This document shows, piece after piece, positions 1 to 38,559 of a stretch of 38,559 nucleotides of DNA. This DNA is from a virus. The notes under the pieces are model-generated. The model made no database searches. It had not been told where the DNA came from and saw only the letters and a program-made list of their open reading frames with translations. A program made the position numbers and the translations under genes. The first letter of the stretch is position 1. Each line of letters begins with the position of its first letter. The stretch spans positions 1-38,559 of IMG/VR virus record IMGVR_UViG_3300009425_000035. One strand, 5' to 3'.

Positions 1-1
1 A

Positions 2-271
2 GATGTAGGAACATATACTTGGGAGAACCCAGACAATAAATATGCTGGAGTAGAGATACCAGGACCAGATGATTATGTAATATGGAATAAAGTTGAAGTA
101 TTAGATGCAGGTCAATTAGGAGGTCCACATTCGGGACTAATCTGTTTAACAGTAGAAGGAGAATTTTACAATCCTTACGTTAATTCGGCAATGACAGTAT
201 CATTAAGGTTAGAAAACTTTCCAATAGGATTAGATATATTTTCAACTCCTTATGGGTATTTATTAGACTAA
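2..271 (+). CDS. Unknown protein, C-terminal part (5' truncated by window)
   Basis: An open frame enters from the left edge and runs 89 codons to a TAA at 269-271. The visible part is rich in Gly, Asp and beta-branched residues, with no membrane segment and no motif I recognise. It ends in GYLLD. The start lies outside the window, so family and length cannot be judged. The spacer to the next gene (272-307) holds TATAATTTAAG, which resembles the -7 part of the phage's promoter but lacks a matching TTG 20 nt upstream. Confidence 0.75.
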   Translation, partial: DVGTYTWENPDNKYAGVEIPGPDDYVIWNKVEVLDAGQLGGPHSGLICLTVEGEFYNPYVNSAMTVSLRLENFPIGLDIFSTPYGYLLD

Positions 272-307
272 GGTAAAGAATATAATTTAAGTATTAGTAA
301 AACTGAT

Positions 308-898
308 ATGATGGACAAAAAGGTTATAATTTCTGATACTAGAATACAGTACACTAGTGATCAGGAAAAGATAGTAATGGATGTAGTCTCCAAAGAACTT
401 ATGGAGTTCTATTCATCTATAGTAACTCAAGATAACGGTAGAATATTAGATGTAGGATTTGGCTTAGGCTATAGCGCTAATGCTATATACAGTAAGACAC
501 AGAACTATACCTGTATAGAATGTAACTACCAAATCTATTTAAAAGCTCTGAAGTGGGCTAAAGGTAAGGAAAATGTTAATATACTATATGGAGATTGGAT
601 TGATATAATTCCACACATAGCTGAAAAGTTTGATGGAATTTTTATGGATACGTACGATGATCCTAATTATGAAAAGTTCGAAGAGTATGCAAAATTAATT
701 GCAGCTCCAAACTGTGTTCTTTCTGTGTTTAGTTACTTCCTTATAAGAGATGTAAAAGAGCTAAATTCTCATTATTTCACTATAAATTCAACACATAGAG
801 AAAACTATCCTAAAAAGATAGAACAAGGTCACACAGTACATTGGTCTTATTTTAGAAAAGGTAATTTTGTTAAAAAAACACCATATGTCGCCATTTAA
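308..898 (+). CDS. GAMT/RMT2-like class I SAM-dependent methyltransferase
   Basis: A 196-aa protein with the full signature of a small class I methyltransferase of the guanidinoacetate/arginine N-methyltransferase (GAMT, RMT2) type. SAM-binding motif I is ILDVGFGLGYSA (residues 46-57). The acidic adenosine-binding turn is IECN (70-73). GDW follows at 95-97, and motif IV is FDGIFMDTYDD (108-118). GAMT proteins share the GFG, IECN and FDGI-x-x-DTY elements. Family membership is therefore well supported, but the substrate (guanidino compound, protein arginine or other) cannot be read from sequence. The next gene, a SET-domain protein, overlaps its end, so two methyltransferase-type proteins are translationally coupled. 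Start: the tandem ATGATG at 308; the second ATG is equally possible. Confidence 0.8.
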   Translation: MMDKKVIISDTRIQYTSDQEKIVMDVVSKELMEFYSSIVTQDNGRILDVGFGLGYSANAIYSKTQNYTCIECNYQIYLKALKWAKGKENVNILYGDWIDIIPHIAEKFDGIFMDTYDDPNYEKFEEYAKLIAAPNCVLSVFSYFLIRDVKELNSHYFTINSTHRENYPKKIEQGHTVHWSYFRKGNFVKKTPYVAI

Positions 899-1304
899 CT
901 TTCTTAACACATCCGTCAAAAGCTATTTACGTAAGAGCACGATAAGAGGTATAGGATTATTTGCATTAGTAGATATAAAAAAAGATGAAAATATATTCCC
1001 AGTATGGGAAGGAGATACAGACTGGTATTCATTATCAGTAATACAGTTTACCAAGCTACCCAAAGAAGTAGGGGCTTATATATTACGTTCATACGTTAAT
1101 GATCTTTCCACTTCATATGCTCTAGTTAAATTTAGATTAGTTAAAGATACTAACTTTCTATTTAGTGAACCACTAGCATTGCTGAACACAGCCTTCGAAC
1201 AAGGTAACGTAGATAGCGAAACAGGAATAGCACTAAAGAATATAAGAAAGAATCAGGAGTTAACAGGTAATTATACCCTAAGCTCACAAATTAAGATGAT
1301 TTAA
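885..1304 (+). CDS. SET-domain protein (putative lysine methyltransferase)
   Basis: I start this gene at ATG 885, overlapping the upstream stop by 14 nt. A longer reading would need a TTG at 867. The 139-aa product is little more than a SET domain. An N-terminal GIGLFALVDIKKDENI matches the usual G-x-G-(L/V)-(F/Y)-A-x-x-x-(I/F)-x-x-G-(E/D) opening. The end, ALKNIRKNQELTGNY, matches the closing A-x-x-x-I-x-x-G-E-E-L-T-x-x-Y. The usual NHSC-x-PN core is degenerate here (LLNTAFEQGNV), so catalytic activity is uncertain. SET proteins methylate lysine side chains; in a phage the target could be a host or virion protein, which is inference. The overlap with the GAMT-like gene suggests co-translation. 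Confidence 0.72.
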   Translation: MSPFNFLNTSVKSYLRKSTIRGIGLFALVDIKKDENIFPVWEGDTDWYSLSVIQFTKLPKEVGAYILRSYVNDLSTSYALVKFRLVKDTNFLFSEPLALLNTAFEQGNVDSETGIALKNIRKNQELTGNYTLSSQIKMI

Positions 1305-1305
1305 G

Positions 1306-1338
1306 TTGGAATCCTGCAAGAAATTCCTTATATTATAA
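1306..1338 (+). promoter_or_regulatory. Bacteroidota-type promoter (TTG-N20-TATATTATAA)
   Basis: TTG at 1306-1308, exactly 20 nt, then TATATTATAA at 1329-1338. ATG of the next gene is at 1354. The spacing is the same as in the other early-type promoters of this window, but the upstream ATAAC block and the TTCG in front of the -7 element are poorly conserved here. Confidence 0.5.
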
Positions 1339-1353
1339 TAAAGACAATAAGTT

Positions 1354-1548
1354 ATGAAATTAGACAATATATTTTATGTGCCTAAGGCAAAGATGACATA
1401 CCGAATAGCAGAAACTGTAGTAGATGGTTTTCATATTAACCTAGGAGGGTATGTTTTCGAAAGAGTATCCAAAAGACCTCAAGGAAGAAGCGTAAAACAC
1501 AATTTACTTAATAGTAATCAGACAGAACGTTGGGTAATATATAACTAA
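1354..1548 (+). CDS. Unknown 64-aa protein
   Basis: A short gene about 15 nt downstream of a candidate promoter. Its leader ends CAATAAGTTATG, a weaker form of the AATAAAGGTTATG start context seen elsewhere in this phage. The product is basic, has no membrane segment and is not recognised. Its stop (TAA) is directly followed by the ATG of the next gene. Confidence 0.6.
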   Translation: MKLDNIFYVPKAKMTYRIAETVVDGFHINLGGYVFERVSKRPQGRSVKHNLLNSNQTERWVIYN

Positions 1549-1911
1549 ATGATAGTGACAAGTTACAAAGGTCTTTTGTTAGGAATGGCTTGTTTTTTAA
1601 CTGGTCATATTATGGTCTGGTATCAACTTAATGGTCAGTTTTTATGGAAATCATTTAGGGAAAACGAATGGTTAGTAGCCTTAGCAGGATTTATTATATC
1701 ATTCTTTTTTATATGGGGTACTAAGTTTACAGTAGATGCAATGGGAGGCCTGTTATGGCCAGCTAGATTTGTAGGATTTGCCCTAGGTATATCTCAATAT
1801 GCTATTTTTGTTAATTATTATTTTAGTGAATCAATAACATTAAAGACATGGGTAAGTTTAGCTCTATGTTTTGTACTAATAACAATTCAAGCATTTTGGA
1901 AAACAAGTTAA
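1549..1911 (+). CDS. Small four-helix integral membrane protein
   Basis: A 120-aa protein with four hydrophobic segments (about residues 5-25, 40-60, 68-85 and 98-116), aromatic-rich and with no signal peptidase site. The size and four-helix plan resemble small multidrug-resistance/EamA-type half transporters, but I see no diagnostic motif such as the membrane-embedded Glu of EmrE, so no function is assigned. The gene starts at the base after the upstream stop and its end overlaps the start of the cupin gene. Confidence 0.6.
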   Translation: MIVTSYKGLLLGMACFLTGHIMVWYQLNGQFLWKSFRENEWLVALAGFIISFFFIWGTKFTVDAMGGLLWPARFVGFALGISQYAIFVNYYFSESITLKTWVSLALCFVLITIQAFWKTS

Positions 1912-2330
1912 GCTCAGTAGACAGTGTATGGACTTGTGGCTGCGGAGCATCAAACGGAGGTTATAGAATTGAATGTGGTAACTGTGGTCAGTCAAAAAAT
2001 AAACCATGGGGTAACTATCGAATTCTTTTAGATGATAATAATTGTAAAGTTAAACAAATAACAGTCAATCCTCAGAAGAGATTATCCTCTCAGTACCATC
2101 AATATAGAGATGAACTATGGATGATAGTTAAAGGTGAAGCTAAGATAGAAATAAATAACAAAGAGATATGGAAATCCTATGGAGAAACTGTCAGTATTAA
2201 GAAAGAACAACAGCATAGAGTTACAAATCCAAGCTTTGATAACGAATTAATATTTATTGAAATACAAACAGGTAGTTCTTTCGATGAAGATGATATAACT
2301 AGAGTAGAAGACGACTATAACCGAAATTAA
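1848..2330 (+). CDS. RanBP2-type zinc finger fused to a mannose-6-phosphate-isomerase-like cupin
   Basis: Two parts are visible. Residues about 28-49 read W-T-C-G-C-G-A-S-N, six residues, C-G-N-C. This fits the RanBP2-type zinc ribbon (W-x-C-x(n)-C-x3-N-x6-C-x2-C) except that only one residue lies between the first two cysteines. Residues about 53-155 are a cupin of the type II mannose-6-phosphate isomerase/GDP-mannose pyrophosphorylase C-terminal family. PWGNYRILL opens the domain, then S-x-Q-Y-H-x-x-R-x-E-x-W, a G-E tail, Q-Q-H-R-V-T-N and the family-typical I-x-x-G closing part. These cupins bind a metal through the His/Glu residues and isomerise sugar phosphates or, in derived members, only bind sugars. 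The start is uncertain: ATG 1848, ATG 1866 and TTG 1893 all precede the zinc finger. ATG 1848 overlaps the upstream gene by 64 nt. Confidence 0.72.
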   Translation: MGKFSSMFCTNNNSSILENKLSSVDSVWTCGCGASNGGYRIECGNCGQSKNKPWGNYRILLDDNNCKVKQITVNPQKRLSSQYHQYRDELWMIVKGEAKIEINNKEIWKSYGETVSIKKEQQHRVTNPSFDNELIFIEIQTGSSFDEDDITRVEDDYNRN

Positions 2331-2331
2331 A

Positions 2332-2487
2332 ATGAATACATTTGAAGAGTACCTAGATGAAAGAAGATTTGATGAAATTATTAATAAAATTATCGAATTA
2401 AAGTACGATAAAACTAAAGATAGTAAATTAGAGATTCAGAAACTTCAACAAGAACTTCAAGAAGTTGAGAATAGATTAAAAGAATGA
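2332..2487 (+). CDS. Small coiled-coil protein (51 aa)
   Basis: The ATG comes one base after the stop of the cupin gene, and the TGA overlaps the next gene's ATG in the ATGA arrangement. The product is highly charged and almost wholly helical. The last 25 residues (KLEIQKLQQELQEVENRL) show clear heptads, so it is probably a dimerising or adaptor peptide. No family is recognised. Confidence 0.6.
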   Translation: MNTFEEYLDERRFDEIINKIIELKYDKTKDSKLEIQKLQQELQEVENRLKE

Positions 2488-3320
2488 TAGACAAATTTTT
2501 CAATATTAATTTTGACAGAGTAAGAGCTAGTAAATACGTACTAGTAGAGTATGAATGTATGAAACATATTACATCTCTATTTGATAATGTACATATCGAT
2601 ATTAATCCAAAGAATAATAGAGAAACATACGTTTTAAGTAATAAAAACGAACCTAAGATAAATTACCAAATGCAATCTCAGGTTAGGAATACTCCTTTAA
2701 GTTCTGACTTAGTATATTTAAACTTTCCTATTAGTTTTTTTATAGAGAATATTAGAGGAACACCTCATGGTTATTTTAATTATGAAGCTATTAAAGAAGC
2801 TATTAAAGAATTAGATCAAGAAGAATGGACAAACCAAAAGCTATTTGATAAAATACAAGAATACAACAAGAAATACCCGGAAACTATCCAAGATACATTA
2901 CCTAAAACTCATCCAGAGTATGAAAATGAGCAATTTAAAGTAAAAGCTTGGAACGATCAATTTTACCTTCAACAATACTGGTCTTTTAAAAAGTATGGAC
3001 AGTTAGGAGCTCCACTAATAGACAGACCTTATAACTTCTTCTTAGGTTCTGCACATTCATTGTTTGCAGCACATTTAGCTAAGAAAGAACAAATGTCTAT
3101 TTTTATACAAGTTCCTGAGGGTGGGAAAGGTCCAAAGACTGAATGGTGCTTTCAAATGCCTCCTGCTCTATTTGATAACAAGTTTACGTATAGGTTCTAT
3201 ATTAACTTAGAAAAAAAAGAGTTATGGGGTATACAAACTGATCCTATCCTACTAGAACAGAACCATATACAGAGATATCATAAGGATATCAACTTAACTA
3301 ACTACACTAAATTATTATGA
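2484..3320 (+). CDS. Unknown 278-aa phage protein
   Basis: Begins in the ATGA overlap with the small coiled-coil gene and ends in an ATGA overlap with the following methyltransferase-like gene, so the three are probably co-translated. The product is soluble, rich in Tyr, Phe and Asn, with no signal peptide. A short stretch, FLGSAHSLFAAHLAKKEQ, sits two-thirds along. I do not recognise the family. Its place between modification-type enzymes is the only hint of role. Confidence 0.65.
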   Translation: MIDKFFNINFDRVRASKYVLVEYECMKHITSLFDNVHIDINPKNNRETYVLSNKNEPKINYQMQSQVRNTPLSSDLVYLNFPISFFIENIRGTPHGYFNYEAIKEAIKELDQEEWTNQKLFDKIQEYNKKYPETIQDTLPKTHPEYENEQFKVKAWNDQFYLQQYWSFKKYGQLGAPLIDRPYNFFLGSAHSLFAAHLAKKEQMSIFIQVPEGGKGPKTEWCFQMPPALFDNKFTYRFYINLEKKELWGIQTDPILLEQNHIQRYHKDINLTNYTKLL

Positions 3321-3940
3321 ATTACGAAAAAATAATATCAGACCTAAATAAACAATGTATCGAAAGATGGACTGAATCTAATCTTGAACTATCCTATATA
3401 GTCGGTACAGATCAATACGACTACAGTGGTTTTTTAGAATATATTGAACTTTTCAAACCTAAATTTATTGTAGAATACGGTAGTGGTATTAGTACATACC
3501 TTATCGACAAATTAATTACTAAATTAGATTATGGAGCAGAATTTATTTCATTTGAGGACTGTGAGCACTGGTATAATAAACTTAAGGTAGGAGGAGTTGA
3601 CATAAACAATAGAGTACACTTAGTTGATTTAGGCTTTGAAGAAGTTAACGGAAAGAAAGGGTGTAGGTACATTCATGATTATGACGGGTATGAAAAGACA
3701 GACTTTGTTTTATTAGACGGTCCTAACGTTAATAAATTAGGAGTAGATACAACTTTAAACTTATATGATATTGTAGAGAAGTTTAAAGTAAGACCAGCAT
3801 ACTGGATTGATGGCAGAAAACGCACAAAACAGTTTTACAGATCTTTATTAGAAACTAATGATAACTATGACGATCAGCTTTTTATAAGAGAAGACAAAGA
3901 CAGGTGGGTGTGGAGAGTAAATAAAAATTTTAGACAATGA
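3317..3940 (+). CDS. Rossmann-fold methyltransferase-like protein
   Basis: A 207-aa protein with a nucleotide-binding first strand and glycine loop, FIVEYGSGISTYLI (about residues 50-63). An acidic residue ends the second strand (FISFEDCEHW), and a DFVLLDGP strand (about 130-137) matches motif IV of class I methyltransferases. It resembles the loosely related phage and capsule-locus methyltransferases of the FkbM/Methyltransf_24 group. The substrate is unknown. It overlaps the genes on both sides by 4 nt. Confidence 0.6.
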   Translation: MNYEKIISDLNKQCIERWTESNLELSYIVGTDQYDYSGFLEYIELFKPKFIVEYGSGISTYLIDKLITKLDYGAEFISFEDCEHWYNKLKVGGVDINNRVHLVDLGFEEVNGKKGCRYIHDYDGYEKTDFVLLDGPNVNKLGVDTTLNLYDIVEKFKVRPAYWIDGRKRTKQFYRSLLETNDNYDDQLFIREDKDRWVWRVNKNFRQ

Positions 3941-4095
3941 TTAAGATAAATGTTAAAATCGGGGATACTGTTATGGTAGGTCGATTTAAAAATAAAAGAG
4001 TTAAAGTAAAATCAATCGATTATGATGAGTTCGGAATGCCAATAATTAACGGCAAACCAGGTTGTACTTTTAGATTAGTACCAAAACCTAGATAA
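3937..4095 (+). CDS. Small SH3/KOW-like phage protein (52 aa)
   Basis: ATG 3937 overlaps the upstream TGA. The product opens IKINVKIGDTVMVGRFKNK, the pattern of small beta-barrel (SH3/KOW-like) proteins, and continues with alternating Val/Lys strands. Such proteins are common in marine myoviruses and are uncharacterised. The stop is one base before the next ATG. Confidence 0.6.
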   Translation: MIKINVKIGDTVMVGRFKNKRVKVKSIDYDEFGMPIINGKPGCTFRLVPKPR

Positions 4096-4096
4096 A

Positions 4097-4294
4097 ATGA
4101 CAATAATTCAGTACTTTTCTCTTTATTTCCTACTTGGAATAATATGGTCAGGATGGATAGAATACTTTACAACCAAACATAAAATAGGAGGTCCTTGGAA
4201 TAATTTTGAAAGATTATACCAACTCGTAATGTGGCCAACAGCTTTCATTACTTTTATAATAACTTGGATAAATGAAGTATTTAAAAATGAATGA
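4097..4294 (+). CDS. Small two-helix membrane protein (65 aa)
   Basis: Two hydrophobic segments (about residues 4-22 and 42-60) are joined by a polar, Trp/Lys-rich loop. No signal cleavage site and no known family. It is tightly coupled to the flavoprotein gene, whose start lies within its last codons, so it could be a membrane partner of that enzyme (inference). Confidence 0.55.
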   Translation: MTIIQYFSLYFLLGIIWSGWIEYFTTKHKIGGPWNNFERLYQLVMWPTAFITFIITWINEVFKNE

Positions 4295-5003
4295 ATTAGG
4301 ATTACTAACAGACATTATTAAAGAGACTCATAACCAATGGAGATTTATATTTGAATCACCACTATACGATGAGATTAAATACACACCAGGACAACTAATC
4401 ACCCTTACAATTAGAGAACCAGGAGCAATGACTCAATTTACAAGAAGTTATTCTATAGCTTCATGGCCTGACGGTTCTAATACTTTTGAACTTATTATTA
4501 CTAACTTAGAAGGAGGAAGGATGTGCGATTATCTTTTCAACAAAGCTAAGATAGGAGATGAAGTAGAGTATAGAGGACCGATGGGAGTATTTACTCTTCC
4601 GGAAAAGATAGATAGAGACATATACTTTGTATGTACTGGATCAGGTATTAGCCCTTTTAGGTCAATGATCAATTGGATAACTAAGAATAATATAAAGACT
4701 AAGAAGATTAAACTTATCTTTGGCACTAGAGTAAAAGAAGATACTTTATATTATGAAGAACTCAGACAATTAGAGAAAGACAATGCTAATTTTGAATACT
4801 TACCAGTATTATCTAGAGAAGAAGTAGATGGATACGATCATGGATATGTTCATGATGTCTACTTAAAACTCATAGAAGGAAGAGAAGATAAGCCTTTATT
4901 TTACCTATGTGGCTGGAATATAATGATAGAAGAAGCTAGATACTGGTTGGACACTAATGGGTATAAGATGAAAGAAGATATTAGAGTTGAGATATTTGGA
5001 TAA
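4287..5003 (+). CDS. Ferredoxin-NADP+ reductase-like flavoprotein
   Basis: A 238-aa FAD/NAD(P)H oxidoreductase of the ferredoxin-NADP reductase superfamily. The FAD-binding motif is R53-S-Y-S-I-A-S. A GGRMCDYLF helix follows, then the pyrophosphate and nicotinamide motif CTGSGISPFR (116-125), and the NAD(P)-domain C-terminal motif Y-L-C-G-W (206-210). There are no cysteine ligands for an iron-sulphur cluster, so the electron partner must be separate. I prefer ATG 4287 (8-nt overlap with the upstream stop) over ATG 4272. A phage copy is unusual. The window also encodes 2OG-Fe(II) oxygenase-fold proteins and a SufT-like iron-sulphur factor, so a redox role for phage-encoded chemistry is possible but unproven. 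It is the last gene before a strong terminator. Confidence 0.85.
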   Translation: MNELGLLTDIIKETHNQWRFIFESPLYDEIKYTPGQLITLTIREPGAMTQFTRSYSIASWPDGSNTFELIITNLEGGRMCDYLFNKAKIGDEVEYRGPMGVFTLPEKIDRDIYFVCTGSGISPFRSMINWITKNNIKTKKIKLIFGTRVKEDTLYYEELRQLEKDNANFEYLPVLSREEVDGYDHGYVHDVYLKLIEGREDKPLFYLCGWNIMIEEARYWLDTNGYKMKEDIRVEIFG

Positions 5004-5031
5004 AAAAAGAGGCCCATTAAGGCCTCTCTTT
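5002..5031. terminator. Bidirectional rho-independent terminator
   Basis: A perfect 7-bp stem AGAGGCC (5008-5014), loop CATTAA, GGCCTCT (5021-5027), flanked by an A run on the left and CTTT on the right, so it can end transcripts from both sides. It lies between the rightward flavoprotein gene (ends 5003) and the leftward membrane-protein gene (ends 5049). Confidence 0.85.
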
Positions 5032-5048
5032 AGTTACTATTAAAAACA

Positions 5049-5285
5049 CTACCCTTTGTTCTTAAGGATGTGGTAAAGCATGAATGCTCCAACTAAGCCT
5101 AATAGGCCTTCGTTACTTAATGATCCAAGGATATCCATAATATTAGCTACTACAGATACATCAGGCCAGAAAGGAATTGTTGCTCCTTTGAAAAGGACTT
5201 CTAAAACTACTCCAAGAGCAACAATAGAGATACCTATTTCAGTTAATGCATTGGCCCAAGAGCCAACCTTCTTAATAAAATCCAT
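5049..5285 (-). CDS. Small two-helix membrane protein, holin-like
   Basis: A 78-aa leftward gene, the only one among rightward genes in the first 14 kb. The product has a short polar N-terminus (MDFIKKVGSWANALTE), one long hydrophobic helix (about residues 18-35), a loop and a second helix (about 58-73), then a Lys-rich tail (KNKG). This plan fits class II holins and a family of small membrane proteins common in marine myoviruses. Holin function is inference: no lysis enzyme is adjacent. Its transcript would end at the terminator at 5002-5031. A TATTTATAATA motif on its strand lies about 100 nt upstream, hinting at late expression. The plus-strand frame across it is a shadow. Confidence 0.65.
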   Translation of the reverse strand: MDFIKKVGSWANALTEIGISIVALGVVLEVLFKGATIPFWPDVSVVANIMDILGSLSNEGLLGLVGAFMLYHILKNKG

Positions 5286-5381
5286 AAAATAAAATTTAAA
5301 TGTTAGTTAAGTATAACTATCGATCGAGGTTAAGGGAAACTGTGTGATAGAATAGCGAGGTCTATCGGAGGTGTCGCTGTG

Positions 5382-5392
5382 TATTATAAATA
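5382..5392 (-). promoter_or_regulatory. Candidate late promoter motif TATTTATAATA
   Basis: On the minus strand the sequence reads TATTTATAATA, the same 11-mer found before structural genes at 20202, 31060 and 33965. It is about 100 nt upstream of the leftward membrane-protein gene. Recognition by the gp55-like factor is inference. Confidence 0.4.
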
Positions 5393-5426
5393 GTTAGAAA
5401 TAGTCTAAAAATAACATGGGAGATAG

Positions 5427-5459
5427 TTGCTTATGAACATTTTTCTTCTTATATTTAGG
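5427..5459 (+). promoter_or_regulatory. Early-type promoter (TTG-N20-TATATTTAGG)
   Basis: TTG 5427-5429, 20 nt, TATATTTAGG 5450-5459. Upstream is AATAACATGGGAGATAG, matching the extra conserved block of the family; downstream is TATAATAGTTAATT, also shared with the 5918 copy. The leader is short and ends AAAAAAGGTTATG at 5486. Confidence 0.75.
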
Positions 5460-5485
5460 TATAATAGTTAATTAAAAAAAAGGTT

Positions 5486-5680
5486 ATGAGCAATTCATTC
5501 AAGAAAATTAAATCTAAATTACAAACTCTTTTAGAACAAGGTCACGTTGACGAATACTTCGTAGAAGATATTTGGTCTCTATTACATCCACCTACTCCAT
5601 CCGATAATATCATCGCCGGAGTAGACTTTTCGGATTCATTAAACGCTTTAGACTTATTATCAATAAAAAAAAGAGTATGA
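5486..5680 (+). CDS. Unknown small protein (64 aa)
   Basis: First gene behind its own early-type promoter, with the conserved AAAGGTTATG start context. The product is mostly helical and acidic in its second half (PSDNIIAGVDFSDSLNALDLL). No known family. Its TGA overlaps the ATG of the next gene. Probably an early takeover protein by context only. Confidence 0.65.
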   Translation: MSNSFKKIKSKLQTLLEQGHVDEYFVEDIWSLLHPPTPSDNIIAGVDFSDSLNALDLLSIKKRV

Positions 5681-5895
5681 GGAATATAAATTTCAATACA
5701 TGGATTAGAGATGAGGTTAAAGACATCTTAAAACAAAATATAGTTGACTGGTTAACTCCAGGTCAAATTGAGTTACTAATACTGGAAACTAAAGAATATT
5801 TTAGTGAATGCGATAGCCCTGAAGAAGTAGACATAGAAAATGTAGTTCATTTTATATTTGAATCTTCTAACACTCTCCAGTCTTCATTAAAATAA
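5677..5895 (+). CDS. Unknown small acidic protein (72 aa)
   Basis: Second gene of a two-gene early-type unit, joined to the first by a 4-nt ATGA overlap. The product is acidic and helical (SECDSPEEVDIENVVHFIF) with no membrane segment and no recognised family. The next promoter starts about 20 nt after its stop. Confidence 0.65.
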   Translation: MRNINFNTWIRDEVKDILKQNIVDWLTPGQIELLILETKEYFSECDSPEEVDIENVVHFIFESSNTLQSSLK

Positions 5896-5917
5896 TTAAA
5901 AATAACTAGGGGAATAG

Positions 5918-5950
5918 TTGCCTCCCTGCGTTATTCTTCGTATATTTAAG
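5918..5950 (+). promoter_or_regulatory. Early-type promoter (TTG-N20-TATATTTAAG)
   Basis: TTG 5918-5920, 20 nt ending in TTCG, TATATTTAAG 5941-5950. The upstream block AATAACTAGGGGAATAG and downstream TATAATAGTTAAT are the clearest copies in the window. The gene starts at 5978 after AATAAAGGTTATG. Confidence 0.82.
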
Positions 5951-5977
5951 TATAATAGTTAATAAACAATAAAGGTT

Positions 5978-6172
5978 ATGGATATAGTTATAAAAGAGTT
6001 ATTTGAAGGGTATGCAAATGGGTTAATCACAGATAGAGAATGTGGTGACATGTTAGATCTAGTTACAAATACCTATACTGTCGTTGTAGACAATAAGGTT
6101 GAAATGGATTGGGAATCAGATATGGAGCACGAACATTACGATTTAGAAGCATCACAATACGATTACATTTAA
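5978..6172 (+). CDS. Unknown small acidic protein (64 aa)
   Basis: Directly behind the best-preserved early-type promoter. The product is very acidic (EMDWESDMEHEHYDLEASQYD at the end) with a helical N-terminus. The acidic, possibly DNA-mimicking tail is noteworthy, but no family is recognised and function is unknown. Confidence 0.65.
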   Translation: MDIVIKELFEGYANGLITDRECGDMLDLVTNTYTVVVDNKVEMDWESDMEHEHYDLEASQYDYI

Positions 6173-6190
6173 TATTAAAAAATAAAGGTT

Positions 6191-6424
6191 ATGAAAAAAT
6201 TACAGAGAACATCAACAAAATTTAAACAAGACATAATGATTGAGATAGCAGATTTATTACTGCTACATAAACTAAACGGCCAATCAATCGAACTAAAAGA
6301 AGAAGGAGACTTAGAAGCAATAGCTGACAGTATACTCTTTGATATAGAAGGAGAGAGTCCTGATTCGTACGACTTAGACGATCTTATTAAGTGGAACTTA
6401 GAACAATATGCCACTCATGCTTAG
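6191..6424 (+). CDS. Unknown small acidic protein (77 aa)
   Basis: Starts 18 nt after the previous stop, again with AAAAATAAAGGTTATG but without a promoter, so it is probably the second gene of the 5978 unit. The product is helical and acidic in its C-terminal half (EGESPDSYDLDDLIKWNLE). Not recognised. The overlapping leftward frame is a shadow. Confidence 0.65.
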   Translation: MKKLQRTSTKFKQDIMIEIADLLLLHKLNGQSIELKEEGDLEAIADSILFDIEGESPDSYDLDDLIKWNLEQYATHA

Positions 6425-6457
6425 TTCCAACTCTCTTAAAAGTAACTAAGGGAACAG

Positions 6458-6490
6458 TTAGAGATACGCGTTAAAGTTCGTATATTGTAG
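6458..6490 (+). promoter_or_regulatory. Early-type promoter (TTA-N20-TATATTGTAG)
   Basis: TTA 6458-6460 in place of TTG, 20 nt ending in TTCG, TATATTGTAG 6481-6490. The upstream block AGTAACTAAGGGAACAG is well conserved. The gene starts at 6522 after AAATAAAGGTTATG. Confidence 0.7.
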
Positions 6491-6521
6491 TATATAAGAT
6501 AATTAAAAACAAATAAAGGTT

Positions 6522-7418
6522 ATGAAAAATTCAATGTTTGAAATGTTTAAAGAGAAAGAAGAATCTTTAACAAAAGAAATTAGTGAAGCAAGATCTACTA
6601 AAACACAATTAGAAAAAGAAAGAGATCTTAAAATTAATAGTACTGTAGTAAAATACTTCGGTGGCGTAGAAACTGACTTACCTAACTTTAGGTTTGAAGA
6701 TTCAAGTGCTAACTATATTGAATTCAGCTGTGATGGCGAATCAGTTACTAGAGAAAAATACGACAAAGATCAAGATGAGTATATAGAAAAGACTTTCTTT
6801 ATAAAAGAGAGATTAGGAACTATTGAATTAAAACAAAAATATGGTTCATTTAGTGACAGTGTTTCTCAAAATAAGTATGAATACTCAGCAGTTGGTTTAA
6901 GTTCTCATTCATCAAGTGATCATCTCTCTGACTTACAATTAGGAAGATACCAGATTCTAGGACAAGTAGCTATGGTAATTCAAGATTTTAGAGATGACAT
7001 ATTAGCAGAGATTAATCAGATCTACAATGAGTATACTGAACTAATTGCCACTCCATTTGAATTGATGCATGACCTAGATAGATCTCTTGATATTGTAAAA
7101 AAAGATAGAAAAGAACATAAACAACAATCCCTAATAAAAGATCTTAAAAAAGGATTAACAATTAATTCAGATACTAAAGCTGAAGTACAGGTAAGATTTG
7201 ACTGGTTTGTTAAGTCTATTATAAAAGCAAAGATAACCAGAACATCCTACTCAGGTAAATCAGTTGACTTAGATGTAACCTGTGTACATAACATATGGGA
7301 TGATAAACTACTGACTTTCGTTCCCGGTACTTTAGATCAACAATTAAAGAATGTTAGAGTTGAAAAACTATTTGAATCTTTCATTACTTATCCAGATATA
7401 ACTTGGACTGTTGAGTAA
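6522..7418 (+). CDS. Unknown 298-aa early-type protein with N-terminal coiled coil
   Basis: Behind its own promoter. Residues about 5-38 form a charged coiled coil (EKEESLTKEISEARSTKTQ...). A beta-rich middle follows, then a second helical section (about 150-215) and a final beta-rich part. No enzymatic motif and no membrane segment are visible. Its stop overlaps the TTG start of the SWIM gene, so the two are probably made together. Function unknown. Confidence 0.7.
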   Translation: MKNSMFEMFKEKEESLTKEISEARSTKTQLEKERDLKINSTVVKYFGGVETDLPNFRFEDSSANYIEFSCDGESVTREKYDKDQDEYIEKTFFIKERLGTIELKQKYGSFSDSVSQNKYEYSAVGLSSHSSSDHLSDLQLGRYQILGQVAMVIQDFRDDILAEINQIYNEYTELIATPFELMHDLDRSLDIVKKDRKEHKQQSLIKDLKKGLTINSDTKAEVQVRFDWFVKSIIKAKITRTSYSGKSVDLDVTCVHNIWDDKLLTFVPGTLDQQLKNVRVEKLFESFITYPDITWTVE

Positions 7419-7737
7419 TACTTATAAGATACCAACATCAAACGTCGGCTTAGGAGGATTCATAACCACTCTTTCCGGCGTACGGTATCACGTTCCATCT
7501 TGGACAGTTGTGGAAGAGAGTACAACATTTGAAGACTTAATCATGGAAAAGAAACCATTTGAAGAGTTGTTTGAAGAGAAGAAAGAAGAGAGCTGGAAAT
7601 TTATTTCAGAGAGATCTGGTGAAGAATATATCGTTAGGTATAATATTAGAGGAGAGCTAAGTTGTAGCTGTTGGGGTTATATCTCTCATAAGAATTGTAA
7701 ACATATTAAATCAGTAATAAAAAAGAAGGAAGCATGA
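7411..7737 (+). CDS. SWIM zinc-finger protein
   Basis: A 108-aa protein ending in a SWIM zinc finger: C85-S-C87, eight residues, C96-K-H98, matching C-x-C-x(n)-C-x-H. SWIM fingers bind DNA or proteins and occur in MuDR transposases, SNF2 proteins and phage proteins. The N-terminal half carries a Glu/Lys-rich helix (about 38-60). No ATG fits: the frame opens at TTG 7411, overlapping the upstream stop by 8 nt, and I take that as the start because the first residues (SNTYKIPTSNVGLGG) look like genuine protein. Probably a nucleic-acid-binding regulator (inference). Confidence 0.75.
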   Translation: MSNTYKIPTSNVGLGGFITTLSGVRYHVPSWTVVEESTTFEDLIMEKKPFEELFEEKKEESWKFISERSGEEYIVRYNIRGELSCSCWGYISHKNCKHIKSVIKKKEA

Positions 7738-7913
7738 ATTTAAATTTTGATGATAATAGTTTTTGGGAAGTATCTTTAAATTTCAAATGGCCTCACGAAG
7801 GTTTTATGATAGGATGGCACATCATCCCAGATAATAAAGAATATACATACACAACAGTACATTTAATGCTAGGCTTTGTGACTGTTATAATAGAGTTTGG
7901 TACGGCAGACTAA
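7734..7913 (+). CDS. Unknown 59-aa protein
   Basis: ATG 7734 overlaps the TGA of the SWIM gene. The 59-aa product is aromatic-rich (FWEVSLNFKWPHEGFMIGWHII) with a short hydrophobic C-terminus that may be a beta strand rather than a membrane helix. Not recognised. It closes the unit begun at 6522; a new promoter follows within 25 nt. Confidence 0.6.
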   Translation: MNLNFDDNSFWEVSLNFKWPHEGFMIGWHIIPDNKEYTYTTVHLMLGFVTVIIEFGTAD

Positions 7914-7936
7914 CCTAGAAATAACTGTGGAAATAG

Positions 7937-7969
7937 TTGCTTATATGCCGGAAAGTTCGTATATTTAAG
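7937..7969 (+). promoter_or_regulatory. Early-type promoter (TTG-N20-TATATTTAAG)
   Basis: TTG 7937-7939, 20 nt ending TTCG, TATATTTAAG 7960-7969. Upstream AATAACTGTGGAAATAG. The gene starts at 7993 after AATAAAGGTTATG. This promoter may drive the long polycistron to about 13094. Confidence 0.82.
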
Positions 7970-7992
7970 TATAAATATAAATAATAAAGGTT

Positions 7993-8508
7993 ATGACAAA
8001 TTACAAAAATTCAACCAGTACTGTTAAAGGCTATACAGATTCAAAAATAGCTTCAAGTGAAAAGAATGATTGTTTCGTAAGAGCTCTTGCAGCTGCTACA
8101 GATGTTCATTATGATACTGCTCATACTTACTCTAAAGAAGTATTTGGACGTATAAATAAGAAAGGAGTAATATTTAATTCTACTAAGTTAGATAGTATTG
8201 CAAAAAATGGTATGGAATTAGACGATAAGATGTTTGCTTTTCAAGTACTTAGTAATGAAAGAGTAACTAATAGATATAAACTTCACGGTGATATCATTAG
8301 ACGTCAGAAGACTGTTAAATCTTTTATTAAAGATAACCCTAATGGTACATTCATCTTAGGAGTTAGCAAGCATGCATTTACTGTTAAGGATGGTGTGTTA
8401 ATTGATAACATAGGTGAGGAGTTTAGACCTACTAGGAAAGTAACGAGTGCTTTTAAGATAAATAATATGTCTCAAAACCCTCCTGTAGAACAATTAAAAT
8501 TATTTTAA
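7993..8508 (+). CDS. Papain-fold-like (cysteine peptidase-type) protein
   Basis: A 171-aa protein with a candidate catalytic triad in the order expected for papain-fold hydrolases. C27 sits in KNDCFVRALAAAT at the start of a helix. H127 lies in a strand (FILGVSKHAFTV), and D138/N139 follow in VLIDN. Many phages carry proteins with this N-D-C-x-x-R-A-L opening, annotated as hypothetical or C39/papain-like. Substrate and activity are unknown. It may be a deubiquitinase-like or maturation-type protease or an inactive fold. First gene after the promoter at 7937. Confidence 0.62.
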   Translation: MTNYKNSTSTVKGYTDSKIASSEKNDCFVRALAAATDVHYDTAHTYSKEVFGRINKKGVIFNSTKLDSIAKNGMELDDKMFAFQVLSNERVTNRYKLHGDIIRRQKTVKSFIKDNPNGTFILGVSKHAFTVKDGVLIDNIGEEFRPTRKVTSAFKINNMSQNPPVEQLKLF

Positions 8509-8509
8509 T

Positions 8510-8743
8510 ATGAAAGATAATAGATATGTAGTTACGTTTGAAGCATACGTATATGCTCCTAATGATTATATGGCTCGTAGAAGAGCTCATAATGCTAACG
8601 ATAAGATAAATGCTATAATTAATGTGCAAGATTCTGCAGTTAAAGAGATAGGATCTCAACCTTTTGCTAGTATGTCTTATAAAAAGTTAGAGGATATTAG
8701 TAAGCCGAGAGATAAATCGATAGATAAACCTTTACCGTTTTAA
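8510..8743 (+). CDS. Unknown 77-aa protein
   Basis: Begins one base after the previous stop. The N-terminus reads as beta strands (RYVVTFEAYVYAP), followed by a helix rich in Arg, Ala and Asn and a charged tail ending KPLPF. Such ferredoxin-like small proteins are common in phage operons. No function can be assigned. Confidence 0.6.
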   Translation: MKDNRYVVTFEAYVYAPNDYMARRRAHNANDKINAIINVQDSAVKEIGSQPFASMSYKKLEDISKPRDKSIDKPLPF

Positions 8744-8744
8744 T

Positions 8745-9251
8745 ATGCAGCAACCATTTGAACCTAAATACTCAGAAGCAACTATAGGTAGAAGGCTTAG
8801 AAAGACTTATAATAAGATGAGTTATAATAGATTCTTCTGGTGGAGAAGTTATTGTTTAAAGAATCAACCTCTAGGGAGTACATCTTCTTTTAGAGATAGA
8901 ATTATAAATGGAGACTTCGAGCAAGGACCTTATCTACTAGAAGTAGAGTTAGTTCATCATACGATGAATAAGAAATGGAGAGAGAATCATACTGTAATAG
9001 GAAACTTCGATCATGGTAAGTATCATAATGAGACGAGTATAGATAGAGCTCGTAAGAAGAAATTACTTGAAGACTTTACTAAAGATGAAGCCAGTAAGTT
9101 AGCAGATGTTAAGAGGTTATTCATCTATGAGTTTAGAATGACTAAAGAAGATTACGTAAAAGAAGTAGATAATACTTCAGCTAAAGACCTTATAGACTTC
9201 TACTATGAAATAGAAGATAAGTATGGTAAGAAAACTAGATTTTATAAATAA
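8745..9251 (+). CDS. Unknown 168-aa basic protein
   Basis: A basic protein with many Arg, Lys, Trp and Tyr residues, e.g. TIGRRLRKTYNKMSYNRFFWW near the start, and a charged helical C-terminal third. The composition suggests nucleic-acid contact but no domain is recognised. It is one base downstream of the preceding stop, within the 7937 polycistron. Confidence 0.6.
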   Translation: MQQPFEPKYSEATIGRRLRKTYNKMSYNRFFWWRSYCLKNQPLGSTSSFRDRIINGDFEQGPYLLEVELVHHTMNKKWRENHTVIGNFDHGKYHNETSIDRARKKKLLEDFTKDEASKLADVKRLFIYEFRMTKEDYVKEVDNTSAKDLIDFYYEIEDKYGKKTRFYK

Positions 9252-9270
9252 AATAAATAAATAATCAATA

Positions 9271-9474
9271 ATGAAATTATATAACGTACCAAGGAATAGT
9301 AGAATTAAAGTAATAGTAGAGGATAAAGTACCACCAGGTGCACCTCAAATCACAGAAGGTGAAGAGTTAAATTTTAGAAGTGTAGATGGGATGTATAGTT
9401 ACTGTACTAGAGATAGTGGTGAAGTAGTACATTTAGCAGCTTGGACTGACGTGGAAATAATAAATCAAAAATAA
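9271..9474 (+). CDS. Conserved-looking 67-aa phage protein
   Basis: The product, with MKLYNVPRNSRIKVIVED, PPGAPQITEGEELNF and MYSYCT, resembles a type of small beta-rich protein I associate with marine myoviruses; the function is not known. The leader AATAAATAATCAATAATG lacks the AAAGGTTATG context. Confidence 0.6.
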   Translation: MKLYNVPRNSRIKVIVEDKVPPGAPQITEGEELNFRSVDGMYSYCTRDSGEVVHLAAWTDVEIINQK

Positions 9475-9495
9475 TTTGGTAAATTCAAATAAGAT

Positions 9496-9633
9496 ATGAA
9501 AAAACAAAGACAGTACAGAAGCACACAAGGGAGATCACCAGAGCAATTAGAGAGTAACTATAAAATAGCCTTTTGGTCTATTATAGGGTTGGTTATATGT
9601 GTAATCGCTTTAATCATTGAATCAAATATATGA
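9496..9633 (+). CDS. Single-pass membrane micro-protein (45 aa)
   Basis: ATG 9496 to TGA 9631-9633. The first 26 residues are polar and basic; residues about 27-43 are a hydrophobic helix (AFWSIIGLVICVIALII). No signal peptidase site. The TGA overlaps the next ATG. Probably an inner-membrane anchored peptide with a cytoplasmic N-terminus. Function unknown. Confidence 0.6.
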   Translation: MKKQRQYRSTQGRSPEQLESNYKIAFWSIIGLVICVIALIIESNI

Positions 9634-9851
9634 TACAACCAAACCTTCCAGTAGTAGTAGTATACAAACTATCTGCTAGAGCCAATGCTAAGAAGCAAAT
9701 GAAAGTATTTAAAGGAACTCATATAGATAAGGTTAATAATGAGAGAACAAATCATATTCCTAGAGGAGTAGAGATTTTAGAGATGGGAATGGGAGCTGTA
9801 TTTATAAAGAAGTGGAAAAAGAAACATAAGATATATTCAATTACTAAATAA
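9630..9851 (+). CDS. Unknown small basic protein (73 aa)
   Basis: ATGA overlap with the upstream membrane micro-protein. The product is strongly basic, with KKQMKVFKGTHIDKV and KKWKKKHKIYSITK, and contains no membrane segment. The composition suggests RNA, DNA or membrane-surface binding. Not recognised. The last base of its stop is the first base of the next ATG. Confidence 0.6.
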   Translation: MIQPNLPVVVVYKLSARANAKKQMKVFKGTHIDKVNNERTNHIPRGVEILEMGMGAVFIKKWKKKHKIYSITK

Positions 9852-10033
9852 TGAAAGAACTAGAGATTTATACCAAAGCATTAAAAGTGGTGGAGAGTTG
9901 TACTAATTACGACCATATACTTTCAGCCATTAAATTCGTTGATCAATTAGAAAACCAATTCAGTGATGATATGTATATTATAGAACTACGAGGCTTAATA
10001 AAAAGCCGAGGTAACTTATTAGTTGTAAAATGA
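9851..10033 (+). CDS. Unknown small helical protein (60 aa)
   Basis: Begins in the TAATG overlap with the upstream gene and ends in an ATGA overlap with the methyltransferase gene. The product is helical, mixed charge, and has no recognisable motif. Confidence 0.58.
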   Translation: MKELEIYTKALKVVESCTNYDHILSAIKFVDQLENQFSDDMYIIELRGLIKSRGNLLVVK

Positions 10034-10662
10034 GGTTAATTAATTACAGAGACATACTATACAGTTTCTACTTACCACTCAAGGACCTAAACAGAGGAGA
10101 AACCAGACAACAATTCATCAAAGATAACATCCCAGTCAACACTGTTGGAGTAGAGGTTGGAGTTGCCGGAGGTAAACATGCATCATACTTATATGAGTTT
10201 GCTAAACCAAAACATCTTACTTTGATTGACCATTGGGACTCTCAAGACTTGAAGTACTACTACTTTGGTACTAAGGAGAAGACTACAACACAATATGAAA
10301 AAGTATTAGAATGGTCTGCTGGTAAAAATATAACTGTTACTAAAGCTGACTCAGTCCAAGGATCTACAACGTTAGACGATGAGAGTAAGGATTGGATATA
10401 TATAGATGGAGACCATACCTATGAAGGTGTAATGAGAGATCTAAAAGCATACTGGCCTAAACTTAAGAAGGGTGGTATAATAATGGGAGATGACTTATCT
10501 ATATTTGATCAAAAAAAGAAGTTTGGAGTTGATAAAGCTCTCATGGAATTCTTTCCAGATGATACACCCCTATATTTAGAAGTACAGAATATAGACCATA
10601 GTAGGAGAGATGATAACGGTAAGCCGTGGATATTCTATTCATTTAAGATTGTAAAGGAATGA
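10030..10662 (+). CDS. Class I methyltransferase, Methyltransf_24/TylF-like
   Basis: A 210-aa protein with SAM motif I VGVEVGVAGGKHASYLYEF (39-57), the second-strand acidic residue in LTLIDHWD (63-70), and the characteristic WIYIDGDHTYEGVMRDL followed by GGIIMGDDL. The D-G-D-H-x-Y-E-G-V signature is typical of the Methyltransf_24/TylF group, which methylate sugar or small-molecule hydroxyls with metal help. In phages and capsule loci such genes are thought to modify glycans or nucleotide-linked sugars; the target here is unknown. It is coupled by ATGA overlaps to both neighbours. Confidence 0.8.
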   Translation: MRLINYRDILYSFYLPLKDLNRGETRQQFIKDNIPVNTVGVEVGVAGGKHASYLYEFAKPKHLTLIDHWDSQDLKYYYFGTKEKTTTQYEKVLEWSAGKNITVTKADSVQGSTTLDDESKDWIYIDGDHTYEGVMRDLKAYWPKLKKGGIIMGDDLSIFDQKKKFGVDKALMEFFPDDTPLYLEVQNIDHSRRDDNGKPWIFYSFKIVKE

Positions 10663-10997
10663 CACAAAATGAACTATATCAATTAGGCTTCGAGAAGATA
10701 GAGTATAATCAAGAGCAATTAGATAATGAGGGGTTCTTTGAAGACACTCCTTATTTCTTCTTTGCTCATACGTTAGATGAAGTAGTAATAGAGAATAGAT
10801 ATCAAGAGCAAGTAGATAAAGAAGCATTAGAGCTTGTAACTTGTCCTAGCGATGCATTTGATTTACCGGATGTAGATGGAGCTGGGTGGTATGTGGAGTT
10901 TTCCGATTATACTAATATAAGATTCTATAAGCAGAGTGAAGTTAAGATATTATTAGACTTATTTAATAGAAACAAAAAACTAAGTGACCAAGGATGA
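10659..10997 (+). CDS. Unknown acidic 112-aa protein
   Basis: A strongly acidic protein (e.g. EYNQEQLDNEGFFEDTPYFFF, DAFDLPDVDGAGW) without membrane segments or known motifs. ATGA overlaps at both ends place it between a methyltransferase and an oxygenase-fold gene. The leftward frame across its start is a shadow. Confidence 0.6.
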   Translation: MTQNELYQLGFEKIEYNQEQLDNEGFFEDTPYFFFAHTLDEVVIENRYQEQVDKEALELVTCPSDAFDLPDVDGAGWYVEFSDYTNIRFYKQSEVKILLDLFNRNKKLSDQG

Positions 10998-11470
10998 TAA
11001 GCTACCAACATAATATGTTTAGTGATAAAGAGTGTAAAGAGATTTTAAACCTATGGGATGAGAAACAATCGATAAGCAATCAACACCATAGCGATAGAGC
11101 AGTAGCCATGAGATGGATGGAACTAACTGACTCAGACATAAAAACAATACACAATGGAGGTTTTAATAATAAAGAGTTTAGTAAGATAAGACTTCAATAC
11201 AATCATGAATCTTTAGGGCAGGTAGATACTTACCACGGCCATAGAAACATATATAACTACATAATATACCTCAATGATGATTACCTAGGAGGAGAGATAG
11301 AGTTCGAGAATGGACTAACCATAAAGCCGACTAGAGGAGGACTTCTATACTTTGATAATAATGAGCATCATAGAATTAGACCATGTGTAGGGTATAGATG
11401 GGCATTTACCGCATTAGGAGATAGACCAGCCGAGATACAATATCCTAGTAGAGCAAGAAAGCTAATATAA
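10994..11470 (+). CDS. 2OG-Fe(II) oxygenase-fold protein, proximal His apparently replaced
   Basis: A 158-aa protein of the prolyl-4-hydroxylase-like 2-oxoglutarate/Fe(II) dioxygenase type common in phages. The core strand NYIIYLNDDYLGGEIEF (88-104) and the strand I-K-P-T-R-G-G-L-L-Y-F-D (110-121) are typical. So are the distal His (H125 or H126) and the 2OG-binding Arg in G-Y-R-W (R135). The metal motif should be H-x-D just before the YLN strand; here the best-aligned triplet is Q76-V77-D78. If that alignment is right, one iron ligand is missing, so it may be inactive or act differently. Alternatively H81 or H83 serves. Product of the 7937 polycistron; a second, intact family member is at 12588. 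Confidence 0.75.
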   Translation: MISYQHNMFSDKECKEILNLWDEKQSISNQHHSDRAVAMRWMELTDSDIKTIHNGGFNNKEFSKIRLQYNHESLGQVDTYHGHRNIYNYIIYLNDDYLGGEIEFENGLTIKPTRGGLLYFDNNEHHRIRPCVGYRWAFTALGDRPAEIQYPSRARKLI

Positions 11471-11476
11471 AGAAAT

Positions 11477-11791
11477 ATGAGTAATAAACAGATAAAAAAG
11501 ACTATTAAACAAGAGTATAGGGAAGCAACCCCTGGAGAAGTTAATAGTGCTATAAGAGATAATTTTATATTTGGGTTCACTGGAGCTGTTATTGTCCCGT
11601 TTATAGCGATGAGGATAGATATTGCAGTACTAATATGTTACTTATTCCATTTCTTCTTTATTAGTAGGGTAATTAATCGACCTAAGTATGTTACATCGTT
11701 GGCTAAGTTTATTCTATTTCCAATACCGACAGCAATAGGAGCATTTATTGGTTATAAATTAGCATATCTAATATCACAGTATTTAATATAA
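11477..11791 (+). CDS. Membrane protein with three hydrophobic segments (104 aa)
   Basis: A charged N-terminus (SNKQIKKTIKQEYREATPGEVNSAIRD) is followed by hydrophobic segments at about residues 32-48, 50-66 and 75-98. No signal cleavage site and no known family. It sits between an oxygenase-fold gene and a SufT-like gene. Confidence 0.62.
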   Translation: MSNKQIKKTIKQEYREATPGEVNSAIRDNFIFGFTGAVIVPFIAMRIDIAVLICYLFHFFFISRVINRPKYVTSLAKFILFPIPTAIGAFIGYKLAYLISQYLI

Positions 11792-11800
11792 AACAAAATT

Positions 11801-12106
11801 ATGAAAAAGTTAGAAGATAAGATTGTAACTGCTTTAAAAACAATATACGATCCTGAAATACCCGTAGACATATACGAATTAGGATTAATATATGATGTTG
11901 ATGTAAATGAGCATAATGATGCATTAGTAATAATGACACTAACTTCTCCAAACTGTCCTGTAGCGGAATCTTTACCAAAAGATGTTGAAGATAGAGTAAA
12001 ATCAGTCAATGGGATTAACAATTGTAAAATAGACCTCACGTTTGAACCACCATGGACTAGAGATATGATGAGTGAAGAAGCAAAATTAGAATTAGGATTT
12101 TTGTAA
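11801..12106 (+). CDS. SufT/MIP18-family (DUF59) iron-sulphur assembly protein
   Basis: A 101-aa protein matching the MIP18/DUF59 family over its whole length. DPEIPVDIYELGLIYDV (17-33) is the family hallmark. TLTSPNCPV (46-54) carries the conserved Cys52, and FEPPWTRDMMSEEAKLELGF (81-100) is the typical C-terminus. Cellular SufT/PaaD/MIP18 proteins help mature iron-sulphur proteins. A phage copy would make sense if infection raises demand for Fe-S enzymes or if the phage encodes one outside this window (inference). No other Suf or Nif gene is nearby. It looks intact and has its own AAAATTATG start context. Confidence 0.88.
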   Translation: MKKLEDKIVTALKTIYDPEIPVDIYELGLIYDVDVNEHNDALVIMTLTSPNCPVAESLPKDVEDRVKSVNGINNCKIDLTFEPPWTRDMMSEEAKLELGFL

Positions 12107-12118
12107 ATACTTTGCATA

Positions 12119-12544
12119 ATGAAACATTTACTCATAGTACTATTAATACTAGTTACTCAAACGGTACTACCACAATCGGTAGGATACGAAATGAGAACAA
12201 ATAATAGGTCATACATCGCTGTGACTTTAAAAGGATTTGAACTTAGACATAGAAGTGATGACTCAGAAAATAGATTCACCTATAGACATAACCTGTGGAA
12301 AGACTCTTCTAAACTCTACCTAAGTGTACCTTTACATTATAAGATAGAAAAGAACGAACCTACATTAGAACCAAGGTTAGTATATACGTTTCCTAAATTC
12401 AAATTATGGATACAAAAAGAATTTTGGTATAATTCAAATAAGAATGGTGCCATTGCAATTGATTATCCATATAAAGAGTACACGTATCGAGTGGGGTGGG
12501 ATACTTCAAACACTTTTAGATTTCGATTAAAATACAAATTATGA
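12119..12544 (+). CDS. Secreted or outer-membrane beta-barrel-like protein
   Basis: 141 aa with a clear signal peptide (K3, hydrophobic LLIVLLILVTQTVL, likely cut after about residue 18). The mature part is amphipathic beta strands with many Tyr, Arg and Lys residues alternating with hydrophobics (RSYIAVTLKGFELRH, FRFRLKYKL at the very end). The basic, aromatic C-terminal strand is like small outer-membrane barrels of Bacteroidota. Only about eight strands would fit. A phage protein placed in the host envelope could act in superinfection exclusion or lysis (inference). Confidence 0.62.
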   Translation: MKHLLIVLLILVTQTVLPQSVGYEMRTNNRSYIAVTLKGFELRHRSDDSENRFTYRHNLWKDSSKLYLSVPLHYKIEKNEPTLEPRLVYTFPKFKLWIQKEFWYNSNKNGAIAIDYPYKEYTYRVGWDTSNTFRFRLKYKL

Positions 12545-12591
12545 CAATGAACAGAGAAGAGGTGGGAGGGATAAAGCGTATTGATAGATGA
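12541..12591 (+). CDS. Possible 16-aa micro-ORF bridging two genes
   Basis: ATG 12541 overlaps the upstream TGA and its own TGA (12589-12591) overlaps the next ATG (12588), so ATGA joints sit at both ends. It encodes a 16-aa basic peptide (MTMNREEVGGIKRIDR) and carries GAGGTGGGAGGG, a strong ribosome-binding-like stretch for the downstream gene. It may be a coupling leader rather than a functional peptide. Confidence 0.35.
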   Translation: MTMNREEVGGIKRIDR

Positions 12592-13094
12592 TAATACAAA
12601 GGCAGTTACAATTAGATGATAATGAAATATTAAATCTAATAGAGAGAGGTGGCGAGTGGAAGAATAGTAGGGTAGTTAATACCAACTATAATGATAAAAG
12701 AAAGTCTCAAGATATAACAATACCATTAACAAATGATTCTTTTCTTCTTGATAAACTTAAACCATTAGGAATAAAGAGCCTTCCTTCTTTTTGTAAAGTA
12801 ATAAGATATCGTGAAGGTGATAAGTTTGATAAGCATAAAGACACCGGAGAGCAATATCAAGAGAGATTCAAAACGTTAGTAATACAACTAAGTACTCCAG
12901 AAGAATACACAGGAGGTCAATTAAGAGTATATTATAATGATACGTCTATAGAGGCAAATAAAAGTAAATATAATTGTATAATGTTTCCTTCTAATCTAAT
13001 GCATGAGGCTAGAGCGATAGAGAGTGGAGAAAGAATATGTCTTATAATGTGGTTGACAAAAGATATGATGGGGGTGAGCAGGACGATAATATGA
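12588..13094 (+). CDS. 2OG-Fe(II) dioxygenase (prolyl-4-hydroxylase-like)
   Basis: A 168-aa protein with an intact facial triad and co-substrate site. H83-K-D85 lies in GDKFDKHKDTGE, the distal H139 in LMHEAR, and the 2OG-anchoring R149 in GERICLIMW. The GGQLRVYY strand lies between. These enzymes use Fe(II), O2 and 2-oxoglutarate to hydroxylate protein side chains, nucleobases or small molecules. Its size fits the stand-alone phage and bacterial members. The target is unknown. Last gene of the long rightward polycistron. A leftward frame over its 3' end starts with TTG and is treated as a shadow. Confidence 0.82.
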   Translation: MIIQRQLQLDDNEILNLIERGGEWKNSRVVNTNYNDKRKSQDITIPLTNDSFLLDKLKPLGIKSLPSFCKVIRYREGDKFDKHKDTGEQYQERFKTLVIQLSTPEEYTGGQLRVYYNDTSIEANKSKYNCIMFPSNLMHEARAIESGERICLIMWLTKDMMGVSRTII

Positions 13095-13698
13095 TGAGGG
13101 AGGGGGGCGTTTCCTCTCGCACGAAGTGCCCACGCGCAATATTGATGAATAGTCCACTCTAACACAACAAAACCTACTAGAATATAGGCCAATATAATCA
13201 ATCTCTTCTATAAATAAGAACGTATCTAACGAATGGATGACTGAGGCTAATAGTGGATATAAGACACTAGTAGTTAGTGCAGCAGCTACTATTTAAACCT
13301 ATGGAGAGAGGGTCTTAACCATGTGTATTACCATAGCGTATATGTAGTAAGATATAAGTATATATTGATATAGAGATATACACATATAAATATAGAGAGA
13401 TATATAGGTTGTATATAAGATACACGGTAGAGCGTAGGGTAGAAAGATAGGTAGATACAGGCCTGCATGCCCCTCTGTTCATTTTTTTCTATATAGCAAA
13501 CCTTAAAATGTGATATCCGTATCCGGTTATATAGGCACCGTATAAAAGAATGTAAGGAATATAGGGGATCCTTCCGGATAATGTAATAAGGTTAAAATAA
13601 CTATAAGAATAGTTGGTAACGATGAATGGACCTAACCAAGGATAAAGGTAAGGATACCGGAATAAGAGGGGGTAAAGGGGAGATACTTGGTGGATTAG
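13095..13698. other. Gene-poor spacer with GC-rich hairpins and AT-rich tracts
   Basis: No convincing gene on either strand for about 600 nt. At 13095-13140 a GC-rich patch can fold: GAGGGA pairs with TTCCTC, and GCAC-GAA-GTGC follows inside GGGC...GCCC. This may be an RNA 3' end or a small RNA. At about 13340-13410 a low-complexity stretch of TATA/AGAGATATA repeats follows, then another GC-rich patch at about 13465-13485. At 13590-13610 the sequence AAATAACTATAAGAATAGTTG copies the upstream half of the early-type promoter but the -7 half is absent (CCAAGGATAA at the expected place), so this looks like a decayed promoter. Confidence 0.5.
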
Positions 13699-13731
13699 TT
13701 GGATATATGCGTAATATTTCGTATCTTAAGG
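13699..13731 (+). promoter_or_regulatory. Early-type promoter (TTG-N20-TATCTTAAGG)
   Basis: TTG 13699-13701, 20 nt ending TTTCG, TATCTTAAGG 13722-13731, then TATAAGACAATGAGATAATAGAGGTTATT. The last part looks like the usual AAAGGTTATG start context with the ATG changed to ATT. The first usable ATG with a frame is at 13783. Confidence 0.65.
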
Positions 13732-13782
13732 TATAAGACAATGAGATAATAGAGGTTATTACTCAGACTAAATGAAATACCT

Positions 13783-13941
13783 ATGGATAAAGATAAAATA
13801 TACCAAGATCTAATGCCAATCCTTCTAAATCTAGAGGGTATACATGAAGATAGACCGTCCTCACGCCTAAAAGACGCCATAGAGCGGTTAGATCTAGTGA
13901 TTCATAGAGTAGAACACGTGGAAGGATGGTATAATAGCTAG
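13783..13941 (+). CDS. Unknown 52-aa protein
   Basis: ATG 13783 to TAG 13939-13941, about 50 nt after a promoter. The product is helical with a clear amphipathic section (SRLKDAIERLDLVIHRVEHVEGW). No known family. Position behind a well-spaced promoter, and a second small gene immediately after it, support that it is real. Confidence 0.55.
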   Translation: MDKDKIYQDLMPILLNLEGIHEDRPSSRLKDAIERLDLVIHRVEHVEGWYNS

Positions 13942-13944
13942 TAT

Positions 13945-14100
13945 ATGAATAAGAAACGTGATAAACTAACCAAAGTACTCAGTAAACTAGGAGGCTTTAA
14001 GAGGTATAGTGGTGCAATAGACTTAATAGTAGGGGTGACCTTCATAGGCTTTACTATCTTCTGCTTCTATGTAATGATATGGATTGTGTGTCCATGTTGA
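13945..14100 (+). CDS. Single-pass membrane micro-protein (51 aa)
   Basis: ATG 13945, three bases after the previous stop, to TGA 14098-14100. A basic N-terminus (NKKRDKLTKVLSKLGGFKRY) precedes one long hydrophobic helix (about 28-48, LIVGVTFIGFTIFCFYVMIWIV) and a C-P-C end. Likely inner-membrane with the basic end in the cytoplasm. Function unknown. Confidence 0.58.
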   Translation: MNKKRDKLTKVLSKLGGFKRYSGAIDLIVGVTFIGFTIFCFYVMIWIVCPC

Positions 14101-14271
14101 GGTCCAGCTGATGGACTCCTGACCTACACCTGATGTACACTTGCCTGTAGCTTTAGATCATCTTGCTATAACACTGCCAGTAGAGTTCCCTTACCGGTAC
14201 GTAGTCGGCTGGGCTGGCCCATACCTAGTAATATCTCTCTGATCAAATTTAGAGTATATAGTAATATATAT
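14101..14271. other. GC-richer spacer between converging micro-gene operons
   Basis: The spacer between the rightward pair (ends 14100) and the leftward operon (ends 14272). It is much richer in G and C than its surroundings up to about 14220. A short hairpin, GTCCA-GCTGA-TGGAC, lies near its left end, and GC-rich GGCTGGGCTGGCCC near its right end. I see no open frame and no tRNA fold. It may hold a structured RNA or overlapping 3' ends; no T-run terminator is present. Confidence 0.45.
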
Positions 14272-14361
14272 TTATATATTGTTGAACATGGTTATAAGTA
14301 GGTATATAAGACCTCCTATCATCATTCCTCTTATTATTCTCTCTATAAGTTTATTGTTCAT
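14272..14361 (-). CDS. Membrane micro-protein (29 aa), last gene of leftward operon
   Basis: ATG 14361 to TAA 14274-14272 on the minus strand. The product MNNKLIERIIRGMMIGG is followed by a hydrophobic stretch LIYLLITMF and a polar end. The start overlaps the 3' end of the preceding gene by 11 nt. It has the same plan (basic start plus one short helix) as its operon neighbours. Confidence 0.45.
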   Translation of the reverse strand: MNNKLIERIIRGMMIGGLIYLLITMFNNI

Positions 14362-14467
14362 CCTTTGGATTTATTAGTTTAAGTACTTGTTTAATGCCGA
14401 TGGCGTATATAATCATAATTATTACTGCCTCCATGGTGGTAGACGGGTAGAAGATGTTATACATCAT
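14351..14467 (-). CDS. Membrane micro-protein (38 aa)
   Basis: Tandem ATGATG at 14467-14462 overlaps the stop of the Cys-rich gene; TAA at 14353-14351. The product has a hydrophobic helix (about residues 13-24, EAVIIMIIYAIG) and a basic end (KQVLKLINPKDEQ). No known family. The tight overlap with the neighbouring frames supports coding. Confidence 0.5.
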   Translation of the reverse strand: MMYNIFYPSTTMEAVIIMIIYAIGIKQVLKLINPKDEQ

Positions 14468-14580
14468 CCACAACCGCAATCGCTGTCATTACATCCATCT
14501 TTAGACTTATTAAATACATACTTCTTTAGTATAAATACTATAGATACAATAAGACATACTATAACTAGTGTTGGTTGCAT
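14464..14580 (-). CDS. Cys-rich membrane micro-protein (38 aa), FeoB-associated-like
   Basis: ATG 14580 to TGA 14466-14464. The N-terminus is a hydrophobic helix (TLVIVCLIVSIVFIL, residues 4-18), then a basic linker (KKYVFNKSKDG) and a cysteine cluster C30-N-D-S-D-C35-G-C37-G. This helix plus short C-x4-C-x-C tail is the plan of the small FeoB-associated Cys-rich membrane proteins of bacteria, which are about this size. Metal binding is therefore plausible, but the match is short and made by eye. It lies 6 nt after the preceding stop. Confidence 0.58.
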   Translation of the reverse strand: MQPTLVIVCLIVSIVFILKKYVFNKSKDGCNDSDCGCG

Positions 14581-14586
14581 ACAGTG

Positions 14587-14679
14587 TTAATTACCCATGT
14601 TATGTACCATCCAATACACAAGTATGATTAACATCACACCGGCTATTAACATGATCCAATAGTCTTCTTTATCTTTCAT
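14587..14679 (-). CDS. Membrane micro-protein (30 aa)
   Basis: ATG 14679 overlaps the TGA of the upstream gene in the ATGA arrangement; TAA at 14589-14587. The product starts MKDKEDYW and continues with one hydrophobic helix (IMLIAGVMLIILVYWMV). Polar residues are only at the ends. It would span the inner membrane once. Confidence 0.55.
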   Translation of the reverse strand: MKDKEDYWIMLIAGVMLIILVYWMVHNMGN

Positions 14680-14834
14680 TTATCTTTTGTTTTATGATGG
14701 AAGAAAGGAGAACCTGTGGATAATAAGCTTTTATTGTCTAGTGCTTTTTCTATCCTCTGCGTATTTTTCTCAAGTAAGTCCTTCTCTGAGGTAGGTTTCA
14801 TACTTCTTATTGTATTGTATTGTTTATTATTCAT
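14676..14834 (-). CDS. Unknown 52-aa soluble protein, first clear gene of leftward operon
   Basis: ATG 14834 to TGA 14678-14676. A polar, basic protein with a helical middle (SEKDLLEKNTQRIEKALD) and an end rich in His and Lys. It has no membrane segment, unlike the four genes after it. Its stop overlaps the next ATG. The promoter on this strand at 15020-14988 lies about 150 nt upstream. Confidence 0.55.
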   Translation of the reverse strand: MNNKQYNTIRSMKPTSEKDLLEKNTQRIEKALDNKSLLSTGSPFFHHKTKDK

Positions 14835-14880
14835 CTATCTATGTTTCTTATTATAGTACTGGGTACTCTATGGTGAATAC

Positions 14881-14964
14881 TCAAAATAACTTTTTACACA
14901 TAATACAGTAAATACGTAATAAAAAAATTCTGCAGAATCTCTCTATATAGCACTTATTGGCCAT
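14881..14964 (-). CDS. Possible Cys-rich micro-peptide (27 aa)
   Basis: An ATG at 14964, about 20 nt after the leftward promoter's -7 element, opens a 27-codon frame to TGA 14883-14881. It has four cysteines (C5, C11, C20, C23) and is basic. No ribosome-binding signal is visible and the frame is short, so it may equally be untranslated leader. Confidence 0.25.
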   Translation of the reverse strand: MANKCYIERFCRIFLLRIYCIMCKKLF

Positions 14965-14987
14965 AGAACAGTTACCAGCCTTATATA

Positions 14988-15020
14988 ATATAATATACGA
15001 AGATTTAAGGAGAATTCCAA
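14988..15020 (-). promoter_or_regulatory. Leftward early-type promoter (TTG-N20-TATATTATAT)
   Basis: On the minus strand: TTG 15020-15018, 20 nt ending in TTCG, TATATTATAT 14997-14988. Upstream of TTG is TACCTATAAATAG, matching the extra conserved block of the rightward copies. Spacing and TTCG are identical to the others, which supports the leftward micro-gene operon. Confidence 0.72.
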
Positions 15021-15021
15021 C

Positions 15022-15032
15022 TATTTATAGGT
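15022..15032 (+). promoter_or_regulatory. Candidate late promoter motif, variant (TATTTATAGGT)
   Basis: Matches the first eight positions of TATTTATAATA and lies 15 nt before ATG 15048. It sits back-to-back with the leftward early-type promoter, so the site could divide early leftward from late rightward transcription (inference). Confidence 0.3.
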
Positions 15033-15047
15033 ATATATTAGTGATTA

Positions 15048-15524
15048 ATGAGAGAGATAGATAAGAACATATTAGATATATTCGATAAAAACGATGAAGA
15101 GATCTATAAAGAACACTCCGTAGAGTTAGATGATAGAGAGGTGAGCTTTGTATTAGGTGATTTTGTTAGGTATTTTGAGAACTATTCTATTCTTAATCAA
15201 ATTCAAACACAACAATACCCGGCTCAGTACTCCAAAGTTAAGCATAAAGTAAAACATAAATACTTCATAAAGCTTGTAAACAATCTAAAGAGAATAGATT
15301 TAAATAAAACGCCCAGTATAGAGAAACAAGCCAAACAGCACAATTATCGTAAGGTCCTACACATGCTAGACACCCTTAGAATATACTTCGAAGAGAGAGA
15401 GGGGTATGAATACTGTGCTATTGTTAAATCATACATAGATGCCTGTTACTTACCGCCGATCGGTCAACCGCCACACACCCTAGAGGCTGGTATGGATATA
15501 CAAGCTCTCTTTGATTCTATTTAA
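15048..15524 (+). CDS. Unknown 158-aa protein
   Basis: A helical, charged protein with an acidic first quarter (DKNDEEIYKEHSVELDDREV), a basic middle (KVKHKVKHKYFIKLVNNLKRI) and a short Pro-rich stretch (YLPPIGQPPHTLE) near the end. No known family and no membrane segment. It opens the rightward gene group after the divergent promoter region. Confidence 0.65.
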   Translation: MREIDKNILDIFDKNDEEIYKEHSVELDDREVSFVLGDFVRYFENYSILNQIQTQQYPAQYSKVKHKVKHKYFIKLVNNLKRIDLNKTPSIEKQAKQHNYRKVLHMLDTLRIYFEEREGYEYCAIVKSYIDACYLPPIGQPPHTLEAGMDIQALFDSI

Positions 15525-15667
15525 GTGTACGGTGGTGTTGGGTGTATTCTATCTTATTATGAACAGACTATTGACTTGGATGGATAGGTAGTATTTTTCG
15601 TGGCAACATTTGCGCGCTTTTGCGCGGCGAGCTACGCTGTTTATACCCGCTTAACTTTCCCACCCAC
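15525..15667. other. Short spacer with GC-rich hairpin
   Basis: No gene. CGCGC-TTTT-GCGCG (15613-15626) is a perfect 5-bp stem in a locally GC-rich patch. It could mark the 3' end of the 15048 transcript, though no T-run follows. Just upstream GTAGTATTTTTCGTGGCAAC resembles the spacer end of the early-type promoter without its -7 element. Confidence 0.4.
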
Positions 15668-15678
15668 TATTTATATAC
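15668..15678 (+). promoter_or_regulatory. Candidate late promoter motif, variant (TATTTATATAC)
   Basis: The first eight positions match TATTTATAATA. It lies 15 nt before ATG 15694, whose start context is ACATAAAAACGTTATG. Confidence 0.3.
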
Positions 15679-15693
15679 ACACATAAAAACGTT

Positions 15694-16629
15694 ATGACAG
15701 AAGAGATAAAAGTTATATGCGCCGTTGGATGTTCTTTCTTTAAGGGTGCTGTCGAGGGGGAGAATCCATTCCGTACACGTTTTCTGTCTGAATATGCTTC
15801 TTACTACAGTCGTGCTGAAACAACAGGGTGGTTGGGGGATAAAGATTGGGTGGATACAAGGTTGGAGGATAAAGGTTGGGTGGATACAAAGTTGGAGGAT
15901 AAAGATTGGCTGGATAACAATACATTCAAACATATAAACTGGAGGGAAAAGTCTTTTATTAACCTATTAGCAGCTAAATTTGGAGCTAAACCAGTTAACC
16001 TTTCTGCTTCTGGAGCTGGTAATGATTATATATTCAGAACTGCATATAACTGGATAAAGTCTTCTGGTGATTTATATAGTGGTAAAAAGGCTGCAGTCAT
16101 AGTGGGCCTGTCTGAACTGATGCGTACAGAGCGTTACGATGAGGAGGGTGGTATATGGTATCATTTTTCATATTCTGATTTAGTTTATAACGGGACGACT
16201 AATGATAATGTTGAGTTTTTTAGAAAATCTACTTTTCCATACCTAAGTAAGGAGGAGTGGGAGACTTATTGGGATATATCAGCTAAACACTTTTCTAATA
16301 TAAGCATTCTAAAGGATGAGGTAAAGATGAAGATGGATCTTATTAGTTCTTACTGTAGGGTAAACAATATCAAATGTATTTTTATTAATAACCTCTGTGA
16401 TGTAATAGCATACAATAGAGCTATTTCATCGAACTTAACTAACCTGTTCGGAGGAGGAGTTAAATACGGGGGAGATTTAATTCACTCAGATATGTACATA
16501 TTCCCTAATGGATCTTCTTCTTGGAGACAGTGGCTTACGGAGAAAGATAGTTCATATAGAGGGGAACATCCTAACTCATACGATCACAAGGGGTTGGCTG
16601 AGCTCTTGTATCATCATATTATACAGTGA
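15694..16629 (+). CDS. SGNH/GDSL-type hydrolase-like protein with internal 10-aa repeats
   Basis: A 311-aa protein with the blocks of SGNH hydrolases. The nucleophile block is AVGCSFFKG (S14). Block II is NLSASGAGNDYIF (Gly and Asn of the oxyanion hole), a VGLSE strand stands for block III, and the C-terminal HPNSYDHKGLAELL is a typical block V with the Asp/His pair. Such enzymes deacylate or de-esterify glycans and lipids; phage versions occur as tail-associated deacetylases and as modification enzymes. Residues 49-75 are a tandem repeat (D-K-D/G-W-V-D-T-R/K-L-E) inserted between block I and block II. The Trp/Asp-rich repeat may be an exposed loop. Alternative frames across the repeat are open too and are shadows. 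Confidence 0.72.
   Translation: MTEEIKVICAVGCSFFKGAVEGENPFRTRFLSEYASYYSRAETTGWLGDKDWVDTRLEDKGWVDTKLEDKDWLDNNTFKHINWREKSFINLLAAKFGAKPVNLSASGAGNDYIFRTAYNWIKSSGDLYSGKKAAVIVGLSELMRTERYDEEGGIWYHFSYSDLVYNGTTNDNVEFFRKSTFPYLSKEEWETYWDISAKHFSNISILKDEVKMKMDLISSYCRVNNIKCIFINNLCDVIAYNRAISSNLTNLFGGGVKYGGDLIHSDMYIFPNGSSSWRQWLTEKDSSYRGEHPNSYDHKGLAELLYHHIIQ
15838..15918 (+). repeat. 30-bp tandem repeat, 2.7 copies, in frame
   Basis: Copies at 15838-15867, 15868-15897 and a partial one at 15898-15918, each beginning GATAAAGATTGG or GATAAAGGTTGG. Copies differ at only a few positions, so the duplication is recent. The period is a multiple of three and keeps the SGNH-like gene open. Confidence 0.85.
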
Positions 16630-16657
16630 TATATTTAAAAAATAACCACTAAATTAG

Positions 16658-16690
16658 TTGCCTACCCGAGTTATTTTTCGTATATTTAAG
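16658..16690 (+). promoter_or_regulatory. Early-type promoter (TTG-N20-TATATTTAAG)
   Basis: TTG 16658-16660, 20 nt ending TTCG, TATATTTAAG 16681-16690. Upstream AATAACCACTAAATTAG. The gene starts at 16718 after AAATAAAGGTTATG. Confidence 0.82.
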
Positions 16691-16717
16691 TATAAATAAT
16701 TAGTAAAAATAAAGGTT

Positions 16718-16981
16718 ATGAAAACATTCAAAGATATAAACTGGAAAGCTCATTCTTTAAAAGGGGCGGTTCAAGGGCTACTAATGCTTGATAGCGGTAT
16801 AGAGTTATCTGTTGTAGCAGGACCTGGGCTGTATAGCCTTCCTAGAGAAGCTGGAAAGAGTCCTGATGATTTTGTTAAATTCGAAGTAGCTGCGATAGAT
16901 GATGACGGGGAGTTTGTGGGTGATCCGAAAGGATGGCAGACTAGAGGGGACATTGATAAACTAATCACATTGTTTAATTAA
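16718..16981 (+). CDS. Unknown 87-aa early-type protein
   Basis: Behind its own promoter with the AAAGGTTATG context. The product is beta-rich with LKGAVQGLLMLDSGIELSVV and an acidic stretch FEVAAIDDDGEFVGDP. It resembles small phage proteins of unknown role. No membrane segment. The leftward frame is a shadow. Confidence 0.68.
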   Translation: MKTFKDINWKAHSLKGAVQGLLMLDSGIELSVVAGPGLYSLPREAGKSPDDFVKFEVAAIDDDGEFVGDPKGWQTRGDIDKLITLFN

Positions 16982-16995
16982 AAAAAATAAAAGTT

Positions 16996-17322
16996 ATGAA
17001 TTACAGAGAGACTAAGGCGGCAAGTAAAGAGATTAAATTAGCTATCCAATCTATGGTGGACGGTGATAAGATGTCGGTTACTTACCCTGTAGCTCGTGTT
17101 AATGTGGGGTGGATTGATAAAGAGTTCATTATTAAAGCATGGGACTGTGGTGTGAGTGATAGTAGTATGAGTTACTCCATATATGACGATTCTAATTTTC
17201 GAGGGATGAACTTTAATGTTAAGCCCACTACTTTAAGAGCTTATACTTTCGATATGATGAATCAGAGAACTAGTTTCAATTTTGATCTAACTAAGATGAA
17301 GTTAACTAAACAGGTTATATAA
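16996..17322 (+). CDS. Unknown 108-aa protein
   Basis: 14 nt after the previous stop; start context AAATAAAAGTTATG, one base off the usual one, without a new promoter, so probably the second gene of the 16718 unit. A soluble, mixed protein with many Ser, Asn and Met residues in the C-terminal half. Not recognised. Confidence 0.65.
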   Translation: MNYRETKAASKEIKLAIQSMVDGDKMSVTYPVARVNVGWIDKEFIIKAWDCGVSDSSMSYSIYDDSNFRGMNFNVKPTTLRAYTFDMMNQRTSFNFDLTKMKLTKQVI

Positions 17323-17651
17323 TGGCTGAAAAGACTGGTGGATTAGAGAAATTATACTATGACTTCCCTACTGAGGCAGTATTAGAGGTATCTATTAACG
17401 GCGTCTGGTATAGAACTACGTCTAAGGATTTTAGATCTTTCGATGGACCTAGGAGATATACTAAACCTATTCAGCAACCACCTCAGGGAATGCCTAAGCT
17501 TAAAGACTTAGAGTTTGAAACTATTGAACATACTAACGGAAAATTATTTATGTTTGCCTCTAATAAAGAAGTTTTTGCTGTTAATGATGAGAAGATTGTT
17601 AATTCTCCTTATTATGAACAGACTAACGCTATTTCAGCATCTAGAACTTAA
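17322..17651 (+). CDS. Unknown 109-aa protein
   Basis: The ATG shares its A with the upstream TAA, giving a one-base overlap and likely coupling. The sequence is beta-rich around VLEVSINGVWYRTTSKDF with a Pro-rich middle (TKPIQQPPQGMPKL). No known family. Confidence 0.63.
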   Translation: MAEKTGGLEKLYYDFPTEAVLEVSINGVWYRTTSKDFRSFDGPRRYTKPIQQPPQGMPKLKDLEFETIEHTNGKLFMFASNKEVFAVNDEKIVNSPYYEQTNAISASRT

Positions 17652-17657
17652 TATACT

Positions 17658-18230
17658 ATGAAATATATAATAACACTATTGCTTATTTTTAATTTACTTG
17701 CCTGCTCTCCTGTAGATGAAATAGATTTTTTATTTACAGACCCTGATGCAGAGATGATATTCCCTGTTGATGTAGATGAAAATGGCTACTATCATGTACC
17801 TTTAGATTGGAGTGGAGAATTCTACCCTTATTTCTCAGTAAATGTAGTGGCAGATAAGGTATTAGGGGGCATAACAAGTGCAAGGTTCGATACAGATACG
17901 TATTGGGTACTTGGAGACTCAATAGCTTTCACCATTCCTCTTTACTCCCCCTATAACGGGTTGGAAAACTACCAAGGTACACCTATTCCAGTTAGGGATA
18001 CAATAGTATATTTGAGTCAGTTCGAAGGAACCATTCTCCCTATAGTGCAGAACAATACTAGAATATACTTCTCCGATCACGCCGGAGTAAGTACCTCTAA
18101 GAGAACAGTGGGGCCATTTCCGCCAGAGTTAGTTGGTGACACTATATCATTGTATATGAAGGTGTTATGGGAATATGGTAATACTAGTTTAGAAAAAGAT
18201 CACTATATAGAAAAATTTATTGTGGAATAG
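17658..18230 (+). CDS. Phage-encoded lipoprotein (190 aa)
   Basis: A typical lipoprotein signal: K2, hydrophobic IITLLLIFNLL, lipobox L-L-A-C with Cys16. The residues after Cys are S-P-V-D-E-I-D, acidic as in the surface-export signals described for Bacteroidota lipoproteins, so it may reach the cell surface. The mature part is beta-rich, with a long Tyr/Pro/Asp-rich stretch and no enzyme motif. Phage lipoproteins such as T5 Llp block receptors to prevent superinfection; the same role here is inference. It ends the 16718 gene group; no terminator is seen. Confidence 0.72.
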   Translation: MKYIITLLLIFNLLACSPVDEIDFLFTDPDAEMIFPVDVDENGYYHVPLDWSGEFYPYFSVNVVADKVLGGITSARFDTDTYWVLGDSIAFTIPLYSPYNGLENYQGTPIPVRDTIVYLSQFEGTILPIVQNNTRIYFSDHAGVSTSKRTVGPFPPELVGDTISLYMKVLWEYGNTSLEKDHYIEKFIVE

Positions 18231-18260
18231 TTGCCATTCTGCAAAATTTTCACTAACTTC
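18231..18260 (+). promoter_or_regulatory. Weak promoter-like site (TTG-N20-TAACTTC)
   Basis: TTG 18231-18233 overlaps the lipoprotein stop, then 20 nt and TAACTTC (18254-18260). Upstream TTATTGTGGAATAG matches the extra block of the family, especially the 7937 copy. The -7 part is poor. It would give a leader of about 180 nt before the HD gene. Confidence 0.35.
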
Positions 18261-18346
18261 TATAATGTATTAAGATTTATATAATAAAAAGAATATAATA
18301 GTTAATTATAAATAATATATTTTAATATAAAAAAATAATAAGAAGA

Positions 18347-18387
18347 TTAGTTAACTAAGGAAGGATAGTCTTACATTTTAGTTAACT
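18347..18387 (+). repeat. Pair of TTAGTTAACT repeats, possible operators
   Basis: Direct copies of TTAGTTAACT at 18347-18356 and 18378-18387, 31 bp apart (about three helical turns). Each contains the palindrome AGTTAACT. They lie just upstream of the promoter at 18410-18440, where a dimeric regulator could bind. No regulator is identified. Confidence 0.45.
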
Positions 18388-18409
18388 TACTTATATACTT
18401 ATAGATAAG

Positions 18410-18440
18410 TTGTTTAATTGAATAATAATTCGTACCTTAT
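18410..18440 (+). promoter_or_regulatory. Early/middle-type promoter abutting a start codon
   Basis: TTG 18410-18412, 20 nt ending TTCG, TACCTTAT 18433-18440. ATG of the HD gene is at 18446, so a start site about 7 nt after the -7 element would leave almost no leader. Confidence 0.55.
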
Positions 18441-18445
18441 ATAAT

Positions 18446-19180
18446 ATGGCATTGAAAGCAGAGGAAATACAGAAAAATTGGGATCTACATTTAAAGATAG
18501 TAGACAAGTACATCGGAGATCGAAAGAATGATATTAACATCATGCTTGAGGATCTTGCCGATACCTATGTAATGGCCCCAGCTAGTGGTAAGACTTGGTT
18601 CCACAACGCCTTCCCAGGCGGTTATGTCGACCATGTTAACAGAGTAATACAGTATGCAGTTAAACAATCCAGGTTGTATGAAGAGATGGGAGGTACTATT
18701 GACTTCACAATGGAAGAATTAGTATTCTCAGGCCTGTTTCACGACCTAGGTAAGATAGGAACAAAAGATTTAGCAAGCTATATACCCCAGACCGACAAAT
18801 GGAGACAGGATAAACTAAACGAAATGTATACACCCAACGGGGATTTAACATTTATGCTAGTACCGGACAGATCTCTATTTACCTTACAGCAATATGGTAT
18901 TAAAACCTCAGAAAAAGAGTACCTAGCCATCAAATGCCACGATGGACTGTTCGCAGAAGGTAATAAACCATACTTCTTTAGCAATAACCCTAACTCTAGG
19001 ATGAAAACATCAATAGTAAACATACTACATGCTGCAGATTTCCTAGCTTCTAAGGTAGAGTACGATAAATGGCTAGTATCCAAGGGAAGTACAGTTGCTA
19101 AGGTGCAAAAAACAAGTAGCTCCACAGGAAAGAAGGTTAATTCTTCAAAAGGACTATTAAACACAATAAAAAAATTATAA
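18446..19180 (+). CDS. HD-domain phosphohydrolase
   Basis: A 244-aa protein with the HD metal-site order. H63 lies in GGYVDHVNRVI, H99-D100 in GLFHDLGKIGTKDL, and a later Asp in LHAADFLASKVEYDKW. HD proteins hydrolyse phosphate esters of nucleotides or RNA. T4-like marine phages often carry a copy near late-gene regulators, but its substrate is not known. The C-terminal 30 residues are Ser/Lys-rich and probably disordered (KVQKTSSSTGKKVNSSKG). It is the first gene of the group leading to the sigma factor and baseplate genes. The leftward frame within it is a shadow. Confidence 0.82.
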   Translation: MALKAEEIQKNWDLHLKIVDKYIGDRKNDINIMLEDLADTYVMAPASGKTWFHNAFPGGYVDHVNRVIQYAVKQSRLYEEMGGTIDFTMEELVFSGLFHDLGKIGTKDLASYIPQTDKWRQDKLNEMYTPNGDLTFMLVPDRSLFTLQQYGIKTSEKEYLAIKCHDGLFAEGNKPYFFSNNPNSRMKTSIVNILHAADFLASKVEYDKWLVSKGSTVAKVQKTSSSTGKKVNSSKGLLNTIKKL

Positions 19181-19181
19181 T

Positions 19182-19490
19182 ATGGTGGATCCTATAGTAA
19201 TATACGTTGCCCTAGGTGCTGTTATAGCAATTTTAAGCTATGCAGTGAGAAATCTGTTGATAAGAGTGGAGAAATATGAAGATGCCGTTGAAGAACAGGT
19301 TAATTTCATCAATAATCTATCAGATACCATAAAACAATCACAAGCCCACTTAAAAGAACTCGATTCCAAGGGAGTATTCCAATCGGATGATGAGACAGGT
19401 TACTTTTTTAATCAATTAAAAATAGTACAAGAGGAATTGGATAAATTCCACGTACCTGAATCATATGGGCAGAGCAAAAAGCAAAGCTAA
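19182..19490 (+). CDS. Membrane-anchored coiled-coil protein (102 aa)
   Basis: Residues about 4-24 form one hydrophobic helix (PIVIYVALGAVIAILSYAV). A charged helical tail (about 28-90) has heptad spacing, giving a bitopic protein with a cytoplasmic coiled coil. This is also the plan of class III holins and Rz-like spanins, but there is no evidence for lysis function. It starts one base after the HD stop and overlaps the sigma-factor start by 26 nt. Confidence 0.6.
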   Translation: MVDPIVIYVALGAVIAILSYAVRNLLIRVEKYEDAVEEQVNFINNLSDTIKQSQAHLKELDSKGVFQSDDETGYFFNQLKIVQEELDKFHVPESYGQSKKQS

Positions 19491-20199
19491 TTACTTCACC
19501 AAAGAAACTGAAGAGTATATAGTAAGATATAACGAGTCTACAGACCACGTCTACAGAGCTCAGATATTTACAGACCACATTTACCACCCCTTTTACAAGC
19601 TAGCAGAGAATATTATACATACTTTCAAGTTTTATTACACCGACGTACCGGATATAGAGGATTTAAAGCATGAAATAGTAACTGTTCTACTAGAAGAGAA
19701 GATTATGAAGTTTGATCCTACATATGGAGCAAAAGCCTTCTCATATTTTGGCACAATTGTTAAGAGATGGTTAATAAACTACAACAATAAGAACTATAAG
19801 AAGCTCCTCCAGCACGGAAACTTCGATAATTTAGAGGAAAACATAGACGATACGGATAGATTGTACGGAAAAACAGCAGATCCATACCATGATTCAGCAT
19901 TAACACTAGGTCAGCTTATAGATCTCTTCGTAGAGAAGACGTATGACAGGATAGAAACACTGTTTTCTAAGGAATCCGAACTAAAAGTAGCTGATGCTGT
20001 ACTAACTATCTTTAAAACACGTAATGATATTGGTATATTTAAAAAAAAAGCCCTGTATATATACATAAGAGAGATGACAGATTGTGAAACTCCCCACTTA
20101 ACTAGGGTGATATCCAAGTTAAAAATTGAGTTTTACGAGCTATATCAGAAATATGAAGAAGAAGGTCTAATAATACATGATAGAAATTACGTTAAATAG
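19465..20199 (+). CDS. T4 gp55-like late sigma factor
   Basis: A 244-aa protein resembling phage late sigma factors. The region about 60-108 (DIEDLKHEIVTVLLEEKI..FDPTYGAKAFSYFGTIVKRWLINY) is a sigma region 2-like segment with the F-D-P-x-x-G-x-x-A-F-x-Y-F-x-x-I-x-K/R-x-x-I/L pattern. This pattern is typical of gp55 proteins of T4-like and cyanophages. The rest is helical. T4 gp55 replaces the host sigma factor at late promoters with the sliding clamp and gp33. Here it is directly followed by the structural genes, where the TATTTATAATA motif recurs, so it is the likely reader of that motif (inference). Confidence 0.8.
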   Translation: MGRAKSKANYFTKETEEYIVRYNESTDHVYRAQIFTDHIYHPFYKLAENIIHTFKFYYTDVPDIEDLKHEIVTVLLEEKIMKFDPTYGAKAFSYFGTIVKRWLINYNNKNYKKLLQHGNFDNLEENIDDTDRLYGKTADPYHDSALTLGQLIDLFVEKTYDRIETLFSKESELKVADAVLTIFKTRNDIGIFKKKALYIYIREMTDCETPHLTRVISKLKIEFYELYQKYEEEGLIIHDRNYVK

Positions 20200-20201
20200 T
20201 C

Positions 20202-20212
20202 TATTTATAATA
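20202..20212 (+). promoter_or_regulatory. Candidate late promoter motif TATTTATAATA
   Basis: Exact 11-mer 8 nt before ATG 20221, directly after the sigma-factor stop. It is one of the four exact intergenic copies. Confidence 0.45.
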
Positions 20213-20220
20213 AAAATACC

Positions 20221-20592
20221 ATGGCCTTAGATAAAACCATATTTAAAGACAAGACTTTATCCGACTTATTTGAAGAGATACACAATAACTCCACCACAAC
20301 TCGATCGCAGGTAGGCTCTCTTATAGGAGAACTAAAACCCCTAATTGAGAATATAGGAGACGCTACCTTAGTAGTACCTATGATAAAAGAGTATATGGAG
20401 ATAGGAGTAAAGAATGATGAAGCACTCATCAAAATGGCAGCTATTATACAAAGAATAGAATCAGCTGCTATCAAAGGTGACGGAACCGACTTCTTTGACC
20501 CTTCTGAACTAGCTGCTTTACTAGAATCAACTGAAGAACTAGAGGTAGAAGATAAATCAGAAACTGAAGAAAAAAATGGCGAATCAATTTAA
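20221..20592 (+). CDS. Unknown helical 123-aa phage protein
   Basis: An almost fully helical protein (SDLFEEIHNNSTTTRSQVG..) with a very acidic tail (ESTEELEVEDKSETEEKNGE). It resembles a conserved small protein of marine T4-like phages, unknown in function. Placement between gp55 and the spike gene would also fit a transcription co-activator such as gp33 or a baseplate chaperone, but nothing in the sequence decides. The end overlaps the next start by 17 nt. Confidence 0.62.
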   Translation: MALDKTIFKDKTLSDLFEEIHNNSTTTRSQVGSLIGELKPLIENIGDATLVVPMIKEYMEIGVKNDEALIKMAAIIQRIESAAIKGDGTDFFDPSELAALLESTEELEVEDKSETEEKNGESI

Positions 20593-21868
20593 CCCCTTTT
20601 ATCCTACCTCTCCTGATAAGGTTCGTATACACTCAACCCCTGGCTTAGTAGCCGCGAGAGTAGTAGATGTAATACTTTCTGAAAGACATCCTAACTTTAC
20701 TAGTTATAATGACATAGGAGCAATTAGGTATAGAGTTATAGGAGACTCTTCTAGACAGCAAAGAGTAGATAAATTAGGAATGGCATACCCTATTAGTAGG
20801 AACTTTATGACTTACCCCCTATTAGAAGAAGTGGTATACCTTCAAATAGGTCCACTATCACAAGAGAACTCAAATACATCAAGTACAAAGAAAGTATACT
20901 ATAACCCACCATTGGGTATATGGAACCACCCTCACTGGAATCCGCACCCTGATTCCAAGATTAATGAGTACCCTAAAGCAGAAAAGAATGATAACTTTAT
21001 CGACTCAGGTGTAACAGCCCCACTACTACCCTTCCCCGGCGACACTATAATAGAGAGTAGGTTTGGTTCTTCTATAAGGTTTACAGGAGCTAAATCAATT
21101 GATAGCCCCTATTTAGTAGAAAGAAAAAGCGGAGATCTTATAGAGGAAACTAATAATATGAAAGCTTTAACCATAATTAGAAATGGTCAAAGGGTAACCA
21201 ATGATGGATATACTAACATATTAGAAGATATAAATGAAGATGCAACGTCTATTTACTTAACAGAAGCTCACCCAATACCAATAACAGGTTCTTTAGAGAC
21301 TGATGCAGGTGATAAAGTTAGCTTTATTGGAGCTACTTTTATAGATAGTGATCAAGAAGACCCAGATGGTAAATTAATAGTACCACCAGAAGAACTAAAT
21401 ATTTACTCTGGCTCCCAAGCAATAATTAATTCAAATAGAATAGTACTTAACGCTAAACAAGACTCCGTACTAATATCAGCAACCAAAGCAATAGGTTTAT
21501 CTGCTAATTCAATTAACTTAGATGGAAGAGGAAAAGACAGTAGACTGGTACTTAACGCTAAAAAGATCTATATTGGACTAAATGCATTAAGATTAAGAAA
21601 CGCAGGTAAAGGTCTATCAACATCAAAAATAAATGAACCAGCAGTACTAGGGAGAACAATGGTAACCTTACAGAAAGATTTAATATCAGCCCTATATAGT
21701 TTAGTAGACTCTATGTCACAACCTCACCTACCATCATCTTGGATCCCAAAACAGATATCAACAGCTAACTCAATTAAAGCAGAATTAGATAGGCTACAAA
21801 ATGATCAAGAAACAGCCTTATCAGATAATATATTTTTAGAACCTAACTTAAGAAATAGAAGAGTCTAA
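20576..21868 (+). CDS. Baseplate spike/hub protein, gp5-like
   Basis: 430 aa. The N-terminal half includes a beta-barrel-like part (RYRVIGDSS..VYLQIGPL) as in OB-fold spike domains, and a PFPGDTIIESRFGSSIRF segment typical of T4-like and VgrG-type spike proteins. Residues about 280-350 are short beta repeats (IIN-S-N-R-I-V-L-N-A, VLISATKAIGLSANSIN, LVLNAKKIYIG) of the kind that form the triple-stranded beta-helix. No lysozyme domain is present, unlike T4 gp5. It probably forms the central puncturing device of the contractile tail. Followed with one-base overlap by the next structural gene. Confidence 0.72.
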   Translation: MANQFNPFYPTSPDKVRIHSTPGLVAARVVDVILSERHPNFTSYNDIGAIRYRVIGDSSRQQRVDKLGMAYPISRNFMTYPLLEEVVYLQIGPLSQENSNTSSTKKVYYNPPLGIWNHPHWNPHPDSKINEYPKAEKNDNFIDSGVTAPLLPFPGDTIIESRFGSSIRFTGAKSIDSPYLVERKSGDLIEETNNMKALTIIRNGQRVTNDGYTNILEDINEDATSIYLTEAHPIPITGSLETDAGDKVSFIGATFIDSDQEDPDGKLIVPPEELNIYSGSQAIINSNRIVLNAKQDSVLISATKAIGLSANSINLDGRGKDSRLVLNAKKIYIGLNALRLRNAGKGLSTSKINEPAVLGRTMVTLQKDLISALYSLVDSMSQPHLPSSWIPKQISTANSIKAELDRLQNDQETALSDNIFLEPNLRNRRV

Positions 21869-23175
21869 TGAGCAACCAGGGAAATCAAGAAGAAATCGTT
21901 ACCGTAACCGGCACTGAATCAAATGATGCAGGGCTTCAAGATACTAACATTAAAGAGAAGTTGGGTAAAATGATTGGTATTAATAAAGGTAACATTAAAG
22001 CTAAATTTAAACAAGCACAGAAGGTACTATTAAGTAAGATGAAAGCTATTATACTACAGGTAGCTACTGGAGCAATTACAGAAAAGGTATCTTCATCCAT
22101 GTGTGAAAGAATGGACTCAATAAATTCTCTACGGGACAGGTTAAATAGTTTCGCATCTAAAATTGCCGGTGTGATAAGTAAGCTATTATCTACTATGAAT
22201 AGGTTATTAGGACCAGTTGCTGCACTACTAAGAATTGTACAAGTAATACTCACATTACCAATTCCAACTGCAGTACCACCGGGTATAGGTATTCCTTTAT
22301 CAGTAGCTACATCTATAGATAATATAAGACAAAAGATATTAAAGATAGTAGCGATGATTTCACAGATAGTAAATTCTATCAAAACCTTAACACAGACCCT
22401 AGAGCAAGCACTAGGCCCAGCAAGGTCAATTTTAGATAAGATAAACGAAGTAGTCGAATTTGCAGGAGCATACTGTGAACTACTTGCCGGATTACCTGAT
22501 GAAGACCCATCTCCTGAATTTTTAGAATCATTAGATGAAGCAGAACAAGCACTATCAGATGCTTTAGGGTTAATACAGGCAGAATTAGATGGTTTGGACT
22601 CTGAAGGATTTGATGACATAATGATAGATCTAGTAGATATCTTTACAGAAATGGAAGCTTCAGACCTTATACCAGAAGGAATCAAGAGTAGGTTAAGAAG
22701 AAGAATGCTATTAGGAGACTTTAACGATAATAATAACCCAGGTGTAGGAAGTAGTGGTGGAGGAGTAATTGGAACTGATCAATTTGGAAACGAAATTGGA
22801 GGAGGTGGAAGTGGTGACGGAACAGGAGTAGGCAGCGGCGGCGGAGTAGGTACCGGCGGCGGAGTAAATGGAGGTGGTTTCGGAACAGGACCAGATGGAC
22901 AACCACTAGGAGGTGAAGGCAACACAGGTACAGCAGGACTACCACCTAACTCAGAATTATTTACAGCAGTAGATGGAAACGTCTATTTATTAAAGGTAGA
23001 GGACGATCCAACCTCACCTCTTATAGCTAGAAGAAGAAGCGGCGCAGCAGCACAATGGAATAACGGAGATATAGGCGCTGTAGTATTAAAATCTCCACTA
23101 ACATTTACAACAAGCAGTAGGGTAATATTGGATGATATTAAAATAAGATTGAATACACAATTAGCATTACTGTAA
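21868..23175 (+). CDS. Large helical structural protein with Gly-rich linker
   Basis: 435 aa. Residues about 25-285 are long amphipathic and hydrophobic helices (many Leu/Ile, e.g. AGVISKLLSTMNRLLGPVAALLRIVQVIL). A Gly-rich linker with GGGGSGDGTGVGSGGGVGTGGG-like spacing follows at about 287-350, and then a small beta-rich C-terminal domain. It lies between spike and wedge genes and is probably a hub or baseplate part, but I do not recognise the family. The leftward frames across it are shadows from the low-complexity codon pattern. Confidence 0.68.
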   Translation: MSNQGNQEEIVTVTGTESNDAGLQDTNIKEKLGKMIGINKGNIKAKFKQAQKVLLSKMKAIILQVATGAITEKVSSSMCERMDSINSLRDRLNSFASKIAGVISKLLSTMNRLLGPVAALLRIVQVILTLPIPTAVPPGIGIPLSVATSIDNIRQKILKIVAMISQIVNSIKTLTQTLEQALGPARSILDKINEVVEFAGAYCELLAGLPDEDPSPEFLESLDEAEQALSDALGLIQAELDGLDSEGFDDIMIDLVDIFTEMEASDLIPEGIKSRLRRRMLLGDFNDNNNPGVGSSGGGVIGTDQFGNEIGGGGSGDGTGVGSGGGVGTGGGVNGGGFGTGPDGQPLGGEGNTGTAGLPPNSELFTAVDGNVYLLKVEDDPTSPLIARRRSGAAAQWNNGDIGAVVLKSPLTFTTSSRVILDDIKIRLNTQLALL

Positions 23176-23182
23176 TAAAGGA

Positions 23183-23193
23183 TATTTATAATT
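23183..23193 (+). promoter_or_regulatory. Candidate late promoter motif, variant (TATTTATAATT)
   Basis: One base off the 11-mer and touching ATG 23194. If it acts as a promoter, the transcript would start at or inside the start codon; it could instead be a fortuitous AT-rich leader. Confidence 0.25.
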
Positions 23194-23637
23194 ATGAAAC
23201 TAGATAGTTTAAGAAGAATAATCAGAGAAGAAGTCAGATCCGCAATAAAAGCAGAATTGACAGACATTTTAGCTGAAGCTGTCAAAGTAGCAAGTACCCC
23301 AACTACTATGACTGCAGCACCAGAAGCCGGCAAGACAAGCTGGTCAGCTCCAAAAAGAGAACAAGCATCAAGTATTGCCGAGAAGATAGAAACTAAAAAC
23401 CTAACTCCTATAACAGAGATGCTTAATGAGACAATGAATAATATGACCGGAGAAGATCATAATAACATTATGGGCGGGGGAAGTGCAGTTACAGGAGGTC
23501 AACCTTCAATGGCAAACTCAGTAGCTAGACAGATGACAGGACCAGAACCAGGAATAGATATATCACAACTAGATTTTTTAAAGAAATCAAAGGCTATTTT
23601 TGAAGCCTCTAATAAACCAAAAGGACAACTAACATAA
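23194..23637 (+). CDS. Unknown 147-aa structural-region protein
   Basis: The N-terminal 35 residues form a charged helix (KLDSLRRIIREEVRSAIKAEL), a common opening of phage virion and scaffold proteins. The middle is Ala/Pro/Ser-rich and probably disordered, and a short helix lies at the end (ISQLDFLKKSKAIFEAS). Set between the hub-like gene and gp25, it may be a baseplate accessory. No family named. Confidence 0.6.
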   Translation: MKLDSLRRIIREEVRSAIKAELTDILAEAVKVASTPTTMTAAPEAGKTSWSAPKREQASSIAEKIETKNLTPITEMLNETMNNMTGEDHNNIMGGGSAVTGGQPSMANSVARQMTGPEPGIDISQLDFLKKSKAIFEASNKPKGQLT

Positions 23638-23638
23638 T

Positions 23639-24049
23639 ATGGCATTTGAAGTAAAAAGAATTAATCCATTAGATAGACAGCCTCGCAAGGCAGTAGGCGT
23701 CTCTTTGCCCTTTACCGGCCAAGCAGTATTTAATTCTACATATACTACAAAAGATGCAATTAAGAATAATATAATTAACTTCTTCTTAACCAGCAAGGGT
23801 GAAAGATTTTTTAATCCTAACTTTGGAACAGGTTTAAGAAGGTTGTTATTTGATAACCTAACAGAAGAGAAAATAGCACAAATAGACTCAGAAGTAAGAT
23901 CATCTTTACAACTATATTTTCCTGCAGTAATACCAACAAGGATAGTAACATCTGCTAACCCTGATAATAATGCAGTAAATTTTTCTATGGCATACCAGAT
24001 AAGCGAAACAGGTATAGAAGACTTTCTGAATATAAATTTTGAACAATAA
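23639..24049 (+). CDS. Baseplate wedge protein, T4 gp25-like
   Basis: A 136-aa protein with the gp25/GpW-lysozyme-fold features of baseplate wedges. FTGQAVFNSTYTTKDAIKNNIINFFLTSKGERFFNPNFGTGLRRLLFD (about 24-73) contains the conserved N-x-x-x-x-x-x-x-G-E-R-x-x-x-P-x-F-G-x-x-L/R-R motif. The C-terminal half carries the usual strand pair. gp25 sits in the inner wedge and starts sheath assembly. The TAATG joint with the next gene (gp6-like) keeps the T4-like wedge gene order. Confidence 0.88.
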   Translation: MAFEVKRINPLDRQPRKAVGVSLPFTGQAVFNSTYTTKDAIKNNIINFFLTSKGERFFNPNFGTGLRRLLFDNLTEEKIAQIDSEVRSSLQLYFPAVIPTRIVTSANPDNNAVNFSMAYQISETGIEDFLNINFEQ

Positions 24050-25206
24050 TGGCTGAACAAAAAGACATAAAATACGTTAATAGGAATTTCGCTGATTTTA
24101 AAAATCAATTAGTAGAGTTTGCAAAAAACTATTTTCCTGATTCATACAACGACTTCTCACCGACATCACCTGGTATGATGTTTATAGAAATGGCTTCATA
24201 TGTAGGAGATGTATTATCTTTTTATCAAGATATACAGTTACAAGAGACATTTGTACAACATGCTAAGAACCCAGAAAATTTATACTCCTTAGCTTATATG
24301 TTAGGATATAGACCTAAAGTGACTACAGTATCAGAAGTAGAAATAGAAATATCCCAACAAGTAGCATCACTAGGATCGACATATAATTACCAACCGAACT
24401 ATAACCAAGCTATATTAGTTAACGAAGACGCTCAACTTACAGCCCAGACATCAGGAGTTCCACAGTTTATTATAGACAGACAAGTAGATTTTTCTTATTC
24501 AAGCTCATATGATCCAACAGACGTAACAGTTCACTCAATTGAATCAGGTCATCCAGCTCAATATACACTAAAGAAAAAAGCTAAAGCATTCTCAGGAGAA
24601 GTATTTACTACTACAATTCCAATAGGAAATGCAGAAAAGTTCCAAACAGTAGCAATTGAAGATACTGACATAGTTGGTATAATTTCTGTTACAGATGGAG
24701 ATGGATACAGTTGGACAGAAGTACCTTACTTAGGTCAAGAAACAGTATTTGATGATGAAGCTAACACAGATTCAGATAGCGATAGAGTATCTCATAAGAT
24801 GGTACTTAAAAAAGTTCCAAGAAGATATGTAACAAGATTCAATGCAAATGGAGATCTAAACTTACAGTTTGGATCAGGCGTAAGCCCTTCAGAAGATAAC
24901 ATAATTACTCCAAACCCTGCTAACGTAGGTGTAGGTAATGCAGAAGGAATAAGTAGATTAGATCATTCATATGATCCATCAAACTTCTTATTTACTAGAA
25001 CGTATGGTTTAGCTCCATCTAATACTACCCTTACTATAAAGTATATTAGAGGAGGAGGCATAGTATCTAATGTACCAGCAAATACAATCACAGGAACCAC
25101 TGCAGTAACTACAAGTGCTACAGATGATACCTATTTAAATACTTTAGCATTCACTAACCCACTTCCAGAACAGGAGGTAAGGATGGAGATTCCACAGAAG
25201 AGATAA
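24049..25206 (+). CDS. Baseplate wedge protein, T4 gp6-like (baseplate J), N-terminal part
   Basis: 385 codons covering the first two-thirds of a gp6-like wedge protein. DFKNQLVEFAKNYFPDSYNDF and SPGMMFIEMASYVGDVLSFY at the N-terminus are typical for marine T4-like phages. Conserved sequence continues to FTNPLP (codons about 370-375), and then the frame leaves it for EQEVRMEIPQKR and stops. In another frame the expected T-G-G-K-D-G-D-S-T-E-E-I-R-Q-N continues without a break, from about 25170 into the next listed gene. One base appears missing near 25168. In the family this is a single protein. Treat this and 25218-25871 as one broken or misread gene unless frameshifting is shown. Confidence 0.85.
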   Translation: MAEQKDIKYVNRNFADFKNQLVEFAKNYFPDSYNDFSPTSPGMMFIEMASYVGDVLSFYQDIQLQETFVQHAKNPENLYSLAYMLGYRPKVTTVSEVEIEISQQVASLGSTYNYQPNYNQAILVNEDAQLTAQTSGVPQFIIDRQVDFSYSSSYDPTDVTVHSIESGHPAQYTLKKKAKAFSGEVFTTTIPIGNAEKFQTVAIEDTDIVGIISVTDGDGYSWTEVPYLGQETVFDDEANTDSDSDRVSHKMVLKKVPRRYVTRFNANGDLNLQFGSGVSPSEDNIITPNPANVGVGNAEGISRLDHSYDPSNFLFTRTYGLAPSNTTLTIKYIRGGGIVSNVPANTITGTTAVTTSATDDTYLNTLAFTNPLPEQEVRMEIPQKR

Positions 25207-25217
25207 GACAGAATACT

Positions 25218-25871
25218 ATGAGAGCATTTGGTGAACAGGGTAGAGCTGTAACATTACAAGATTATAGTGTGAGAGCTAATTCATTACCATCAAGATTCGG
25301 ATCAGTGGCTAAGACATATATTACACAAGACGAAGCTACACAAGGAGAAGCTGCTGAATCTTTAGTTAATAATAATCCATTTGCTTTATCGTTGTATGTA
25401 TTAGCTTACGATAATAACGGTAAGGTAACAACAGCTACTCCTAACTTAAAACAAAACCTTAAGAAATACTTATCAGAGTATATGCTACTTACAGACTCAG
25501 TTAATATAAAAGACGCATTTATAGTTAATATTGGATTTAACTTTGAAATATTAGCTTTACCTAACCATACTGGAAGAGAAGTACTTCTAAACTGTACTAA
25601 TGTAGTTAAATCCTACTTTGCAATAAGTAATCGAAACATAAATCAACCTATTAATATTTCAAAAATAACAACACTGTTAGATAAAGTAAAAGGAGTACAA
25701 ACAGTACAGAAAATAGAGATAGTTAATAAGGTTGGAGCAACATATTCTAAGTTTGAATACGATGTTAACGCAGCAAAAAGAAACAACGTAATATATCCTT
25801 CATATGATCCTTGTATATTTGAAATAAAGTATCCAAATTCAGACATAAAAGGTAGAATAACAACAGTATAA
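25218..25871 (+). CDS. Baseplate wedge protein, T4 gp6-like (baseplate J), C-terminal part
   Basis: The rest of the gp6-like protein: FGEQGRAVTLQDYSVRANSLP is the conserved G-R-A-V-T-x-x-D-Y region of baseplate J proteins, followed by the mixed alpha/beta C-terminal domain. The ATG at 25218 is inside the conserved motif (Q-N-T-M-R-A-F-G-E-Q), so it is unlikely to be a native start. The frame is open upstream at least to about 25170 and joins the first part after one lost base. No ribosome-binding context precedes it. Position and sequence otherwise look intact up to the stop one base before the next ATG. Confidence 0.82.
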   Translation: MRAFGEQGRAVTLQDYSVRANSLPSRFGSVAKTYITQDEATQGEAAESLVNNNPFALSLYVLAYDNNGKVTTATPNLKQNLKKYLSEYMLLTDSVNIKDAFIVNIGFNFEILALPNHTGREVLLNCTNVVKSYFAISNRNINQPINISKITTLLDKVKGVQTVQKIEIVNKVGATYSKFEYDVNAAKRNNVIYPSYDPCIFEIKYPNSDIKGRITTV

Positions 25872-25872
25872 G

Positions 25873-26979
25873 ATGGCAATATTTAGACTATACCCAGAAA
25901 AAGACACCTTCATCAGCTCAGAGAGATCTGGTTCAAATGCTGGTAGAGATGAAATAGCAGAAATAGGCGGTTTTCCTGTAGCCAATGAAGGAAAAGCATC
26001 TAGAATTTTAACTAAATATGATTTATCTGAAATACAAAATACTCTTAATAGTAGAGTAACAGGTGGATTTTCTGCTAGCTTAAACTACTTTTTAGCAGAT
26101 GCTACTGAGTTAAAGGATGATATAAGCATAGAATCTTTTCCATTAGCAGTTACATGGGATAATGGACTTGGTAAATATTACGATGAACCATCGGATAACA
26201 CAGGAGCTACCTGGAAAAACAGATCAACAGGCGCAACAAACGCATGGACTGTTTCATCTTTCTTAAGCTACACCACAGGTTCTTTCTCAGGAAGCAACAC
26301 AGGAGAAGCTGCAGGTGGAGGAAACTGGTATACCGGCTCACTAGGCCTAGACCTACAAACAAGCCAGTCATACCCCCTATATAGTGACTTAGACCTATCA
26401 ATAGATGTTACTAATGCTGTAACATTAATACATTCTGAATCTATAGTTAATAACGGCTTTATCGTTAAATTAAGCGATGAATATGAGTTTGAAACTACTA
26501 GTTCTACTAAACTTAGATACTACAGTAGAGACACTAATACCATATATAGCCCCTATCTAGAAATAGCTTGGGATGATTCATCCTTTATAACCGGTTCACT
26601 AAGTGTACTAAGTACTGATGTAGCTACCGTAGGTGTAAGAAACAACAAAGGTACTTATAAAAACAACAACAAACAGAGATTTAGAATAGCAGCAAAACCG
26701 AAATACCCGACAAGGAGTTTTACCACTGGATCTATTTATAATACGAACCTAGCTTTACCGGAAAATTCACTATGGGGAATCAAAGATGATTTTACAGATG
26801 AAATGGTAGTTAAGTTTAATGGTTCACATACTAAAATAAGTTGTGATAGTAGTGGAAGCTATTTTGATTTATATATGGATACACTACAGCCTCAAAGGTA
26901 CTATAAAATACTAGTTAGTTCTTCTTTAGATGGGAGTGAAGTAATAATAGATAACGATAATATATTTAAAGTAACCTAA
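25873..26979 (+). CDS. Structural protein, DNRLRE/beta-sandwich-like (368 aa)
   Basis: The N-terminus FRLYPEKDTFISS and the later TKYDLSEI, WDNGLGKYYDEP and IDVTNAVTLI are the elements of DNRLRE-type beta-sandwich domains found in surface and adhesion proteins. The C-terminal third is a second beta-rich domain. The order directly after gp6 suggests a peripheral wedge or tail-fibre adaptor. The coding sequence contains one chance copy of TATTTATAATA (26733-26743). Confidence 0.65.
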   Translation: MAIFRLYPEKDTFISSERSGSNAGRDEIAEIGGFPVANEGKASRILTKYDLSEIQNTLNSRVTGGFSASLNYFLADATELKDDISIESFPLAVTWDNGLGKYYDEPSDNTGATWKNRSTGATNAWTVSSFLSYTTGSFSGSNTGEAAGGGNWYTGSLGLDLQTSQSYPLYSDLDLSIDVTNAVTLIHSESIVNNGFIVKLSDEYEFETTSSTKLRYYSRDTNTIYSPYLEIAWDDSSFITGSLSVLSTDVATVGVRNNKGTYKNNNKQRFRIAAKPKYPTRSFTTGSIYNTNLALPENSLWGIKDDFTDEMVVKFNGSHTKISCDSSGSYFDLYMDTLQPQRYYKILVSSSLDGSEVIIDNDNIFKVT

Positions 26980-26980
26980 A

Positions 26981-27358
26981 ATGGCTGAAATTAGTATACA
27001 GAAAACTGTTTTTAACAGAAAAGAATTTGAAAGAGTTGTTGATAGAGGGTTCAAAACATTTGTTCCTCCGGTAGAGTTACCTGATACAGACACTGTACAA
27101 GAATTTTTTAGATTATATAATAAACTTTACTTAGAAATACCATTAAGAAACTCTAATTCTTCTCATGAATACCTGATCAGAAAAAGCTCAGAATTGGTAG
27201 ATTTAGATGAAGGGGATAATCAATTACAGCCGCTCCTAGAGGAAATCACAAGCCTTAGAGCTAACCTCGTAGAAGCTAATAGTGATATACTTACTCTCGA
27301 GTTAGAGAAGGCTAGTAGTTTTACACAAACCAATACCAATAATAATACAAACGGCTAA
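26981..27358 (+). CDS. Conserved structural-region protein with C-terminal coiled coil (125 aa)
   Basis: The product has an N-terminal FNRKEFERVVDRGFKTF and a T-V-Q-E-F-F-R-L-Y-N-K-L-Y-L-E-I-P core that I associate with a small protein near baseplate genes in marine T4-like phages. A coiled coil follows at about 85-112 and an Asn/Thr-rich tail. Role unknown, probably a baseplate linker. Confidence 0.65.
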   Translation: MAEISIQKTVFNRKEFERVVDRGFKTFVPPVELPDTDTVQEFFRLYNKLYLEIPLRNSNSSHEYLIRKSSELVDLDEGDNQLQPLLEEITSLRANLVEANSDILTLELEKASSFTQTNTNNNTNG

Positions 27359-27367
27359 TACAGGTAA

Positions 27368-30300
27368 ATGGCTAAAATAGAATATAATGTAGTTTCACTA
27401 TCCCCTGAACAAGTAACAGGTATAGACTCTTATAGTGCTAAAGATGTAGCACTAGTAAGAGACTTTCAAGTTTCTAATACTTTCAAAACAGGAGTAAATA
27501 ATCTTGAACTACATGCATACGACTTAACAGGAACTCTACTAAAGTCTTCTTATAATTACAAAGGTCATTCTTTTCTTGCTACAGCAGCAGGAGCAGGTAA
27601 ATCAGGAGAGTCCACAATAGAATTAGACCCTGCAAAAGATGCAATAGAATTAGGATATAATTCTGGTGATATTAGGTTTGTTTATAACTTTGTAAATAAT
27701 TTATACAGTAAGAGATCTAATCAACCACAGTTCTTTATAGATACTATCTCTAAAGATAGAATGGAGTTAAGAATACTATCTGCTCAATTAACAGATAATT
27801 TTATTCGTAAGACAACAGCTAATATAGAAGCTGCAATTAATAGCGATTCTTATTTTAGTGACTTTAGATTAAACTTTTTAGAAAATAAATTAGTAATAGC
27901 GGTAAATATAAGCACTCAACAGTACAAAAAACAGACTGCCGTACTAATAAGATTATACGAACCACTACCCAGAACAATAAAACCTAAAGATATATTAACA
28001 GTAGTTGATATTATCAGTGATAGCCAGGCGTTTGAAGTAACAGCCAATACAATAGCAGATCCAGAAGTATTTTCAAAAATAGCAGGCCCAAACTGGGATG
28101 TAAATGTAGATGAAACACAAGGCACACCAAGTCCTTTCTATAGCTTTAACGAATTATTTAGCTACCCAGTAAGTAGTTCCTACTACGAACTAATGTCTCT
28201 GTCTAGTGAAAGCGGCTCAGCAATAAGTATAGACCATACAGACTTTTCTAACTTTGTACACTTTGGTTCAGCTGAAGAAAGATTAAGAAACTTTAAATAT
28301 AAATTACAATTAGTAGAAGGGTATAGTAGTAGTATAGCTACTGTAAAAGCAACCGGTAATAATAATACAGATATAACAGGTAGTATAGCATATTACGAAG
28401 GTTTAATTACTGGAGTAGTTGATAATTTTGATCACTACGATAGATTTCTTTATTATGAAAGCGGCAGCTATGCTTGGCCAAAAGCAAATTCATCTCGACC
28501 CTATACACTGGTATCGAGTAGTGAGGCTACAACCTCTACATGGTTTACAGATAATATACAATCTTCTTCCAACTTCGATACTAGTAACTTTAATACATTA
28601 ACGAATGCAATACCGGCCTTTATAAGAGAAGATGCAGACAATAACGAAGCACTAACCTTTGTGTATATGCTCGGTCAACACTTCGATAATATATGGATAT
28701 ATCAAAAAGCTTTGTCTGATAAATACGATGGAGATAATAGACTACATTATGGTATATCAAGAGATTTAGTAGGAGATGCTTTAAAGAGCTTCGGAGTTAA
28801 ACTATACTCCAGCAACGAATCATTAGAGAATTTATTCTCATATTTCACTGGTCAAGAATACCAATCAGGAAGTACAAATGCTATAGCAACTCATGTAACA
28901 GCATCATCCGGACCTCAGGCGTACTTACAACCAATGCCTAAACAGTCCTACATACAGGAAGTTTATAAGAGATTATACCACAACCTACCTTATTTAACTA
29001 AGACCAAAGGTACCGAAAGAGGTTTAAGAGCACTAATAAACTGTTATGGAGTACCATCCGATATTTTATCAATAAAAATAGACGGTAATTTAGATAGAGA
29101 ATCTAATGTATTCCTATCACCAGAAGAATTTATAACTGGTTCAGTAACTCAGGTAACTAGCTCTCTAGATAGAATTACAGTTGATGTTACTGGGTCCCTA
29201 GCAGAAGGATCAGCTCTCTTATCTGATAGAACTATAAGAAGAAAGGTATATAAAAGAACAACAGGGCAGCATACTCTTGAAGTTGGCTTTTCACCTGCAG
29301 ACGCTATCAACGCACAAATATACCACTCAGCTTCAGCTGCAGGAGGTATTAATATTGACGATTATATCGGCGCACCAAGTGATGGAGACAGTACTAAATA
29401 TACAGGGCTAAGAAGTTTACTTGAAGACTACACTAAAGACAATAGTAGATATGACCTAAAAGACTTTGTATCTTTAATAAGGTTTTTTGACAATACATTA
29501 TTTAGATCCATAAAAGACTATATACCAGCCAGATCAAATGCATCTACCGGTATTATCATTAAACCAAACGTACTTGATAGAAGTAAAGCTAGACTAGTAT
29601 CAGGTTCCTTCGAACAAAGAGACTTTACAGGGTCTGTTTCAGTCGCTCAAATCTCAGGTTCATCAGGAGGAATTTTTGAAGTAGGCTCATTGTATAGTTT
29701 TGATAAAACCACCAGCTATAACGATTATGTACCAACCAAATCAGGATCAGCTTTACGAATAGTAGATGATGAGTCACCGACATTTAATGGTGAATTAAGC
29801 GGCTCTCTTATTGTAGCAGCACATCAAGACATAACAAGAGGTAATAAATTTAAAAAACAGTCTGGTAAAAATTTAATATTTGATATTAATATATTCGATA
29901 TGTCATTTGACTGCGACTTCGAAGTACGTTTATTTGTACCACCATCCGTTACACCGTCCGTTACACCAAGTGCAACACCTAGTGTATCTGTTACTCCGGT
30001 AGTTTCCCCAACACCAAGTGCAACACCTAGTGTATCTGTTACACCGAGTAGAACACCTAGTATATCAGTTACGCCTAGTAGAACACCATCCGTTACACCT
30101 TCAGTATCAGTTACACCTTCAGTTACGGTAACACCAAGTGTAACACCTTCAGTTACGGTAACACCTTCAGTATCAGTTACACCTTCAGTATCAGTCACAC
30201 CTTCAGTGTCAGTCACACCTTCAGTTACGGTAACACCAAGTAGAACACCTTCAGTTACGGTAACACCTAGCGTATCCACTACACCGGGAGTATCATCTAC

Positions 30301-31015
30301 ACCATCCGTATCAGTTACACCTTCAGTTACGGTAACACCTTCAGTGTCAGTTACACCTAGTGTATCTGTAACACCTTCAGTATCTGTTACACCAAGTTCA
30401 ACACCTAGTGTATCTGTTACACCTTCAGTTACGGTAACACCTTCAGTGTCAGTCACACCTTCAGTTACGGTAACACCAAGTAGAACACCTAGTGTATCTG
30501 TTACACCTAGTGTATCTGTTACACCTTCAGTTACGGTAACACCAAGTAGAACACCTTCAGTGTCCGTCACACCTTCAGTATCAGTTACACCTTCAGTGTC
30601 AGTTACGCCTAGTAGAACACCTAGCATATCAGTTACACCATCCGTATCAGTTACACCATCCGTATCAGTTACACCAAGTGCAACACCTTCAGTATCAGTT
30701 ACACCATCCGTATCAGTCACACCTTCAGTATCTGTGACACCATCAGTTACGGTAACACCATCTAAATCAGCTCTTGCTACTAGGTATACAATTACAGTAG
30801 GATGGCATACAGCCTCAGGAAATGATGCTTGTGCAGAACATGAAAACTCACCAGAAACCTGGTACTTTAGTCATTCCACCTTCAATGCAGCAACATCTGT
30901 ATGGAAAACAGCAACTGCAACATCGTATCCATCAGCAAGGTACTTTAGTAATGGAGCTAAACACAAATACTGGACTGGAACAGCATTTATTAACCCAGCA
31001 TTCTGTACTATATAA
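27368..31015 (+). CDS. Giant tail protein: tail-protein-I-like part, Pro/Ser/Thr/Val stalk, C-terminal domain (1215 aa)
   Basis: Residues 1-850 are globular. They include FVYMLGQHFDNIWIYQKAL, then Y-K-R-L-Y-H-N-L-P-Y-L-T-K-T-K-G-T-E-R-G-L-R-A-L-I-N-C-Y-G-V-P (about 537-570), the hallmark of P2 gpI-like/T4-type baseplate proteins that hold the fibres. Residues about 858-1132 are a continuous repeat built on the hexamer S-V-S-V-T-P and variants (S-R-T-P, S-A-T-P). The last 80 residues are a separate small domain with two Cys, one in the final FCTI. So the protein may attach to the baseplate, reach outward by a rigid stalk and end in a tip. The leftward 298-codon frame over the repeat is an artefact. 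Confidence 0.75.
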   Translation: MAKIEYNVVSLSPEQVTGIDSYSAKDVALVRDFQVSNTFKTGVNNLELHAYDLTGTLLKSSYNYKGHSFLATAAGAGKSGESTIELDPAKDAIELGYNSGDIRFVYNFVNNLYSKRSNQPQFFIDTISKDRMELRILSAQLTDNFIRKTTANIEAAINSDSYFSDFRLNFLENKLVIAVNISTQQYKKQTAVLIRLYEPLPRTIKPKDILTVVDIISDSQAFEVTANTIADPEVFSKIAGPNWDVNVDETQGTPSPFYSFNELFSYPVSSSYYELMSLSSESGSAISIDHTDFSNFVHFGSAEERLRNFKYKLQLVEGYSSSIATVKATGNNNTDITGSIAYYEGLITGVVDNFDHYDRFLYYESGSYAWPKANSSRPYTLVSSSEATTSTWFTDNIQSSSNFDTSNFNTLTNAIPAFIREDADNNEALTFVYMLGQHFDNIWIYQKALSDKYDGDNRLHYGISRDLVGDALKSFGVKLYSSNESLENLFSYFTGQEYQSGSTNAIATHVTASSGPQAYLQPMPKQSYIQEVYKRLYHNLPYLTKTKGTERGLRALINCYGVPSDILSIKIDGNLDRESNVFLSPEEFITGSVTQVTSSLDRITVDVTGSLAEGSALLSDRTIRRKVYKRTTGQHTLEVGFSPADAINAQIYHSASAAGGINIDDYIGAPSDGDSTKYTGLRSLLEDYTKDNSRYDLKDFVSLIRFFDNTLFRSIKDYIPARSNASTGIIIKPNVLDRSKARLVSGSFEQRDFTGSVSVAQISGSSGGIFEVGSLYSFDKTTSYNDYVPTKSGSALRIVDDESPTFNGELSGSLIVAAHQDITRGNKFKKQSGKNLIFDINIFDMSFDCDFEVRLFVPPSVTPSVTPSATPSVSVTPVVSPTPSATPSVSVTPSRTPSISVTPSRTPSVTPSVSVTPSVTVTPSVTPSVTVTPSVSVTPSVSVTPSVSVTPSVTVTPSRTPSVTVTPSVSTTPGVSSTPSVSVTPSVTVTPSVSVTPSVSVTPSVSVTPSSTPSVSVTPSVTVTPSVSVTPSVTVTPSRTPSVSVTPSVSVTPSVTVTPSRTPSVSVTPSVSVTPSVSVTPSRTPSISVTPSVSVTPSVSVTPSATPSVSVTPSVSVTPSVSVTPSVTVTPSKSALATRYTITVGWHTASGNDACAEHENSPETWYFSHSTFNAATSVWKTATATSYPSARYFSNGAKHKYWTGTAFINPAFCTI
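29939..30763 (+). repeat. Coding repeat array, 18-bp unit (S-V-S-V-T-P), copy 1
   Basis: About 275 codons of short-period repeats. The unit is mostly ACACC(T/A)(TC/AG)(A/T/C)GTATC(A/T)GTT in several synonymous versions (ACACCTTCAGTATCAGTT, ACACCATCCGTATCAGTT, ACACCTAGTGTATCTGTT) interspersed with AGTAGAACACC spacers. The mix suggests growth by unequal recombination of cassettes. Confidence 0.9.
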
Positions 31016-31059
31016 ACTATGAAAAAGTTGGATAATAAAATAAAAAACATTAACTTAAA

Positions 31060-31070
31060 TATTTATAATA
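31060..31070 (+). promoter_or_regulatory. Candidate late promoter motif TATTTATAATA
   Basis: Exact 11-mer 7 nt before ATG 31078, in the 62-nt spacer after the 1215-aa gene. Confidence 0.42.
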
Positions 31071-31077
31071 AAATATA

Positions 31078-32820
31078 ATGGGATTTTTAGGATATAAATA
31101 TCAAGTAGTAGGTTGGAAGAATACACCGACAGGTAGTACTCAAGGAGCTATTGCAGATGCCGGCCCATTCTATGTATATGCTAATACAGAAATAGCAGCT
31201 AATAAAATAATAGGTACAAACGCCAATGCAGAAGAGTTTGGAGGCTGGGACTATACAGCTTCAGCTATTGGTCAATACGCAGACATAGTAGATGAGTATA
31301 CAGCAGCTTCTCTTATGACAGGCAGTGTAACTCTCTCAGGTACTGTTTATAAAAACGTATTAGGTAAAGATGATTTAAATAATGGAGTTACCTTAACAAC
31401 AGGTGAAGGAGTTAATAGTTTTATATTTAGAAGTGTTACTGAATGTACAAATGACTTTGCATTCGTACCCCCAACACCTTCAGCTACGGTAACACCTAGT
31501 GCAACACCTAGTGTATCTGTAACACCTTCAGTGTCAGTTACGCCAAGTAGAACACCAAGTACATCCGTAACACCTAGTGTATCATCCACACCAGGAAATT
31601 CACCTACACCATCAGTGTCAGTTACGCCAAGTGTAACACCATCATTATCATCCACACCAGGAGCTTCAGTTACACCAAGTAGAACACCAAGTACATCCGT
31701 AACACCATCCGTATCAGTCACACCATCAGTGTCAGTTACGCCTAGTAGAACACCTTCAGTTACGGTAACACCTTCAGTATCAGCTACACCAGGAAATTCA
31801 GTTACACCATCCGTATCTGTTACACCATCCGTATCAGTTACACCTTCAGTATCAGTTACACCTTCAGTATCTGTTACACCTTCAGTTACGGTAACACCAA
31901 GTAGAACACCTTCAGTGTCAGTCACACCTAGTGTATCCGTTACACCATCCGTATCAGTTACACCAAGTAGAACACCATCCGTATCAGTTACACCTTCAGT
32001 ATCCGTTACACCATCAGTGTCAGTTACACCATCCGTATCTATTACACCAAGTGTAACACCAAGTAAGTCTATAACACCATCTACATCAGCATTGAACCTA
32101 ACACTGGTTAAACTGTTCCCACCAGGAGCCTCCCTAGTCTCTGCTTGTAGCCCTGTCGGAAGTCTTGTAAACCACTGGCATGACGGATCTGGACAACCAT
32201 CACCTGGAGATAGAATTTATAATAATAGTACAGGAACAGTAACAACCGCTGGTGGATACTACCAAAATGGAGCATCTGGATTAGGCGGGTATAATGACTT
32301 AGTAACACTAAACAGTAGTGGTTATGTAACCTCAATTCAAAACTGCGCAGATAATTGTGTTATAGAAGGAACATCAATATCTATATCTATATCAGAAACA
32401 ACACCAGTGCAGAACTTAGAAATAGGGAACACAGTCTATTCTAAACATATTGAAACATTAGTAGACTCAGATGATCCTGTAACACTTACACAGTGGCATA
32501 GTAGTAATATAGACGGTAATCCTTCTACAGCAACAGTAACAAATAATCCATCAACTATTAGTCCTTTTGTTTGGAACTTCAATAATGGATTAATAAAAAC
32601 TACAGCAGGACACTTACACATAGTAAAAAGAGGTGTTGAATGGTTAATACAAAAAGCAACTAATGTACAAATAGGAGACTACTTTGAGAACATTAATGGT
32701 GACTTAGTAGAAATTACTTCTATAACACAAGAAGAATATAACGGAAACGTGTATAAATTAAATGTAGAAGATGATGATGTTTATTACGCCAACGGAATAC
32801 TAACACACAACATAAAATAA
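31078..32820 (+). CDS. Stalk protein with C-terminal Hint (intein/hedgehog-type) autoprocessing domain
   Basis: 580 aa in four parts. Residues 1-130 are a globular N-terminal domain. Residues 131-336 are the same Pro/Ser/Thr/Val repeat as in the preceding gene. Residues 337-426 are a Gly/Asn-rich small domain. Residues 427-580 are a complete Hint domain. Hint signs: C427 in C-V-I-E-G-T followed by V-Q-N-L-E-I-G-N-T-V (block A); T509-A-G-H512 (block B, T-x-x-H); W-L-I-Q-K-A with V-Q-I-G-D; and the closing V-Y-K-L-N-V-E-D-D-D-V-Y-Y-A-N-G-I-L-T-H577-N578. After H-N only Ile-Lys follow, so there is no C-extein and no nucleophile at +1. N-terminal cleavage at C427, as in hedgehog or BIL-type domains, is the plausible activity; splicing is not. 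Size (about 150 aa) leaves no room for a homing endonuclease. Confidence 0.85.
   Translation: MGFLGYKYQVVGWKNTPTGSTQGAIADAGPFYVYANTEIAANKIIGTNANAEEFGGWDYTASAIGQYADIVDEYTAASLMTGSVTLSGTVYKNVLGKDDLNNGVTLTTGEGVNSFIFRSVTECTNDFAFVPPTPSATVTPSATPSVSVTPSVSVTPSRTPSTSVTPSVSSTPGNSPTPSVSVTPSVTPSLSSTPGASVTPSRTPSTSVTPSVSVTPSVSVTPSRTPSVTVTPSVSATPGNSVTPSVSVTPSVSVTPSVSVTPSVSVTPSVTVTPSRTPSVSVTPSVSVTPSVSVTPSRTPSVSVTPSVSVTPSVSVTPSVSITPSVTPSKSITPSTSALNLTLVKLFPPGASLVSACSPVGSLVNHWHDGSGQPSPGDRIYNNSTGTVTTAGGYYQNGASGLGGYNDLVTLNSSGYVTSIQNCADNCVIEGTSISISISETTPVQNLEIGNTVYSKHIETLVDSDDPVTLTQWHSSNIDGNPSTATVTNNPSTISPFVWNFNNGLIKTTAGHLHIVKRGVEWLIQKATNVQIGDYFENINGDLVEITSITQEEYNGNVYKLNVEDDDVYYANGILTHNIK
31468..32084 (+). repeat. 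Coding repeat array, 18-bp unit (S-V-S-V-T-P), copy 2
   Basis: About 205 codons of the same units and the same synonymous variants as 29939-30763, including the AGTAGAACACC spacers and the distinctive T-P-G-N-S / T-P-G-A-S interruptions. Two near-identical arrays about 0.7 kb apart in the same direction can recombine, which would delete or fuse parts of the two genes. Confidence 0.9.
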
Positions 32821-33938
32821 TGGCAATTAATCTACTTGAATTCTCGAATCAAAAACCAGTAGACGGGTCTATTAATATACTAATGTCTTCCTCTAACCTA
32901 ATCTCAGGAGAGTTTAGAGATTATGTTGTAATGGCTGTATCAATTCCATTCGAAAGTGATAATGCAATTGAAGTAGAAGGAGCACTAAACCAGCTTAATG
33001 ACCTTACTATCTTTATGTCATCATCAGGGCAGCTAACACAATCACCATCACGTTTAGATTTCAGCTCCTTAAATTTAACAAGAAAGACCGGTTATTACTT
33101 TATACAATTTGAAAGACTAGAAGCACAGGATAATAATGGCTTATTACTAAGTTCGTCAACATATACAGATGGAGATCCTTATTTTAATAACTTAATAACA
33201 GGAAGTGGTAACAGAGTAGACAAAACAGTCTATATGGAACCATTTGTAGAAGGTAGAATTGACTTAAGTGAATACGAAGCAACAGAAAATAATGCAACCC
33301 AACCTTTAACATCCCACTTTAGGTTTTCTGTAGATAGAGATAGAAGTCAATTACAACCAAATAACCTTGAGCAAATTACTGCTTCATTAGAAAATGCCAC
33401 CTCTAGAAGCTTAGAAGCCGAAGTACAGGAGTCTAATTATAGTTCCACTGGATGGATAAACGGCAGGTATAATGGATCAAAACTATTCCCAATAGGCACA
33501 TCATATAACCAGATTGGAAATACAACAACAACACCAACCTTCTTTGAAGATCCGCCATCATTATCTTTTATATCCTTTAAAGGTTCTAGACATGATTTCT
33601 TCGCAGATGATTCAACAATAAGAAATATTAATCCAAACGAAAGAGAAATAGAAAACTTTTACTTTAACTTTAAAGATGATGAAACTGAAAGAATCTTCTA
33701 TAGTAGCTCCAACTCAGGATCTGTTTATCATATTTTAAACAATAACTCTTCATCAACCGAAGTAAATTTCTTTACAGAATATAGTAAATACCCTACATCC
33801 GGTAGTCATATTTATGATTGGAATGAAGGTATTAAACGATACATACGTGTTCCTAACTCTAAGTTTTATATATTAGAAACAGGTGGCGTAGCAACAACTA
33901 ACGAAAAAGGAGCTTTAATCAGTGGTTCCTTAGTATAA
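32820..33938 (+). CDS. Structural-region protein (372 aa), unknown
   Basis: The ATG shares its A with the upstream TAA. The product is beta-rich with many Ser/Asn and a long Ser-rich stretch, NNSSSTEVNFF. No membrane segment. Set between the Hint-bearing stalk protein and later tail proteins, it is probably a virion component. Motifs are not recognised. Confidence 0.65.
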   Translation: MAINLLEFSNQKPVDGSINILMSSSNLISGEFRDYVVMAVSIPFESDNAIEVEGALNQLNDLTIFMSSSGQLTQSPSRLDFSSLNLTRKTGYYFIQFERLEAQDNNGLLLSSSTYTDGDPYFNNLITGSGNRVDKTVYMEPFVEGRIDLSEYEATENNATQPLTSHFRFSVDRDRSQLQPNNLEQITASLENATSRSLEAEVQESNYSSTGWINGRYNGSKLFPIGTSYNQIGNTTTTPTFFEDPPSLSFISFKGSRHDFFADDSTIRNINPNEREIENFYFNFKDDETERIFYSSSNSGSVYHILNNNSSSTEVNFFTEYSKYPTSGSHIYDWNEGIKRYIRVPNSKFYILETGGVATTNEKGALISGSLV

Positions 33939-33964
33939 AGATAACATAAATTAAATAATGAACA

Positions 33965-33975
33965 TATTTATAATA
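33965..33975 (+). promoter_or_regulatory. Candidate late promoter motif TATTTATAATA
   Basis: Exact 11-mer 18 nt before ATG 33994, in the spacer after the 372-aa gene. Confidence 0.42.
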
Positions 33976-33993
33976 AATTAATTAATAACAAAA

Positions 33994-34650
33994 ATGGGAT
34001 ACTTAAATAACTCAGTTGTAACCGTCGATGCGATTCTTACCAAAAAAGGAAGAGAATTGTTAGCTAGAGGGGACGGTTCTTTCAAACTAACACAATTCGC
34101 CTTATCAGATGACGAAATAGACTATACACTTTATAATCCAAACCATCCCTCAGGTTCTGCGTACTACGGAGAAGCATTAGAAAACATGCCCTTACTAGAA
34201 GCATTTCCAGACGAAACCCAAATAATGAAATATAAGTTGACTACTCTACCAAGAGGTACTTCAAAAGTACCTATACTAGATTTAGGTTATGCTGCTATTT
34301 CATTAAAACAAGGAGCATCTTTAGCGATTACACCTCAAACGTTAAACTATCTTGGATCAACAAACACATTCGAAGCTAACGGATATGCAGCTACAATAGC
34401 AGACGCTAGAGTATTAGGTACATTTACAGGAGTGGGTGTTAATACACAAGAAGCTGAGAGACTAAATAACACAGAGACAATAGGAACTAACATTTCTAAA
34501 ACCGTAATAGGAACCTCATTAAATATGACTGCAACAGCTGTTAATACTTTATTTGGAACCGTAACAACATTACAAACAACAGTAACAGTAATAGGTAGAG
34601 ATTCAGGAGCAAGAATTACGGTACCGGTTACAATTACTAAAACTAACTAA
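33994..34650 (+). CDS. Structural protein (218 aa), conserved N-terminus
   Basis: The N-terminus NNSVVTVDAILTKKGRELLA and the following GSFKLTQFALSDDEIDYTLYN resemble a conserved virion protein type of large marine and Bacteroidota phages, without known function. The rest is beta-rich and Thr-rich. Expressed presumably from the late motif at 33965. Confidence 0.68.
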   Translation: MGYLNNSVVTVDAILTKKGRELLARGDGSFKLTQFALSDDEIDYTLYNPNHPSGSAYYGEALENMPLLEAFPDETQIMKYKLTTLPRGTSKVPILDLGYAAISLKQGASLAITPQTLNYLGSTNTFEANGYAATIADARVLGTFTGVGVNTQEAERLNNTETIGTNISKTVIGTSLNMTATAVNTLFGTVTTLQTTVTVIGRDSGARITVPVTITKTN

Positions 34651-34660
34651 TATATAACAG

Positions 34661-35701
34661 ATGTCATATAAAAGATTTGATCCTCAGGATGTAGTAATTA
34701 GTGCTGAATCTGTTACTTCAACAATATGGAGCAACTCAGTTACTGAGCAAGCAACCTTCATTACATCATCTACCCAGGTAGCAGGTGCATCAGGAGAGTA
34801 CTATTACAACGTATACCAAACAGCAAGTAACGATTCAACAGCTGCCGTTCAATTTTCTTTAGCATACGCTGATGAAAAGGGGTCTGGTTCAGCTTATTTT
34901 AATACAGCAGTAACAGGATCAACTCCTAGTTCAACTGTCTTCGGTCAATATAGATCACTGGTATTAGCAAATGAAGAAAGCAGCTTTGTATTTGGAGACT
35001 ATTCTGGTTCGTATTTTTACGCCATATCAGTTGAAAGAGCTAGATATAAAGAGAAACTACTCCCAGGTACATTAGCTTTAACACTAAAATGCCCATCAAA
35101 CGCTAACGAAAGAATAGTACTAACCGATAATAGTAACCAAGTAACAACAACTACATTTTCAGATGCAGGTAGAGTTTACGACCTTGTAACAGGATCTTTA
35201 GGAAACGTTGTAACAACAGGTAACTTTAATAACAGCTCAGGCTACACCAAAGACGGTACTTATGGGTCTTACGGTAAATTCTTACCAGACGTAGGACTTA
35301 TACTACTTAATGCATCGGCACTAGATGCTACAGGCTCTTTAGGAGGTATAACACTAGGAACCGTAAGAGGTAATAATGCAAATGGAGCCAATCCAGGTAA
35401 AATATTTAATGCAGTTGTAGACGGTGCTTCATTTAAACTAAATGGAGAAGAAACAATTTCTTCTAATCTAGTATTTGTTAGAGCAAGAAATGCAGAATTT
35501 AACTATTCATCAAATCCTTCTAACACAAGTGGATCTGGAGAACTAAGACACGATGTAATGATTAATAGTCCTCAATCGTATATTACGACTGTAGGTATAT
35601 ATAATGACAACAATGATTTATTAGCAACAGCTAAACTATCAAAACCATTATTAAAAGATTTTACGAAAGAAGCCTTAGTTAGAATAAAGTTAGATTATTA
35701 A
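34661..35701 (+). CDS. Tail-region structural protein (346 aa), paralogue of next gene
   Basis: Opens KRFDPQDVVISAESVTSTIW and ends with S-P-Q-S-Y-I-T-T-V-G-I-Y-N-D-N-N-D-L-L-A-T-A-K-L-S-K-P. The opening and closing elements recur in the next gene, so the two are diverged duplicates. The closing segment is a common feature of phage tail or baseplate proteins. Middle parts differ, being Ser/Thr/Gly-rich beta structure. Confidence 0.68.
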   Translation: MSYKRFDPQDVVISAESVTSTIWSNSVTEQATFITSSTQVAGASGEYYYNVYQTASNDSTAAVQFSLAYADEKGSGSAYFNTAVTGSTPSSTVFGQYRSLVLANEESSFVFGDYSGSYFYAISVERARYKEKLLPGTLALTLKCPSNANERIVLTDNSNQVTTTTFSDAGRVYDLVTGSLGNVVTTGNFNNSSGYTKDGTYGSYGKFLPDVGLILLNASALDATGSLGGITLGTVRGNNANGANPGKIFNAVVDGASFKLNGEETISSNLVFVRARNAEFNYSSNPSNTSGSGELRHDVMINSPQSYITTVGIYNDNNDLLATAKLSKPLLKDFTKEALVRIKLDY

Positions 35702-35704
35702 TGA

Positions 35705-36676
35705 ATGAGTGCTTACAAAAAATTAAACAAACAAGATGTCTTTGTAACATCTTATGTAGCTCATAAGAGCTATAACGCCATCTCAGAAAGTGGCGCACCT
35801 AATGGGTTACAAACATTCGGAGTAGATACATTCTTTGCATATAGCAGCTCAGGAGAGTATTATACATCCCCCTTTGATTCTACTACTACCCTAAACAGTA
35901 ACACAAGGAATAACACCCTAGTGTTCAAAAGCATTAATCAACTATACTACTCTAATTTTATATCAGGAAGTGAAAAAGCACAGTCTGGTTCTTTTGATAA
36001 TTTCCTCCAATCGGGATTTTCTACCGGATCAAGAAAACTAGATACTGAGGCTAGTATAATCTCTATACCAAGAAAGCATGTAGGTACACATATTAAACCT
36101 GGATCTTTCGTAATGAAAATATCTGGCAGCACAGCCCAACAAGCCTACTCTGGATCATTTTACGAAGGTGCAGATGGAGAGTATGTAGAAGGAGAGTATG
36201 TTCAAGAACCTTTATTAGAAGAATTAATTAGAACCGGTACAGGAAGAGAGTTTATAGATGACGGAGAAGGAAACTTAATAATATCTGCATCATCTGCATT
36301 AAACTTTACAAGTAGTTACAAATTAGGGGATGTAATATACCCTCACGGTCTTGTAATTATCACCTCAGAAAGCTCAACAAATTTAGTAAATGAGGATTTA
36401 GATATTAGCTGGAAAGCATCTCATCCTATTTATACATATAACATACGTTGTAAAGTAAAAGATCACGATCTTAATTTTACCCAACACCCAACAGCAGTGG
36501 AAGACACTGATGGTACATTAAAAGATAGTGTATTAGGAAACGAATTTAATCCTTACATTACAACTGTAGGATTGTATAATGACGCAAATGAATTATTAGC
36601 AGTAGCTAAATTAGGTCAACCATTACCAAAGTCTGGTAATACTGATATGACATTTGTAATAAAATTAGATATGTAA
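35705..36676 (+). CDS. Tail-region structural protein (323 aa), paralogue of previous gene
   Basis: Opens KKLNKQDVFVTSYVAHKSY (compare the Q-D-V-V-I-S opening of the neighbour) and ends N-P-Y-I-T-T-V-G-L-Y-N-D-A-N-E-L-L-A-V-A-K-L-G-Q-P with a final V-I-K-L-D-M. Same domain plan, different middle. Probably a second tail or fibre-attachment protein. Confidence 0.68.
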   Translation: MSAYKKLNKQDVFVTSYVAHKSYNAISESGAPNGLQTFGVDTFFAYSSSGEYYTSPFDSTTTLNSNTRNNTLVFKSINQLYYSNFISGSEKAQSGSFDNFLQSGFSTGSRKLDTEASIISIPRKHVGTHIKPGSFVMKISGSTAQQAYSGSFYEGADGEYVEGEYVQEPLLEELIRTGTGREFIDDGEGNLIISASSALNFTSSYKLGDVIYPHGLVIITSESSTNLVNEDLDISWKASHPIYTYNIRCKVKDHDLNFTQHPTAVEDTDGTLKDSVLGNEFNPYITTVGLYNDANELLAVAKLGQPLPKSGNTDMTFVIKLDM

Positions 36677-36687
36677 ATTAATTAACT

Positions 36688-37254
36688 ATGCCTGAAATCA
36701 AATTAAGAGTACTAAAAGGAAGTGCGTTAACACAGACGGAGATGGATAATAACCTTCGTTATGTTTATAACTCATCTTCTGTAAATCCACTCACAGGTGA
36801 TTTAACATTACACACTTCGGAGAGCTCAAGTCCTACGAAAACGTTTAATGCATCACCATCGTGGACAAATTATAGCGGCTCTATAAACGGAAATAACATT
36901 GCATCAATTACTGGCTCGTTAGTAATCACTGAAAACATAACAGCTCAAGAATTTCACACTGAGTATGTTTCTTCATCTATTATACAACAATCGGGGTCTA
37001 GTGTATTTGGAAACGACTCTCAAGACTTACATCAATTTTCAGGTTCTATAGATGTAACAGGAAGTTTATATACCTCAGGCTCGTTTACACTAACTAATAC
37101 AGGTAGCACAGCAATGACTATTAAAGATGGCCATGTAATCTTAACAGAAGTAAACGCCGTTACATACGGTAATGATACAGCAGCCGCAAGTGGTGGAGTA
37201 CCAGTAGGGGGTCTTTATCGAAATGGAAACTTTGTGCAAATCAGAATAACCTAA
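36688..37254 (+). CDS. Tail-fibre-like protein (188 aa)
   Basis: A repetitive beta-rich protein with many S-G-S, T-G-S and S-S-S turns (GSINGNNIASITGSLVITENI..), the same style as the next gene and as collagen-free trimeric fibres. N-terminal part KLRVLKGSALTQTEMDNNLRYVYN is a common start of phage fibre or short-tail proteins. No chaperone domain at its end. It may be a fibre segment or adaptor to the following S74-bearing fibre. Confidence 0.65.
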   Translation: MPEIKLRVLKGSALTQTEMDNNLRYVYNSSSVNPLTGDLTLHTSESSSPTKTFNASPSWTNYSGSINGNNIASITGSLVITENITAQEFHTEYVSSSIIQQSGSSVFGNDSQDLHQFSGSIDVTGSLYTSGSFTLTNTGSTAMTIKDGHVILTEVNAVTYGNDTAAASGGVPVGGLYRNGNFVQIRIT

Positions 37255-37258
37255 TAGT

Positions 37259-38311
37259 ATGGCATCAACTCGCTCAAAATTAACTGGGTCACTTTATATA
37301 ACAGATGACTTAGAAATAGTAGGATCAATAACAGCCTCTCAAGGTTTCCAAGGTCTTACTGATGTATTTTCAGCATCGGCACAAGTCGATCATGATAGTA
37401 CAACTAATTTTGTAGCAGCCGAACATATCAGTCACACCGGTGTAGCGATAACTGGGACTGGTTTATTAACCGGTGGAGGTAATATAGATACTTCTAGAGC
37501 AATAACTATTGACACATCAACAGCTGATTGGACAACTGCTATAGTAAATCAACTACCAACAGGACTGGTTTCATCATCTACACAGATGGATACTTTATTT
37601 AATTTAGATGGAGTAGTATCTTCATCAGCACAAATAAATGCTTTAGATATTACCGAAGTCGGAACAATATCAAGTGGAGTTTGGAGCGGTACTGCACTAG
37701 TTGCAGGAAAGGTCCCAGCTATTACTGCCCTCACGGGATATACAGCTGGAGCTTATGCAAACGCTAGTTCTGTTGGAGGTTCAAGCATTGCAACTGTTGG
37801 AACAATAGGAACAGGAGCATGGCAAGGCACTATTATAGCATCAGCATACTTAGACTCAGATACAGCTCACCTAACTACAGCTCAGACATTTACAGGAGAG
37901 AAAAAATTTGCTACTGACGTTACTGTATCAGGTAGTTTAATAATATCTTCTTCAATAGGAGATAGCCCTTACGGTATGTTAGTTAAAGGAGCAATATCAG
38001 TATCAGGAGATGTTATAGCATACCAGTCTTCAGATAGAAACTTAAAAGATAATATAGTACCAATTGAATCACCATTAGAGAAACTATCTCAAATCAATGG
38101 AGTAGCTTTTGATTGGAATAATAAACAAGACCTTTACACAGGTCGAGATATAGGAGTAATAGCTCAAGAAATTGAGAAAGTATTACCCGAAATTGTACAG
38201 ACTCGAGAATCAGGCTATAAAGCAGTACGTTACGATAAAATAGTCGCGTTATTAATTGAAGCAATTAAAGAGCAGCAGTTACAGATAGATGAGTTAAAAA
38301 CTCGTTTATAG
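37259..38311 (+). CDS. Tail fibre with C-terminal peptidase S74 intramolecular chaperone
   Basis: 350 aa. Residues 1-250 are repetitive fibre (LTGSLYITDDLEIVGSITA.., SSSTQMD, TGTGLLTGGGNIDTSRAITID). From residue about 256 the peptidase S74 domain follows: S257-S258-D-R-N-L-K263 supplies the catalytic Ser-Lys dyad with the usual five-residue spacing (S258/K263). G-V-A-F-D-W, D-I-G-V-I-A-Q-E-I-E-K-V-L-P-E-I-V and Y-D-K-I-V-A-L-L-I-E-A-I-K-E-Q are standard. S74 domains trimerise the fibre and then cut themselves off before the Ser. The receptor-binding part would lie just before it. Host range cannot be read here. Confidence 0.92.
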   Translation: MASTRSKLTGSLYITDDLEIVGSITASQGFQGLTDVFSASAQVDHDSTTNFVAAEHISHTGVAITGTGLLTGGGNIDTSRAITIDTSTADWTTAIVNQLPTGLVSSSTQMDTLFNLDGVVSSSAQINALDITEVGTISSGVWSGTALVAGKVPAITALTGYTAGAYANASSVGGSSIATVGTIGTGAWQGTIIASAYLDSDTAHLTTAQTFTGEKKFATDVTVSGSLIISSSIGDSPYGMLVKGAISVSGDVIAYQSSDRNLKDNIVPIESPLEKLSQINGVAFDWNNKQDLYTGRDIGVIAQEIEKVLPEIVQTRESGYKAVRYDKIVALLIEAIKEQQLQIDELKTRL

Positions 38312-38327
38312 CGACCAATCTATAATT

Positions 38328-38559
38328 ATGGAAAATATGCCAACAGTACCTACTTGGTCTCACCAAGGAAGGTTAATCACATCTATTTCAGACATGCCAA
38401 AAGGAACTTATGGTTTCATCTACGAGGTTTACCACAAACCAACAGATGTAAAATACATAGGAAAGAAAGTTCTTTATTTCGAAAGGAATAAAAGACTTGG
38501 TAAAAAAGCCTTAGAAGAGTTAAGATTAGAAAGAAAGGCAAAAGGAATAGGAGGAAGAA
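38328..38559 (+). CDS. GIY-YIG-like protein, N-terminal part (truncated by window)
   Basis: Opens at ATG 38328 and runs off the right edge. After about 26 residues comes G-T-Y-G-F-I-Y-E-V-Y, then K-Y-I-G-K-K, the pattern of the GIY-YIG nuclease core with the first motif as Y-G-F-I-Y and the second as Y-I-G. A basic helix follows (ERNKRLGKKALEELRLERKAKG). It may be a Seg-like homing endonuclease or an endonuclease-fold phage protein. The missing part contains the catalytic Arg and Glu, so activity is unknown. Confidence 0.6.
   Translation, partial: MENMPTVPTWSHQGRLITSISDMPKGTYGFIYEVYHKPTDVKYIGKKVLYFERNKRLGKKALEELRLERKAKGIGGR

Follow-up and report, generated by a model that had tools for sequence, protein, structure and literature searches.

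A lysine-ended Hint domain at the C-terminus of a phage stalk protein, a candidate self-removing maturation domain

The stalk protein, or adhesin, encoded at positions 31078-32820 (+) of a virus record of 38,559 bases (the whole of this stretch is called the window) ends in a Hint domain resembling the A-type BILs. Judged from its motifs and from published Hint chemistry, this domain is, on balance, probably a C-terminal maturation domain that removes itself from the stalk protein. BIL chemistry is known; its purpose on phage tail proteins is the question raised by this gene.

The translation of 580 aa was divided into four parts, all on the plus strand. The N-terminal domain (residues 1-131; 31078-31470), which had the lowest dN of the three parts compared between relatives and gave no PHROG match at E 0.01 over residues 1-134, is presumed to be the virion anchor. 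It is followed by a stalk of PSVSVTPS-type repeats rich in S, V, T and P (residues 132-337; 31471-32088), a region matched by phrog_15511 (unknown function), by a tip domain of 89 residues (338-426; 32089-32355), and by the Hint domain of 152 residues (427-578; 32356-32811), which was placed by profiles and predicted fold. The following ORF begins at the final base of the gene (32820), and the gene order is common to the window and its close relatives. Since ORF 24049-25206 upstream matches baseplate-wedge PHROGs and ORF 37259-38311 downstream ends in Peptidase_S74, the Hint-bearing stalk protein, presumably part of the virion, probably serves in the tail or in a fibre. The Peptidase_S74 part is assumed, from the family name, to be a chaperone domain. 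The same phage carries a gene for an FAD/NAD-binding oxidoreductase (window 4272-5003).

A preliminary description had assigned the last 150 residues to a Hint domain. The motifs named there were found in their places, namely C427 (in CVIEGT; 32356-32358) as block A nucleophile, T509-A-G-H512 (32602-32613) as block B, H577-N578 (32806-32811) as the terminal His-Asn of block G, and I579-K580 (32812-32817) as the entire C-terminal flank, with Lys at +2 and the stop codon behind it; the domain itself is present, its precise extent being 152 residues. Of the checks proposed for this assignment, the HMM search gave a divided answer. TIGR01443 (intein_Cterm) was passed with a score of 18.2 against a cut-off of 15.6, but with the domain alone Pfam Intein_splicing (E 2.6e-5; 24.5 against a curated cut-off of 35.8 bits) and PT-HINT (PF07591; 17.8 against 27.7 bits) stayed below, and none of the Pfam models searched with the Hint domain exceeded its curated threshold. 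Structure prediction bore the assignment out: an AlphaFold model built from an alignment of 30 sequences gave a confident Hint fold with a mean pLDDT of 92.

Structural comparison of this model by Foldseek placed chains of Tetrahymena BIL2 at ranks 1-4 and the C. thermocellum BIL 2LWY, which we take to be an A-type BIL, at rank 5. Alignment with VIA-align gave Z scores of 20.2 and 19.2 for BIL2, 18.8 for the gp41-1 intein, 18.6 for 2LWY and 17.9 for hedgehog. A profile of five Hints ranked 2LWY first (E 2.3e-6) and BIL2 (E 0.017) behind two inteins; with 14 Hints, BIL2 (1.9e-7) and 2LWY (3e-7) led, and inteins followed at 3.6e-4 or worse. A chance match of motifs was rejected on the TIGR01443 score, the model confidence, the structural alignment and the 14-Hint profile. 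In the predicted model, a Hint fold at residues 427-578 is confirmed, and the preference for BIL is slight in the structural comparison and more distinct in the profiles.

The features of an A-type BIL that sequence and predicted structure can show were found, namely a Hint fold, C427/T509/H512, H577-N578 and, as had been proposed, no C-extein nucleophile, since +1 is Ile. A-type BILs sit in variable, non-conserved proteins according to the available part of PMC5874633; the carriers of the present Hints are varied, and in two relatives (L015, L016) the place of the gene is empty of any ORF of at least 120 aa. A Class 1 intein would carry Cys, Ser or Thr at +1 and a C-extein, and in the window Ile, one further residue and the stop follow. 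A splicing intein was rejected on the missing +1 nucleophile. It is scarcely credible that a true homing intein once sat at the end of the gene and left this domain as a relic. The superfamily is the same, and intein-like Hints with HNC occur in a Vibrio phage (L037) and in a Nitrospira MAG (L121, the single locus found in a scan of genome contigs); against such an origin stand the absence of a +1 Cys/Ser/Thr and of a C-extein, the length of 152 residues, which leaves no room for an endonuclease, and the presence of Hints at or near the C-terminus of several different carrier proteins.

The hedgehog Hog domain (1AT0) shares the fold (Z 17.9), the Cys-1 at the domain start and the C-terminal position. 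It differs in its sterol-recognition region behind the Hint, which the window's protein does not have because it ends two residues past HN, and in the active-site Asp/His, taken as block F:4, where K560 stands by sequence alignment alone; HN is kept in the window. Sterol transfer of the hedgehog kind was rejected on the absent sterol region and the Lys at F:4, and the attachment of a lipid, which had been among the earlier suggestions, is for the same reasons unlikely. Pretoxin Hints (PT-HINT) have a toxin domain behind the Hint; this reading was rejected as well, the score lying below the cut-off and nothing following the Hint.

Among known systems, 2LWY shares the Hint fold, the terminal HN and the lack of a +1 nucleophile (Z 18.6 over 132 residues); the window differs by its C-flank of two residues with a Lys and by its carrier, a phage stalk or adhesin. 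Tetrahymena BUBL1 BIL2 (6Y75, 6TMM) shares the fold (Z 20.2, rmsd 1.9 over 138 residues), and differs in having His aligned to F:4, where the window has Lys, and, by the available part of PMC8616854, in the ubiquitin-like domains on either side and in its activation by Zn. The FhaB adhesins of Mannheimia carry BIL regions at the C-termini of surface adhesins according to the available text of PMC3091684; FhaB is a two-partner-secreted bacterial adhesin with three such regions and is likened here by description only. Closest in setting are virion proteins of large phages (NCTB; Erwinia phages Y3, Alexandra and Yoloswag; Yersinia phage fHe-Yen9-02) with a C-terminal Hint and Cys-1/TxxH/HN. Their Hints differ from that of the window (25.9% identity for NCTB), with A, T or V at +1, no Lys at +1 or +2, and flanks of 7-10 residues. 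The wording 'putative phage tail protein, contains intein domain' is used both for the NCTB product and in the note on gp110 of Y3; phrog_38766 matches gp110 along its length, and uncultured phages have entries named 'Hint domain containing protein' in BFVD. Hint domains on phage tail proteins are therefore of a kind already recorded (NCTB, Y3, phrog_38766, BFVD), and as regards the domain the preliminary description overstated its case in calling such a tail protein unusual. Two features seem new, a subfamily of stalk-adhesin Hints that ends in lysine and has hardly any C-flank, and the Hint-less tips of neighbouring proteins. The literature searched, as far as its text was available, described no case in which the C-terminal Hint of a phage tail protein had been tested.

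Conservation was counted in the best 80 of 178 relatives from a scan with alignment A3. The 66 unique Hint matches were reduced to 62 distinct Hints by leaving out L055:6630-7550, which looked unrelated, fragments in L012 and L032, and the Hint-like protein BN7874_135 of phage NCTB (L017:660-1142), in which no TxxH was seen. Among the 62 are the type found in the window, six from phage records with annotation and the intein of the Vibrio phage (L037); identity to the window goes down to 26-30% among the matches listed. Position 1, which was absent from every scan pattern used, is C in 58, S in three and a TGA stop in one of the 62 among the matches listed, that is, a nucleophile in 61. The TGA (L062, codon before 3998) points to a damaged gene or to a different genetic code. 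Block B:7 is T (52) or S (10) and B:10 is H in all 62 among the matches listed. The terminal HN was likewise present in 62/62 of the listed Hints, a biased count because HN stood in one of the two patterns of the scan; all 16 loci of a separate scan, whose patterns lacked HN, also end in HN. A scan whose patterns contained neither C1 nor HN nor the tail gave 59 loci with 22 distinct freshwater Hints, which had C1 in 21/21 readable cases, HN in 22/22 and Lys at +1 in 22/22; as these form one close clade (74-92% alike in the query alignment), mostly on contigs from the A3 scan, they are no independent sample. Conservation of Cys/Ser-1, of TxxH or SxxH, and of HN speaks for active autoprocessing at C427, as had been presumed earlier.

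Nucleotide divergence was compared between relatives for the three parts of the gene. For L011 against L013, dN and dS were 0.051 and 0.605 in the N-domain, 0.071 and 0.574 in the Hint, and 0.130 and 0.292 in the tip. The dN order N-domain < Hint < tip held in all pairs except the near-identical window and L009. The dN/dS ratio of the Hint ranged from 0.12 (L011 vs L013) to 0.42 (window vs L010), and lay at about 0.26 to 0.42 in the other diverged pairs, where dS was near or at saturation; for the window and L010, with saturated dS, the ratio of the tip (0.33) was not higher than that of the Hint (0.42). By the dN order and the ratios, the Hint is therefore maintained by purifying selection, and the tip diverges faster, as would be expected of a recognition tip.

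On another reading the domain is unreactive and has been retained at the end of the stalk, where it would act as a folded cap, a chaperone or a module for binding. This is doubtful. It agrees with the non-catalytic-looking helpers at the ends of other tail proteins, such as Peptidase_S74 (37259-38311), and with the missing Asp at F:4 (D in 15/62 among the matches listed; K560 here by sequence alignment to block F); a structural module, however, should not need Cys/Ser-1, the block-B His and HN to be kept down to 26-30% identity.

For self-removal the following course is proposed. The Hint domain would fold at the C-terminus of the stalk protein, and T509 and H512 would activate the N426-C427 bond, the predicted site of the acyl shift and cut. 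An N-S acyl shift at C427 would give a thioester, which water or a small amine would in most cases resolve, and the Hint would leave. The virion would keep residues 1-426, ending just past the tip Cys C423; cyclisation of Asn578 may in addition free Ile-Lys. In inteins, Thr B:7 and His B:10 as well as F:4 affect the reaction at residue 1, according to the available text of PMC4031507. BILs lacking a +1 nucleophile yield mostly cleavage products in the accounts available from PMC4031507 and PMC7664689, and by the former the branched intermediate cannot form in them for want of this nucleophile. The three Ser-1 Hints among the matches listed still keep a nucleophile for the first step. The Lys at F:4 in place of Asp, the stop at position 1 of L062 and the lack of TxxH in BN7874_135 count against self-removal. 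Cleavage at the N-terminal side alone is further opposed by the conserved HN and Lys, neither of which it should need.

Self-removal is favoured by the proteins next to the Hint gene. Upstream in the window lies a 1215-aa stalk protein (27368-31015, +) without a Hint, whose C-terminal tip looks similar, partly by eye. It ends FCTI, and its counterparts in L009, L011 and L013 end FCTI, FCII and MCMI; these four stop two residues after the Cys, and that of L010 three after (CGFE). In 13 Hint-bearing tips the last conserved Cys stands 0-3 residues before position 1. In the window this is C423 (32344-32346), the last conserved tip residue and three residues before the predicted cut site; it is invariant, with A356-C357, in 13/13 aligned tips (alignment A6). 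Given this position of the last Cys in both kinds of tip, a cut before C427 would yield an end much like that of the Hint-less proteins, and the trimming of the stalk envisaged in the preliminary description gains from it. With no +1 nucleophile and with Hint-less tips ending alike, the Hint most likely removes itself.

The resemblance of the Hint-less to the Hint-bearing tips, which end at about the same place, was judged partly by eye and is weak in sequence. At E<=0.01 the tip profile matched short Hint-less C-termini of two contigs only (L010, 2.7e-4; L003, 6.5e-4); the upstream ORFs of the window, L009, L011 and L013, taken at full length, all stayed outside this limit. At the place of the upstream stalk protein, L025, L026, L028 and L029 have a protein that itself ends in a Hint (lacking its beginning in L025 and L029; the L026 contig ends before the second gene), and on the contig shared by L014 and L031 the upstream protein stops before any stalk. 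A scan of viral contigs with the tip gave four loci, all 99% identical. The tip model (pLDDT 87.6) had no match in the PDB (best E 2.4, best Z 2.6), which is no proof of a new fold. Neighbouring stalk genes with and without a Hint, whose tips end about alike, form a natural comparison by which a maturation cut and a covalent attachment can be tested directly.

Covalent attachment had been suggested earlier as a joining 'by a thioester' to another molecule. The thioester would be an intermediate to the protein's own C427, and any stable adduct would be linked as an amide or ester. The version of attachment that remains live is transfer to an amine, because BIL2, the best structural match, is reported to do so in the available part of PMC8616854. 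An amine would attack the C427 thioester and the C-terminus of the tip would be joined covalently to an acceptor, possibly a Lys on an adjacent subunit, on a further virion protein or on the surface of the host. We consider such a transfer unlikely, if well worth keeping in view. BIL2 leads both in fold (Z 20.2, against 18.8 for the next non-BIL) and with the 14-sequence profile, and the available text of PMC8616854 describes its N-flank as released and conjugated to Lys side chains without ATP; a common fold, however, shows no function, and with the five-sequence profile BIL2 fell behind 2LWY and two inteins.

The flank behind HN bears on the same point. Among the matches listed, Lys stands at +1 or +2 in 50 of the 62 distinct Hints, 26 of which end exactly at that Lys, compared with a background of 6.8% at +3 to +12. 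The share among the matches listed was 26/38 and 18/27 for representatives clustered at 80% and 60% identity, and 12/18 and 6/11 at 50% and 40%. The first residue after HN in the 62 listed Hints was K (23), I (10), D (5), R (4), V (4), F (3), A (3), T (3), Q (2), Y (2), L, N or C (1 each); Cys or Thr thus make up 4/62 of those listed, the C belonging to the intein-like Vibrio phage Hint (L037) and the T to Erwinia phages. In the freshwater clade 18/22 end exactly HNK. An intended control for Lys, PT-HINT in genomes of the phylum of L121, matched in 3/198, too few for use, and the enrichment therefore rests on the internal control at +3 to +12. Lys at +1 or +2 is frequent enough to require a reason; it may be an acceptor, a brake on Asn cyclisation, or structural.

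Lys directly after HN in 50/62 of the listed Hints would suit amine transfer, but a flank of one or two residues was found in just 28/62 of them. A more specific proposal makes the lysine-tailed BIL a phage ligase, in which the tip as C427 thioester passes to an amine of a fibre subunit or of the host and forms a covalent bond, HN-(X)-Lys being part of the machinery; we hold this to be improbable. Were tips transferred to amines, phages would own a self-contained protein ligase on their adhesins.

The same lysine could become the acceptor after its own release. Cyclisation of Asn578 would free Ile-Lys, or Lys alone in relatives ending HNK, and its amine would attack the thioester so that the tip gains Lys or X-Lys, which amounts to A-type BIL splicing with a minimal flank. 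This course is very unlikely. It is in keeping with Lys at +1/+2 in 50/62 against 6.8% at +3 to +12 among the matches listed, with the HNK ends of 18/22 freshwater members, and with the splicing of A-type BILs by Asn cyclisation and amine attack described in the available part of PMC4031507; a fragment of one or two residues, however, would diffuse off after cleavage. We know of no reason for a phage to need an added Lys or X-Lys at the tip.

The residues before position 1 include a Gly in 28 of the 62 Hints and at least three Gly in the last five residues in 11, among the matches listed; a Cys within the last six was found in 32/62 of those listed. From its place in the sequence, a Cys just before position 1 could gate the Hint by redox state. 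Redox-trapped inteins exist. Many freshwater relatives (L126-L179) have a CxxC-like pair directly before the Hint nucleophile. The ten carriers scanned comprise collagen-like, laminin-G, BACON and PSVTPS-stalk proteins. In two BACON proteins (L074:2213-4705 and L086:2225-4702) the Hint is followed by Peptidase_S74, its match lying over the cut-off in L086 and below it in L074; these are possibly two self-cutting modules in tandem.
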